Part shown: in pieces, positions 1-64,000 of the stretch
Position numbering within the stretch: the first letter of the stretch is position 1
How the letters are laid out: the number at the start of each line of letters is the position of its first letter
Assembly (NCBI GenBank): GCA_000770645.1
Contig: JQID01000071.1
Location: forward strand, 46,905 to 110,904
Direction of reading: 5' to 3'
Source of the DNA: Desulfosporosinus sp. Tol-M
Lineage (GTDB): Bacteria; Bacillota; Desulfitobacteriia; Desulfitobacteriales; Desulfitobacteriaceae
DNA: 64,000 nt
Made by a program: the position numbers and the translations under genes
The notes under the pieces: generated by a model
What the model was told of the DNA's origin: nothing
Seen by the model: the letters and a program-made list of their open reading frames with translations, nothing else
Database searches by the model: none

Positions 1-2
1 CT

Positions 3-776
3 GCACGCGAATTATTTGACGGGGTTTTTGCCTTCATCGGGACAGGGTTGCCCCTTTTAGCTGCCGGTTTAGCTCAACATACTCACGCCCCCAATATGAC
101 GATTATTCTGGAAGCCGGTTCATTAGGATCCAGCATCCAACATTTGCCGGTTTCCGTGGGTGATCCACGCGCGTGTTATATGGCCACAACCCTTTCCACA
201 ACTGCCGACGTCTTTGGCACAATTGCCTGCCGGGGATATTGTTCTCTGGGGGTGCTTGGAGCTGCGGAATGTGACAAATATGGGAATCTTAACTCAACCA
301 CCATAGGTGGTTATTGGCCCACTGGGGTAGGGTCTGAAGCGAAGGGTCCCCGCCGGACACGTCTAACCGGTAGCGGCGGCGCAAACAGCATCGCAAATCT
401 TGCGGATAAGGTAGTTGTAATGATGGTTCACGAAAAACGCCGCTTTCCTGAAAAAGTTGAATATTTGACTTCCTGTGCCGGGGTACGGGGACCAAAAGGA
501 GAAGGGCGTTTTGACTACGGTATTTTTCGGGGAGGGGAGATGGTTGTCATTAGTGATTTAGGCATTCTGAGACCCAATCCGGAGAGCGGAATCCTGGAAC
601 TTGAACAATACTTTCCTGGCGTTGACCCGCAATTTGTGCAAGAAAACACGGGCTGGCCTTTAGTCATCAATAATGCCCGAGAAATGCCAAGTCCGACGAT
701 CAAGGAAATAGACATTTTACGCACGGTTGTCGACCCGGATTGTCTTTATCTAGGGCGCAAAAGTAAACGTTCTTAA
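3..776 (+). CDS. CoA-transferase subunit B family (glutaconate CoA-transferase-like), 5' truncated by window edge
   Basis: Frame stays open to the window start (ARELFDGVFAFIGTGLPLLAAGLAQ...); GTGLPLLAA and EAGSLGSS motifs typical of class I CoA-transferase beta subunits. Confidence 0.75.
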   Translation, partial: ARELFDGVFAFIGTGLPLLAAGLAQHTHAPNMTIILEAGSLGSSIQHLPVSVGDPRACYMATTLSTTADVFGTIACRGYCSLGVLGAAECDKYGNLNSTTIGGYWPTGVGSEAKGPRRTRLTGSGGANSIANLADKVVVMMVHEKRRFPEKVEYLTSCAGVRGPKGEGRFDYGIFRGGEMVVISDLGILRPNPESGILELEQYFPGVDPQFVQENTGWPLVINNAREMPSPTIKEIDILRTVVDPDCLYLGRKSKRS

Positions 777-859
777 TTATAACTATTCAAGCTAACAAGT
801 CAAATGGGGCCGCAACAAACTTGTTTAAATCTCAATACTTATATTCAACCTATCAGATA

Positions 860-1180
860 TTATTTATTATTGCTCTTGAATATCTTCCTATAAATATATC
901 TTAGAGAAAGTATTGGACTTCTCAATAGCATTCTTGGGCCAGAATATTTCATGATTACTTTGATCTTTTTTCTCATTTCCGGCTTATAACAATGGACCTG
1001 ACATTTTGAGCATACGGGCTTCTTATCTCCATAAATACATTTGTCAATACGTTGTTCCGCATAATTTAACAGATACAAACAATCCGTGCATAGTTCACTT
1101 TTCTGGTCATGCATTTTGTTGCAATACATCATAATCATTTTTTGAACTGTTTTTATTTCTAACCGTCTGGAAAAATTCAT
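860..1180 (-). CDS. Nitrous oxide-stimulated promoter family protein (small Cys-rich)
   Basis: CSKCQVHCYKPEMRKKIKVIMKYSGPRML matches the family signature; multiple CxxC motifs. Confidence 0.75.
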   Translation of the reverse strand: MNFSRRLEIKTVQKMIMMYCNKMHDQKSELCTDCLYLLNYAEQRIDKCIYGDKKPVCSKCQVHCYKPEMRKKIKVIMKYSGPRMLLRSPILSLRYIYRKIFKSNNK

Positions 1181-1460
1181 ATTACCCCCACATCATTGAT
1201 ATATCTTCACCACGCATTTTACTATACATAAGATTTATATTGATCTATAAATGCAAAGATCAGCTACAACGCTAGTGTATTAATTACTATTGCTTGCTCC
1301 ATTCTTCTTATCCTGAAGCATTGCTGCCGCTGCAGGATATCTCACATACTGACAAGAACATGCCTTAAAGCAGGCTTCATTTGCCTCATTCCCCCACCTT
1401 GGCTGCAGGATTTCTTTCCGGCTCCCTACCCTATTTTGCATTCTTAATTTACCGTTTCAC

Positions 1461-2306
1461 TTATTCTTTGGCACGCAAAGTACACAGTACCCCGCTTTCC
1501 AGAATACCCTGCAATACTGCACCTCCAAGTGCCCGGGCCTTATCGGCAATTGTCCAACAGTTTTCCTCCTGCCCGCGCGGATCAACATCCCCGATCTTAA
1601 CCTGCTCAGCGATCCATGTATCCGTGCGCAATAAACCTCTTAGCACACCTGTGCATACTGAAAAAACCTCTTCCGGTTGAATCCCGTCATCTATTTCACC
1701 CAAGCTATCGCCTGCAGAAACCTGTTCCCCGATGGTCCGCTTTGCTCTAAAAAATCCAGCCTTAGTCGAATAGAGAACACGCTCCCTTGATATACCCGCT
1801 ACTTCTCCCGGAATGCCCGTATTTGGCTGCGCCTCCCCGTTATAGATCAGCCGTCCCAAGTGATGCCCACGGTTTGTTTCCACGACGACATCGACATCAA
1901 CTCCCGCCGTAAAACCGGGTCCTAAACCAAATGTCCTCCGTGCCATGCTCCGTTTTGTCCCCAAGTTACATTTGGCCATGATTGCATCCACCAAGACCAA
2001 CGGACGCAGCCAGGACAAACCCGCCAACTCAGGATCGACCAAAACCGGTATTTCTCCAGCTCGCCAAGCTGCTTCACATTCCTGAGGCTCTTCGACCCGG
2101 CTCGCCGGAACCCCTTCAACTTGCCAGCGTCCTTCCGGCACGGCCGTCCCAAAACAAACCGGCCAACGAACCATACGGGGCTCAGCTATTTCCGTCATCA
2201 CCACGCGAAACCCTGCTTTTGCCAGCACCCAGCCCACTCCGGAGGCTTGTTCCCCAGCGCCGCGAACTAAAACCACCGGTCCATTCATGGCGAGTCGGTT
2301 TTTCAT
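1461..2306 (-). CDS. yqeB: Selenium-dependent molybdenum cofactor biosynthesis protein YqeB
   Basis: VLVRGAGEQASGVGWVLAKAGFRVVMTEIAEPRMVRWPVCFGTAV N-terminus and GDxLGEIDDG segment typical of the YqeB (EF2563) family. Confidence 0.8.
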   Translation of the reverse strand: MKNRLAMNGPVVLVRGAGEQASGVGWVLAKAGFRVVMTEIAEPRMVRWPVCFGTAVPEGRWQVEGVPASRVEEPQECEAAWRAGEIPVLVDPELAGLSWLRPLVLVDAIMAKCNLGTKRSMARRTFGLGPGFTAGVDVDVVVETNRGHHLGRLIYNGEAQPNTGIPGEVAGISRERVLYSTKAGFFRAKRTIGEQVSAGDSLGEIDDGIQPEEVFSVCTGVLRGLLRTDTWIAEQVKIGDVDPRGQEENCWTIADKARALGGAVLQGILESGVLCTLRAKE

Positions 2307-2417
2307 CCGCTCGATTCTCCCTTCCTATTTTATACCGGCTAAGCATTGTCTTGCTCATGCAACACCTGCTATAAATATTTGTTGACTAGTTATTGGTGTT
2401 GTGAAAATTCCCCGACC

Positions 2418-4721
2418 TCAGTCTTTAGTAATGCCCTCCCGCTTTTCTTTCAAAGCGCGCCAAACTTTTTCAAACGTCAGTGGCAAACTGTTGACCCTTA
2501 TACCCATAGCGTCAAAAATCGCATTGGAGAAACAACCCATCGTCGGATTGGTGGCTCCTTCACCGACTTCCTTTGCCCCCCATGGTCCGGCAGACTCATA
2601 GCTTTCTACCAGTTCGGAATGAATTATCGGCATATCGAGCGCGGTGGGCAACATGTAACCGCCTAAATTTGGATTAAGGATTTTCCCTTGAGTATCGAAC
2701 TTAACCTCTTCCCAGATTGACTCGCCCATACCCATATATAAGGCGCCGTGTACTTGTCCGTGAAGTTGCATGGGATTGATAACCATCCCACAATCGTGGA
2801 CATCCCAGATTTCACGCACATCAATTTCGCCCGTTTCCTCATCAATTTGAACCTCGGTAATTTGAGCACAATAGCTGTAAGCCGGCGAAGTCCCTACCAC
2901 GGCTCCTTTAAACGTGCCGCCTAAACGGGGCACAACGTAAACTCCCCGTCCAAGAAGAGGACCACGTAGGGCGAAGAAACGAGTGGCTGCTTCCTCAAAG
3001 GTAATTGATTTGGCCATCGGACGTGACTTGGAGGAAATAATTCCCAAGCGACATTCCAGGTCATCCGGGGTCAAGCTCATCATCGTGGAAGCCATGTCCA
3101 GAATCTGTTTTTTGATTTCCTCGCCGGCCAGTTTACAAGCGGTACCCGCCATCAAAGTCTGACGACTGGAATAGGCCCCAAAATCATGGGGCGTTGTTTC
3201 TGTATCTGCAGCGATTATTTTCATGTTTTCGTAGCGGTAACCCATACCCTCCGCCGCCATCTGACAAAGGATAGTATCAGAACCCTGCCCAATATCAGTT
3301 GCGCCTGTATAGAGAGTAGCGGCACTACCATCCTCAGCAACCTTGATCATCGCCGCAGATTGAGGCAAATCCGTTCGATAAATGGGATAACCGGCCCCCG
3401 AGACAAAACTCCCAGTGGCAATCCCAATGCCCCTTCCCTTGGGCAGATTACCCTTTTTCGCCCGCCAACCCGAAATTTCGCCCGCTTTTTCCAAGCAAGC
3501 TTTTAACTCACAAGAATTAATTATAAACTCATTCGCAGTAACCGTGTTGGGCCGACGGCAGTTACGAAGCCGGATTTCCAGAGGATCTATGCCTAGTTCC
3601 TTGGCAATGTTATCTAAATGACTTTCAAAAGCGTACTTAGGTTGGGGCGCTCCATGGCCACGTTGGGCCCCGCAGGCCGGTAAGTTCGTATAAACCCTAT
3701 GCAAATCCCATTTGTAATTTTCAAATTCATACGTTAGGGTAAGGAGTGCACCGGCATAGTAAGCACTGGCAATCCCCAGGCTCGTGTAAGCGCCGCCGTC
3801 CATAATGAACTTGGCATACACACCGAGAATCTTTCCGTTTTTGTCCACTCCGGTGGTCATTTCCATATACTCCCTATGACGGCCGCGATTATGAGCAAAC
3901 ATTTCATGCCGATCATAGAAGGTTTTGACCGGACGACCGGTTAGTTTAGAGAGTACGGCCCCGGCAAATTCCAAGCCGGTAGGTTCCAGCTTCCCGCCGA
4001 AACCACCGCCGACGTAAGTTTTGATAATCCGGACGTCACCCATTTTCAGCCCAAACTCCCGGGCAATATAATGCTGGAAATAATGGGGGGACTGAGTGCT
4101 CGAATAAATAGTCAGCTTGTTATCCTGCCAAATGGAAACCGCAGAATGTGGTTCAATAGGCGCCTGGTAAGTGCGCTGTCCCACAAAGTAATCGGTTCGA
4201 ACATAGTAGGCCTCAGCAAAAGCTTTATCCACGTCACCGAAGTTTTGATGAATTTCGGTATTTATATTAAGTGGATATTCATCGTGAATCTGAGGCGCCC
4301 CTTCGTCCATAGCATGAAGTGGATCAAGTACGGCGGGAAGAACCTCGTACTCCACCTTGATCAGTTTCAAGGCTTTATAGCAAGTTTCTTCATCGATGCA
4401 AGCTACAGCGGCCACTTTATCACCGACAAAACGAACCTTGTCACTGCAAAAGATATTTTCATCCCAACGGGCTGGGCTAATGCCATATTTTAGGGTCGGT
4501 ACGTCCTTATGGGTAATTACAGCTTTAACACCCGGTAATTTTTCAGCTTCCGATGTGTCGATGCTCAGGATCTTGGCATGAGCATAAGGACTTCCTAGAA
4601 TTTTGCCAAAAAGCATATTGGGGAATTTTAAGTCACCAGTATATTTGGCAGCACCCGTTGCTTTTTCCCGACCATCAATTTTGGGTACGCTTTTGCCAAT
4701 TACAGCATAGTTATCACTCAT
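2418..4721 (-). CDS. Xanthine dehydrogenase-family molybdopterin-binding subunit
   Basis: 767 aa; GGGFGGK, ATDIGQGSDT and GAKEVGEG motifs of the molybdenum hydroxylase large subunit. Confidence 0.9.
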   Translation of the reverse strand: MSDNYAVIGKSVPKIDGREKATGAAKYTGDLKFPNMLFGKILGSPYAHAKILSIDTSEAEKLPGVKAVITHKDVPTLKYGISPARWDENIFCSDKVRFVGDKVAAVACIDEETCYKALKLIKVEYEVLPAVLDPLHAMDEGAPQIHDEYPLNINTEIHQNFGDVDKAFAEAYYVRTDYFVGQRTYQAPIEPHSAVSIWQDNKLTIYSSTQSPHYFQHYIAREFGLKMGDVRIIKTYVGGGFGGKLEPTGLEFAGAVLSKLTGRPVKTFYDRHEMFAHNRGRHREYMEMTTGVDKNGKILGVYAKFIMDGGAYTSLGIASAYYAGALLTLTYEFENYKWDLHRVYTNLPACGAQRGHGAPQPKYAFESHLDNIAKELGIDPLEIRLRNCRRPNTVTANEFIINSCELKACLEKAGEISGWRAKKGNLPKGRGIGIATGSFVSGAGYPIYRTDLPQSAAMIKVAEDGSAATLYTGATDIGQGSDTILCQMAAEGMGYRYENMKIIAADTETTPHDFGAYSSRQTLMAGTACKLAGEEIKKQILDMASTMMSLTPDDLECRLGIISSKSRPMAKSITFEEAATRFFALRGPLLGRGVYVVPRLGGTFKGAVVGTSPAYSYCAQITEVQIDEETGEIDVREIWDVHDCGMVINPMQLHGQVHGALYMGMGESIWEEVKFDTQGKILNPNLGGYMLPTALDMPIIHSELVESYESAGPWGAKEVGEGATNPTMGCFSNAIFDAMGIRVNSLPLTFEKVWRALKEKREGITKD

Positions 4722-5238
4722 TGCTTATCACCTCTTGATCATTAGGTTCCTCTGTAGCTTTAAGGATGGCCTTGACAATGTTCACATATCCAGTACACCT
4801 GCACAGATTGCCAGCAATGGCTTCCCGAACCTCATGCTCAGTAGGATGAGGGTTTGTGGTTAATAAAGCCTTGGCCGAAAGAATCATCCCCGGAGAGCAA
4901 TATCCGCACTGTATAGCACCGTTATTAATAAACGATTCTTGAATCTTATCCAATTGAGCACTCTCCGCGACCCCTTCAATGGTAGTAATCTTATATCCGT
5001 CGGCTTCAACTGCCAGGATCAGACATGAATCAACGGGTTTCCCTTCAATGAGAACCGTGCATGAGCCGCAATCACCAAGTTCGCATCCTTTTTTTGTTCC
5101 GGTAAGGTCTAGTTCATCTCGTAAAACGTTAACCAGCAGAGTATTCGCTTTAACGACCCGTGTGTAATCATCCCCGTTAACATTAATGGTGATCATATAG
5201 TGTTGAATGCCCTGTTTATCGGTAATTACCTGTGCCAT
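4714..5238 (-). CDS. Molybdenum hydroxylase 2Fe-2S subunit
   Basis: CELGDCGSCTVLIEGKPVDSC and QCGYCSPGMI...NLCRCTGY cluster motifs; overlaps the large subunit by 8 bp. Confidence 0.93.
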   Translation of the reverse strand: MAQVITDKQGIQHYMITINVNGDDYTRVVKANTLLVNVLRDELDLTGTKKGCELGDCGSCTVLIEGKPVDSCLILAVEADGYKITTIEGVAESAQLDKIQESFINNGAIQCGYCSPGMILSAKALLTTNPHPTEHEVREAIAGNLCRCTGYVNIVKAILKATEEPNDQEVISNE

Positions 5239-5254
5239 TATTCTCCCTCCTTCC

Positions 5255-6124
5255 TTAGATATGCCCCTCGTTTATTGCCTTGCGCAACGCTCTTTTGGTA
5301 AAAACGCGTATTAGGTCCCGACGATATTCTGCAGAACCTCGAATATCTGAAATAGGTTTGCTTTCGCCGGAAGCCATCACCCCAGCTTCGGCCAGCAGGT
5401 CATCACTAATGATTTTCCCCCGTAGAAAGTTTTCCGTTTCTCGGGCCCGTATCGGGGTTGGGGCCGCGGCACCAATTGTAATCTTCGCTTCCGTAATTGT
5501 TTCTCCGTTTACGGTCACTGCCACGGCAAGGCCTACTACTGCCAGTGCCCCAGACCGACGTAAACCGAACTTGATATAGTTACTCCCAGTTGACGCTTGA
5601 TCAGGAATAACAATTTCCGCCAAAATTTCATTGTGAGCGATTAAAGTCTTCATCGGACCGGTAAACAAATCTTCCAATAACATCATTCTTTCGCCATTGG
5701 TTCCAACAAGCTTAATTGTAGCTCCCAAAGCAATAAGAATCGGGGGAAGATCCGCAGAAGGAACGGCACTACAAAGATTACCCCCTACAGTCCCAATATT
5801 TCGAATCTGGTTTGAGGCCATATGATGTGCAGCTTCAGATACTGACAAGTATTTATCATTTAATATTGGAGAATTAACCAGGTCATTGTGTGTTGCCCGA
5901 GCCCCAATAACAACACCTTTTCCGGTAACGTATTCTATTTTTTTTAAATTTTCTAATTTTTTTAGGGAAATAAGAATTTCAGGAGTCAGTAGTCCACTTT
6001 TCATTTTTGCAATGACGTCGGTACCTCCGGCTAGGACCATGGCTTTGGAACCAAAACGATCGAGCGCTTCGCATGTTTCTGCTAAACTATCCGGCGCATA
6101 ATAATCGAAATCAGGTAGATACAT
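5255..6124 (-). CDS. Molybdenum hydroxylase FAD-binding subunit
   Basis: AGGTDVIAKMKSG and TVGGNLCSAVPSAD FAD motifs; ATG at 6124 has a GAGGGG RBS, shorter than the supplied ORF. Confidence 0.9.
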   Translation of the reverse strand: MYLPDFDYYAPDSLAETCEALDRFGSKAMVLAGGTDVIAKMKSGLLTPEILISLKKLENLKKIEYVTGKGVVIGARATHNDLVNSPILNDKYLSVSEAAHHMASNQIRNIGTVGGNLCSAVPSADLPPILIALGATIKLVGTNGERMMLLEDLFTGPMKTLIAHNEILAEIVIPDQASTGSNYIKFGLRRSGALAVVGLAVAVTVNGETITEAKITIGAAAPTPIRARETENFLRGKIISDDLLAEAGVMASGESKPISDIRGSAEYRRDLIRVFTKRALRKAINEGHI

Positions 6125-6458
6125 CTTAATCCCCTCCTCAAGTAAAAGATCAGGTCTTATGTCTAAGGTGGCACAAAATACTGGGCGTTTTCTATGGGAA
6201 ACGTCGTTTTCTTCCATGCTTTTATTCTACCATGTAGTCTGCTTAATAAAAAGGTAACCTACGCCGAACGGTGAGAATTTACCTGTGATCAGTTAATATC
6301 CTCCTTCCAAAGGAAACCCGCCAACCAATCCAAGCAAAATTACTTTTATCGGCAATAAAGCCCTAGAAATTCTTATTGGCATGTCATGATCATGCTAACT
6401 AAATCTAGGGCTATCTCTGTTCATTATGCCATTTTTCCTCTGGGGTTTATTCTAATTT

Positions 6459-7238
6459 TTAACCCATAAATTCGGTTATTTCCCTGGCTAATTCTTTGGC
6501 AGCCTCTGCTGCCAAGCGCATTTTCTCCTCCGTAAAAGAATTACTAAATCCTACAATATATATAGACGCTAAAAACATACCACGTTTATCAAGCAGTGCA
6601 ACACTCACAGCGTTAACCCCATAGATATATTCCTCATAATCAGTGGCATATCCTTGTTTCCGTACCTGCAGGAGATCTACCAGATATTCATCAACATCAT
6701 CAATCGTGTTTTCCGTAAACTTTGGCAAGTTTCTCTCCATAATTATCTTCTTTTGAGAATCCTCATCCAAATTTGCTAAGAAAGACTTGGCAGGCGCTCC
6801 GGCAAAGAAAGGAAGCCTTGCCCCAATGGGAGCAGATATTTTCAGTACTAACGGGCTATCAGCCTTTTCGATGATTGTTATCCCATACTCATCAAAACAG
6901 GCTAAGAAAACCGTCCCAACAAAATCGCGTGCCAATTCTATCATATATGGACGTGCTATACTCTTTAAACTAACTGAAGCTAATGATTGATTACTTAGTT
7001 GGATCAATGCCGGCCCCAGCCTAAATTTTTTGGTTAATTCATCTTGGCATAAAACACCTAAATCAAGAAAAGCTTGAGTAACTCCATAGACCGTACTTTT
7101 GTTAAAATTTAATTGCCGTGAAATATCACTTACCCCAAAAGTCCCTTGGGCTTTAGCAATTTCTTTTAAAATTGTAAACGCTTTATATACCATTGGGGCA
7201 CTATAATTGTTACTCTCTTTTGGTGCCATCTTTATCAC
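6459..7238 (-). CDS. IclR-family transcriptional regulator
   Basis: N-terminal HTH (FTILKEIAKAQGTFGVSDISRQLNFNKSTVYGVTQAFLDLGVL) plus C-terminal IclR effector domain. Confidence 0.88.
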   Translation of the reverse strand: MIKMAPKESNNYSAPMVYKAFTILKEIAKAQGTFGVSDISRQLNFNKSTVYGVTQAFLDLGVLCQDELTKKFRLGPALIQLSNQSLASVSLKSIARPYMIELARDFVGTVFLACFDEYGITIIEKADSPLVLKISAPIGARLPFFAGAPAKSFLANLDEDSQKKIIMERNLPKFTENTIDDVDEYLVDLLQVRKQGYATDYEEYIYGVNAVSVALLDKRGMFLASIYIVGFSNSFTEEKMRLAAEAAKELAREITEFMG

Positions 7239-7660
7239 CGGTTGACCTTTCGTTAAAACATCTTTATATGTTCCTATCCAATATTTAAAACTATGTCAGT
7301 TTTTTCTCTAAATCAGCTTTCTATCGGGCAACATGCCATCGCATGGAGAGGCTCAGCAACAGGTTGTCGAAAAAATACAAAAAAGTCAGATTCAGATATA
7401 TGACTCTGACCGACCTTACTGAATATGTGACTACCACATTTCCTGTAATTGAAACTGCGGCTAATATTATTACAAACCAATTTTCTTCTTAACTCAACTG
7501 CCCCCTATTACTGATTAATATAAAGTCTTTTTCTTGAACATCTTAACGATTATTTCTCAATTCTAAATTTCGAATATTTATGTTAAAATTAAAGGATATT
7601 GACATCTTCGGATGGAATAGAGAGAGAACGATCAAAATCTGGAAAGTTCGGAGGGACTTT

Positions 7661-8899
7661 ATGAACAAACGAACCAGGTCAATAATGGCTGTAGTTGGTA
7701 GTTCTGTGGCTATCTTCTGGCCGGGCGCCCTGATCTTTGGCTACGTTGGCGTAATGGGCCCCTATTGGCAGCAACTTTTTCTTGTAGGAAAGGGTGCAAT
7801 CGGTAACTGCCAGTTCTTTGTCTTAACTTCTTTGGGGATCTTTATGTTTCTTGTTGGAAAATTGCAGGAAAAAATCGGAGCAAGAGCCATGGTTACTATT
7901 GGCACATTAATCTGCAGTCTGGCCGTAGTAGTTGCTACCTTTGCCACAAACCTGAACATGATCTATCTTTGGGCTTTCTTGACCGGTACTGGTTCCTGTT
8001 TTGTCTATACTCCTTGTTTGACAACAGTACAGCAGTGGTGGCCCGGGCGAAGAGGGTTGGTTTCGGGGATCGTCAATTTTTTTTTCGGTATTTCAGCTGC
8101 GATTATGTCCCCACTTTTTAGCAGTATGCTTAAAACGATGGGTTATCAATCCATGAATATCCTCGCGGCTGTCCTGGTATTAATCTTAGGTATTATTTCT
8201 GCACAGTTTATCGAAATGCCGGAGCGCGTCAAACTAAACACCGAAGATAGTGAACCCGGGTCAAGTGCAGTTATAGTTTCCCAGTTAACGCAGAAGGTTT
8301 CTTTAACTGTCGGGCAAGCCGTGAGGACCAAAAGTTTCTGGTTTCTTTGGTTGGTTTGGGCGTTTCAAGGGGCAGCGTGTATTGCAATGGTTACTCTCTC
8401 GGTGAATTTTGGGCTTTCTAAAGGCTTTTCCATGAATGAAGCGGTCTTTATTTTGATCGCATTTAATCTCATGAGTGGTTTTAGCAGGCTTATCACCGGT
8501 TATACCTCTGATATTGTAGGTAGAAATGTCACGATGAGTATTACCTTTTTTGCTGCGGGCGCCGCTTATTTCTTCTTGACCGGAACCCAAAATCTAATGG
8601 TTATAGCCCTACTTGTAGCAGTTATAGGTTTTGCTTTCGGAACCCTTTTTGCCGTATCAGCTCCACTGATTACTGATTTTTTTGGCTTAAAACACTTCGG
8701 GGCCATATATGGTCTCGTCTTTACGGCGTATGGTTTTATTTCCGGTATCCTGGGCCCTTCTCTTAGCGGATATTTAATCGATATGAACAAGGGCAACTAC
8801 ACGCCTGTATTTACCTATTTGGGAGTTTTCTGTTTATTCTCCGGGGCACTAATTCGTTTCGCAGTGCCTGCGGTTCAAATTCAAAAGCGCCGGTTATAA
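7661..8899 (+). CDS. MFS transporter (OFA/oxalate-formate antiporter-like)
   Basis: About 12 hydrophobic segments; ATG at 7661 preceded by GGAGGG RBS; WWPGRRGLVSG motif. Confidence 0.85.
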   Translation: MNKRTRSIMAVVGSSVAIFWPGALIFGYVGVMGPYWQQLFLVGKGAIGNCQFFVLTSLGIFMFLVGKLQEKIGARAMVTIGTLICSLAVVVATFATNLNMIYLWAFLTGTGSCFVYTPCLTTVQQWWPGRRGLVSGIVNFFFGISAAIMSPLFSSMLKTMGYQSMNILAAVLVLILGIISAQFIEMPERVKLNTEDSEPGSSAVIVSQLTQKVSLTVGQAVRTKSFWFLWLVWAFQGAACIAMVTLSVNFGLSKGFSMNEAVFILIAFNLMSGFSRLITGYTSDIVGRNVTMSITFFAAGAAYFFLTGTQNLMVIALLVAVIGFAFGTLFAVSAPLITDFFGLKHFGAIYGLVFTAYGFISGILGPSLSGYLIDMNKGNYTPVFTYLGVFCLFSGALIRFAVPAVQIQKRRL

Positions 8900-8930
8900 T
8901 TGGTCTTTAGGGATCCCTTATCCAAGCGTT

Positions 8931-9026
8931 AGCTGGAAACCCATCTTCCAATAGGCTATAAGGTTTGGCTCTCGCTTGGCGATTTTTCCAACCAGTTTTC
9001 TGCCCTTGTCTTATGGGTTTCCAGCT
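8931..9026. other. Long inverted repeat between convergent genes, possible terminator or structured RNA
   Basis: agctggaaacccat (8931-8944) is the exact reverse complement of atgggtttccagct (9013-9026), followed by ttttt. Confidence 0.55.
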
Positions 9027-9108
9027 TTTTGTATCTTCTCCCAGCCCATTAAACCAGGCTTAATTAAATTGCAGCAGGACTGGGACTAGATACATTGATA
9101 ATTAGCAA

Positions 9109-9642
9109 TTATGCGCCGGGGAGAGGATTCTTAGCCGGACCGTAAGTCCCGATAAGAGTAGCCGTGGTGATAGTCTGGGGTAAAACAACTTTAGCAAACT
9201 CAGCGAAATCGGCATTAGCTGGAATTTCCAAATTAGCAGTCTTCAGCGCATATAAGGTAAATACATAGCGATGAGCAGCGTCAGGCGGCCAAGGAGCTCC
9301 ATAGCCGGCTTTGAAACCTGGAACCTGGAAAGCGGTAATAAAATCACTATTGAGTTCCTTGGCGCCAGCTGGTATGTTTCCGGCAGGGCTTGCTCCTTCA
9401 GGCAGATTATTAGCAGAAGCGGGAATATTATAAATCATCCAATGGGCAAAGCAGCGGGGGAAGTTAAAAAACGCCGGTACATCTGGGTCTGTAAGGGCAA
9501 GAGCGAAACTCTGGGTTCCGGCAGGGGCATCTTCCCAGCTTAAGGCAGGAGAAACCTGATTCATCTCCGCGAATTTTTCAGGAATTGTTCCGCCGTTTTC
9601 AAAGGCGGAAGACTTAAGGCTAAAGATTTTTTGCTCGGACAT
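9109..9642 (-). CDS. YbhB/YbcL family Raf kinase inhibitor-like (PEBP) protein
   Basis: SPALSWEDAPAGTQSFALALTDPDVP and FAHWMIYNIPA motifs. Confidence 0.92.
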   Translation of the reverse strand: MSEQKIFSLKSSAFENGGTIPEKFAEMNQVSPALSWEDAPAGTQSFALALTDPDVPAFFNFPRCFAHWMIYNIPASANNLPEGASPAGNIPAGAKELNSDFITAFQVPGFKAGYGAPWPPDAAHRYVFTLYALKTANLEIPANADFAEFAKVVLPQTITTATLIGTYGPAKNPLPGA

Positions 9643-9997
9643 AACTATCCCTCCTAATTAATTGATAATAGACAAAATTTTTACTTTACTTTTACTTTAT
9701 TTTTCTCTTTATCTTTCTCTTTATCCTTACTTTCCTCCTTTCCTTTGTGAATTTCTAGATCAATACTTAAAAATCCTGCTTTACAGTTGGAGAAAGATTT
9801 ACTTTTAATTTGACTTACTTTGACCTATTTTGACAATAAACTATCCTGCATGATTACAGTTAGATTAATCTTACGAATGCGCGATTGTCGCACAATAATT
9901 GCAGGAAAAGGAGGCCTTGGGGTGGAATAATATTTGGTGTGGAGTATCGCAAAGTTAAGTTTCTAAGCCGCGACACCGGTAGCAAGGAGGAATTTTG

Positions 9998-10618
9998 ATG
10001 AGTAAAGAAGCTCTGATTACCAAGATTATTGACCTTGAATGGAACATGTTTCATAATGTGTCCAATATCGGCGGAAAAGCGTCTTGCCAGGATAATCCGG
10101 AAACTTTTAAGATTATGCGGCATAGCCAGGCGGTAAGTTGGTCGGAGGACACTCTGGAAAGTTATCTGAATGATCTCTCCAAAGCACAGGAAATCAAAAG
10201 AAACTTGTTAACCGAAAAATATGCCCGGATGATGCAATATACCTCCCCGTTGGAGTACGCGAAAATCGAACACAGACTCCCCTCTTTGGATCCGGAAATT
10301 ATTCCGTTGATCGACAAGATTGTTAAAATTGTTATGGAATGGGAAGAGGAACTTTCAGTCAAATTCCCTAATATTCTGAAAAGGGGCAGGCCCATTTCCA
10401 GTACGAACGATTCTATGTTTGTAACGTCTGTTGAAACGTATTTACGCGGAGAACTTATGACTTATTCCCAAAGGACTTTGGAATTATACTATCAAAATGT
10501 CTTAAAGCAGCAGTCCGAACGTATCAATGGCTCAGAAATCACCCTTTTATATATGGTTAAACAATACGGTTTTAATACGTTGGCGGAGGCCAATGAAAAA
10601 CTGGAACCTAAATTTTGA
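9998..10618 (+). CDS. DUF4125 family protein
   Basis: IIDLEWNMFHNVSNIGGKASCQDNPETFKIMRHSQ...SYLNDL...NLLTEKYARMM pattern; AAGGAGG RBS. Confidence 0.8.
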   Translation: MSKEALITKIIDLEWNMFHNVSNIGGKASCQDNPETFKIMRHSQAVSWSEDTLESYLNDLSKAQEIKRNLLTEKYARMMQYTSPLEYAKIEHRLPSLDPEIIPLIDKIVKIVMEWEEELSVKFPNILKRGRPISSTNDSMFVTSVETYLRGELMTYSQRTLELYYQNVLKQQSERINGSEITLLYMVKQYGFNTLAEANEKLEPKF

Positions 10619-10644
10619 AGGCATGGGTTAACCCTTGCCTTCAA
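10615..10644 (+). terminator. Hairpin terminator after the DUF4125 gene
   Basis: ttgaaggca ... tgccttcaa inverted repeat directly at the stop codon. Confidence 0.6.
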
Positions 10645-10703
10645 ATACTTGCTTCAAAATCGTCCGTTACCTTGGTGATAAGCCAAATTTATTGTAAGTT
10701 TAC

Positions 10704-11621
10704 TTACCCTTTGAAAGAGAATTTCTTGTAAAATTCAAAGGTTTCTTTCATACCCTCCATAAATGGGGTGAATTTAAAATTCAGCGTGCCGGCAATCAGG
10801 GAACCCGAGAAAATTTCGTGTTGATCCATGGGGAAGGGCAGCGCTATATTGTCCCTGTTGATTGTATCAATACTTAAACGTTTTGTCTGGATTGAGTTAC
10901 CGCTTACCTGCTCAAATACTTCAATCAGCTTGTCGTAAGAGATTAGTTCCTCGGCAGCCAGGTTATAGGTGTTCTTGAAAACTCTTTCATTGCCCAAACA
11001 AGCAAACAAGATCCTGGCAATATCTTTTACATAAATAAATTGAAAAAGCGCCAGGGAGTCTTGCGGGACGGGTATGGTTTTGTTCATCAGGAGCAGATCA
11101 AAAAAGAACGATTCCCTTGGTGCATAGTTGAATGGTCCATAAACGAAAGCTGGACGCAGTATAGTGTACGGAATATTATGTTTTTGGCATACGTTTTGCG
11201 TCTCCAGCTCTAATAGCCATTTATTGTATGCGTATTCACCCATGGGTCCGGGTAGCGCGCCGGAGGGTTTCGGTGAATCTTCGAATTTCGGAAAATCCAG
11301 GGAAGGTTTGTAAACAGCGCAGGTGCTTATATAAATGTATTGTTCAATTGTTCCCGACACATTCTCAATCAGATTATTAATTTCTTGAGGAAAATCGGCA
11401 CAAAAATCAATAACTGCATAGTAATCCAGAGGGGGTATTACTTTTTTCATCTCTTTCAGGTCTCTGCGGTCACAAATATGTTCCGTAACCCCTGGTATCT
11501 TTAACGGATTCCTTCCCCTGTTGACCAAGTGAAGAGCATAATCATTCTTTTTAGATAACCCCATCACAAAGATTCTGCCAATAAAATAACTTCCTCCGAT
11601 GATTAAAATGTTTTTCTTCAT
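10704..11621 (-). CDS. NAD-dependent epimerase/dehydratase (extended SDR)
   Basis: MKKNILIIGGSYFIG N-terminus and YAYNKWLLE (YxxxK); ATG 11621 preceded by GGAGAA RBS. Confidence 0.88.
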   Translation of the reverse strand: MKKNILIIGGSYFIGRIFVMGLSKKNDYALHLVNRGRNPLKIPGVTEHICDRRDLKEMKKVIPPLDYYAVIDFCADFPQEINNLIENVSGTIEQYIYISTCAVYKPSLDFPKFEDSPKPSGALPGPMGEYAYNKWLLELETQNVCQKHNIPYTILRPAFVYGPFNYAPRESFFFDLLLMNKTIPVPQDSLALFQFIYVKDIARILFACLGNERVFKNTYNLAAEELISYDKLIEVFEQVSGNSIQTKRLSIDTINRDNIALPFPMDQHEIFSGSLIAGTLNFKFTPFMEGMKETFEFYKKFSFKG

Positions 11622-11693
11622 CTCAAGGTTCTCCTTTCCCCTGAATTTAGTCCCATAACTCATCGCCACACAGTCTCTATTTTGTTACCTCGA

Positions 11694-13295
11694 CTATCTT
11701 TCCCAAACAACTTTTCCGTTAATGATTGTCATCATGACCTTAATGTCTTTGAGCTCTTCTACCTCAACTTGATTGGGATTACTGCTTAAAATAACCAAAT
11801 CGGCAAGCTTACCGGGAGTGATCGAGCCTTTAATACCCTCTTCAAATGAAGCATATGCTCCTCCGAGGGTGTACATCCTTAAAGCATTACTTGGAGAAAT
11901 ACCTTCTTCAGGAGCAAGCACCTGTCCATGCAACTCCTTTCTGCTTACAGCGGTATAGATGCCTATCAGAGGATTACTCGGCATCATCGGAGAATCGGAA
12001 CTAAAAGCTACCTGTAGTCCTGTCCGGTAATAAGAACTTATGGGAAAAAGGTAGTGGAGCTGTTCGTGTGGTACAGTCTTCATGAAATCTTCACCCCCAT
12101 AGTGCAGGAATGAAGGCTGAGTTACCACCATCGGGCGATGTTTCGCCATGGGAGCCAGTAAATCAGGCGTGCACACCATACAATGTTCCAGGCGATGACG
12201 GTGCAATGGTCTGGGGCTTTCGCGGAGAACCAGATCCAGGGCACCCAGGGCTGCCCGTAAATTATATTGGTCATGGACGTGAAATGCCAGCTGGAAACCT
12301 GCTAAGTGTGCTTTAAGCGCATGGTAGTTGATAGCCTCTTGCGGCGGATGGGGCTGACCGGTACTCTCATCAAGGGCTATTTTTACCCCTCCAATCCGTA
12401 ACTGGTTGTCCCCACTACCCATGGATAAGCCATTATTTGTGATATCTTCCAGACCGGCACTTCCGATCAGCATTGAAATCCGATTAGGTAGCAATCCGTC
12501 TTTTCTTTTGTACCTCTTGTAGCTCTGCCAGTGGTTCAGACTGTTATTCCAGCCGGTGTCTTGCAGGGAAGTTATCCCGCAGGCAAGATATTGCTGACTG
12601 GCCAGCCTAATTCCTTTTTCCAGTTCTTCGGCATCCACTGGGGGGATCCCTTTTTGTACTTTGGCATTCATGCCAAAGATGATCCCGTCCGGTTCCTGCG
12701 TTACCGGGTCCCTGTTGATCCGTCCGCCGGCTGAGTCGGGAGTTTTCCTGGTGATTCCCACCAGTTGGAGTGCCCTACTGTTTAAAACACATGTGCCTGC
12801 CGAGTAATGAACCAGTATTACAGGATGGTCCGGTGCTGCTTCATCCAAATCCCAGCGCGTGGGATTTCTCTTTTCAGTGAGTCTGATTTCATTGTATTGA
12901 GCTGCTCGCAGCCATTTACCATGGGGAGTCTCTTGTGCTCGTTGACGGATTATACTTTTAATATCCATAATACTTCTTACACTTAAAGGCGAGCAGTCAA
13001 TATGCAGAAGAGTTATTGCCTGACCAATGGGATGACAGTGCGCGTCGTTAAAACCAGGAATAACGGTCATTCCCTGGCAATCGATGAGTCTGGTATTTGG
13101 TCCTGTAAGTAAGTCAAGGTCGGAGATATTAGTGACGGCGAGAATTTTATCGTCCTTGACCGCAACAAGCTCTGCTTGTCTATGCTCTTCGTCAAATGTA
13201 ATTATTTGAGCATTGTATAAAATCAAATCTGCTGAATTGCCTGCCAAATTTATTTCCTCCAATTCCAGGCAAGATAAGGTTCCCCGGTATAGCAA
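11694..13295 (-). CDS. Amidohydrolase family protein (YtcJ-like)
   Basis: MTVIPGFNDAHCHPIGQ, HRLEHCMV and SSDSPMMPSNP metal-ligand motifs; start codon uncertain. Confidence 0.88.
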   Translation of the reverse strand: MLYRGTLSCLELEEINLAGNSADLILYNAQIITFDEEHRQAELVAVKDDKILAVTNISDLDLLTGPNTRLIDCQGMTVIPGFNDAHCHPIGQAITLLHIDCSPLSVRSIMDIKSIIRQRAQETPHGKWLRAAQYNEIRLTEKRNPTRWDLDEAAPDHPVILVHYSAGTCVLNSRALQLVGITRKTPDSAGGRINRDPVTQEPDGIIFGMNAKVQKGIPPVDAEELEKGIRLASQQYLACGITSLQDTGWNNSLNHWQSYKRYKRKDGLLPNRISMLIGSAGLEDITNNGLSMGSGDNQLRIGGVKIALDESTGQPHPPQEAINYHALKAHLAGFQLAFHVHDQYNLRAALGALDLVLRESPRPLHRHRLEHCMVCTPDLLAPMAKHRPMVVTQPSFLHYGGEDFMKTVPHEQLHYLFPISSYYRTGLQVAFSSDSPMMPSNPLIGIYTAVSRKELHGQVLAPEEGISPSNALRMYTLGGAYASFEEGIKGSITPGKLADLVILSSNPNQVEVEELKDIKVMMTIINGKVVWER

Positions 13296-13462
13296 AGTTC
13301 CTCCGTTAATCGCTATCTTCTGATTATACCAAAATTCAGTGGTGAAATAAAAATTTTCTATCTCTTTAAACTAAGTTTCTTCCAAAAACTGTGATTCGGA
13401 TCATTGCAATTGCGTCCGACTATTGAGATAATTATCCTAAAATGATAGAGAGGAAAGTGGCT

Positions 13463-14446
13463 ATGGCTAAGAACTATCAAGTTATGTCCAACGGCACTTT
13501 TTTGATCAAAGCCCCGGTTCAGGCCCTGGAGAACGAACTGGCTAAACAAGGCGCAGCCAAACGCCAGGCATTGGATTGTTTTATCCTGGCGGAAGAATTA
13601 TCTTACGCCAATCAAAATGCCGAGGCTGGCGAAGCATATGAAAAATCGATAGGCATCTTCCCCTCGATGTCCGCCTTCCTTAACCGGGGAAATGTTTTAT
13701 TTATTTCAGGCAGGATCGTTGAGGCTCATCAAAGTTACTTCCATGGCCAAGCTCTAGCTGAAAAGAAGCAAAATAAGTGGTTTGAGAGTGCTTTTATAAG
13801 TAACATAGGCCATCTTTACTATTCTGAAGGAAATTCAGATAAAGCCATAGAGTATTTTAATCAGGCTCTGCCAATCCTTAAAGAAACATGGGAAACTAAG
13901 GAAGTCACTGCCATACTGCTGGGTATTCTCCAGAAAATGGAGGGTATCTACAACCAGCAGAAAGACCTGGCTCTAGCCATAGAATGTCTTCAGCAGGCGC
14001 TGTTACTTTTCCGAGAAACTGGCGGGCATTCAGGAACAGCTAAGTGTCTGAACAACCTCGGGCTGATCCTTGTGACCAGGAAAGAATATGATCAAGCCTT
14101 GGATTCTTTCCGAGAGGCATTGGCCATTTTCAGGAAACTCGGTTCTCGAGCAAATGAAGCCGAACAACTGGGCAACCTTGGTTCGGTTTATCGAGATCTC
14201 GCGAAAAATGACTTGGCTTTGGAGCACTACAGTGAATCCTTGGCTATATTTAAGGAAATAGGTCACGAGTTGGGCATCGCTAACCAAATTGGTAACATTG
14301 GTTACATATTGTTTAAGGAAGGTGATTATTATTCCGCCCTAACCTATTTCCAGCAGGCGGAAAAACTATATTTGAAGTTGGGGGTTGCTTCGCGCGCTGA
14401 AATGACCAGAAAGAACATCGATAATCTGGTAACCATCATGCTATAA
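13463..14446 (+). CDS. Tetratricopeptide repeat protein
   Basis: Multiple TPR-like repeats (AKCLNNLGLILVTRKEYDQALDSFREALAIFRKLG etc.). Confidence 0.88.
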   Translation: MAKNYQVMSNGTFLIKAPVQALENELAKQGAAKRQALDCFILAEELSYANQNAEAGEAYEKSIGIFPSMSAFLNRGNVLFISGRIVEAHQSYFHGQALAEKKQNKWFESAFISNIGHLYYSEGNSDKAIEYFNQALPILKETWETKEVTAILLGILQKMEGIYNQQKDLALAIECLQQALLLFRETGGHSGTAKCLNNLGLILVTRKEYDQALDSFREALAIFRKLGSRANEAEQLGNLGSVYRDLAKNDLALEHYSESLAIFKEIGHELGIANQIGNIGYILFKEGDYYSALTYFQQAEKLYLKLGVASRAEMTRKNIDNLVTIML

Positions 14447-14460
14447 AGGAGGGATTGTTT

Positions 14461-15387
14461 TTGCAAGGCCTGGAACTGGCTGAAAAATATTATAATCACT
14501 ATGGGAGACCCCTGATCCTCGAAAAGTTTAATGTGTATGAAAGCAGGATCGCCGCTGGCTTGGTCGGTGACGGCTCAGAATGTTATGGGTTTGATGATGA
14601 GTTTTCCAGGGACCATGACTGGGGACCGTCGTTTTGCCTTTGGCTTACTAATCAAGCTTACCAGCTCATCGGAACTGCACTCCAGGCGGAGATTGACAAG
14701 CTTCCTCAGGATTTTGCCGGGTACGGCCCGCGGCAGGTGAGTGCGTACGGTGATAAAAGGGTTGGCATTTTTGAAACAGGCCGTTTTTATCATCACTTTA
14801 TCGGACTTGATCGACCTCCGGCAAGCTTGGAGGAGTGGCTCCGGCTCCCGGAGGACACGCTGGCAGTCTGTACAAATGGCAAGGTGTTTTATGACCCGCT
14901 AGGCGAGTTTACCAAGTTTAGAAATGCCCTCAAGGAATTTTACCCTGAAGACGTAAGGTTAAAAAAGATTGCTGCCCGCTGCATGACCATTGCCCAGTTC
15001 GGTCAGTATAATTTTAAGCGTTGTGTCAAGAGACAGGAATATGTAGCTGCCGGTTATGCTCAAGCTAAGTTTTGCTCTGATGTGATCTCAATGGTATTTT
15101 TACTGAATAGGGTATACAAGCCTTTTTTTAAATGGATGCACAGAGCGATGCGTGGTCTGCCCATCTTGGGGGAATATGTTTATACGGCAGTAAATGACCT
15201 TGTTACCACACCCGATTACGATCAGAAGTATTCCTTGATTGAAGATATCTGCACCGCTATTAGAAGAGAGTTTCAGTACCAGGGTTTGAGCGATTCAGCA
15301 AGTGATTTCTTGCTTGACCATGGTCCGGTCATTCAGCAAAAGATCCAAAATCCCAATTTGCGTGCCCGAAATATATTAGTGGGATGA
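14461..15387 (+). CDS. DUF4037 domain-containing protein
   Basis: DGSECYGFDDEFSRDHDWGPSFCLWL motif (nucleotidyltransferase-like); likely TTG start at 14461 after AAAGGAGGG. Confidence 0.8.
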   Translation: MQGLELAEKYYNHYGRPLILEKFNVYESRIAAGLVGDGSECYGFDDEFSRDHDWGPSFCLWLTNQAYQLIGTALQAEIDKLPQDFAGYGPRQVSAYGDKRVGIFETGRFYHHFIGLDRPPASLEEWLRLPEDTLAVCTNGKVFYDPLGEFTKFRNALKEFYPEDVRLKKIAARCMTIAQFGQYNFKRCVKRQEYVAAGYAQAKFCSDVISMVFLLNRVYKPFFKWMHRAMRGLPILGEYVYTAVNDLVTTPDYDQKYSLIEDICTAIRREFQYQGLSDSASDFLLDHGPVIQQKIQNPNLRARNILVG

Positions 15388-15482
15388 AACATCCATTAAG
15401 GCAAAGCCTCCTCGTTCCAATCGGACAGGGGGGCTTAAATGTATTCAAGACCCCTTCCGAATCCCAGAAAGGAGATGCCTAC

Positions 15483-16664
15483 ATGCATAATAAGCCTTTA
15501 TCATATGTACCAACGAATAAAGTCCCTGTGCCTCGGCCTTCTCCCTATACTCCCCTGGTTGATGATCCGTGTGATAGTGTGACTGGATGGACAGTTACCG
15601 GTACGGTAGACCTTTCCAGGGGAAAGTTTAGGTTGTCCGGGGCAAATGCTGGAATTCACCGTGCGTTAACCTTTCCCTCGCAAATACCCTTTCTTCTTTC
15701 TGCCGATGTCTATTTAACCTATGCATCAACTACTATATCAGCTTTGAAACTTACTAACTGTTCGGATATCCCGATTGTCTCTCTTGGCGTACAAACTTTT
15801 GGTAAGAATCGATTATCCCTTAATACACCCGCCGGAGGAAATCAACGTCCAATATCTTTTATCGCCACTGGTGGAATTAGAGTTTATCTGTTATTTGATC
15901 CAATTTACAATATTGCCAGAGGTTGGTTTAGTGATATCGATGGATTTCATTATATAGGAGAGGTTGCAACTGTTGGAAGTCCAGCCTATTTTGGTATAAA
16001 TGTTGGCCCGGAAGCTCTGAACGATATGTTGCTGGATGACATAATCGTTACGCCAATGTATGCGGTATGCATGGGGGATAGCAGGGTTGAAGGATTTCCC
16101 GGCCATAGTCCCTGGCCTGGGATGTACGGCAGGTATGATGATCCAACTTATTCGGTATCGTATAATCTGTACAAGATTATTGGAGCGTATGTGGTAAATG
16201 CAGGGCAGAATGGGTTTGATTCCACTCAAAATAGAAATAGATTTACTGATCATGTCGTTAAATTTAAACCTAAAGTTGTAATACTTAGTTCATCAAATTT
16301 TGGGACTGAAGATATTGCAACATTTACAAGTAATTATGACTACATGGCAAATTTAGCCACTACAAATGGCATTAAGGTACTATTTGTCGAGCTGCCTCCT
16401 TGTGAAGCAACTCTTACCGATCGATACTTGGCGTACAATACCTGGCTTGATGCTTATTGCAAGAAAAAGGGTTATCCTTTGGTAAAGATATATGATCTGT
16501 TAAGCAATGGGGCGGATGAGTTAGCGGCTCCTTATAATTCCGGAGATGATGTACATCTAACAAATAAAGGGTATCAATATATTGCTCAATTAATTAGCGA
16601 AGTTCTATCAGAATTGCTATTCGTGCAACCAGAATGCTCGGGTACTATCAATACCCTTTTTTAA
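15483..16664 (+). CDS. SGNH/GDSL hydrolase-like protein with N-terminal beta-rich domain
   Basis: VCMGDSRVEG (GDS) and C-terminal GDDVHLTNKGYQYIA (DxxH) blocks; AAAGGAG RBS before ATG 15483. Confidence 0.7.
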   Translation: MHNKPLSYVPTNKVPVPRPSPYTPLVDDPCDSVTGWTVTGTVDLSRGKFRLSGANAGIHRALTFPSQIPFLLSADVYLTYASTTISALKLTNCSDIPIVSLGVQTFGKNRLSLNTPAGGNQRPISFIATGGIRVYLLFDPIYNIARGWFSDIDGFHYIGEVATVGSPAYFGINVGPEALNDMLLDDIIVTPMYAVCMGDSRVEGFPGHSPWPGMYGRYDDPTYSVSYNLYKIIGAYVVNAGQNGFDSTQNRNRFTDHVVKFKPKVVILSSSNFGTEDIATFTSNYDYMANLATTNGIKVLFVELPPCEATLTDRYLAYNTWLDAYCKKKGYPLVKIYDLLSNGADELAAPYNSGDDVHLTNKGYQYIAQLISEVLSELLFVQPECSGTINTLF

Positions 16665-16847
16665 TTATTTCTCTTATCTTTAAAGGAAAATGAGGAAAGG
16701 TATAGAAAATTAATGAGTTACCCGTAATTCTCTTTGCTCACGGGTAGGGATATAACTTCCTTGTAGCAGACCAAACAGCCCCGCAAGAATGTCCAAGCCG
16801 CAACAATGGGTATACGATTTTATTCTTAATTAGTTTGGAGATTGATA

Positions 16848-17495
16848 ATGAGTGAAGTAGGACATGTATTAAACTGTAGTGTAGCATTAGCATATGGTAA
16901 AAAGATAGTACCAGGAAATAATATCGATAATCATTTAATTATTCGAAAATCTTTGGTAAAAATTCTAGCAAATAGGGAGAATACTCAATGTAATGCAGTA
17001 GTACCAATTCCGAATGCGGGCATATACCTAGGGAAATGTTGGGCAGAATTAACCGGACTATACCTTTGGAATAGCTTTTCAAGGCATAATTTAAATACAT
17101 CGATGTTCTTACTTTCAGATCAACTTAAGAGAGAAAGAGCAGCTGAATATAAACTAGGAAAAATATTTACTAAAAAAGGGTTTTCTTCCGTTATCTTAAT
17201 AGATGAAGCCATAACTAGCGGGATTTCGATGTATAGGGCAATCAAAACGTTAAGGGAAATTGGAGTTCGTAATATTCATGCGCGAACAGTACTGCCTCCT
17301 ATTCTTCCACAATTATGTTACGAAAATGTAATAAAATATAAAGCGGGTAATGGTCTTGAAAAAGACTGGATAAATCGGCCAAATGATTATGAATTAATTG
17401 CCTGGTGCATCGGGGCTAATGATTTTTCCACCTTAGATGTAGAGGATGTAAAGACCGTATGTGGGACTGTTTGTGTGACATGTATAAATTATTAG
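16848..17495 (+). CDS. Phosphoribosyltransferase-like protein resembling the PurF PRTase domain, without the glutaminase domain
   Basis: PRPP loop VILIDEAITSGIS; VVPIPNAG...LKRERAAEYKLGKIF...NIHARTVLPPI resembles PurF C-terminal half; Cys pair near C-terminus. Confidence 0.65.
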   Translation: MSEVGHVLNCSVALAYGKKIVPGNNIDNHLIIRKSLVKILANRENTQCNAVVPIPNAGIYLGKCWAELTGLYLWNSFSRHNLNTSMFLLSDQLKRERAAEYKLGKIFTKKGFSSVILIDEAITSGISMYRAIKTLREIGVRNIHARTVLPPILPQLCYENVIKYKAGNGLEKDWINRPNDYELIAWCIGANDFSTLDVEDVKTVCGTVCVTCINY

Positions 17496-17591
17496 TCTTA
17501 GTTATTTCGTAATATAATTTTATAAAAAAAATTAAGATTATTCTTAAAATAAAGCTTATGTATTAAATAAGAGGAATTAAGGGTGTTAAAT

Positions 17592-18086
17592 ATGAAAAAG
17601 AATGTTTTTGTTATTGGTGATCTTGTAGTTGATCACACCATTTTTGCTAGAAGTAAAGCTTTGCGTCCTCATTTGCAAATTGATGCCCAGGAACAAATTT
17701 ATGAAATAAAACGAAGACAACTTACTGCCGGAGGTGCCGCTAATACAGCAAGAATTCTTGCAGTGGTAAATGAGGGTAATACTTTTCTTTGGGGAATAAT
17801 TGGTAAGACACCTGTAAATAGTTTTAGGTCTATTCTGAATGACAGTACTACCTTTGACAATTCTTATAAGGTAATTGAATTCTATGGCGTACAAGATGAA
17901 ACAGATGCCCCTATGCATACAATAAATAGGATTATTTCAAATAATGATAATACTTTTAGACACCCCGTCCGTTTTGATGATTATGGAGATATTCATATAA
18001 CGAAGGAGAAACATGAAACAGTTATTTCTTCCCTTAATCATGTACACAAAGAACAAGAACATATGATTGATTCAATTTATAATTAA
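17592..18086 (+). CDS. N-terminal part of PfkB/RfaE-like sugar kinase, interrupted by a frameshift
   Basis: VFVIGDLVVDHTIF and LTAGGAANTARILA motifs of PfkB kinases; stops mid-domain with continuation in the +1 frame. Confidence 0.65.
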   Translation: MKKNVFVIGDLVVDHTIFARSKALRPHLQIDAQEQIYEIKRRQLTAGGAANTARILAVVNEGNTFLWGIIGKTPVNSFRSILNDSTTFDNSYKVIEFYGVQDETDAPMHTINRIISNNDNTFRHPVRFDDYGDIHITKEKHETVISSLNHVHKEQEHMIDSIYN

Positions 18087-19545
18087 TGATTTAGATTTCC
18101 TATGCATTAATGAAGAAATTATTAAAAAAATTGCTAAATTTGCAAAAGATTATAAAATACCCCTTATTGTAGACCCTAAACGAAATCGAATTAAATATAA
18201 TAATATCAAGGCAACAATGATATTACCTAACCTATATGAGTGGTGCCATCTTATTAATGAACCAGATAGAGAGAAACATTGGAGAGATCAGCTGGACAAT
18301 AAAGAAGTTCTAGTCGAAATGGCTCAGAGGTCACTATATTATTTAGGTAACTTCACTTATCACATAATAAAGTGTGACAAAGATGGGATAATAGCAATTA
18401 CTCCTTCCGCAGTTGATAAGAATATATATAATATTTACCGGATGCCTCCCTGCGTCACTCAAAATTCGCATCAGCAATTAGGGTGTGGTGATGTAATTAC
18501 CGGTATTATGGCAATATCTATCGATAAAAATTCGGAGTCAAAACAAGTTTTAGACGCCTTAAACTACGCAAACTGTGTTGTAGCTGCTTATCGTGAGCAA
18601 CCTTGGTTAAAGATGCCCACTCTAAAGGATATTAATGAAAAGCTAAAAAATGCAAACTCCAAAAAGTGGCAAGAGCCCAAGGGTTCATTGACAAAAGGTA
18701 TTACGTACCTTCCTAAAGAAAATGAGATAAAATTATCTGATTTTAAAACAATAGTCCCTGAATTATATTCAAATAATCGAAACTTTAAAAATGTTATTAT
18801 AGATTTACTCATTGAAGATATTGAAAAAGGCAATAGCGGAAAAATACATAGTATTATCTTGGATGGCCCCGCTGGTTGTGGAAAAAGTAGCTTAATGCAA
18901 TATATCATCTCTAAGAATAAAGAAGAGTCAATTACGTTTTCAGTAGATTTTTCCGATGAATTATTGAACTGTGATCTTAATAATTTAGAGATTTATTTCT
19001 CTGATTTAAGAAAAAAGTATAACATAGGTGAAAACAGAATCTTATTACTGATTGTAGACGAAGCACTGAAAAAAAAGAAAAACATTAAGAACGGTAAATC
19101 ATTCATTGAAGAACACGGTGTTAATATTCTTAATGCAGCACATAAACAAAATATTAGATTTCTATTAATCGATGCAACTTTTAATGAAAAGTATTACTTA
19201 ATATCAAACGAAGTAAAATCGCGATGCAAAAAATATGCTTTACCAGCATTAAAAAATCGTCCCGGAGATGTTCCTATTATTGTTGCAGGTATTTTAAGGG
19301 ATTTGAGTAAGTCTAGATCCATTGAAATTAAAATTGATAAAAGTGTAATCCTAGCCTTTATTAATAAATTATTAAAAGAAAAAGAATTTAGTCCACGAGA
19401 AATTGTGAGCAATTTAACTACAATTTTTAATAAAGACTATACACAGGATATAAAAGTGTTAGAAGTTAAGTTCGACTCTCTCCCAAATGAGTATAAAAAT
19501 TTGGAGCAGAAATTTTTCTTAAACGATATGTATAATATTAAGTAA
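18067..19545 (+). CDS. C-terminal part of PfkB-like kinase fused to a P-loop ATPase domain
   Basis: IPLIVDPKRNRIKY...PNLYEW and GCGDVITGIMA are PfkB C-terminal motifs; followed by Walker A DGPAGCGKSS and NRPGDVPIIVAGIL resembling sigma54-activator AAA domains. Confidence 0.65.
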   Translation: MIQFIINDLDFLCINEEIIKKIAKFAKDYKIPLIVDPKRNRIKYNNIKATMILPNLYEWCHLINEPDREKHWRDQLDNKEVLVEMAQRSLYYLGNFTYHIIKCDKDGIIAITPSAVDKNIYNIYRMPPCVTQNSHQQLGCGDVITGIMAISIDKNSESKQVLDALNYANCVVAAYREQPWLKMPTLKDINEKLKNANSKKWQEPKGSLTKGITYLPKENEIKLSDFKTIVPELYSNNRNFKNVIIDLLIEDIEKGNSGKIHSIILDGPAGCGKSSLMQYIISKNKEESITFSVDFSDELLNCDLNNLEIYFSDLRKKYNIGENRILLLIVDEALKKKKNIKNGKSFIEEHGVNILNAAHKQNIRFLLIDATFNEKYYLISNEVKSRCKKYALPALKNRPGDVPIIVAGILRDLSKSRSIEIKIDKSVILAFINKLLKEKEFSPREIVSNLTTIFNKDYTQDIKVLEVKFDSLPNEYKNLEQKFFLNDMYNIK

Positions 19546-19728
19546 GAACACTTATTATTTAGTAAGTAACGTAAGCATGGGAATTTTCGACGGTTTAAGG
19601 TGTCAAACTCGAGCCTGAGTGAAACCCGCGGCTTCCATAGGACTAAATAAAAAGAGATATACCTACGAATAAATCGTAAACATACCTCAAAGTCTACGTC
19701 AAAACCATTGTTGGCTTAAAAATACATA

Positions 19729-19803
19729 TGGAGCGGACGACGAGATTCGAACTCGCGATCCTCGGCTTGGGAAGCCAATGCTCTACCGCTGAGCCACGTC
19801 CGC
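19729..19803 (-). tRNA. tRNA-Gly(TCC)
   Basis: Reverse complement GCGGACGTGGCTCAGCGGTAGAGCATTGGCTTCCCAAGCC...GTCCGCTCCA folds as cloverleaf with TCC anticodon. Confidence 0.95.
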
Positions 19804-19857
19804 ATGCTATAACAAACTCATTTTAGACAAGCTTCACCTATTCGTCAAGGCAATACC

Positions 19858-19933
<76 letters not shown>

Positions 19934-19936
19934 ATA

Positions 19937-20039
19937 GTGAACTCGTTCAGCTTAAGCTGAACATCGCAACTTCAGATGGGGACTCTACCCCACCTGAAGT
20001 TGCGAAGAACCCACCCCCACTTATAGAAGTGGGGGTCTT
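19937..20039 (+). repeat. Miniature hairpin-rich element, copy 1 (IS200/IS605- or HEARO-like)
   Basis: gtgaactcgttcagcttaagctgaacatcg (18-bp palindrome 19945-19962), a gcaacttcag/ctgaagttgc hairpin, and cccccactt-atag-aagtggggg (20014-20035). Confidence 0.6.
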
Positions 20040-20167
20040 GAAAACTTGATCAATCTTTGCTGTTCGTGAAATGCTCTAGCCAGCTGCTACGATATAGCTG
20101 TGTTTCTTGGTCGCGAAAGTAATTTTACCATGAATGAATTTAAACCGTCAAGTGTTTTTTAACTGAT

Positions 20168-21508
<1,341 letters not shown>

Positions 21509-21680
21509 TTATCTTAACAATCCTCATCCTCCTTGTCAATCCAATAATCGAACATTAAATAATTATATACCTAAAACATTCGACCGTTTCTCTTCGTATT
21601 TGTTTGCCTTTTTTTGCCTTTACCGCCATCAAGGATACTATCTTCCCATAAATCCCACATACCGAGATCATTAATAAAAA

Positions 21681-21853
21681 GTGAACTCGTTCAGCTTAAG
21701 CTGAACATCGAGACTTCGGTGACGAAAGCCTCCAGTGGAGGCTTTCGCCGAAGCCGCACGACCCAAAAGGAACTCTTAGCGGCGAAGTCGGAGTCTACCC
21801 CCACCGAAGCAGGGTACGAAGGCCCCACTCCCACTTGTAGAAGTGGGAGTCTT
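21681..21853 (+). repeat. Miniature hairpin-rich element, copy 2
   Basis: Same gtgaactcgttcagcttaagctgaacatcg start (palindrome 21689-21706); inner hairpin cgaaagcctcc/ggaggctttcg (21723-21747); terminal ctcccactt-gtag-aagtgggag (21828-21849). Confidence 0.6.
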
Positions 21854-21970
21854 ACGATTGGATAAATAGTTAAGGGTAATTGCTTAGACGCTTATTATTA
21901 TCCCTCCCGCAGAAGGTGGGATAAACGGCATAAAAATCCCCCGGCCCACAAATATGGCAAGGGGTTTTCT

Positions 21971-23311
21971 TTAAGCGGTTTGATGTTGACGCTCAAGGTT
22001 TACAAACTTAGTAAATTCTTTAAGAAAGCCCAATTCAATGGTTCCTACCGGGCCATTTCGGTGTTTTGCAATTATTATCTCCGCAATGCCTTTTTTCTCA
22101 GAGTCATGATTATAATACTCATCCCGATAAATAAATGAAATCACATCCGCATCAGCTTCAATTGCCCCAGATTCTAACAAATCCGACATAACCGGCCGTT
22201 TGTTCTGGCGTTGCTCAACACCCCGGTTGAGTTGTGACAAAGCAACGACTGGGACTTTCAACTCCCGCGCAAGCCCTTTGAGGGTTCTGGACATTTGAGC
22301 CACCTCTTGCTGTCTGTTTTCTGTCCTTTTCCCATTACCAACTGACAATAACTGAAGATAATCAATAACGATCAAACCCAAATTATGTTCCACTTTTAGG
22401 CGGCGAGCTTTGGAACGAAGCTCGACCAGGTTTATCCCTACCGTATCATCGATAAAAATCGGAGCTTCCGAAAGAGGACCCACCGCTCGAGTCAGCTTCG
22501 GCCAATCCGTATCCAGTAATTCTCCGGTCCTTACACGCTGTTGATCGACCATTGCTTCCCCGCAAAGCATCCGTTGCACTAACTGCTCTTTAGACATTTC
22601 CAAGCTAAAAATGGCAACCGGAACCCTGGCACGTACTGCCGCATTTTGGGCCATGTTTAAAACCATGGCCGTTTTTCCCATGGATGGCCGTGCGGCAATG
22701 ATTACCAAATCCGAAGGCTGCCACCCGGATGTCATTCGGTCTAATTCCGTGAAAAAGGTGGGCACACCCGTAAGATTTCCTTTATTTGCATATAAATATT
22801 CAATTTTTTCAAACGTTTCCAGGAGAACGTCGCGAATAAAGCTAAATCCATCCTTTACGTGTCGACGTGAAATATCAAGGATCAGTTTTTCTGCTTCCTC
22901 CAGGAGAACACGTGCCTCTTCACCCGGCTCATAACCCCGCTCGAAGATACTGCTTGCCACACGAATAAGCTGACGAAGAAGAGCCTTTTCTGTCACTAGT
23001 TTAGAATAATATTCCACATTCGCCACTGAAGGGACAGATCGGGCGATCGCCGCGATTGTTGCCATCCCGCCTACCTGTTCCAGCCGTCCCTGCTGACGCA
23101 AAATCTCCGCAACACTGACTAAGTCAATAGGTTCTCCTTTCTCGAAGAGATCCCGAATTGCGGAAAAAATCAAACGGTGATTATCTCTGTAGAAGTCTTC
23201 CGGTTGAAGTATTTCAAAGACAGAACTTCCGACCTCCGGTTCGAGCATCATTGCCCCTAAGACCGCCTGTTCGGCCTCCAAATTCTGTGGTGGAACTTTT
23301 TGTAGTTCCAT
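21971..23311 (-). CDS. dnaB: Replicative DNA helicase DnaB
   Basis: PPQNLEAEQAVLGAMML, ARPSMGKTA and VIDYLQLL motifs. Confidence 0.98.
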   Translation of the reverse strand: MELQKVPPQNLEAEQAVLGAMMLEPEVGSSVFEILQPEDFYRDNHRLIFSAIRDLFEKGEPIDLVSVAEILRQQGRLEQVGGMATIAAIARSVPSVANVEYYSKLVTEKALLRQLIRVASSIFERGYEPGEEARVLLEEAEKLILDISRRHVKDGFSFIRDVLLETFEKIEYLYANKGNLTGVPTFFTELDRMTSGWQPSDLVIIAARPSMGKTAMVLNMAQNAAVRARVPVAIFSLEMSKEQLVQRMLCGEAMVDQQRVRTGELLDTDWPKLTRAVGPLSEAPIFIDDTVGINLVELRSKARRLKVEHNLGLIVIDYLQLLSVGNGKRTENRQQEVAQMSRTLKGLARELKVPVVALSQLNRGVEQRQNKRPVMSDLLESGAIEADADVISFIYRDEYYNHDSEKKGIAEIIIAKHRNGPVGTIELGFLKEFTKFVNLERQHQTA

Positions 23312-23356
23312 ATCCTCTCTCCTCCCGGTCGTACTCGCTCTTTAAAGCGCTGCTGC

Positions 23357-25270
23357 TTAAATCCTCAAGTGTTCAAATACGTGCTTCATTGCCTCTACTA
23401 TCGTACTAACCCCCACCACCTCGATACCACGCAAACTCTGTGGTATGTCGGCCATATTTTCCAGTGGAATTAATACTTTGCGAACTCCTGCCTGCTTTGC
23501 TCCAAAAATCTTTTCGCAAATGCCTCCAACGGGTTTTACCTTACCCTGAATGGAGATTTCTCCAGTAACGGCAACATCTTGAAGCAACGGTTTCCTTTTT
23601 AAGGCGCTATAAATAGCCAGCGTTGTGGCCAATCCCGCTGAAGGTCCGTCGATTTTTGCTCCGCCGATTACATTAACATGCACATCGTAATTACCTAAAT
23701 CTTCACCGGTCAGATCACGAATGACGGCGGTAGCATTAAATACAGCATCTCTCGCCATACTTCCAGCCGTTTCATTAAAACGAGACGTTCCTTTTCCATC
23801 CCGCTCAGAAAAGGTGATCGCCTCAATCTCCAACACTGAACCCAAAAATCCAGATACCCCCAGTCCCAAGATCCTTCCGATTTCTAAGCCGGGTTGGACT
23901 TTTCGAAAAATATAGGGACTAAGTCGAGCCGAGCGCAGAACTTCATAAACATAGTCACTTGTCACCTTAACGTTTTCTTGGTCCGGATTACGATACCTTG
24001 CCAAGCCGTAGGCATCGGTCAGAATACTATTTGCTTTCCGTCCTTCAATCGCGTATTCACTGATAATTTCAGGAACACTGTCCTCCAAGGTCACCTCAAG
24101 TTTTTGGGCGGCTTGACGTATTATGTGCTGAACATCTCCTGGTTCGAGAGGCTCAAAGAAAACTTCTGAGCAGCGGGAACGAAGGGCTGGACTAAGCTCT
24201 GCAGGGTCCCGTGTGGTGGCTCCGACGAGGACAAAATCAGCAGATGCACCCTCATCAAAGAGATTTTTGATCCACTGAGGAACCTGAGGGTCACTTGGAT
24301 CATAATACGAAGAATCGAAGTATACCCTCTTATCCTCGAGCACTTTAAGCAATTTATTTAAAAGCAAGGGATCCATTTCGCCTATTTCATCGATGAAGAG
24401 AATACCGCCGTGAGCCTCGCTCACCAGTCCCATTTTCGGTTCAGGTATGCCCATATCTGCCAAGTCGTGCTTCGCCCCTTGGTATATCGGGTCATGAACC
24501 GATCCCAAAAGGGGATTGGTTACATCCCTGGGATCCCATCTAAGAGTCGTGCCATTCACTTCGATAAACGGAGCCGCTTTAGCAAAGGGAGAATGGGGGT
24601 GGTTTTTAACCGCTTCTAAAGCGACCCGGGCTGCAGAAGTCTTCCCAACACCAGGCGGACCATACATCAAAATATGTTGAGGGTAGGGAGTAGCTAACTT
24701 GGCAAGTACGGCTTGCATCGCACTTTCCTGTCCTTTGATTTCTTCCACAGTCTGAGGACGCAAAACGTCAACCGCGGAACGCTTTAGCGATATGGTTTTC
24801 ATCTTTTCAAGAACGGCAAGCTTTTTGAGAGTTTGAGCATTTTCCGGTCCGGCCGTCTCTTGAATTACCTTAATCTTTATCTCTTTAACATACTCCTCGT
24901 GCCGTTCCTGCATCTTTTCAGCAACCACACGTTCCAGCCGTTCTTCCACAGAACGCCGGGCAATTAGTTCCGCGATCTGTTCCTCAATTTCATCTAAGAG
25001 CTGTGGAACTTCCTGCATCTTCGGAATCTTCCGGACAGTAGGATCATCAGCGACAATTTTGCATAATCCGGCAACTCGTTCAGCAAGTTGATCGGAACGC
25101 ATAAGTTTAAGCGCATCTAATTTACTGGCCTTTAATACCAGCTTGTCTGTTCCATAATAATTTGAAAGCAGTACATAGAGTGTTTCGACTTCTCGGCTCC
25201 ACTCTTCTTCATCGTATAACCGATCATTAGAATTTGGATGATTCAACCATTTCGTTAAAATCCCTTTCAT
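23357..25270 (-). CDS. lonC: Lon-family ATP-dependent protease LonC
   Basis: AAA Walker A GPPGVGKTS plus Lon protease GPSAGLA and GKVKPVGG catalytic Ser/Lys region; long N-terminal coiled region. Confidence 0.88.
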   Translation of the reverse strand: MKGILTKWLNHPNSNDRLYDEEEWSREVETLYVLLSNYYGTDKLVLKASKLDALKLMRSDQLAERVAGLCKIVADDPTVRKIPKMQEVPQLLDEIEEQIAELIARRSVEERLERVVAEKMQERHEEYVKEIKIKVIQETAGPENAQTLKKLAVLEKMKTISLKRSAVDVLRPQTVEEIKGQESAMQAVLAKLATPYPQHILMYGPPGVGKTSAARVALEAVKNHPHSPFAKAAPFIEVNGTTLRWDPRDVTNPLLGSVHDPIYQGAKHDLADMGIPEPKMGLVSEAHGGILFIDEIGEMDPLLLNKLLKVLEDKRVYFDSSYYDPSDPQVPQWIKNLFDEGASADFVLVGATTRDPAELSPALRSRCSEVFFEPLEPGDVQHIIRQAAQKLEVTLEDSVPEIISEYAIEGRKANSILTDAYGLARYRNPDQENVKVTSDYVYEVLRSARLSPYIFRKVQPGLEIGRILGLGVSGFLGSVLEIEAITFSERDGKGTSRFNETAGSMARDAVFNATAVIRDLTGEDLGNYDVHVNVIGGAKIDGPSAGLATTLAIYSALKRKPLLQDVAVTGEISIQGKVKPVGGICEKIFGAKQAGVRKVLIPLENMADIPQSLRGIEVVGVSTIVEAMKHVFEHLRI

Positions 25271-25283
25271 AAGGGGTCCCCTT

Positions 25284-25352
25284 TCGCGGTTCGCAATTCG
25301 CGGTTCGTGGTTCGTTGGTTCATAGTTCGATGGTTCATAGTTCGCAGTCCGA
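25284..25352. repeat. Degenerate GGTTCG/GGTTCATAGTTCG tandem repeat
   Basis: ttcgcggttcgcaattcgcggttcgtggttcgttggttcatagttcgatggttcatagttcg. Confidence 0.7.
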
Positions 25353-25403
25353 ATTCATCCCTGTTACGTTCAGCTAACTACAGAGCTCAATCTGAAGTAA
25401 GCC

Positions 25404-25850
25404 TTATATTGCAACAACATGCACCTGAAGCTTTGCGCTCACGTCAGGATGAATTTTTACATGGACTTCATAATTTCCCAGAGCTTTAATTGGTTCCCTT
25501 AACTCTAACTTTCGTTTATCCACATTAACCCCATGCTGGTTTTTTAAAACGTCAGCAATTTCCTTACTGGTTACTGAACCAAACAAGCGCCCGCCTTCAC
25601 CTGTCTTCGTCTTAACTTCAATCATTAGAGCATTAAGTTTACCTGCTAATTCAACGGCAGCTTCTTTTTCTTTCCCCTTTCGGAGATCTTCCAGGGCTTT
25701 CTTATGTTTGATATCCTGAATATTTCCAGCAGTTGCTTCAATCGCTAACTTTTTAGGAAAAAGAAAGTTTCGGGCATACCCATCAGCAACTTCAAAAACC
25801 TGTCCCTTTTTGCCCGTTCCTTTGACATCTGCTTGAAGAATAACCTTCAT
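25404..25850 (-). CDS. rplI: 50S ribosomal protein L9
   Basis: [36 protein letters not shown]. Confidence 0.98.
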
Positions 25851-25862
25851 CTGAATTCCTCC

Positions 25863-26807
25863 TTACGATTCTTCTGGTAGACGACGAAAATTAAAAACTA
25901 AGTCAAATAGTCCAAACAATATTAGACTGACGCCACTTAAGAAGAGATACATAAAGCTGGCTATAATTAATGCGAATTTCAAAAAGCGAGGAATTCTTGG
26001 CGATTGCAGCAAATACACTAACACAGAAATACCTAACACTAGTGTTAACGCCCCGTAAACAACCATTAAATTAATGCCTGCTCCACGAAGGACTGTCCAA
26101 GAAAATTGATCACCCAATAGATAGAGTGCAATACCTAACACTGCACCCCAAACCGCGTACCAAGGCAAGCGCCAACGCATGAACGGGATTCGTCCCTCAT
26201 TTTCATCAAACCAGATTCTCGCAATATAAAAAGCAAGTCCAAACTCGACTATTGCGACCAGCGCGGCTAAACCAGGAAGGATTAAAGCATAAATTTGAAT
26301 TCCTTGTTGCAGCATATCTCGAACCTGCACCTCAGTGATCCCTTGTTGTTGCATCACTGCCAATAATCCGGAAGCTTGATATTGTTGATATGCCGTATTA
26401 ATCATGTCACTCGCGGTTAAGGCACTAAACCCTTGCGCCATGAATGGAAGGGTGGGTATTGTCCCTAAAACTGCCGCCAACGCAGCACCCCAGAAGAAGA
26501 TCACACGCACCGGCCAATGCTTATGCCAACCCAGAACACATAATAAACCTGCCAGGGGAACGAGGCTCATCTGATTAAAGGCCGTTGCTCCAAAAACAAT
26601 CAAAGGTGCAACATAACCAATCAACAGAGACAGCGCAGCTATAGGCAACCCCCTTCGACGGCCGACCAAAAACACTGCTAGTAACATGAGCGCTCCCCAG
26701 ATAAAGCCCCAGGTTCCTAAAACGATTCCTAACCAGGGAAAGGTCAATAGGATAGCTCCCGCTAAATAGTTCACGGCCACTTCATCTCTTAAAAACATAT
26801 TCGCCAA
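25863..26807 (-). CDS. YybS-family DUF2232 membrane protein
   Basis: Multi-TM protein immediately downstream of the rpsR-ssb-rpsF region and upstream of rplI, the classic YybS position. Confidence 0.75.
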   Translation of the reverse strand: MANMFLRDEVAVNYLAGAILLTFPWLGIVLGTWGFIWGALMLLAVFLVGRRRGLPIAALSLLIGYVAPLIVFGATAFNQMSLVPLAGLLCVLGWHKHWPVRVIFFWGAALAAVLGTIPTLPFMAQGFSALTASDMINTAYQQYQASGLLAVMQQQGITEVQVRDMLQQGIQIYALILPGLAALVAIVEFGLAFYIARIWFDENEGRIPFMRWRLPWYAVWGAVLGIALYLLGDQFSWTVLRGAGINLMVVYGALTLVLGISVLVYLLQSPRIPRFLKFALIIASFMYLFLSGVSLILFGLFDLVFNFRRLPEES

Positions 26808-26812
26808 TTCTC

Positions 26813-27130
26813 CTATGCTTTGTCTTCAGGGACAAGATAGCTTAAAAGTAAGCTCAAATCTCCCCACTGCTTTTCAAGATTAATTTCATCAGTATTTTTT
26901 AATCCCTCAAGACGTTGTATAAGCATGCTATCCAGACGGGAAAAGTCAAAACCTAACCGCCTTGCAAGCAAATAACTTAAGCCAACAAGATCCGCCAACC
27001 CCTGAAGCATCTCATCCTCTGAACCACTCAGTGTCCCATGATAGATATGCCACTGTGCCTGAATTATATTTACCTTTAATTCATCAATAGCCCTTAAGCC
27101 CTTGACAACATCAACTTCATAATTTTCCAG
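26813..27130 (-). CDS. MazG-like family protein, probable CTG start
   Basis: Frame extends upstream of the ORF-track ATG as LENYEVDVVKGLRAIDELKVNIIQAQWHIYHGTLSGSEDEMLQGLADLVG; AGGAGGGGG RBS precedes CTG at 27130; no in-frame ATG/GTG/TTG in the extension. Confidence 0.65.
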   Translation of the reverse strand: MENYEVDVVKGLRAIDELKVNIIQAQWHIYHGTLSGSEDEMLQGLADLVGLSYLLARRLGFDFSRLDSMLIQRLEGLKNTDEINLEKQWGDLSLLLSYLVPEDKA

Positions 27131-27285
27131 GGTTGCCCCCTCCTAAAGTCCATTTTCTAAAAAGTGCGGCTGTCCCCATAAGACAAACTGCACTATCCAA
27201 TACAATTCGTGATAACCCTTCAAATCTCCTGCACTTCAGTCTTAAGAAAATTTAACCATACCTTATAAACTAATCCTGAAAATTG

Positions 27286-27309
27286 AATAGGGAGCTCTCG
27301 CTCCCTATT
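27286..27309 (-). terminator. Terminator downstream of rpsR
   Basis: aatagggag-ctctcg-ctccctatt perfect 9-bp stem. Confidence 0.75.
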
Positions 27310-27364
27310 TCTTATCCTGGCCTTCCTTGGTCATCGTTCTAACCTCGACCGTCCTGTTTGAGTC

Positions 27365-27410
27365 AGTGTCTGCAAGAAGGGTTAATACGTGCGGAGACAG
27401 TGTCTTCGCG
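27365..27410 (+). repeat. Dispersed repeat copy (CTGCAAGAAGGGTTAATACGTGCGRAGACAGTGTCTTCG)
   Basis: Near-identical sequence recurs at 61808-61880. Confidence 0.8.
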
Positions 27411-27438
27411 TGTGGGCGTCGGCCAAGTTTTCTAAACT

Positions 27439-27669
27439 TTACTCTACACTATATGGCAACAAGGCAATACTGCGAGCCCGTTTGATAGCTAATGTCACTT
27501 GTCGCTGATGCATAGCACAGTTTCCGGAAATACGACGCGGCAATATTTTGCCCCGTTCTGTAATATACTTGCGTACTTTATGTGTCTCTTTATAATCCAT
27601 AGACACAACTTTATCTACACAAAAACTGCATACCCGCTTACGTGGGCGACGTCCTCGTTCGCGCTTCAT
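27439..27669 (-). CDS. rpsR: 30S ribosomal protein S18
   Basis: [15 protein letters not shown]...[34 protein letters not shown]. Confidence 0.98.
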
Positions 27670-27690
27670 TCTAGTTCTCCCCTTCCCTTA

Positions 27691-28101
27691 TTAGAATGGG
27701 ATGTCATCATCCAAATTCACTTCATGTCCAAACGATCCTTTTCCACTTGAAGAGGGTGACCCTGTGCTCCCGTCCCCGCTGTCCTTCGGACTTAGGAAAC
27801 GTACATCTTCAGCAATAACTTCCGAAGTCCAACGCTTTTGGCCGTCCTTATCGTTGTATGTTCTGACTTGGATTCGTCCATCTACAGCTGCAAGTTTTCC
27901 TTTGGCAAGATAGTTGGCACAAAGTTCAGCAAGTTGCTTAAACGCTACACATGGTATGAAGTCCGTTTCCTTTTCACCTTGAGCGTTTTTAAATTTACGA
28001 TCAATGGCTAGCGTAAAATTTGTTACAGCAACACCACTCGGCGAGTAGCGTAACTCGGGGTCTCTAGTTAACCGGCCAATTAATACAACTCGATTTAACA
28101 T
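27691..28101 (-). CDS. ssb: Single-stranded DNA-binding protein
   Basis: MLNRVVLIGRLTRDPELRYSPSGVAVTNFTLAIDR and acidic DDDIPF tail. Confidence 0.98.
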   Translation of the reverse strand: MLNRVVLIGRLTRDPELRYSPSGVAVTNFTLAIDRKFKNAQGEKETDFIPCVAFKQLAELCANYLAKGKLAAVDGRIQVRTYNDKDGQKRWTSEVIAEDVRFLSPKDSGDGSTGSPSSSGKGSFGHEVNLDDDIPF

Positions 28102-28118
28102 GTGATCCCACCGTCCTA

Positions 28119-28406
28119 TTAATCATCTTTTCTAACCGTCAGGAAACGGATTACATCATCGGAAATTTTCATAACCCGTTCGATCTCCTGAGATGTACGA
28201 CCTTCACCTTCAAAGTTCATCAGGACGTATTGGCCTTCTTTGTAATCTTGAATTTCATAAGCCAAGCGACGTTTACCCCACTTGTCGACTGTTACGTTAT
28301 CGCCGCCATTACTGGTAACGAGACCACTTAAACGATCAACCAGTACTGTAGTCGCTTCCTCATCCAGATCCGGCCGGATGATATAAAGTATTTCATACGC
28401 TTTCAT
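28119..28406 (-). CDS. rpsF: 30S ribosomal protein S6
   Basis: MKAYEILYIIRPDLDEE; start at 28406 with upstream RBS. Confidence 0.97.
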   Translation of the reverse strand: MKAYEILYIIRPDLDEEATTVLVDRLSGLVTSNGGDNVTVDKWGKRRLAYEIQDYKEGQYVLMNFEGEGRTSQEIERVMKISDDVIRFLTVRKDD

Positions 28407-28510
28407 ATTTGCACCTCCCCTCGGACTAAACGGCCCCATCTTCTAATGGAGCGGGGATATTTAGATTACTAAGCAAAAATTATACCATTACATTTTCAGA
28501 AAAGCAACTT

Positions 28511-29611
28511 TTAAACGTTAAACCGGAAGTGAACAATGTCTCCGTCGCGCATAATATATTCTTTTCCTTCCAAGCGGACTAAACCTTTATCCCTGGCGCC
28601 AATCAACCCATTGTTGCCAACGAAATGCTTATACGCGACTACTTCAGCCCGAATAAATCCGTGTTCAAAATCTGTATGGATTACCCCTGCAGCTTGGGGA
28701 GCCTTAGTTGCTTGATGAATTGTCCAAGCTTTCACTTCCATAGGGCCTGCAGTAAAGAAGGTCATCAGACCCAGTAAATGAAAGGCTACCCGAATTAAAT
28801 GGTCTAATCCCGACTCTTCGAGCCCTAAGTCTTGTAAGAATACCTCTTTCTCGCCCTCTTCTAGTTCTGCAATTTCCGCTTCAATCTGGGCACAAACCAC
28901 AATGGCTTCGGCACCCTCTTCGGCCGCTATTGCCATTACTTGTTGGACATAGGGATTATCGGCAGCTGTGGAGAGGCTTTTTTCACCTACATTCGCAACA
29001 TAGAGCACTGGTTTTAGGGTCAAAAGCGAAAACCCCTTAAGAATCACTCTTTCCTCGTCCGTATAAGTCAAAAAACGGGCCCCTTTTCCCTGATTAAAGA
29101 CTTCCTTTAAACGTTCCAGAAGGGCCAATTCGCCTTGAGCCTTTTTACCCCCCGTCTTTAAGAGTTTAGACGAACGTTCTATTCGTTTCTCCACACTCTC
29201 CATGTCCGCTAAGACTAACTCAAGATCTATCGTCTCAATATCCCGTTTAGGGTTAACGTTGCCCTCGACATGGACCACATTCTCGTCTTCAAAGCAACGT
29301 ACAACATGCACAATGGCATCGACTTCCCTGATATGGGACAGGAATTTATTTCCTAATCCCTCTCCTTGGCTCGCTCCCTGAACAAGTCCGGCAATATCCA
29401 CAAACTCAACGGTTGCGGGAACAATCTTCTTGGGATGAACCATCTCAGCCAGTTTTTGCAAGCGGAAATCAGGTACTTCTACCATCCCCACATTTGGCTC
29501 AATCGTGCAGAATGGGTAATTTGCAGCTTCTGCGCCAGCTTGGGTAATCGCATTAAACAATGTTGACTTACCGACATTCGGTAAACCAACAATCCCTGCG
29601 TGTAATGTCAT
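28511..29611 (-). CDS. ychF: Redox-regulated ATPase YchF (Obg-like)
   Basis: [37 protein letters not shown]. Confidence 0.98.
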
Positions 29612-29624
29612 GCTTTCCCTCCCC

Positions 29625-29819
29625 TTAATTTTCTTCGGCCCGCTGTAAAATTTCCTTTAAATTGCGTTCGAGTTTGATGCGGGGAATCCAGGCTTGGTGT
29701 TGACAACCTAAGCACTGTATTCGGAAGTCCATTCCCGTTCGCATCACTTTCCAATCTATACTTCCACAAGGATGCGGTTTGCGAAGGCGAACAATATCTC
29801 CTACCTTCAATGGAATCAT
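29625..29819 (-). CDS. DUF951 domain-containing protein
   Basis: VGDIVRLRKPHPCGSIDWKVMRTGMDFRIQCLGC; ATG at 29819. Confidence 0.9.
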   Translation of the reverse strand: MIPLKVGDIVRLRKPHPCGSIDWKVMRTGMDFRIQCLGCQHQAWIPRIKLERNLKEILQRAEEN

Positions 29820-29956
29820 CTGTTGACTCCCCCTACTCGATGTTCGAGGTTGAGATTCGAGATTCGAATACCAACATCTTACTTCTCTCGCACATCGCAT
29901 TTTTCACATTTAGCCTCTCGGTCGCTTCATCTGATAATTTAAGATGTCATCTATTC

Positions 29957-30865
29957 TTAGGTCTTACTTGTGGGGTCCATCGTTGTATCTTGCTCGTCTT
30001 TGAAGGAACCCTTCAGAGGGTCTACAATAATCCTTTGGACCTGTGGCGTACGAATTCCTTCTTTCAAAAACGCACTGTGAATTCTCCGACGCAGTTCACG
30101 TTCCAGACTCCACTGTTCATCGGGTTTTGTGAATGCTATAACCCGTAAAACGACATTGTACTCCCCGAACTGGGTTACCCCTTGGACTGTGGGAGCTTCA
30201 ATTATTTTTTCCCCAAACTCTACGCTTATTTCTTCACAAACAGTGTTCATCACTCCCATCGCTCGGTCAAGATCTTCGTCATAGGGAATCTGAATTTCAA
30301 CCTTGGCTAACATCTTTCCTCGGCTAAAGTTCGTAACTGCAGTAATGCTACCATTTGGAATAATATGGAGTTCCCCGCCCCATGCCCTTATATGTGTTGT
30401 CCGAATCCCAGTCTCTTCAATAGTACCAGTGAATTCCCCGGTTTTTACTAGTTCTCCGACCGAGAATTGATCCTCAAAAAGGATAAAAAAACCGCCAATG
30501 ACGTCTTTAACCAAACTCTGCGCACCAAAACCTAAGGCAACCCCCAAAACACTTGCCGAAGCCAGCAGCGCCCCGGTATCAAAGTTAAAAAGGCGTTTAA
30601 GGGTATGCATCACTACCGTAAAGGTAATTAAATAAAATAAAAAACTTCGGAGGAGCGAAAATATTGTATTTGCTTTACATTCATCCAAAAGATGTTTTCC
30701 CTTGCGGTCTACTAACATTCGCCTGAGCAGATAAATAAGTAATCCGTATGCAACACGTGCTACAATTAGGATAACAATGATATAAAGTACTGTATTTAAA
30801 GCAGCAAATCCAAATTTATGCCAATTGAAATTATTAATATTTTCTGGAATCCAAGAGACATTCAT
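29957..30865 (-). CDS. MscS-family mechanosensitive ion channel
   Basis: GVALGFGAQSLVKDVIGGFFILFEDQFSVGELV. Confidence 0.93.
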   Translation of the reverse strand: MNVSWIPENINNFNWHKFGFAALNTVLYIIVILIVARVAYGLLIYLLRRMLVDRKGKHLLDECKANTIFSLLRSFLFYLITFTVVMHTLKRLFNFDTGALLASASVLGVALGFGAQSLVKDVIGGFFILFEDQFSVGELVKTGEFTGTIEETGIRTTHIRAWGGELHIIPNGSITAVTNFSRGKMLAKVEIQIPYDEDLDRAMGVMNTVCEEISVEFGEKIIEAPTVQGVTQFGEYNVVLRVIAFTKPDEQWSLERELRRRIHSAFLKEGIRTPQVQRIIVDPLKGSFKDEQDTTMDPTSKT

Positions 30866-30895
30866 TTTCTAAATCTTCCTTTTCCGGACTATCCG

Positions 30896-32272
30896 TTAAT
30901 CTTTATCCGCCAAAAAAGCTCGATACCCTCGCATCATCATGATCAAATCCGCTACTGAAGAAATCTCCCATGGTGCATGCATGCTTAGAATTCCTACGCC
31001 GCAATCCAATACTTCCATTCCGTAAATTGCCATATACTGAGCTATTGTCCCTCCGCCGCCCTGGTCAACTTTTCCTAACTCCGCAGTTTGCCAAGAAACT
31101 TTGGCTTCGTCAAAAATTCGACGAACCTCTGCTATGAATTCCGGGTTCGCATCGCTAGACCCTGATTTGCCTCGCGAACCAGTATATTTACTGATTACCA
31201 CACCACGACCCAGAAAAGCCGAATTCCGTTTGTCCATAACCTCTGCATAATTAGGATCATATCCCGCGGCGACATCCGCCGAAAGCGCTTTGCCCCGAGA
31301 AAGTGCTCGCCGAACCATTAACCCGTCATACGTTCCATTTTGCATGGAGATAAGCTCTGCAATAAAGTTCTCCAAATAACGTGCTTTCATACCCGTATTG
31401 GAATCGCTGCCTATCTCCTCTTTATCCGCAAAAAGAACAATCGTTGTCCACTCCGGTTGCTCAATCTCTTCAATCGCTTTCCAAGCAGCAAAAGAACAGA
31501 CTCGATCGTCTTGCCCATACCCCACAATAAAACTCCGATCCAGTCCCGCATAGCGGGCCCTCCCAGCTGGTACAACCTCTAATTCTGCGCTAACGAAATC
31601 GTCTTCCTCAATTCCATATTTATCCTTCAAAAAATGCAGAATAGCCAATTTCACACGCTCTTCTCCATCCTCATTGCACGGATCATGTCCAAGTAATAGG
31701 TTTAGCCCTTCTCCTGTAATAGCCTCGGGCAATTTTTTGTCATATTGATCCTTTGCTAAATGCGGAAGCAAGTCAGTAATCGTGAAAACAGGGTCTTCGT
31801 CCGCCTCACCGACTACAATTTCCACTTTATGTCCATCACGCAAGATAACGACACCGTGAAGGGCAAGAGGCAGCGCAGTCCATTGATACTTCTTAATCCC
31901 TCCATAATAGTGCGTTTTTAAAAAAGCCAATCCTTCTTCTTCATAAAGAGGGCGCTGTTTTATATCTAAGCGAGGAGCATCGAGATGTGCAGCAATTAAT
32001 CGGAAACCTTCGTTTAACGGCCGGGTTCCGGAAATAGCTATAATGCCTGCCTTACCACGCACTGCTAACCTGACCTTTTGCCCAGGTTTAAAGCCCTTTA
32101 CCCCATCAAGAGCTACAAAGTCTGCTTTTTGGGCCCATCGCTCCAGGAGCTGCCAAGATTTCCGTTCAGTTTTCCCTTCACTGAGAAAGGCCAAGTATTC
32201 AGTCATCGCTTGACGTTCCTTCTCGGACATTACAAGTTCATCCCAGGCCAATTTTACTTTTTTCGAACTCAT
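30896..32272 (-). CDS. M18 family aminopeptidase
   Basis: RLIAAHLDAPRLDIK, FADKEEIGSDSNTG metal/catalytic motifs; start at 32272. Confidence 0.92.
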   Translation of the reverse strand: MSSKKVKLAWDELVMSEKERQAMTEYLAFLSEGKTERKSWQLLERWAQKADFVALDGVKGFKPGQKVRLAVRGKAGIIAISGTRPLNEGFRLIAAHLDAPRLDIKQRPLYEEEGLAFLKTHYYGGIKKYQWTALPLALHGVVILRDGHKVEIVVGEADEDPVFTITDLLPHLAKDQYDKKLPEAITGEGLNLLLGHDPCNEDGEERVKLAILHFLKDKYGIEEDDFVSAELEVVPAGRARYAGLDRSFIVGYGQDDRVCSFAAWKAIEEIEQPEWTTIVLFADKEEIGSDSNTGMKARYLENFIAELISMQNGTYDGLMVRRALSRGKALSADVAAGYDPNYAEVMDKRNSAFLGRGVVISKYTGSRGKSGSSDANPEFIAEVRRIFDEAKVSWQTAELGKVDQGGGGTIAQYMAIYGMEVLDCGVGILSMHAPWEISSVADLIMMMRGYRAFLADKD

Positions 32273-32430
32273 TACACAATCTCCTCTACTCCCTATAAAT
32301 AAATTTGAGAATAAGAATGACAATAAACAATACCCTCCACTATTAATTTTTCTACTTCACAGTTTGATTTATGTATTATATAAATACTTTCTGACTAGTA
32401 AAACCAAATTCCTTGGCTTTGTGACAGTGG

Positions 32431-33129
32431 TCAAAGTAGTTTTTGACTGAGTTGTGCTGCAAACAGTTGATCCAAGACACGAAAGATCTCCACCAAATAT
32501 GGATATAAGGATGAACTCGGAATGAGTGCATTTATACTTCCGCATAACCCCAATTGTAAGAGGGGCGAAAATAACCCCGCTAGAACTGCCATACCAATAA
32601 GAGCACTGAGCCCTCCGAATAGAAGACCCCCTCCACGATTCAAGGATCCGCCCCATCCGCCGAAGGGACGAAGGATTATCGCAAACAAGAGCTGAATAAT
32701 AACCATTACAAGATAAAAAACACAACCAAAAGCAATTAGACTTAAGACGCGTTCAGTAAACAGCCCTGCCAAACGATGAGTCACTTGTTCGATGGTTTGA
32801 GGCGCCTGAACACCAGATAGATTCTCAAATATACTGCGCCATTCCGGAGGCAGTGCCCCCAAGATATTGCCTGATGCTGAATTTTGCAAAGAAGAGGCTT
32901 TGGCCTGAACAGCGGGAAGTATCGCTTTATAGATCACAGGCTCCAACCATTGCTGCAGTGGAAAATATTGTTCCGCCCAGCCGAGCGCGGCCATATATTT
33001 CCACGACGCCACAACAAAACCCACAATACTACCCAGAAAATTTACTATGCTGGATATTAAGCCTTTTAGATAACCGAATAAAGCACCTAACAATATAATA
33101 CCTATAATAAGGATATCCAGGAGATTCAT
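32431..33129 (-). CDS. CvpA family membrane protein
   Basis: N-terminal LDILIIGIILLGALFGYLKGLISSIVNFLG. Confidence 0.85.
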   Translation of the reverse strand: MNLLDILIIGIILLGALFGYLKGLISSIVNFLGSIVGFVVASWKYMAALGWAEQYFPLQQWLEPVIYKAILPAVQAKASSLQNSASGNILGALPPEWRSIFENLSGVQAPQTIEQVTHRLAGLFTERVLSLIAFGCVFYLVMVIIQLLFAIILRPFGGWGGSLNRGGGLLFGGLSALIGMAVLAGLFSPLLQLGLCGSINALIPSSSLYPYLVEIFRVLDQLFAAQLSQKLL

Positions 33130-33284
33130 GTAGTTCGTTGCCCCCTTATCATTGAGTTGGTAAGCCTTCTTAAGTAACTCATCTCCTATCTGAAGCTTAT
33201 TCGACTTGGGCCTTTGAAAATCCTGCCGCTAAATTGTGAACCATCAACCAGAGTAATTATTACCCAATCGCGAATAAATAACAA

Positions 33285-33306
33285 AGAGCCGGCGTCAGCC
33301 AGCTCT
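33285..33306 (-). terminator. Terminator downstream of tRNA-Sec
   Basis: minus-strand agagctggc-tgac-gccggctct followed by ttgttattt. Confidence 0.65.
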
Positions 33307-33422
33307 AGGTAGTCGAGTCCTGTTAAATCAGTTGATTCCATGTCTTTGCTAAAATTGGTAAAGATCTCAAATAAAGATTATTTCCTCCCTTTGCATGGTG
33401 TTCGAACCTCGAACCACGATTA

Positions 33423-33520
33423 TGGCGGGGATGCGTGCGAATCGAACACACCTCGGAACGTTCTGCGTCCCGACACGCGGATTTGAAGTCCGGGAGCAGC
33501 ACCAGCCACCATCCATCCCC
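33423..33520 (-). tRNA. selC: tRNA-Sec(TCA)
   Basis: 98 nt; GGGGATGGATGGTGGCTGGTGCTGCTCCCGGACTTCAAATCCG...GCATCCCCGCCA with TCA anticodon and long variable arm. Confidence 0.95.
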
Positions 33521-33721
33521 ATTATCGACCATTATATTAACACATTCATTGTTATTATGGAAGCAAATCTTTGGATTAAAAGAACTTTTCCATAAATTAA
33601 CGTTTTGTCATTAAGTGTAAACGATAATTTCTTGCGCCCAATACGCGCAAAGTATTCCTTTGGGATTAGCGGCTTTGGTGCTACCCTCCCCCGAAGACTA
33701 TCGTATCTGAAACCCAGATGT

Positions 33722-35626
33722 TCAGCTTGAGTTAAATAATCTTCTTTTATCTCCATTTCGCTTTGTTATCTTCTGATTATCAAAGAACTCAAGCAGCGGC
33801 ACTGTATACTTCCTTGAAGTTCCCCACATTTCACGCACCTCAGAAACACCTATTTCTCCATGTTCTTTAAGAAACCCGACCAAACGTTCTTTAGCTGGTT
33901 CCAGATCTTTTTGTCTAAAGAAAAACTGATCAATGTGTACCCATTCTCCAATTTCGCACATGTACTGGGCATACTCCGGAGCTTCGGACTTCGAAATACC
34001 ACATGCTTCTGCGGTTGCAGTGATGTCGGGTGGCATTAGTCCAGCAATTTGCCATTTTGCACGTAAGGCTTCCAATCGTTTTAAAATACCTGTTGGAATT
34101 TCCACACCTTCGTTTGTTCGAACTTTGCTTCCTGAAATGCGATAATACCCTCGCACAGCGCCTTGTTCCAGAATCGTTTGCCAACGACGATGTGCCCAGG
34201 AAATCCCTAGCCGAGTCTTTAATTCCTCTCTGCTAATTCCAACGCGCAGGGGATTTGACCTTTCATACGCTCTTATCATGTTAATCAATTTTGACCGCCA
34301 GATCTCTGCCGCTGCTTTTCCCCAGTAGAGCAGGTTTTCATCTTCCTGCCAAATTTCCAGTCGACCGGCTTTCTCCAGCGCTTTTAAACTCACCTCTAAT
34401 TCATTAGAAGTGATCTGTAACCGTGATGCCAAATCTGATCCTGTTCGTAGTTCGGCCATTTCTCCTTCTAAGAGGTCTAGCGGATCGCCTTGGTCTTTCA
34501 TCATCATCTGTGCTATTACGTTTTCTTTATAGCGCTTCTGTTTGAACTCCGCTACTCCGAGTATTTTTCCACCTGCAATGGTATGGGCGGGGGAATAAAA
34601 GCGGAGCACAAAACGATCCCCTGATGCTGCAACCACCGATTCTTCCAAAAGAATTTGCGCAAATCCCTCTTGTCCAGGGGTTATTTCATTCTGTTCCAAA
34701 AGATGTATTCGTCCGAGGATCTCCGTAGTTCCGAGGTGGAACCGGACCCGTTGCCTTTGGGTTAAAGGTCTATCTGCCGAGGAGAGGTTTAAGAGCAATA
34801 CGTCCAAGATTTTACCGACTTTGAAAACGTTTGGTATTACGAGTACTGAACCCCGTTCCACTTCTGCAACATCTACCCCTGCGAGGTTAACCGCTACCCG
34901 CTGTCCCGCCTCAGCAGCACTTACTTTGTTATTGTGTACTTGGAGAGAACGAACTTTTGCGAGAATATGCCCCGGTTCTATCGCCAACTCTTGGCCCAGT
35001 AGTATTGTCCCACTATGAAGACTTCCGGTCATAACGGTACCAAAGCCCTGGATGCTAAAGACCCTGTCAATTGGCATTCGAACCGGACCGGTAGACTTTT
35101 TACTTTCCACTTCTGAAAGCAATCCATCAATGGTTTGACGCAAACCGGGAATTCCTACACCGGTTAGAGCTGAAACCCGGCAAATTGGCGCATCTTTAAA
35201 AGCCGTTTCTTTCAATTCCTCACGTATCTCTTCTTCCATCAGATCAAGCCACTCTTCATCCACCAGGTCCGCCTTATTTAGAACAACAATCCCTCTAGGT
35301 ATACGGAGCAAGGTTAGTATATCCAAATGTTCTTGGGTCTGAGGCATAATCCCTTCATCGGCTGCGATAACAAGTAACACTATATCCATGCCACCGGCAC
35401 CAGCCAACATTTGACGTACAAACCGTTCATGTCCTGGAACATCCACAATACCAATTTGACGTCCACTGGGCAGCATCATATGGGCGAATCCAAGTTCGAT
35501 GGAGATCCCGCGTTGTTTCTCTTCTTTTAATCGATCCGTCTCCATACCGGAAAGAGCCCTGATCAACTCGGTTTTGCCGTGATCCACATGCCCGGCGGTT
35601 CCTACTAAATAGTGTCGTTCAGCCAT
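33722..35626 (-). CDS. selB: Selenocysteine-specific elongation factor
   Basis: [19 protein letters not shown] GTPase and C-terminal winged-helix repeats; next to selC. Confidence 0.97.
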
Positions 35627-35733
35627 TTCTGTTCCCCTTATTTACGTAATTTATACCAAAAATGTGATCTATAGTTTTCATAAGTTATTTTTGCCCTATC
35701 GATAACTTTCATGAAAAAACATTTTCCTAGCCT

Positions 35734-36771
35734 CTATTCTTTAGATCTACGCCAAAAATACATTATTGTTGGCAAAAATACAAGTCCTAAGTATCCAAAT
35801 AGAGGATATACAATTTGCACGATCTCGGAAAATCTCACGCCTGCTGCCGGTAAAAGCAAGAGTAGTAAAAGGAGTGTTACCTTACGGTAACTCAACTTAC
35901 CTGTATCAACCACTCTGCTTACAAGGCTAAAGCCATTTCCGATTGCCGCGGTGATCATCGCTAACCATAATACAATTACGTAGAAAAAAGCAGGCCAATC
36001 TCCTAATTTTCCTGCAACTGCCACCATGGGGATTTCTAAGCCTATACTGTCGGGAAACTTAAGTAATGAAGCTCCAATAACGAAGGCAAATACCCCAAGC
36101 GCTAACCCACCTAAAACTGCTCCCAAGCGAGCACCTGGCCGTTGAACATCCCGCCCCAACGAAGCAAAGACTACCATAGCCAATGTTAAATTGAAGGAGA
36201 CATATAAAATGGCAGAGAAGGCCCAATGTTTTACAATCGGGTTTTGCATCACCACGCTGCCCATTACATCTCGAGAAGGCGCTAGAAAAATTGCCGCAAA
36301 TGCAATTCCGAAACAAAAAATAAATTTAAATGGTATCAGCGTGGAATTAATCCATAGAACTCCTTCTCCTCGAAACAATAAGGCTAAGACAATCACTGAA
36401 CCCGTCAAGAAGATGCCAAACCACCTTGAGAAGCCGAAATATTCATAAAAGAGCGCTCCACTGCCGGTGATCATCGCTAGCATTCCCACGAACAAAAGGA
36501 CACTCACAAGGCCATCTGCCCATCGCCCCCCCTTACGACCAAGTAGGTGATCGAAAAATTCTGAATACGATGTGATTTTCCAGCGCTCCTGTAAGTCCAA
36601 CATGCCCCACCCAAGGAGAGAAAATAAAAGCGCACTAACAACTATTCCAACTAATCCCCACCGACCAAATCGTGTGAAAAATTGCTGAATTTCTTGACCT
36701 GAAGCAAATCCTGCCCCCATGACAGCACCCACGTATGTTGCGGCGACTTGAAAAGTTGTTTTCCATTGCAT
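35734..36771 (-). CDS. YkvI family membrane protein
   Basis: AATYVGAVMGAGFASGQEIQQFFTRFG with about 10 TM segments. Confidence 0.82.
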   Translation of the reverse strand: MQWKTTFQVAATYVGAVMGAGFASGQEIQQFFTRFGRWGLVGIVVSALLFSLLGWGMLDLQERWKITSYSEFFDHLLGRKGGRWADGLVSVLLFVGMLAMITGSGALFYEYFGFSRWFGIFLTGSVIVLALLFRGEGVLWINSTLIPFKFIFCFGIAFAAIFLAPSRDVMGSVVMQNPIVKHWAFSAILYVSFNLTLAMVVFASLGRDVQRPGARLGAVLGGLALGVFAFVIGASLLKFPDSIGLEIPMVAVAGKLGDWPAFFYVIVLWLAMITAAIGNGFSLVSRVVDTGKLSYRKVTLLLLLLLLPAAGVRFSEIVQIVYPLFGYLGLVFLPTIMYFWRRSKE

Positions 36772-36896
36772 TATGCTTCCCTCCTCGCCATCATGCTTAT
36801 GGCAGGAATAGGAATATCATGCATAAAAGACTTAGTATTTGGGAACAATTTATTCGTATATACTTAGTTTGTGATTTGATTTTTAGGGGGCAGTAT

Positions 36897-37508
36897 GTGA
36901 GTTTATTTTCTTTTTTAAACGAACCTCAAAAAATGAAAGCCCATGTCGACGACTATTCAGCTAAAGCAAAATTGGAAACGCGGCTTTCCGATCTATTTGC
37001 ATCTACACGAAAACGCCCTACTGTTATCCTGTGCATTGGAACTGATCGGTCTACAGGTGACGCTTTGGGACCCTTGATTGGGACTCACCTTTCACGCCTT
37101 AATTTACCTCAACTTAACGTTTACGGCACCCTTGATGAGCCGGTTCATGCAACGAACTTACAGGAAAGTATTCAACATATTCAGCAATCATTCTATAATC
37201 CCTTTATTGTTGCTATTGATGCCTGCCTTGGGAGAATGGATTCTATTGGGTGTATTACACTGGCTGATGGGCCTTTAAAACCTGGCGCCGGCGTTCATAA
37301 ACAACTTCCTGCAGTCGGAGAGGCTCATATCACTGGGATTGTAAATGTCGGAGGGTTTATGGAATATATGGTGTTACAAAACACCCGACTCAACCTTGTG
37401 TGGCGGATGTCTGAGAACATTTGTACTCTCATAACGCATTCTTACTTAAAAGTGCGATATAAAGAAAACTTGACCGGCAACAAGCCATCAGGCACCGACG
37501 GTCAGTAA
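36897..37508 (+). CDS. yyaC: Spore protease YyaC
   Basis: VILCIGTDRSTGDALGPLIGT...YGTLDEPVHATNL...IDACLG; GTG start with AGGGGGC RBS preferred over supplied ORF start. Confidence 0.93.
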   Translation: MSLFSFLNEPQKMKAHVDDYSAKAKLETRLSDLFASTRKRPTVILCIGTDRSTGDALGPLIGTHLSRLNLPQLNVYGTLDEPVHATNLQESIQHIQQSFYNPFIVAIDACLGRMDSIGCITLADGPLKPGAGVHKQLPAVGEAHITGIVNVGGFMEYMVLQNTRLNLVWRMSENICTLITHSYLKVRYKENLTGNKPSGTDGQ

Positions 37509-37613
37509 GAGCAAATCCATCTCCATAAGCCACTTGCCTTCTAAAAGTAGATCCTCTTTCAGGTAATTCCATTATATGTCAATGGTAACCAGTCGATTTT
37601 ACTATCTACAATA

Positions 37614-37629
37614 TGTTCCACGTGGAACA
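37614..37629. promoter_or_regulatory. parS site 1
   Basis: TGTTCCACGTGGAACA, near-consensus parS, inside a 22-bp palindrome, next to parB. Confidence 0.93.
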
Positions 37630-37691
37630 TATTATTACCATAAAATATTGAGGGTTACACGGGACTTTCGCATTAATCCTTTCTGGTATAA

Positions 37692-37707
37692 TGTTCCACG
37701 TGGAACA
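37692..37707. promoter_or_regulatory. parS site 2
   Basis: TGTTCCACGTGGAACA inside a 34-bp perfect palindrome (37683-37716). Confidence 0.93.
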
Positions 37708-37798
37708 TTATACCAGGGGTTGAGTGCTTACCTATTCCGTTAGCGCCTTAACTTAATCCCCTAATATTTTCTTCTTAATCTGTAGTAGTGATAATAAC

Positions 37799-37814
37799 TG
37801 TTCCACGTGGAACA
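37799..37814. promoter_or_regulatory. parS site 3
   Basis: TGTTCCACGTGGAACA immediately downstream of the parB stop. Confidence 0.93.
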
Positions 37815-37821
37815 TCATTCA

Positions 37822-38667
37822 CTAATCAATTCGTATATTCCAGAGTTCTAATAGTCGATTCAACTCCTCCGCCGAGAAGTATTGGATTTCAATTTTTCCT
37901 CGTTTTAGATCCCCCTTGAGTTGAACTTTGGTTTGAAAACATGTTCTCAATTGGTCTTCTACATTATGAAATAGTGCAGAACTCTCACGTGGGATTTTGT
38001 CTTTCTTTGTTTTTCCTATTTTTCTGTTTACCAGGTCTTCAGTCTCCCGCACGGATAATTTTTCTTTTGCCGCCTTTTGCGCTGTTAATGCTTGTATCGT
38101 AGTATCTTTTACTCCTAGTAAAATTTTAGCATGCCCCAGAGAAATTTTGTCCTCCCTCAATAATTCAAGAACATCTTCTGGTAACTTAATTACACGTAAA
38201 AGGTTTGTTACAGTTGTACGGGCTTTCCCAACACGTTGCGCAACAAGTTCCTGGGTCAGACCGTACTCTTCAATAAGCCGAGCATAAGCAAATCCTTCTT
38301 CAACGGGATTCAAATCAGCACGTTGAATATTTTCGATAAGTGTAAGTTCAGCCATCTCCTGATCAGTGCAGACTTGAACAATGGCGGCAATTTTTGTAAA
38401 CCCAGCAATTTTAGCGGCTCGCCAGCGCCTTTCTCCAGCGATAATATGATAATACTCTCCAACATTTCTGACCAAAATTGGTTGTAATAATCCGTGCACA
38501 TGCAAAGAATCGGCTAATTCCTGCAGAGCTTGGGGATCAAATTCTTTTCTGGGTTGATCCGGGTTAGGAATAATATCCGAAATGGCAATTTCTTTAATGT
38601 TTGGATTTTCCCCCACTTCATCAGATAGCAAAGCTTGAAGCCCTCGTCCTAACGCTTTCTTAGACAC
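37822..38667 (-). CDS. parB: Chromosome partitioning protein ParB/Spo0J
   Basis: LGRGLQALLSD, NPDQPRKEFD, AGERRWRAAK. Confidence 0.98.
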   Translation of the reverse strand: MSKKALGRGLQALLSDEVGENPNIKEIAISDIIPNPDQPRKEFDPQALQELADSLHVHGLLQPILVRNVGEYYHIIAGERRWRAAKIAGFTKIAAIVQVCTDQEMAELTLIENIQRADLNPVEEGFAYARLIEEYGLTQELVAQRVGKARTTVTNLLRVIKLPEDVLELLREDKISLGHAKILLGVKDTTIQALTAQKAAKEKLSVRETEDLVNRKIGKTKKDKIPRESSALFHNVEDQLRTCFQTKVQLKGDLKRGKIEIQYFSAEELNRLLELWNIRID

Positions 38668-39424
38668 GCTCTAAGACCTCCTTTGCCAATTCCCTGTATA
38701 CTTCAGCTCCTCGTGAACGAGTATCGTAGGTATTAATAGCTTTTCCATGGCTTGGAGCTTCACTAAGACGGACATTTCGAGAAATAATTGATTTAAAGAC
38801 TTTTCTTGGGAAATACTCTTTAACTTCGTCAACAACCTGTATAGCAAGGTTAGTACGTGCGTCGAACATAGTCATCAGAACTCCAATAATATTGAGCTTT
38901 GGATTGAGAAATTTACGAACTCTTTCTAAGGTATTCATCAATAGTGTCAAACCTTCCAGGGCATAGTACTCACACTGTATAGGAATTAACACATCTGTTG
39001 CAGCTGTTAAGGCGTTTACAGTTAACACGCCCAGCGATGGCGGACAATCAATAAATATGAAGTCATAATCATCCACTATTGTTTCCAGGGCATTCTTCAA
39101 TTTGCCTTCCCGCGAAAGTTGTGCTACTAATTCGATTTCTGCACCTGCCAATTCAATTCGTGCCGGAACAACTTGAAGGTTCTTTTGTTCGGTTCTCTGA
39201 ATTACCTGTTCAAGGGGGACATCGTTAATTAATACATCGTAGATACACTGTGTCAATTTGTGTTTTTCTACCCCCAGTCCACTGGTTGCATTTCCCTGAG
39301 GGTCTAAATCAATGAGAAGAACTTTTTTCTCCAGTTCAGCCAAACAGGCACTCAAATTTATTGCCGTTGTTGTCTTCGCTACACCACCTTTTTGATTGGC
39401 AACAGCAATTACTTTAGTAGTCAA
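38660..39424 (-). CDS. parA: Chromosome partitioning ATPase ParA/Soj
   Basis: ANQKGGVAKTTTAINLSA Walker A; overlaps parB. Confidence 0.98.
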   Translation of the reverse strand: MTTKVIAVANQKGGVAKTTTAINLSACLAELEKKVLLIDLDPQGNATSGLGVEKHKLTQCIYDVLINDVPLEQVIQRTEQKNLQVVPARIELAGAEIELVAQLSREGKLKNALETIVDDYDFIFIDCPPSLGVLTVNALTAATDVLIPIQCEYYALEGLTLLMNTLERVRKFLNPKLNIIGVLMTMFDARTNLAIQVVDEVKEYFPRKVFKSIISRNVRLSEAPSHGKAINTYDTRSRGAEVYRELAKEVLERV

Positions 39425-39506
39425 TTAGCGCACACCTCCTTTATTACTATTTGAAAAATTCTTACTGCTATCCTCACAATAGATAGTATCAAACTCAATC
39501 CAATAA

Positions 39507-39534
39507 AAAAAGCGATATTACTCGCTTTTTTTAA
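39507..39534 (-). terminator. Terminator downstream of vanW-family gene
   Basis: aaaaaaagcga-tattac-tcgcttttttt, perfect 11-bp stem. Confidence 0.85.
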
Positions 39535-39557
39535 TATTTATGAAATTTATTGCAGTA

Positions 39558-41063
39558 CTACGGTCCAACTGCGTAAATTCTTGGTAAGGATGAATAACGG
39601 CTTTGATTTAGCGGTTGACTGCTAACGATTACTCCATTCACTTTAACATTTCGGACAGATTTAACAATATATCCAGGTTGTCCCTCTTGCTTTAATTCGG
39701 ACTCTCCATGCGCCATTGTTTCATCAACCAAGCGTTGTTCAACTGCAGGTATAATAGACTCTATGATATTTCCAATAAATACTTCTTGACCAGGTTTAAC
39801 CTTGCCATACAATTCAATCGTGATAGTATTATAATTCATTCTGGTCCTAATAAGGAGGTATCCTCCTGAATCATTATTGAACTGCAGATCAAGATCCGGG
39901 TAGGCAACCGTCGCATCTTGCCCAAGTGGAACATATGAAATAGCCAAGTCATGGTTACTGCGTTGAATTACAGCCAGGTTTGCTAACAGTCCGGTATTAT
40001 ATAAAGTACTAGAGACTTGACATATCCCGCCGGCTAACCCCGGGACGAACTGGCCGTTAACGATGATATAAGCATCTCTATATCCGGCTTCTACTGTTCT
40101 TTCTCCTACAATCTGATTGAAAGATAGCGTGTCACCTGGTTTAATTATCACCATATCCAAAGCTTTTGCAGCAATTTTTATATTTTCTGTTCTCGCTCTT
40201 TGTGTCGGATCGAATCGAGTAGTATAGCTTGCCAATAACCCTGTAATCTTCTGATCTTCGAGTTGAGCAGCAGTAAGAGTTGGAATTTGCTCTTTAAATT
40301 CGACCTTGAGCTCAGGGACAGGTTTATAGATGTTAATTCCCTCTATTTGCGTAATAAGTGCCTCAGTATCAATGATCAGGCCAGCATGCTCCCTTATAAT
40401 AGTCATAGTATTTTCTTTCGTAATCTGAAAGGTGGCATCAGTTGCCGGATCACTGAACTCTGCCAAAGGCCCCTTAAGGGTTTGTTGTAACTTTGATTCA
40501 TCCCACTTATGATGAAAATTTATGTTTATTCCTTTTCCTGCGGTTATTATTGCTAATACCTTATCAAAAATTGAACCCTTCCTGCCACTATCATAGGCCT
40601 CTTGCAATGCCAAATCTGCATCTAATACAAGACCTAGGTCTTCTAACTTAACTTCGGGCGCTTGTTGACCCACATTTAATTTTATAGTTTGGCTCAGCAA
40701 ATTGTTTACTTCTTGGTCAATTATTTCTTTAGCTTCTTCTTGGGTTAAATTACCAACATTTAGTCCTGCTATAGTTACCCCTTTGAGAATTCTTTTTTGA
40801 TCTTGCGTATAGATCATTGCCAGGGCACCAACTGAAAATAAAATGATCAAAAGTAGTCCGCTAGTAATCAAAAAGTATCTCTTTCGTCTGAGACTGCTCC
40901 TTTTGATTGAATTATTATCCCCTCTATCTAATTCTGTCACCGAAACTAGTTTACTACTTTTACTTCTATTTTGATCCTCTGTATCATCCAATATGATCCC
41001 CCCCATACAATCAAAAACCATGTTAATACGAGTATATAAGTTATAATTCGACGTTCTACTCAT
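39558..41063 (-). CDS. VanW family protein, N-terminal TM anchor
   Basis: PGDTLSFNQIVGERTVEAGYRDAYIIVNGQFVPGLAGGICQVSSTLYN signature; start codon uncertain. Confidence 0.9.
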   Translation of the reverse strand: MSRTSNYNLYTRINMVFDCMGGIILDDTEDQNRSKSSKLVSVTELDRGDNNSIKRSSLRRKRYFLITSGLLLIILFSVGALAMIYTQDQKRILKGVTIAGLNVGNLTQEEAKEIIDQEVNNLLSQTIKLNVGQQAPEVKLEDLGLVLDADLALQEAYDSGRKGSIFDKVLAIITAGKGININFHHKWDESKLQQTLKGPLAEFSDPATDATFQITKENTMTIIREHAGLIIDTEALITQIEGINIYKPVPELKVEFKEQIPTLTAAQLEDQKITGLLASYTTRFDPTQRARTENIKIAAKALDMVIIKPGDTLSFNQIVGERTVEAGYRDAYIIVNGQFVPGLAGGICQVSSTLYNTGLLANLAVIQRSNHDLAISYVPLGQDATVAYPDLDLQFNNDSGGYLLIRTRMNYNTITIELYGKVKPGQEVFIGNIIESIIPAVEQRLVDETMAHGESELKQEGQPGYIVKSVRNVKVNGVIVSSQPLNQSRYSSLPRIYAVGP

Positions 41064-41604
41064 ATTCCCTTCACGGTCAAAAGTAAAAGAGACAGAGATC
41101 TGACGGTTAAAAGACTATAAGGCAAATGTCAAGATCAATAATCAGAGAGGTCATAGACGTGGACGCACGGCAAGTTATACACAAATGGCTCAACCCTGCG
41201 CTACATGGGTTTAATCCATTTCTCGTAACAGACTGTCGAACTCGACTAAACATTCTGAGTCATTTTGCTACTTTAACTCTATAGATAGTTTTAATAGTTC
41301 GTGGTATTATAATGGTGCCAATGTTCCTAACCGCTCATATTCGTGGACAGGTGTAACCAATTTTATGAAACATTGGGCTAATTATAACAGCGTAGGATAT
41401 AACAGGGCCTATAAGTTTAGGATTTACCCGTTAGCTACGGCATTATCAGATTCTGGATATTGTACAATATATAAATACTGTATGAAGGTGATATTATCCA
41501 ATATAAGGGGGATGGGGGTATAGACAAATGTAACTGTCTATACCATAAGAATCAAAAAAATGTAACGTAATTAATTAAAATAATATACAATTAGAGGTAG
41601 TCTT

Positions 41605-42135
41605 ATGAAAAAATCAAAAGTTATGATTGCATTTGCAGTTGTTCTAATTGTTACTTTCACAAGCGTAACGGTTGTAACTGCTGGAAATCTTAATGTTTCG
41701 AAAAAAATAAAGCGAATAATAAAGATGAAGAAACAGTTTGACAATGAACATAATGAGCTTTTAAAAAGCGAAGTTGACGGTAGCGAACAAAGGATAAATG
41801 ACAGTGCTGCTGCTGGAGATAAACTAAAAGAAAAAGGAATTGCAATACAGAAGATGGAAAAAGAAATAGCAACCGAAAAGGGGAGTCCTGTACCAACGAA
41901 AGATAGGATACTTTCGGAAATTAATTTTGGTATTTCGATGACAGAAGAGGGTATTGAAAACTTTATTAAGAAAAATCCCAATAAAAGCAAGGCTGAGTCT
42001 CTAAATGCGAGGAATGAATCAAATTCAAATCAGTTAGAGATACTTAAACAACTCAAGGACGATTTAAGTAAAGATAAAATAAGTACTGATAATGCTTGGA
42101 ACAAGGTTCTTGAAATTAGGGATGGCAAAAAATAA
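41605..42135 (+). CDS. Hypothetical secreted/anchored coiled-coil protein
   Basis: N-terminal signal-like MKKSKVMIAFAVVLIVTFTSVTVVTAG; Lys/Glu-rich helical remainder; AGAGGTAG RBS. Confidence 0.7.
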   Translation: MKKSKVMIAFAVVLIVTFTSVTVVTAGNLNVSKKIKRIIKMKKQFDNEHNELLKSEVDGSEQRINDSAAAGDKLKEKGIAIQKMEKEIATEKGSPVPTKDRILSEINFGISMTEEGIENFIKKNPNKSKAESLNARNESNSNQLEILKQLKDDLSKDKISTDNAWNKVLEIRDGKK

Positions 42136-42153
42136 TACCTCTTGTGTGAGATG

Positions 42154-42189
42154 ATTAATCCCCACTTTTTAAACAAGGTGGGGATTAAT
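42154..42189 (+). terminator. Terminator-like hairpin
   Basis: attaatccccac / gtggggattaat 12-bp perfect arms. Confidence 0.6.
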
Positions 42190-42332
42190 TGTCGCTCACC
42201 CTGTCAAGGTCGTCCGTGATTAGACCGCGAATCTAAAAGGAGACTTGATTCTCTAAGTAAGACCGCATCGAAGAAGACAACCCAGCCAAGCTGCCGCAAC
42301 TGCCACAGCAATAGGCGTGTTTTATAGACAAT

Positions 42333-43055
42333 TTAACCGATCGGAAACTTTATTGGAGTTCCCGCTTGACGCGGGTATTGTAAAGGTGTTTCTTTCATCT
42401 TTCTAATCCTTATAACCGCGCGATGTTCTGCCCCTTCCCCGAGATTAAAATGTTCAATACCTTCTACTTTACCGCCAAGGAGTAGCAATGCTTTTTTAGA
42501 TTCTGCCAATTCAACCTCAAACTGGGATCCTTTGGAGGCCAAAAATAGCCCCTTGACCTTAAGAACCGGCAGCGCGTATTCCAATAGGATCGGAAGGCGA
42601 GCAACTGCGCGTGAACTCACTGTATCAAAATGACTTCTAAAGTGCATATTTCTTCCAAAATCTTCCGCCCTGGCATGCACCGTCAAAATTCCCTTTAAAC
42701 CTAACGTTTTAATAACTACTTCTAAAAAGTCCAACCTCTTTTTTAATGAATCCATTAAAACAATATCTAAATCCGGACGTAAAATCTTCAAAGGAACACC
42801 TGGAAATCCAGCTCCAGTGCCTAAATCTGCAAATGTCACACCAGAAATAAATTTTGCCAGAACCATTGAATCAATAAAATGTTTTACTATGACTTCATGC
42901 GGATCAGTTATTCTCGTTAAGTTTAAACGTCGATTCCAGTCCAGTAAAAGATCCCCGAATTTACAGAGCTGAGTAACCTGAAAATCAGATAAGTTGATAC
43001 CTATATGCTGGTAGGTTAACTGCTTTATTAAAGATACATACTCCTCAAACATCAT
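42333..43055 (-). CDS. rsmG: 16S rRNA (guanine527-N7)-methyltransferase
   Basis: VTFADLGTGAGFPGVPLKIL. Confidence 0.96.
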   Translation of the reverse strand: MMFEEYVSLIKQLTYQHIGINLSDFQVTQLCKFGDLLLDWNRRLNLTRITDPHEVIVKHFIDSMVLAKFISGVTFADLGTGAGFPGVPLKILRPDLDIVLMDSLKKRLDFLEVVIKTLGLKGILTVHARAEDFGRNMHFRSHFDTVSSRAVARLPILLEYALPVLKVKGLFLASKGSQFEVELAESKKALLLLGGKVEGIEHFNLGEGAEHRAVIRIRKMKETPLQYPRQAGTPIKFPIG

Positions 43056-44956
43056 CTATTACCTCTTCTGCGCCGTTGTTCTAAAGAAACGAGCAAGACG
43101 GAAATATCAGCTGGAGTAACCCCCGTGATGCGCGAAGCCTGTCCTATATTTAAAGGGCGTACTTCCTTTAGACGTTGCCTACCTTCAGTGGATAACCCTC
43201 GTACTTTTTCATAATCAAGCGTCTCTGACAGACAACGGGCCTCTAATTTTGAAAAATTTTCTATTTCAGCCCATTGTTTTTCAATGTAACCCGCATATTT
43301 TGTTTCAATTTCTACTTCTTCGAGCACTTCAAAGTCGAATTTCTCCAGCTCTGGAAGAAGTTTAACTAAATGCTCAAGCGTAATTTCTGGTCTACGAATT
43401 AGGTCCCGGGCACTGATCCCTCCACGTACGGGAGTTGATTTAGCTTCCGCCATAACTGAGTACAAGTCTTCGCTTAACGGAGAAAAAACAGTAGCCTTCC
43501 ACATTTCTTTGATATACTGATAATTTTCCTTTTTATCCTGAAAACGCTTCCACCGTTCCTCATTTACTAACCCTATAGCTCGTCCTTTGTCTGTCAACCT
43601 CAAATCAGCATTGTCCTGCCGTAAAACAAGGCGGTACTCTGCTCGGGAAGTCAAAAGTCGGTAAGGTTCCTTAATCCCTTTCGTAACCAAATCATCTACC
43701 AGGACCCCTAAATAACCGTCCGAACGAAGAAGAATAAAGGGATCTTTGCCCGTTGCTCGAAGCGCCGCATTAATCCCGGCCAGCAAACCTTGGGCCGCTG
43801 CTTCTTCATATCCCGAGGTCCCGTTTAATTGGCCGGCAGTAAACAATCCCGGCAGCTGCCGTACTTCTAAGCTTAGAGAAAGTTGATGCGGCCTAACATA
43901 ATCATACTCAATAGCATAGCCCGGACGGAGCATGCGGGCATTTTCCAGTCCTGGAACGCTATTTAAAATTTTTACCTGTACTTCCTCCGGCATACTGGTT
44001 GATAGACCGGCAACATAAAGTTCATTACTTTGCCATCCTTCAGGCTCTAAAAAAATTTGATGCGCTTCTCTTTGTGCAAATTTAACTATTTTATCCTCAA
44101 TTGAAGGGCAATAACGCGTGCCAATTCCTTCAATTTTCCCAGAATACAAAGGCGCCCGATATAGATTCTCCCGAATTATATCATGTGTTTGATTTGTCGT
44201 GTAGCCTAACCAACAGGGAACTTGCTTGGTAAAATCATTATGCCAAAATTGACTCTCCGTGGGCAGAAAGGAAAAGCGCCAAAGCTTCTCATCCCCAGGT
44301 TGAATACGAAATTTGGAAAAATCTACGGACTGACGATGGATTCGGGGCGGTGTCCCCGTTTTAAATCTTCCCAAATCAATTCCTAACTCTTTAAGCGAAT
44401 CCGATAGCGACATCGCCGGCATTTGCCCATTTGGTCCACCTTGGTACATAGCATCCCCGATGATAATTCTGCCACGTAAATAGGTGCCACTCGTCAAAAC
44501 TACATTCTCTGATTCAAAACGTGCACCGGATCGAGTAACGATGCCCAACATTGTCTGCTTATCAACCACGAGACGTTCTACCAGTCCCTGGATTACTGTT
44601 AGCCTGCTTTGTGAAAATAGAACTTCCCTCATCCTATTCCGGTAAGCCTGTTTATCGGATTGCACCCTTAAGGCATGGACGGCAGGTCCTTTTCCAGTGT
44701 TTAACATTTTAACTTGCAAGGATGTTTCATCCGCTACAATTCCCATTTGACCGCCTAAAGCATCAATTTCCCGAACCAAATGACCCTTAGCCGGCCCCCC
44801 AAGTGATGGATTACACGGCATATGGGCTATCGTATCAAGGTTTAAGGTAAGTAATAATGTCTCGCACCCAAGCCGTGCCGCTGCTAAAGCCGCCTCACAG
44901 CCTGCATGCCCAGCCCCGACCACAATAACATCGTATTTTCCTGCAAAGTATTCCAA
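43052..44956 (-). CDS. mnmG: tRNA uridine-5-carboxymethylaminomethyl modification enzyme MnmG
   Basis: DVIVVGAGHAGCEAALAAARLG, CNPSLGGPAKGHLVREIDALGG. Confidence 0.98.
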   Translation of the reverse strand: MEYFAGKYDVIVVGAGHAGCEAALAAARLGCETLLLTLNLDTIAHMPCNPSLGGPAKGHLVREIDALGGQMGIVADETSLQVKMLNTGKGPAVHALRVQSDKQAYRNRMREVLFSQSRLTVIQGLVERLVVDKQTMLGIVTRSGARFESENVVLTSGTYLRGRIIIGDAMYQGGPNGQMPAMSLSDSLKELGIDLGRFKTGTPPRIHRQSVDFSKFRIQPGDEKLWRFSFLPTESQFWHNDFTKQVPCWLGYTTNQTHDIIRENLYRAPLYSGKIEGIGTRYCPSIEDKIVKFAQREAHQIFLEPEGWQSNELYVAGLSTSMPEEVQVKILNSVPGLENARMLRPGYAIEYDYVRPHQLSLSLEVRQLPGLFTAGQLNGTSGYEEAAAQGLLAGINAALRATGKDPFILLRSDGYLGVLVDDLVTKGIKEPYRLLTSRAEYRLVLRQDNADLRLTDKGRAIGLVNEERWKRFQDKKENYQYIKEMWKATVFSPLSEDLYSVMAEAKSTPVRGGISARDLIRRPEITLEHLVKLLPELEKFDFEVLEEVEIETKYAGYIEKQWAEIENFSKLEARCLSETLDYEKVRGLSTEGRQRLKEVRPLNIGQASRITGVTPADISVLLVSLEQRRRRGNR

Positions 44957-44964
44957 AGTTCATC

Positions 44965-46326
44965 CTACTTTCCGATACAAAATCGAGAAAAAATATCTTC
45001 CAAAAGAGATTCTTGAACATTGTCTCCAGTTATCTCTGATACGTAATTCAGTGCTGCGCGAAGGTCAATAGAAAGTATATCCCACGGCATTCCCATTTTA
45101 ATACTCTCCGCCGTCTGTTTCAAAGCAATCTCGCAACGCTCTAAAGCAGAAATCTGGCGGACATTAGAGAGAAGTTGGTCTGAGGCAAGAACAGCCCCTC
45201 TTTGATAGACTCTGCTTCTTATTTCAACTTCAAGCTCTTCAAAACCCCTGTGCTGAAGGACAGAAAAAGGAATCCCTTTCCCATTTTCATACTCAGAAAA
45301 AAGGTCCTCATTCTCCAACAAATCGATTTTGTTGACTATAACAATAACTTTTTCGGCATATATATTTATAATGTGATACTCTTCTTTTGTTAAAGGTTGG
45401 TTAGCCTGAACCACTAACAAAATTAGTTCCGCCGTTTGAAGTGCTTTCCACGTTCTTTCAATTCCGAGACGTTCTACAAGATCTTGACTATCAGAGATAC
45501 CTGCGGTATCCACCAGTTGCAGAAGTATCCCTCCTACACTGACTGATTCTCTTATTTCGTCACGCGTTGTTCCCGGAATGTCAGTTACTATAGCTCTTTC
45601 TTCATGTAATAGCGCATTGAGTAAACTCGACTTTCCGACATTAGGTCGTCCCACAATAACCGTGAGTAAACCATCCCTTAAAATTTTACCCGTTTTACTC
45701 CCTGCTAAAAGGCGCCTGGTATCTACCAGAGCCATATTTACTTTAATTTCAAGGGTTTCTCGATCTAAAGTTTCAACATCGTCTTCCGGAAAATCAATAC
45801 CCGCTTCAATAAATGCAAGCGTTTCTAATATTTTTTCTCTCAAACTTACAATTGTTGCTGAAAGCCCTCCATCCAGCTGAGTTAAAGCTAAATTTGCAGC
45901 CGTCTCCGTACGCGAACAAATTAAATCGACAACTGCTTCCGCTTGAACTAAGTCCATCTTTCCATTTAGAAATGCTCTTTTGGAAAATTCTCCAGGCTCC
46001 GCTAACTGCGCGCCATGACGGATACATGCCTGTAAAATTCTCTGGGCTACAAATGTTCCGCCGTGGCAATTAATTTCATAAACATCCTCTCCCGTATATG
46101 AAGAGGGAGCCAACATTCTACCGACAAGAACCTGGTCGAGTACTCTTGATTCATCCCTAAAAACACCAAGATTTAGGGTAAAATTTTCCCGACGTGACCA
46201 ACGTTTCATATTCTGTGGTTCAAAGCATTTTTCAATAATAGTTCCCGCTTCAGAACCGCTCAATCTTAAAATATGAATGCTTGTTTCACCCAATGCCGTA
46301 GCCATAGCCACAATCGTATCATCCAA
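44965..46326 (-). CDS. mnmE: tRNA modification GTPase MnmE
   Basis: GRPNVGKSSLLNALLHEERAIVTDIPGTTRD; C-terminal FCIGK. Confidence 0.98.
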   Translation of the reverse strand: MDDTIVAMATALGETSIHILRLSGSEAGTIIEKCFEPQNMKRWSRRENFTLNLGVFRDESRVLDQVLVGRMLAPSSYTGEDVYEINCHGGTFVAQRILQACIRHGAQLAEPGEFSKRAFLNGKMDLVQAEAVVDLICSRTETAANLALTQLDGGLSATIVSLREKILETLAFIEAGIDFPEDDVETLDRETLEIKVNMALVDTRRLLAGSKTGKILRDGLLTVIVGRPNVGKSSLLNALLHEERAIVTDIPGTTRDEIRESVSVGGILLQLVDTAGISDSQDLVERLGIERTWKALQTAELILLVVQANQPLTKEEYHIINIYAEKVIVIVNKIDLLENEDLFSEYENGKGIPFSVLQHRGFEELEVEIRSRVYQRGAVLASDQLLSNVRQISALERCEIALKQTAESIKMGMPWDILSIDLRAALNYVSEITGDNVQESLLEDIFSRFCIGK

Positions 46327-46483
46327 ACCCGATCATCTCCTATGATAGAAAACTTGGCTAGCTCCAGACCAACAGACGCCTGCACTAGCCAAGTTCTTGA
46401 TACCAAACATAACATAAAGTCTATTACTAGCCATGGCTGGATACTTCGAGACTAGTTTACTAGCCTGGCTCAAGCAGAGTATT

Positions 46484-47110
46484 TTAGACTCTTTTTAATA
46501 AAATGACCACCCGCCGCTTAGGGTCAGTACCCTCACTAATAGTCGAAATTCTAGCTTCATCCTGTAAAGAAGTATGAATAATCCGCCGTTCATAAGGGTT
46601 CATCGGCTCTAAAACAATCCTCATTCCAGTTCTCTTAACCTTTTCAGATAATCTTTTTGCAAGACGCACCAAAGTCTCTTCACGACGTAACCTATACCCT
46701 TCCACATCAACTATAAGACGAACACGTTCAGATAATTTTCTAGCTACGGCTAAATTCGTTATATATTGAAGTGCCTCTAATGTATCTCCACGTCGTCCGA
46801 TAAGAATTCCAAGCTCTGGTCCTGTTATATTGATATGCCAGTGCTCTCCATCATTACTCGCTTGGGTATTCGCCTCAACTCCCATAGCCCGACAAATTTT
46901 ATGGATAAAATCTGCCGCCAAACAGCCAGGGTCATCTTCATAAGAAATACGGACTCTCGCCAGACGTGTTCCAAAAAGTCCAAATAAACCTTTTTTAACA
47001 GGTTCCTCTAAGACCTCAATTTTTACACTATTACGATCTACGCCTAACTCTAAAACTCCAGCTGCAATCGCTTCTTCAACCGTTTTCCCGGTTTTCTCTG
47101 CAACTCTCAT
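46484..47110 (-). CDS. jag: Jag/KhpB RNA-binding protein (Jag_N-KH-R3H)
   Basis: ILIGRRGDTLEALQYITNLAVARK KH domain and R3H end; syntenic with yidC. Confidence 0.95.
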   Translation of the reverse strand: MRVAEKTGKTVEEAIAAGVLELGVDRNSVKIEVLEEPVKKGLFGLFGTRLARVRISYEDDPGCLAADFIHKICRAMGVEANTQASNDGEHWHINITGPELGILIGRRGDTLEALQYITNLAVARKLSERVRLIVDVEGYRLRREETLVRLAKRLSEKVKRTGMRIVLEPMNPYERRIIHTSLQDEARISTISEGTDPKRRVVILLKRV

Positions 47111-47140
47111 GACCGATCCTCCTCACGTCTTCCCCGTTAC

Positions 47141-47809
47141 CTATCCTGAGCTTTTACTCTGGCTTGACAATTTTCGATTAATATACAATTGTTGAAAAAT
47201 CGAAACAACGTTCATTGTTACCCAATATAAAGCCAAACCCGCTGGTACTGTGGCACTAATATATGCAAAAAATACTGGCATAATATATAACATAGTCTTT
47301 TGAGTTGGATCCGAAGTATTTGGATTTGTTAGTTTTGTCTGCAGGTATGTTGTTGCACCGGCAAAAATCGGCAATATCAAATGATATGATAGAGTAAAGC
47401 CATAGGTTTTTGTTAAATCAAAAAGTAAAAATGTATAGGTGGAAGGATCTGAACCATATTGAAACTTGAGTAAAGCGTAATACAATGCGAAAAAAATCGG
47501 CATCTGAATGAGGAGAGGAAGGCAACCGCCCATGGGATTAATTTTATTTTCTTTGTAAAACTCCATGACAGCCGCATTAGCTTTTTCCTTATTGTTTTTA
47601 TGTTTTTCTTGAATAGCTTTGATCTTCGGTTGTAGATCAACCATCTTACGCATTGAAGACATTTGCTTATAAGTTAAAGGATAAATTAGTGATTTAATTA
47701 GTACTGTCAGCAGTATAATTGCGATACCATAATTGGCAAAACCAAGGGCCGAAGAAAAATGATAAAGCATATTTAATAAACCGGTCATTACATTAACAAT
47801 ACTATCCAC
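47141..47809 (-). CDS. yidC: Membrane protein insertase YidC/SpoIIIJ
   Basis: SLIYPLTYKQMSSMRKMVDLQPKIKAIQEKH...NPMGGCLPLLIQMPIFFALYYAL. Confidence 0.97.
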   Translation of the reverse strand: MDSIVNVMTGLLNMLYHFSSALGFANYGIAIILLTVLIKSLIYPLTYKQMSSMRKMVDLQPKIKAIQEKHKNNKEKANAAVMEFYKENKINPMGGCLPLLIQMPIFFALYYALLKFQYGSDPSTYTFLLFDLTKTYGFTLSYHLILPIFAGATTYLQTKLTNPNTSDPTQKTMLYIMPVFFAYISATVPAGLALYWVTMNVVSIFQQLYINRKLSSQSKSSG

Positions 47810-47820
47810 AAAAATCCTCC

Positions 47821-48027
47821 TTAAACTGGGTCATGCCCTCCAGGATGAAACGGGTGGCATTTAAAAATCCGTTTAATTGCTTTCCAACTTCCTTTGGTTA
47901 AGCCGAATTTCTGTATAGCCTGAGCAGAATACTCCGAACAACTGGGGTAAAATCGACAAGTTTGTCCTTTCACAGGAGAAAGAACCTTCTGGTATAAACG
48001 AATCAACATAACCAGGAAACGTTTCAT
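47821..48027 (-). CDS. yidD: Membrane protein insertion efficiency factor YidD
   Basis: [33 protein letters not shown]. Confidence 0.97.
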
Positions 48028-48043
48028 AATATTTTACTCACTT

Positions 48044-48373
48044 CTAAATTAAGGCATTTGCCTTTTTTAACATATTCATCATACTCTTTTCGACTTCCCA
48101 ATAGGAAACTCCTTTTATCCTTGCCCTAGCAATGAGAATTATTTGAATATCATTTCTTATTTCCGGTAAATGAAGACGAATGACTTCCCGCATAAGTCTC
48201 TTAGCACGATTTCTCTGAACTGAGTTGCCAACTTTTTTCGAGGCAATAAAACCAAAACGTTTAGGACCTTTTAGGATATAAATAGCAACATGTTTAGTAG
48301 AATAGTTTTTTCCTTCCAAAAAGACCTCTTGTATACTTGATTTCTTGCGCAAGCGAAATTTCCTTTTTAGCAT
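48044..48373 (-). CDS. rnpA: Ribonuclease P protein component
   Basis: GFIASKKVGNSVQRNRAKRLMREVIR. Confidence 0.97.
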   Translation of the reverse strand: MLKRKFRLRKKSSIQEVFLEGKNYSTKHVAIYILKGPKRFGFIASKKVGNSVQRNRAKRLMREVIRLHLPEIRNDIQIILIARARIKGVSYWEVEKSMMNMLKKANALI

Positions 48374-48493
48374 AACTCCTCCCAGCTTGCCTACCTTAGG
48401 TTCAATGATATTCTAACTTGCAATACTTCAGTTTAAACGGAATTTGTTCCCACTCAGTAAAAATTTATTTAAAAAAGGCCACATAATGCGGCC

Positions 48494-48628
48494 TTAAACT
48501 GATAATTTATTCCGACCTTTAAATCGACGACGTTTTATAATATTTCGTCCCGTTGGTGTACTCATACGACTTAAAAAACCGTGAACACGCTTATGTCGGC
48601 GATTCTTCGGTTGATATGTTCTTTTCAA
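48494..48628 (-). CDS. rpmH: 50S ribosomal protein L34 (TTG start; absent from ORF track)
   Basis: Reverse-strand translation [44 protein letters not shown], 44 aa. Confidence 0.96.
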
Positions 48629-48907
48629 TTTAACGACACCTCCTTAATTTGATAACAAAAAAAATATTATAGCAATCAAACTTACCTTGAGATTATACTC
48701 TAATAATTTTTAATCTGTCAAGCAAAGGACTTAACCAAGATGAAATACCACCTCTATATAAAAAGTTTTGGCTTGAATAATTTAGACTGAACTCATTAAT
48801 ATTTTCTGTTGATAACCTCATAAAAACTTGCTATTATATTACTACACTCCTTTAGCAAACTACATTTCGAATCATCTTTTATCTTATACTACTTATATTT
48901 GAACAAG

Positions 48908-48939
48908 TTATCCACAAATGTGTATAAGTTTGTGTATAA
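48908..48939. promoter_or_regulatory. DnaA boxes upstream of dnaA (oriC/incA-like cluster)
   Basis: TTATCCACA 48908-48916; TTATACACA complements at 48919-48927 and 48931-48939. Confidence 0.75.
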
Positions 48940-48986
48940 CTTTTTTATTGTCAATATTATCACATTCTAAAAAGGGAGGTCCGACC

Positions 48987-50348
48987 ATGACATCCCCGTC
49001 AATCTCCCCTGAATTATTGTGGCAAAAAATTCTGGAAAAGCTGAAAACTGAACTATCCAAGCCAAGCTTTGAAACTTGGTTTAGTTCCACCCGGCTTTTT
49101 AAAATTGATGGCGATACAGTAATGATTAGTGTTCCCAATGAATTTGCAAAAGATTGGTTAGAAAGTCGTTATGCCCCCTTAATCCGATCTTCTATTCAAT
49201 CTATTATCGGCCATTCCATCATTCTAAATTTTATTATCCCCTCACCAGAAGGATCCTACATTGAAGATCCTGTACTCTCTAAACCAGTTACCCCAATTAC
49301 TCCCCAACAACCTGAATGTTTGCCTAATTCTCTCAATAATAAATATACTTTTGACACGTTTGTTATCGGAAACGGCAACCGATTCGCTCATGCAGCTTCT
49401 TTAGCTGTTGCAGAATCGCCGGCAAAATCTTATAATCCACTATTCATTTATGGAGGAGTTGGCCTGGGGAAAACTCACCTCATGCATGCTATTGGTCATC
49501 ATATCCTTCAACGATCTCCAGACACTAAGGTCCTTTATGTTTCCAGTGAAAAATTCACGAATCAACTAATTGATTCGATCAAGGACGAAAACTCCATTGA
49601 ATTTCGTAATCATTACCGGAATGTAGATATCCTTTTAATTGATGATATACAATTTTTAGCGGGCAAAGAGCGAACTCAAGAGGAATTCTTTCATACGTTT
49701 AATGACCTTCATGAATCTAATAAGCAAATTATTATTTCTTCCGACCGTCCTCCTAAAGAAATACCAACTTTAGAAGATCGATTACGTTCCCGTTTTGAAT
49801 GGGGTCTGATCACAGATATTCAGGCTCCAGATTTAGAAACCCGCATAGCAATTTTAAGAAAAAAGGCTATGCTCGAAAACCTTCAAGTTCCTAATGAAGT
49901 AATGTTTTATATAGCTGATAAAATTCACTCCAATATTCGCGAACTTGAAGGAGCACTCATTAGAGTCATGGCTTTTGCATCCCTTAGTTTGATTCCGATA
50001 ACCACTGACGTCGCAGTAGAAGCATTAAAGGATATTTTACCTTCTAATAGCGCCAAACAAATAACCATTGAGGAAATCCAACAATGTGTGGCGGAATATT
50101 TTAATTTATCCCCCAGCGAATTCAAAGCTAAAAATAGAACTTATGCCGTATCTTTTCCGAGGCAGGTTGCCATGTACCTTTCGCGCCAACTCACCGACTC
50201 CTCCTTACCAAAGATCGGTGACGAGTTTGGTGGAAGAGATCATACCACCGTGATGCATGCTTACGACAAAATTACTCAAGCCATACTGAATGATCCATTG
50301 TTAGAGAAAAAAGTTAACGAATTGATTCAACGTATAAAATCCAAGTAA
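48987..50348 (+). CDS. dnaA: Chromosomal replication initiator DnaA
   Basis: [17 protein letters not shown] and [19 protein letters not shown] at 48987 with GGGAGG RBS. Confidence 0.98.
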
Positions 50349-50422
50349 GCGTCAAAATTATGGATATTAGTTCGTGTATAACTTGTTTATATTATTTAGG
50401 TAAATCAAGCGATAATATTATA

Positions 50423-50459
50423 TGTGGACAAATGGATAACATTTATCCATTTGTCCACA
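50423..50459. promoter_or_regulatory. 37-bp inverted repeat with DnaA-box-like arms in the dnaA-dnaN gap
   Basis: tgtggacaaatggataa-cat-ttatccatttgtccaca, 17-bp perfect arms. Confidence 0.8.
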
Positions 50460-50505
50460 CCTTTTTCAACATTCATTTTTCAATGGTTTAGCACGCTTTT
50501 TTTAC

Positions 50506-50566
50506 TTATCCACTTGTTAACAATAAATACTACTATTACTACTATTTATTATCTTATTATTATTAA
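50506..50566. promoter_or_regulatory. Putative DNA unwinding element: DnaA box plus DnaA-trio-like repeats
   Basis: ttatccact followed by tactactattactactatttattatcttattattatta, resembling the B. subtilis box/trio arrangement. Confidence 0.75.
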
Positions 50567-50615
50567 GCCTTAGTTAGAACTTTGAGAATAAATTTTTATA
50601 GGAGGATTCGCTTAT

Positions 50616-51719
50616 ATGAAAATTTTCTGCTCGAAAGATGCACTACTTTCCGGGGTAAATGCTGTTCAACGGGCTGTATCCAGTAAAAACACCTTACCAA
50701 TTCTTCAAGGAATTTTAATCAAAGCCAAACAACAGACTATACAATTTGCAGTGACTGATCTTGAAATGGGTATTCGTTGTGAAGTGCCGGCCCAGGTTAT
50801 TGAAGAAGGTGCAATGGTTGTACCTGCAAAACTTTTCACGGAAGTTGTTCGGAAATTGCCTGATACAACAATTATCTTAGAAGAACGAGATAAATCAATC
50901 ACTATTTGTTATTATCAGTCTGAAATTATTTTAAATGGCTACGATCCTGAGGAATTTCCTTTACTTCCTGATCTATTGGATCCACTATCATTTACATTAA
51001 CTATTGCTTTATTTAAGAATATGATTCGTCAGACCATATTTGCTTGCGCTATTGAAGAAAATCGTCCGGTATTTACTGGAACTCTATTACAGATTGAAGA
51101 TTCCAGTATCCGCGTAGTAGCAACCGATACACATCGTTTGGCCTACAGCATTGCTGAAATACAAAACCCTGAAAAATTAAATTTTAGCGGTATTATCCCT
51201 GCTAAAACATTATCAGAAATTTATCGTTTACTTCGAGATGAAGATGAAGTCTTAATAATTAGTTTCAGTAATAATCAAGTTGTATTTAAATTTGGATCGA
51301 TTTATTTAGTTTCCCGTCTTATTGAAGGCCAGTTTCCTAATTACAAACAAGTCATTCCCCAAACGTGTGAAACGAAAGTTAATCTATCCGTTCGGAGTTT
51401 CCTGGAAGCTGTCGAGCGAGCCTCATTACTTTCTCGTGATAAAAGCGGGGCCAATATAATAAAAATAGATGTTATAGAAAACGAACTAAGAATTGATCAA
51501 ACATCCGAATTTGGTCAGATATCAGAGCAAATAGATATTGAGATGGAAGGAAAAAACGTAATGATTGCCTTTAATACAAAATTTCTTATAGATGCTTTGA
51601 AAGTAATCGATAGTGAGCAAATTATATTTGAACTCTCAGGCCCATTTAGTCCAGGAGTGATGAGGCCATTGGATAATCCAAATTATCTTTATCTTGTGCT
51701 GCCGGTTAGAACGTCTTAG
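50616..51719 (+). CDS. dnaN: DNA polymerase III beta subunit
   Basis: Sliding-clamp sequence ending LDNPNYLYLVLPVRTS; follows dnaA. Confidence 0.98.
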   Translation: MKIFCSKDALLSGVNAVQRAVSSKNTLPILQGILIKAKQQTIQFAVTDLEMGIRCEVPAQVIEEGAMVVPAKLFTEVVRKLPDTTIILEERDKSITICYYQSEIILNGYDPEEFPLLPDLLDPLSFTLTIALFKNMIRQTIFACAIEENRPVFTGTLLQIEDSSIRVVATDTHRLAYSIAEIQNPEKLNFSGIIPAKTLSEIYRLLRDEDEVLIISFSNNQVVFKFGSIYLVSRLIEGQFPNYKQVIPQTCETKVNLSVRSFLEAVERASLLSRDKSGANIIKIDVIENELRIDQTSEFGQISEQIDIEMEGKNVMIAFNTKFLIDALKVIDSEQIIFELSGPFSPGVMRPLDNPNYLYLVLPVRTS

Positions 51720-51728
51720 TTTAAAGTT

Positions 51729-52823
51729 ATGATAATTATAAACTTTCGACTACAAAATTTTCGTAATTATCAAGATGAGACAATAATATTAATGCCTGGT
51801 ATTAATATATTGATAGGAGATAATGGGCAGGGAAAGACTAATGTTCTAGAGGGAATTTATTATCTCTTGACAGGAAAGTCTTATAGAGTACAACGGGAAC
51901 AAGAACTCTTGCGTTGGGACCAAAGGGAGTTCCATCTGTATGGAGATTTTTTAATGGCTCACCATAGAGTCTCTTTAGAGAGTCATTACCGGGATAAAAA
52001 GAAAATAGTAAAGGTTAATCAAGTACCGTGTCAACGTTTGTCTGATTTTGTCGGTACAATTAACGTAATTTTCTTTTCCCCGGATGACCTTGTGATGGTT
52101 AAAGGAGGTCCTTCGGAAAGAAGGAGATTTTTAGATCTACATATTGCTCAAATGCGTCCTGGATATGTAAGCTTACTCAATGCATATAATAAGGTGGTTC
52201 AGCAAAAAAGTGCCCTATTAAAATCATTTGGTGATAAATCTCAATTATATTCACAAATACTACTATGGAATGAACAAATAATAAAATTGGGTGAGATGAT
52301 TATTCGCAATCGTGTAGATCTGACGAAACGTTTACAGATTGTAGCAGACCATATCTATGGAAACCTCACTTCTCAAAAAGAAACACTCAAAGTGACTTAC
52401 ATTGCTTTGGGTAATAAAAATGTGAATGAAGCTATCTCAGAATTCCCACAAATACTTAACGATAAATTGGAACAAGAAATTGAACGCCAGATGGTGCTTA
52501 TTGGTCCACATCGTGATGATATACAAATTCATCTAAACGACAAACCTGCACGTCTTTATGCCTCACAAGGGCAGCAGCGATCAATAGTATTAAGTTTAAA
52601 ACTTGCTGAATTGGAGCTTATTCGTCAGGAAAAAGGAGAATATCCGCTCCTCTTACTTGATGATGTATTGTCTGAATTGGATCGTTTTAGGAGAGACTAC
52701 TTAATAACTTTTATTAAGTCATCGTGCATTCAAACTTTAATTACTATGACAAGTGCAGAAATACATCTGGAGTCAGGGGCACTTTACTTTGTGGAAAATG
52801 GACATATAAGGGGAGGGTGCTAA
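51729..52823 (+). CDS. recF: DNA replication/repair protein RecF
   Basis: LQNFRNYQDETIILMPGINILIGDNGQGKTNVLEGIYYL. Confidence 0.98.
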   Translation: MIIINFRLQNFRNYQDETIILMPGINILIGDNGQGKTNVLEGIYYLLTGKSYRVQREQELLRWDQREFHLYGDFLMAHHRVSLESHYRDKKKIVKVNQVPCQRLSDFVGTINVIFFSPDDLVMVKGGPSERRRFLDLHIAQMRPGYVSLLNAYNKVVQQKSALLKSFGDKSQLYSQILLWNEQIIKLGEMIIRNRVDLTKRLQIVADHIYGNLTSQKETLKVTYIALGNKNVNEAISEFPQILNDKLEQEIERQMVLIGPHRDDIQIHLNDKPARLYASQGQQRSIVLSLKLAELELIRQEKGEYPLLLLDDVLSELDRFRRDYLITFIKSSCIQTLITMTSAEIHLESGALYFVENGHIRGGC

Positions 52824-53111
52824 TTGTATATACACCTTGGGGGTGATGTTCTTATAAAAAAGAATAAAATAGTTGCAATTATTGATTTAGAAACTGCAGC
52901 AGAAAGTAAAATTAACCAAAAATTTATAAATAGTATAAAGAGTAATAAAGAAATTATTTATATTTCGAAAAATGGTAAAGAAAAAACCCTAATTATCACA
53001 GTGCAAAAACATTATTTATCACCGATTTCAGCAACAACTTTGTTCAAAAGAGGGGACTTGTGTGACACAACGCTCGGTGCTTACGATGTAATACAACACT
53101 TGAGCACCTAG
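52824..53111 (+). CDS. remB: Extracellular matrix regulator RemB (DUF370), TTG start
   Basis: YIHLGGDVLIKKNKIVAIIDLET; between recF and gyrB. Confidence 0.9.
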   Translation: MYIHLGGDVLIKKNKIVAIIDLETAAESKINQKFINSIKSNKEIIYISKNGKEKTLIITVQKHYLSPISATTLFKRGDLCDTTLGAYDVIQHLST

Positions 53112-53177
53112 TTTGGCACGACTATCACATAGCCGAGGACGTGTCTTGCGAACCCTCTAATTGAAAAAGGTAGCTAA

Positions 53178-55160
<1,983 letters not shown>

Positions 55161-55174
55161 AGGAGTGCTCATTC

Positions 55175-57658
55175 ATGGCGGATGAATTGCAGGGAGGGAA
55201 AGTCCATCCCATTGAAATTGCAGATGAAATGCGAAGATCCTTTATCGACTATTCCATGAGTGTGATAGTAAGCCGTGCTTTGCCCGATGTTCGGGATGGT
55301 CTTAAACCGGTGCATCGTCGAATCCTCTTTACCCTTCACGAATTGGGTCTGACGCCCAACAAACCGTACAGTAAGTCAGCGCGTCTTGTCGGGGATTGTA
55401 TGGGTAAATTTCATCCGCATGGGGATAGTTCAATTTATGATGCTGTTGTACGTATGGACCAAGAGTGGGCTAGCCGTTATCCGCTCATTGATGGGCATGG
55501 AAATTTTGGTTCTATTGATGGAGACTCTGCCGCAGCCATGCGTTATACCGAACTTCGAATGGCTAAAATGGCAACCTATATGTTGGAGGATATTGACAAA
55601 GATACCGTTGATTTTATGCCCAACTACGATGAAAAACAAGAAGAGCCCAAGGTATTACCGGCAAAATTTCCAAATTTGCTCGTCAATGGTTCGTCAGGTA
55701 TCGCCGTAGGAATGGCAACAAATATACCGCCTCATAATTTATCGGAAGTTATCGCAGCAACGATTGCGCTGATGAATAACCCGGAGTTATCGGTTGATGA
55801 GCTGATGAACTATATCTTAGGTCCCGACTTCCCGACTGGCGGAACTATCATGGGTCATGAAGGAATTAGATCTGCATATACGACCGGAAGAGGGTCTGTT
55901 AAAACTCGGGCCAAAGCAAAAATAGAACGAATAGAAAAGTCCGGAAAGATCCAGATTATTGTTACTGAAATCCCATTTATGGTTAATAAGGCTAGAATGA
56001 TTGAGAAGATTGCCGACCTTGTACGGGATAAGAAACTTGACGGAATTACCGATTTGAGGGATGAATCGGATCGTTCAGGGATGCGTATTGTGATTGAGCT
56101 GAGGCGTGATGTTAACCCTAAAATCATTTTGAATAAACTCTATAAACATACTCAGATGGAAGATACATTTGGTGTAAATATGTTGGCACTCGTCAATGGT
56201 CAGCCGAGAACACTAACACTTAAGGATATGCTTCATTATTTTATTGAACATCAAAAGGATGTTATTGTCCGGAGAACTAAATTTGAACTCAATAAAGCGG
56301 AGGCCGAAGCGCACATAATTGAAGGATTGCGAATAGCCCTTGACCATATTGACGAGGTTATAGAAACAATTCGTTCTTCCTCGGATGAAGCAAATGCACG
56401 GGAAAATCTGTCGATCCGTTTTGGTTTGAGCGAAAGACAAGCCCAAGCCATTGTCGATATGCGCTTAAAGCGCCTGACTGGACTGGAGCGTGAGAAACTG
56501 GAAAACCAATATCAGGAATTATTAAATACCATTGCCTATCTGAAGGCGGTTCTTGCTTCTACAAGTATGGTAATTGGGATTATTAAGGCTGAACTGGAAG
56601 AAATCAATCGTAAATTTGGAGATCCTCGTCGAACACTTATTACGGTTGATATTAGTAAGATGGATGTTGAAGATCTAATTGCAGTTGAAGATGTAGTTAT
56701 CACGGTAACCCATTATGGATATATTAAACGACTGCCGCTTAGTACTTATAAAAGTCAGAATAGAGGTGGTAAAGGTGTTCATGGTATGGCTACCAAAGAA
56801 CGGGACTTTGTGGAACATCTTTTTATCACCACAACGCATCACTATATTCTTTTCTTTACGTCACAAGGAAAAGTGTATCGTTTAAAAGCTCACGAGATTC
56901 CAGAAGCCAGCAGAATAGGCAAGGGAACAGCTGTGATTAATCTCCTGAATTTAAGCCAGCATGAGATGATTACCGCAGTTATGGCAATCAAAGATTACAG
57001 TTCGGAATTTTTCTTGATCACAGCTACAAAAAAAGGGATCATGAAGAAGACTGCGCTGCAAGAATATGATTCCTCACGACGCGATGGATTAATTGCTTTA
57101 ACTTTAGATGAGGGAGATGAACTGATTGGTGTCAAACTAACCCAAGGGTTAGATGATATTCTTCTGGCCACAAAAAATGGAATATCGATTCGCTTTGCCG
57201 AATCGGATGTACGGCATATGGGACGTACGGCGCGCGGGGTGAAAGGGATAAGTCTTGCAGCAAACGACGAGGTTGTCGGTATGGATGTGATCGGTGATAA
57301 GGGCGAACTTTTGACCATGAGTGTCAATGGTTTTGCCAAACGTACCAATCTGAAGGAATTCCGTGTTCAAGGCCGTGGTGGCAAAGGCATAATTGTTATG
57401 AAATTAAATGACAAAACAGGTAGCTTGGTTGGAATCAAGGTTGTTCAAGTGGAAGATCAACTTATGGTCATCACGAATGACGGAATCATGCTGCGGATTC
57501 CAGTAGCCAGTATTTCTAATCAAGGCCGTTCCGCTCATGGAGTTATGGCGATGCGGACCGGTGATAGTAGTGTTGTCGCAATCGCAAAGGTTTTGATGAA
57601 AGATGAAGAGGGAATTGGCGAATCTGAAGATTCGGGAGATTTCCAGGAAGGCGATTAA
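55175..57658 (+). CDS. gyrA: DNA gyrase subunit A
   Basis: SYSMSVIVSRALPDVRDGLKPVHRR-type start; HPHGDSSIYDA. Confidence 0.98.
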   Translation: MADELQGGKVHPIEIADEMRRSFIDYSMSVIVSRALPDVRDGLKPVHRRILFTLHELGLTPNKPYSKSARLVGDCMGKFHPHGDSSIYDAVVRMDQEWASRYPLIDGHGNFGSIDGDSAAAMRYTELRMAKMATYMLEDIDKDTVDFMPNYDEKQEEPKVLPAKFPNLLVNGSSGIAVGMATNIPPHNLSEVIAATIALMNNPELSVDELMNYILGPDFPTGGTIMGHEGIRSAYTTGRGSVKTRAKAKIERIEKSGKIQIIVTEIPFMVNKARMIEKIADLVRDKKLDGITDLRDESDRSGMRIVIELRRDVNPKIILNKLYKHTQMEDTFGVNMLALVNGQPRTLTLKDMLHYFIEHQKDVIVRRTKFELNKAEAEAHIIEGLRIALDHIDEVIETIRSSSDEANARENLSIRFGLSERQAQAIVDMRLKRLTGLEREKLENQYQELLNTIAYLKAVLASTSMVIGIIKAELEEINRKFGDPRRTLITVDISKMDVEDLIAVEDVVITVTHYGYIKRLPLSTYKSQNRGGKGVHGMATKERDFVEHLFITTTHHYILFFTSQGKVYRLKAHEIPEASRIGKGTAVINLLNLSQHEMITAVMAIKDYSSEFFLITATKKGIMKKTALQEYDSSRRDGLIALTLDEGDELIGVKLTQGLDDILLATKNGISIRFAESDVRHMGRTARGVKGISLAANDEVVGMDVIGDKGELLTMSVNGFAKRTNLKEFRVQGRGGKGIIVMKLNDKTGSLVGIKVVQVEDQLMVITNDGIMLRIPVASISNQGRSAHGVMAMRTGDSSVVAIAKVLMKDEEGIGESEDSGDFQEGD

Positions 57659-57765
57659 ATTGGCAATATTCGTGCTACGTGTTAAAATGTCTGGAAATCA
57701 TAGAAGCAGAGTTATAAGTACGGCCATTCGACCAGAGAGATAAAATTTTTCGAGGAGGAAATTTT

Positions 57766-58650
57766 ATGATTGAGATAGGATCGTTAAAAGTTAAAACTGG
57801 GCTTGCCGAAATGCTAAAAGGGGGCGTCATTATGGATGTGACAACCCCTGAACAGGCTATAATAGCAGAAGAGGCCGGAGCATGCGCCGTAATGGCTTTA
57901 GAGCGTGTTCCTTCGGATATTCGGGCTGAAGGTGGGGTCGCACGGATGGCGGACCCTACAATTATCCAAGGTATTATGGCTGCGGTATCTATTCCCGTCA
58001 TGGCAAAAGCACGTATCGGACATTTTGTTGAAGCCCAAATCCTAGAAGCCTTAGGTGCTGATTTTATTGATGAGTCTGAAGTATTAACCCCTGCGGACGA
58101 TGCTTATCATATTAATAAACATGACTTTAAGGTACCATTTGTTTGTGGTTGCCGTAATCTGGGGGAAGCATTGCGCCGCATCGGGGAAGGGGCTGCGATG
58201 ATTCGTACTAAAGGAGAGCCTGGAACTGGGAATGTTGTTGAGGCTGTTCGGCATATGCGTACTGTGATGAGCGAAATACGTACTTTAACATTAATGCCTA
58301 AAGAAGAGCTCATGACAGCCGCCAAAAATATGGGGGCTCCCTATGATTTGGTTCTTTATGTTGCGGAGCATGGAAAACTGCCGGTGGTTAACTTCGCCGC
58401 AGGGGGTATAGCTACGCCGGCTGATGCAGCATTAATGATGCATCTTGGAGTGGATGGTATTTTTGTAGGGTCAGGAATCTTTAAATCCGGTAATCCCAAG
58501 GCGCGTGCCAAGGCAATAGTTTTGGCGACAACCCACTTTATGGACGCCAAGATGCTGGCTGAAATTTCCAAAGATCTGGGACAAGCTATGTCAGGAATAG
58601 AAATTACTACATTGACTGACGCTCAGCGCATGCAAGATCGGGGCTGGTAA
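57766..58650 (+). CDS. pdxS: Pyridoxal 5'-phosphate synthase subunit PdxS
   Basis: [42 protein letters not shown]. Confidence 0.98.
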
Positions 58651-58652
58651 TA

Positions 58653-59231
58653 ATGAAAAAGCTTGTTGGCGTTTTGGCACTGCAGGGTGCTTTTCGCGAG
58701 CAGCGGCAGGTTTTAGAGCATTTAGGGTGTGATGTTATAGAAGTGCGAAAAACAAGCGATCTTGAAGGAATCCATGGACTTATTATTCCGGGTGGGGAAA
58801 GTACGACTATTGGTAAACTCTTAATGATAGATGAAATGGGTGAAAAGATCAAGGAGCTTGGTACTCATGATTTACCTATTTTCGGAACTTGCGCCGGTAT
58901 GATCCTGCTTAGTAAAACAATTATTGATAGTGATCAGTATCGTTTAAGCCTGATGGATACTGTAGTGGAACGTAATGCCTTTGGAAGACAGGTGGCAAGT
59001 TTTGAAACGGATCTTCTTGTACCTGCCATGGGTCCAAAGCCAATACGCGCGGTATTTATTCGAGCGCCTTACCTTCGGGAAGTTGCCCCGAATGTGGGTA
59101 TTCTGGCGGAGTACAACGGCAAGATTGTTTTTGCGCGACAAGGTAATTTATTGGCCAGTGCATTTCATCCGGAACTTACGCCGGACCGACGGGTCCATAA
59201 ATATTTTTTGGGCATGATCGATGAACATTAG
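58653..59231 (+). CDS. pdxT: Pyridoxal 5'-phosphate synthase glutaminase PdxT
   Basis: [33 protein letters not shown]. Confidence 0.98.
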
Positions 59232-59266
59232 GCAAGTTTTCTTTAGAGCATGGGGAGGCTTTTATT

Positions 59267-60532
59267 ATGTTGGATCTCAAGTTTGTTCGTAATAACCCTG
59301 AAGTGGTTAAGGAAGCAATGCAAAAGCGTAATGTGTCAATTAGGTTAGACCACTTTTTGAAACAAGAAGAAGAAAGACGCAGACTGCTTTTTGAAGTTGA
59401 GAATCTAAAGGCCCGTCGCCATTCTGTTTCTGAAGAAGTCGGACGCCTCAAGAAAAACGGTGAAGATGCGGAAAGCCTCGTATTAGAAATGCGTGAAGTC
59501 GGCCAAACCATTAAGGATTTGGAAGAAAAATCGACGGATATTGTGCAAGGGATGGAAAAAGTGCTCTATGAGATTCCTAACATACCTCATGACTCCGTGC
59601 CCATAGGAGTGGACGAAAGTGCCAACGTTCAAGTTCGTACTTGGGGGACCCCTCGCGTATTTGATTTCGAACCGAAGGCGCATTATGAGGTCGGTGAAAA
59701 GCTGGATGTTTTGGATTTTATACGTGCGTCTAAAGTCACCGGTGCCCGGTTTACCTTTTACAAAGGGTCGGGAGCTAAGCTGGAACGTTCCCTCATATCA
59801 TTCATGCTGGATCGACATACTGCCAAGGGCTATACGGAAATACTTCCGCCATACATGGTTAATCGCACTTCAATGATCGGGACGGGTCAACTTCCAAAAT
59901 TTGAGGAAGATGCCTTTAAGGTTGTCGGAACGGATTATTTCTTGATTCCAACTGCAGAAGTGCCGGTAACCAATCTTTATCGTGACGAAATCTTAAATGG
60001 CAGTCAATTGCCAATTCGCCACTGCGCCTACAGTGCCTGTTTTCGTTCTGAAGCCGGTTCGGCAGGACGGGATACGCGGGGTCTGATTCGCCAACATCAA
60101 TTTAACAAGGTGGAGCTTGTCAAATTCTCACTTCCGGAGAATTCTTATGAAGAACTTGAATTGTTGACCAGGGATGCGGAGAGTATTCTCCAGGAGCTGG
60201 AACTTCCTTACCGGGTTATGGTGTTATCGACAGGCGATCTCGGGTTTTCTTCCGCCAAAACCTATGATTTGGAAGTATGGCTGCCTAGCTTTAAGGCCTA
60301 TAGGGAAATTTCATCCTGCAGTAATTTTGAAGATTTTCAAGCGCGTCGGGCGAACATCCGTTTTCGGAGGGGGCCTAAGAAAAAACCGGAGTATGTCCAT
60401 ACTTTAAATGGCAGCGGATTGGCCATTGGGCGCACAGTTGCAGCTATTCTGGAGAATTATCAGGAAAATGACGGAAGGATACGAGTTCCTAAAGCATTGC
60501 AGTCCTACATGGGAGTTGAATATATCGGATAA
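59267..60532 (+). CDS. serS: Seryl-tRNA synthetase
   Basis: [21 protein letters not shown]; class II motifs [21 protein letters not shown]. Confidence 0.98.
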
Positions 60533-60633
60533 CCTCTGTTGGTATTAGGAAGGATGCGTTCCATTATTTAACAAAAAGTCTTATTGTTTTTATTTAAGGT
60601 TTATGATACACTATTTTCCGGTCGTAATTCTTG

Positions 60634-60723
60634 GAGGGGTGTTCGAGCGGTTTAAGGACCCGGTCTTGAAAACCGGTGACTTCGTAAGGGGTCCGTGGGT
60701 TCGAATCCCACCCCCTCCGCCAG
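60634..60723 (+). tRNA. tRNA-Ser(TGA)
   Basis: GGAGGGGTGTTCGAGCGGTTTAAGGACCCGGTCTTGAAAACCGG...CCCCCTCCGCCA. Confidence 0.95.
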
Positions 60724-60830
60724 ATAAATATACAAAATATTAAAGAGGGATTCGAACGGGCGGATAAAGAAAAGCCGACCTTTGGGAGGGTTTTCCCGCC
60801 CCGGCGTGATAGCGAGCAAAGCGAGCGGAG

Positions 60831-60851
60831 CGAATCCCACCCCCTCCGCCA
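60831..60851 (+). repeat. Duplicate of the tRNA-Ser(TGA) 3' end
   Basis: cgaatcccaccccctccgcca identical to 60703-60723. Confidence 0.9.
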
Positions 60852-60857
60852 TAAATT

Positions 60858-60888
60858 AGAAGTCAGAAGTCAGAGGCCGGAGGTCAGA
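60858..60888. repeat. Short degenerate AGAAGTC/AGAGGTC repeat
   Basis: agaagtcagaagtcagaggccggaggtcaga. Confidence 0.7.
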
Positions 60889-61025
60889 GTTAAAGTTTTC
60901 TTACGGGTTTTGTTAGGCCGCGCCAGTTATTCTCATTCCTGTGTTAGATTGTTGCCAGCCCATACGGGCATGTCACCCGTGTTTTCTAGTAGCAATGCAG
61001 CGGGTTTGTGAGCGAGTTTTTTCAT

Positions 61026-61102
61026 GCGCCTGTAGTTCAGCTGGATAGAGCGTCAGACTTCGAATCTGAATGTCGGGGGTTCGAATCCCTCCGGGCGCAC
61101 CA
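61026..61102 (+). tRNA. tRNA-Arg(TCG)
   Basis: GCGCCTGTAGTTCAGCTGGATAGAGCGTCAGACTTCGAATCTG...GGGCGCACCA. Confidence 0.93.
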
Positions 61103-61167
61103 AAATCGAGGTTCGATGTTCTTGGTACGAATATTGAACATTGAATGGACCTTAGTAAAATAGCTTT

Positions 61168-61245
61168 GGCCTCGTAGCTCAGGGGATAGAGCGGGGGTTT
61201 CCTAAACCCTGTCTTGCGGAGGTTCGATTCCTCCCGGGGTCACCA
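61168..61245 (+). tRNA. tRNA-Arg(CCT)
   Basis: GGCCTCGTAGCTCAGGGGATAGAGCGGGGGTTTCCTAAACCC...CGGGGTCACCA; 7-nt loop TTCCTAA. Confidence 0.88.
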
Positions 61246-61258
61246 AAATCGAGGTAAT

Positions 61259-61705
61259 ATGTTTCATCAAGATTGGATGCAGATCGCGCTCAGACAAGCT
61301 CAGATGGCCTTTGAGCAAAGGGAAGTTCCCATTGGAGCGGTTATTATTCATAATGGTCAAGTGATTGCTCTAGCGCATAATGAGAAAGAACAAAGAAATG
61401 ACCCCACTGCTCATGCCGAGGTCTTAGCAATCCAACGTGCAGCAAAGGTATTAGGGGCTTGGAGGCTAACAGATGCCATCCTATATGTAACCCTGGAGCC
61501 TTGTCCGATGTGTGCCGGAGCGATTGTTCAGTCCCGCGTAAAGCAAGTCGTTTATGGAGCAGCAGATTTAAAAGGCGGAGCTGCAGGTTCGGTGATGAAC
61601 GTCTTGGACTATACTCTGTGGAACCATAGAGTCGATGTCGTTGCTGGGGTTCTAGAAGAAGAGTGTTCGGATATCTTAAAATCGTTCTTTAAGAAGATAC
61701 GCTGA
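61259..61705 (+). CDS. tadA: tRNA adenosine(34) deaminase TadA
   Basis: HAEVLAIQ and PCPMCAGAI zinc motifs; ATG 61259 rather than the ORF-track start inside tRNA-Arg. Confidence 0.96.
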   Translation: MFHQDWMQIALRQAQMAFEQREVPIGAVIIHNGQVIALAHNEKEQRNDPTAHAEVLAIQRAAKVLGAWRLTDAILYVTLEPCPMCAGAIVQSRVKQVVYGAADLKGGAAGSVMNVLDYTLWNHRVDVVAGVLEEECSDILKSFFKKIR

Positions 61706-61807
61706 TTTTCAGCGTTATTTTACACTAGTCAAAAGAATAATTTTGGCAAGTCCCTTCTCGTCATCCGGCATCTAGACATCCTTGGCGATGGTCCTTTCTC
61801 GCCATCC

Positions 61808-61880
61808 TGCAAGAAGGTTAATACGTGCGAAGACAGTGTCTGCAAGAAGGGTTAATGCGTGCGAAGACAGTGTCTTCGTG
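61808..61880 (+). repeat. Tandem pair of the dispersed CTGCAAGAAGG...GAAGACAGTGTCTTC repeat
   Basis: ctgcaagaaggttaatacgtgcgaagacagtgt then ctgcaagaagggttaatgcgtgcgaagacagtgtcttc. Confidence 0.85.
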
Positions 61881-61924
61881 GGCTACAGGGACACTCGTCC
61901 ATCCATGGACAGCGCATTATATAC

Positions 61925-61968
61925 GGAGAAGTAGCGAAGAGGCCGTAACGCGCCGCACTCGAAATGTG
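61925..61968 (+). pseudogene. 5' half of a tRNA-Ser(CGA) gene, 3' half lost
   Basis: ggagaagtagcgaagaggccgtaacgcgccgcactcgaaatgtg has acceptor 5' strand, D-arm and CGA anticodon arm; cgcactcgaaatg shared exactly with the intact gene at 62133-62145; no matching T-arm/acceptor follows. Confidence 0.65.
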
Positions 61969-62105
61969 TGGAGCTTTGTGGAAACCATGTAGCCGAAAAC
62001 CTTGATTTATGCGGTTTTTCAAACCCTCAGAGTTCGAATCAGGACAGGTTTTTGAGCTGTTCTATCCAAGTTCTATCCGAGGCAGTTTTACAAGTTAATA
62101 ATTTT

Positions 62106-62192
62106 GGAGGAGTACCCAAGTGGTGAAGGGGTCGCACTCGAAATGCGATAGGTCGGCAACGGCGCGTGGGTTCAACCCCCACCTCCTCCGCC
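62106..62192 (+). tRNA. tRNA-Ser(CGA)
   Basis: GGAGGAGTACCCAAGTGGTGAAGGGGTCGCACTCGAAATGCGA...CCTCCTCCGCCA. Confidence 0.95.
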
Positions 62193-62207
62193 ATGGAGCT
62201 GTTAATT

Positions 62208-63572
62208 TCAAAGATTAACAGCTTCTACCTTTTTAAGCGGCAAAGACTTCTGAATGATCTTAGCCGTTTTTTTCTTGGACTGATATTCCAGATGGCCATA
62301 GGTATTGACCGTTGTCCGGATGTCGCTATGACCAACCCAATCTCTGATACGCTCCATAGGCACTTCATTGGCCATCATCAAGCCTACGCACGAATGTCTC
62401 AGATCATGGAATCGAACATGGGGCAATCCGGCTTTTTTGAGCAAATCAGCATGCCTGTTGGTGATATATCCTGGGTCGATGATTTCCCCCAAGGGATGGA
62501 CGCAAAGATATCCAAGCCATTCATTGCTGTATGAGCTGCCGCAAAGCTTTCTCAGTTCCTTATTCTCAGCTATTTTTGCTTTTATCCTATCCTCGACATA
62601 AGGAATCAAGGGGTAGGTACGGTTGCTCAAATCCGTTTTGAGCTTATCGGATGGGATATATATTTTCTTCTTATCAATCACTGCTGTCGTTACGGTGTGA
62701 TTCGCCCGAAAGAATTTGTGCTGAAAATCAAATTGCGATTCTCTGGTGCCAACACACTCACTGCGTCGCATCCCATAAAAGCCGCCGAGCAATATAGGGA
62801 TTTCAATAATATCTCCGACAATAAATTCGAGATAATACTGCATCTGTTCGGCATTGAGCGTCGCCGCATTATATTTCTCGATTTTGTGTAAGGTGATTGC
62901 GCTGTTTGGATTCACGCTGATCATCTTTTTGCTGACGGCATAATTCAATACCTGGTTGATAACGGTGTAATCCTTGGCAACTGTAGCCTTCTTCTTGCCG
63001 TGTTTCAGCCGATAAGCGTAATGTCCCTTGAGCAGATCGGGCGTAATTTCCCGGACCGTGCATCCATAAGCCTTGAATGTCGGATATAGGTTTTGCTTTA
63101 TGTTGTCTGCATATCCGGCCCAGGTATTGAGCTTGATTGTTCTGTCAAAATTAAAATCTTCACCCACCACAATATTATCCGGGTGTCTGAATGCCAGCCA
63201 TTCGTTTAATAAATCCGCGAACAAAGGATTTGCGGAATGGTTTTCATCGGAATCATCATGAACAATGCTCTTTTCAGGCACTTCATGCGCAAACGTCTTC
63301 TCCGCTATACCATTTTTCAGGTCAAGCGAATATTGGATTCTGGTTGATAAGCATTTACTTTCGGCTTCTGCTTCATTTTCTTCGATTGCAGAAAGCCCTG
63401 TTGAAATCCAAAGGGGCTTGCGCTTACCGTTCTGATCTTTTCGATTGAGAACGATGTAATAATATCCTTTCTTTGGTGTTATGAAGCCTCCAATCAGTTC
63501 ATCCTCGGTCAATCTGACCATTTTCAGCATTTGAGTGAGTTCCATATGGTTCCTCCTTTCAAATTTATTCAC
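62208..63572 (-). CDS. Tyrosine recombinase/site-specific integrase
   Basis: Catalytic motifs GGFYGMRRSE, HDLRHSCVGLMMANEV, GHSDIRTTVNTYGH; ends 15 bp from tRNA-Ser(CGA). Confidence 0.95.
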   Translation of the reverse strand: MNKFERRNHMELTQMLKMVRLTEDELIGGFITPKKGYYYIVLNRKDQNGKRKPLWISTGLSAIEENEAEAESKCLSTRIQYSLDLKNGIAEKTFAHEVPEKSIVHDDSDENHSANPLFADLLNEWLAFRHPDNIVVGEDFNFDRTIKLNTWAGYADNIKQNLYPTFKAYGCTVREITPDLLKGHYAYRLKHGKKKATVAKDYTVINQVLNYAVSKKMISVNPNSAITLHKIEKYNAATLNAEQMQYYLEFIVGDIIEIPILLGGFYGMRRSECVGTRESQFDFQHKFFRANHTVTTAVIDKKKIYIPSDKLKTDLSNRTYPLIPYVEDRIKAKIAENKELRKLCGSSYSNEWLGYLCVHPLGEIIDPGYITNRHADLLKKAGLPHVRFHDLRHSCVGLMMANEVPMERIRDWVGHSDIRTTVNTYGHLEYQSKKKTAKIIQKSLPLKKVEAVNL

Positions 63573-63638
63573 TCACCTGCCGTTGACATGATGAGTGTAA
63601 CATAATAAAAAAGACTCGTAAAATGTGCAAATATCATT

Positions 63639-63830
63639 TTATTGACTGTCGCTGCTTGCGCCTATTCGCAGGTAACTTAATAAAAAAGGCTTGGGGATTT
63701 TATATGCCCGCCCAACCTTTAGACATTCAATTTTATTTTCTTGTATGAGACCGTATCCTGTCTTTAGGCTAATGCCAAGAATTTCACACATTTGCTTGAT
63801 GTCAAGCACATCGGGGTATCCTTTTAGCAT
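63639..63830 (-). CDS. Excisionase-like helix-turn-helix protein
   Basis: DVLDIKQMCEILGISLKTGYGLIQENKIECLKVGRAYKIPKPFLLSYL; immediately upstream of the integrase; start uncertain. Confidence 0.8.
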   Translation of the reverse strand: MLKGYPDVLDIKQMCEILGISLKTGYGLIQENKIECLKVGRAYKIPKPFLLSYLRIGASSDSQ

Positions 63831-64000
63831 GATCCGGTAGGCTTTTTCTTGGGATAATTTTTCATTATATAAACCCTCCGTTTTGATTTTTTTAGTAAAG
63901 AAAAACCAAAACAGAGGAGGAGAGCGGCACCCGGACGAATATCTTAAAAAAGCAAAAAAGCAGAGCTTGTCCACTTTAAAACTCATATTCAAGAAAACAC

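Follow-up and report, generated by a model that had tools for sequence, protein, structure and literature searches.

What do a short phosphoribosyltransferase (PRTase) gene and the split kinase-ATPase gene that follows it encode, and do the two form a functional unit? The pair lies in a window of 64,000 nucleotides, the whole stretch of DNA that was analyzed, on contig C164 of a 3.0-Mb draft genome (G000; completeness 98.85%, contamination 8.27%). The housekeeping genes of the window round the unit (purA, dnaB, gyrA/B and others), which were named from their own sequences, are ordinary. The preliminary description had proposed two adjacent units on the same strand, and the list of open reading frames agrees: three ORFs, all on the plus strand, occupy positions 16848–17495 (alternative start 16842), 17583–18086 (alternative start 17592) and 18067–19545. 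ORF1 begins with the ATG at 16848, which is preceded by a GGAG ribosome site, and a gap of 96 bp on the same strand separates it from the kinase-AAA+ gene. No terminator was found between the two genes, and a terminator-like hairpin, a consensus match only, lies before the pair (Table 1).

Table 1. Features of the two-gene unit and its flanks (positions in the window)
Feature	Position	Strand	Evidence
Terminator-like hairpin 3' of the upstream GDSL gene	16640..16656	+	consensus match only
ORF1, stand-alone PurF-type PRTase, 215 aa, without glutaminase domain	16848..17495	+	phmmer, alignment, model
Kinase gene, 5' half: N-terminal part of HldE/RfaE-type PfkB kinase, GGAANTA motif	17592..18086	+	rfaE_dom_I
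Overlap of both reading frames, place of the +1 frameshift; ORF2 stop TAA at 18084	18067..18086	+	
Kinase domain, 3' half, in the second frame: DPK, LPN, catalytic GCGD	18067..18690	+	rfaE_dom_I, motifs
C-terminal AAA+ domain: Walker A GPAGCGKS, Walker B LLLIVDEA, lid NRPGDVPII	18691..19545	+	
tRNA-Gly(ccc), its 3' side being the integrase site in congeners	19729..19803	-	

ORF1 had been described as the PRTase half of PurF without the glutaminase, carrying the PRPP loop VILIDEAITSGIS. The loop is present, and both phmmer (E=1.8e-10) and a Foldseek search with the AlphaFold model of ORF1 (E=2e-10) matched B. subtilis PurF (PDB 1ao0), the best 17 PDB matches of the model all being PurF. The model (pLDDT 70.8) was built on an alignment with 22 PurFs, and since this input favours PurF, its Foldseek matches are consistent with the assignment rather than independent of it. 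Among the family profiles, Pfam Pribosyltran gave a sub-threshold 21.7 bits (cut-off 26.3) and TIGR01134 (PurF) 15.8 bits, far under its cut-off of 350. In the alignment with the 22 PurFs, the start of ORF1 coincides with that of the PRTase half and its end lies just past the C-terminal CxxC; nothing is found upstream of the PRTase domain that would correspond to an N-terminal Ntn glutaminase with its catalytic Cys; and C9, C156, C208 and C211 (214-aa numbering) are invariant across all 22 sequences. From these boundaries and conserved cysteines it follows that ORF1 is a PurF catalytic half without glutaminase.

Compared with PurF of the B. subtilis type, a [4Fe-4S] protein (PDB 1ao0/1gph), ORF1 shares the PRTase fold, the PRPP loop, cysteines at each of the four cluster-ligand positions and the same C-terminal CxxC end, but has no N-terminal glutaminase, an identity of only ~26%, and altered PPi and flexible loops. 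In the alignment the four cysteines fall on the [4Fe-4S] ligand positions of Bacillus-type PurF, and they are candidate cluster ligands. We take their counterparts in B. subtilis PurF to be Cys236, Cys382, Cys437 and Cys440, respectively; the numbering of Cys236 and Cys382 agrees with the phmmer alignment of ORF1 to 1ao0. The PRPP loop reads DEAITSGIS where PurF has DDSIVRGTT, with the acidic D-E pair retained, the PPi loop has diverged (IPNAG for VPDSG), and the flexible loop is poorly conserved (RHNLNTSMF versus KNRYVGRTF). Because a normal PurF is encoded elsewhere in the same genome (contig C134), ORF1 is an extra copy and not the purine enzyme. ORF1 excepted, the PRTase matches listed for the order (74 genomes) are long open frames of PurF size (321–548 aa), and those in the phylum sample are mostly of 420–560 aa, with a few longer and one of 305 aa. 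Matches in plasmids, phages and genomes resemble PurF, the listed frames being mostly of 440–560 aa and the annotated plasmid records being purF. A scan of GTDB with a two-motif PRTase pattern returned one match, which was rejected as due to chance on the basis of its surrounding ORFs.

That the split ORFs behind ORF1 represent a single RfaE/PfkB-like kinase gene, as had been proposed, is borne out by the rfaE_dom_I profile, of which ORF2 covers positions 7–152 and ORF3 positions 156–296 as consecutive stretches. Read through with one 4-base step (TAAT at 18084), the gene specifies an unbroken 650-aa protein which matches the whole profile (E=1.6e-18). Its 66.9 bits against a curated cut-off of 345 place it outside the heptose-7-phosphate kinase equivalog, and by sequence it is a related PfkB kinase outside the HldE/RfaE equivalog. 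As in HldE/RfaE domain I, a heptose-7-phosphate kinase of the PfkB superfamily which it matches over its whole length, the GGAANTA (GG-A-N), DPK, LPN and catalytic GCGD (G-x-GD) motifs are retained, but DYxKG is lost, and the fusion partner is an AAA+ domain where HldE has an adenylyltransferase. The +1 frameshift must sit within 18067–18086, since a stop in this stretch immediately precedes the opening of the ORF3 frame. Other stops are absent over the 164 and 492 codons of the two frames (chance ~4e-7 and ~5e-20 at this DNA composition), so that the break is recent, a sequence error, or recoded. The kinase-AAA+ gene is therefore a candidate pseudogene unless the break stems from a sequence error or is recoded, and the two-gene unit is probably inactive in this genome, or working only under one of these two provisos.

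The P-loop domain said to be fused to the kinase was found as well: the motif DGPAGCGKSS is present and, in the read-through, belongs to the same gene, the AAA+ domain making up the C-terminal 285 residues. Walker A, Walker B and an AAA+ lid were all found as sequence motifs. The domain matched AAA_14 below the cut-off (E=1.2e-4), RarA at E=7e-5 (a match named from its sequence) and a phage clamp loader at E=8.5e-6, and its lid region matched sigma54 activators (EBPs, likewise named from sequence) at E=1.5e-4, the ntrC profile giving E=0.19. The suggested likeness to sigma54 activators is borne out only weakly: NRPGDVPIIVAGIL is present and the lid aligns with EBPs, but RarA and clamp loaders score at least as well. 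The domain shares Walker A, Walker B and a lid-like C-terminal part with both the RarA/clamp-loader and the NtrC/RtcR AAA+ proteins, but no GAFTGA loop occurs in the read-through sequence and no HTH family was matched in the second gene by profile searches. With both lacking, the label of sigma54 activator does not fit the domain, and this candidate was ruled out. Its clade placement is ambiguous: the lid appears weakly NtrC-like, and the likeness of the domain to RarA/clamp loaders is no smaller. A single-sequence model (pLDDT 38) was too poor to confirm the fold, and its Foldseek matches were set aside.

The two-gene unit looks horizontally acquired. Its GC content is 0.30–0.35 and its GC3 0.21–0.26, against means of 0.43 and 0.39 for the 44 other ORFs of the window, and the base composition is similar in both genes and distinct from most neighbours. 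A tRNA-Gly(ccc) gene lies 184 bp downstream. Congeners have kept the purA-tRNA array, and in several of them tyrosine integrases, whose identity was confirmed at four loci (L045, L046, L048 and L062), sit 126–176 bp behind tRNA-Gly, which marks this tRNA gene as an integration hotspot. No att repeat of the tRNA-Gly end was found within the window, and none of the window genes next to the pair, purA excepted, occurred in the 20 congener stretches examined, so that the site supports horizontal acquisition but delimits no element. Genes for a TPR protein, a DUF4037 protein and a GDSL hydrolase (13442–16664), upstream of the pair, were likewise not seen behind the congeners' purA-tRNA array.

Several other features of the tRNA genes were recorded. 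The congener array runs purA-tRNA-Lys-Glu-Phe-Gly (L043–L062), and the inserts that separate its tRNAs vary, genes for 589-aa proteins being one example; in the corresponding part of the window (19729–20168), neither tRNA-Lys nor tRNA-Glu turned up in the interval from purA to tRNA-Phe. On the minus strand, a terminator-like hairpin of 15 pairs (19654–19688) is so positioned that it would stop the tRNA transcript on the side of the pair. An Rfam scan of the window returned tRNAs only. A tyrosine integrase gene (62208–63572) ends directly behind tRNA-Ser(cga) (62106–62193), which suggests that a further integrated element extends past the end of the window, and a tRNA-SeC adjoins a gene for a SelB-like elongation factor (33722–35626) in the region 33423–35626.

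The preliminary description had envisaged a two-gene module as a candidate system, and the searches did not show it to be conserved: ~950 genomes, the plasmid and phage collections and the viral contigs yielded no relative of the kinase-AAA+ fusion. The whole-genome searches took in the organism's own class, a phylum sample and other classes, and an empty answer from them shows little where no positive control accompanies it. The remaining 82 genomes of the class gave no copy, nor did tblastn in plasmids and phages or blastn in E. coli genomes; fusion 8-mers were absent from GTDB contigs, exact 8-mers being a query which would miss distant relatives; and scans of IMG/VR with the PRTase, the fusion and motif patterns gave no homolog. 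We could not find the pairing of a PurF PRTase half with a kinase-AAA+ fusion anywhere else in the searched data. The linkage of the two genes thus rests on one locus, and having just this single known copy is what chiefly limits any claim about the function of the unit. No description of this architecture was found in the literature searched, in keeping with the earlier view that the kinase-ATPase fusion is uncharacterized.

We propose, tentatively, that the unit is a horizontally acquired accessory pair of genes in which a PurF-half PRTase and an AAA+-gated kinase make a modified ribose-phosphate compound, a reading which is possible and by no means assured. By its sequence, the stand-alone PRTase derives from the catalytic half of an Fe-S-type PurF and has kept the acidic PRPP-binding residues and the four cluster cysteines. 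It may add a nitrogen nucleophile to C1 of PRPP; as no glutaminase supplies ammonia, this would be ammonia itself, an amine or a base. The HldE-type PfkB kinase, in which the ATP/anion-hole motifs and the catalytic motifs are retained, would phosphorylate a sugar, a nucleoside or the PRTase product, and the AAA+ ATPase fused to it may gate or oligomerize the kinase on some cue, such that the compound would be made on demand and might serve defence, stress signalling or specialized metabolism. Each part has a well-founded chemistry; the scheme that links them is one that we infer. Quite doubtful in our view is the further step to an undescribed system in which an Fe-S PurF-derived PRTase and an AAA+-gated HldE-type kinase produce a ribose-phosphate signal or antimetabolite, possibly for phage defence and with redox state or oxygen read in through the Fe-S cluster.

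An anti-phage or conflict module is somewhat unlikely. By analogy with the signal proposed for the Ter system, a sensor AAA+/kinase would here act with a PRTase that makes a nucleotide-like alarm or depletes PRPP. PRTases of Ter systems have been proposed as makers of nucleotide signals (PMC7824862; PMC5512222), a PRTase is included among validated defence systems (PMC13092281), such systems often include AAA+ NTPases, and the pair is AT-rich foreign DNA by a tRNA site used by integrases in congeners. ORF1 shares with the Ter PRTases a presumed conflict or mobile context, but is of PurF lineage and not of the Ter families, and the pair has no HAD, ATP-grasp or TerD partners. Against a defence role, PADLOC, the one screen that bears on it, made no assignment (nothing matched ORF1, and the P-loop matches of the fusion were no more than marginal), the pair comes without toxin, nuclease or membrane effector, no defence genes were seen beside it, and no phage, plasmid or viral homolog was found. 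That the two are simply unrelated neighbours without a common function, as a single known locus would allow, is unlikely given that they lie on one strand across a 96-bp gap with no terminator found between them, alike in base composition and unlike most neighbours.

The frameshift bears on two other explanations. Transferred salvage or specialized-metabolism genes, a PRTase and a kinase, may now be in the course of loss, with no system in use: a frameshift breaks the kinase gene, whereas the window's long housekeeping genes have open frames, a normal PurF exists elsewhere in the genome, and the 82 further genomes of the class yielded no copy of the fusion. Such decay would have to be very recent, because the frames are otherwise open and ORF1 retains its cofactor cysteines, and we hold this account, too, to be on the unlikely side. 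Alternatively, the TAA stop (AAT TAA T) may be the site of programmed +1 frameshifting, which would give both a truncated kinase and the full kinase-AAA+ protein. The frames overlap by only 20 bases, and taking TAAT as one step restores a protein which matches HldE across the join, but neither a Shine-Dalgarno-like stimulator nor a known slippery motif was seen, no homolog shows the site to be conserved, and a single sequencing error or mutation is the simpler explanation; programmed recoding is very improbable.

The gene pair is real and unusual, and is a lead rather than a demonstrated system. As a single broken copy its value lies mainly in the precise search queries which it gives, namely a ~215-aa four-cysteine PRTase adjoining a ~650-aa HldE-kinase-AAA+ protein. 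If the fusion and the pairing recur elsewhere, they would represent a new way in which sugar-phosphate or nucleotide chemistry is coupled to an ATPase switch, as well as a case of the PurF catalytic half reused without its glutaminase.
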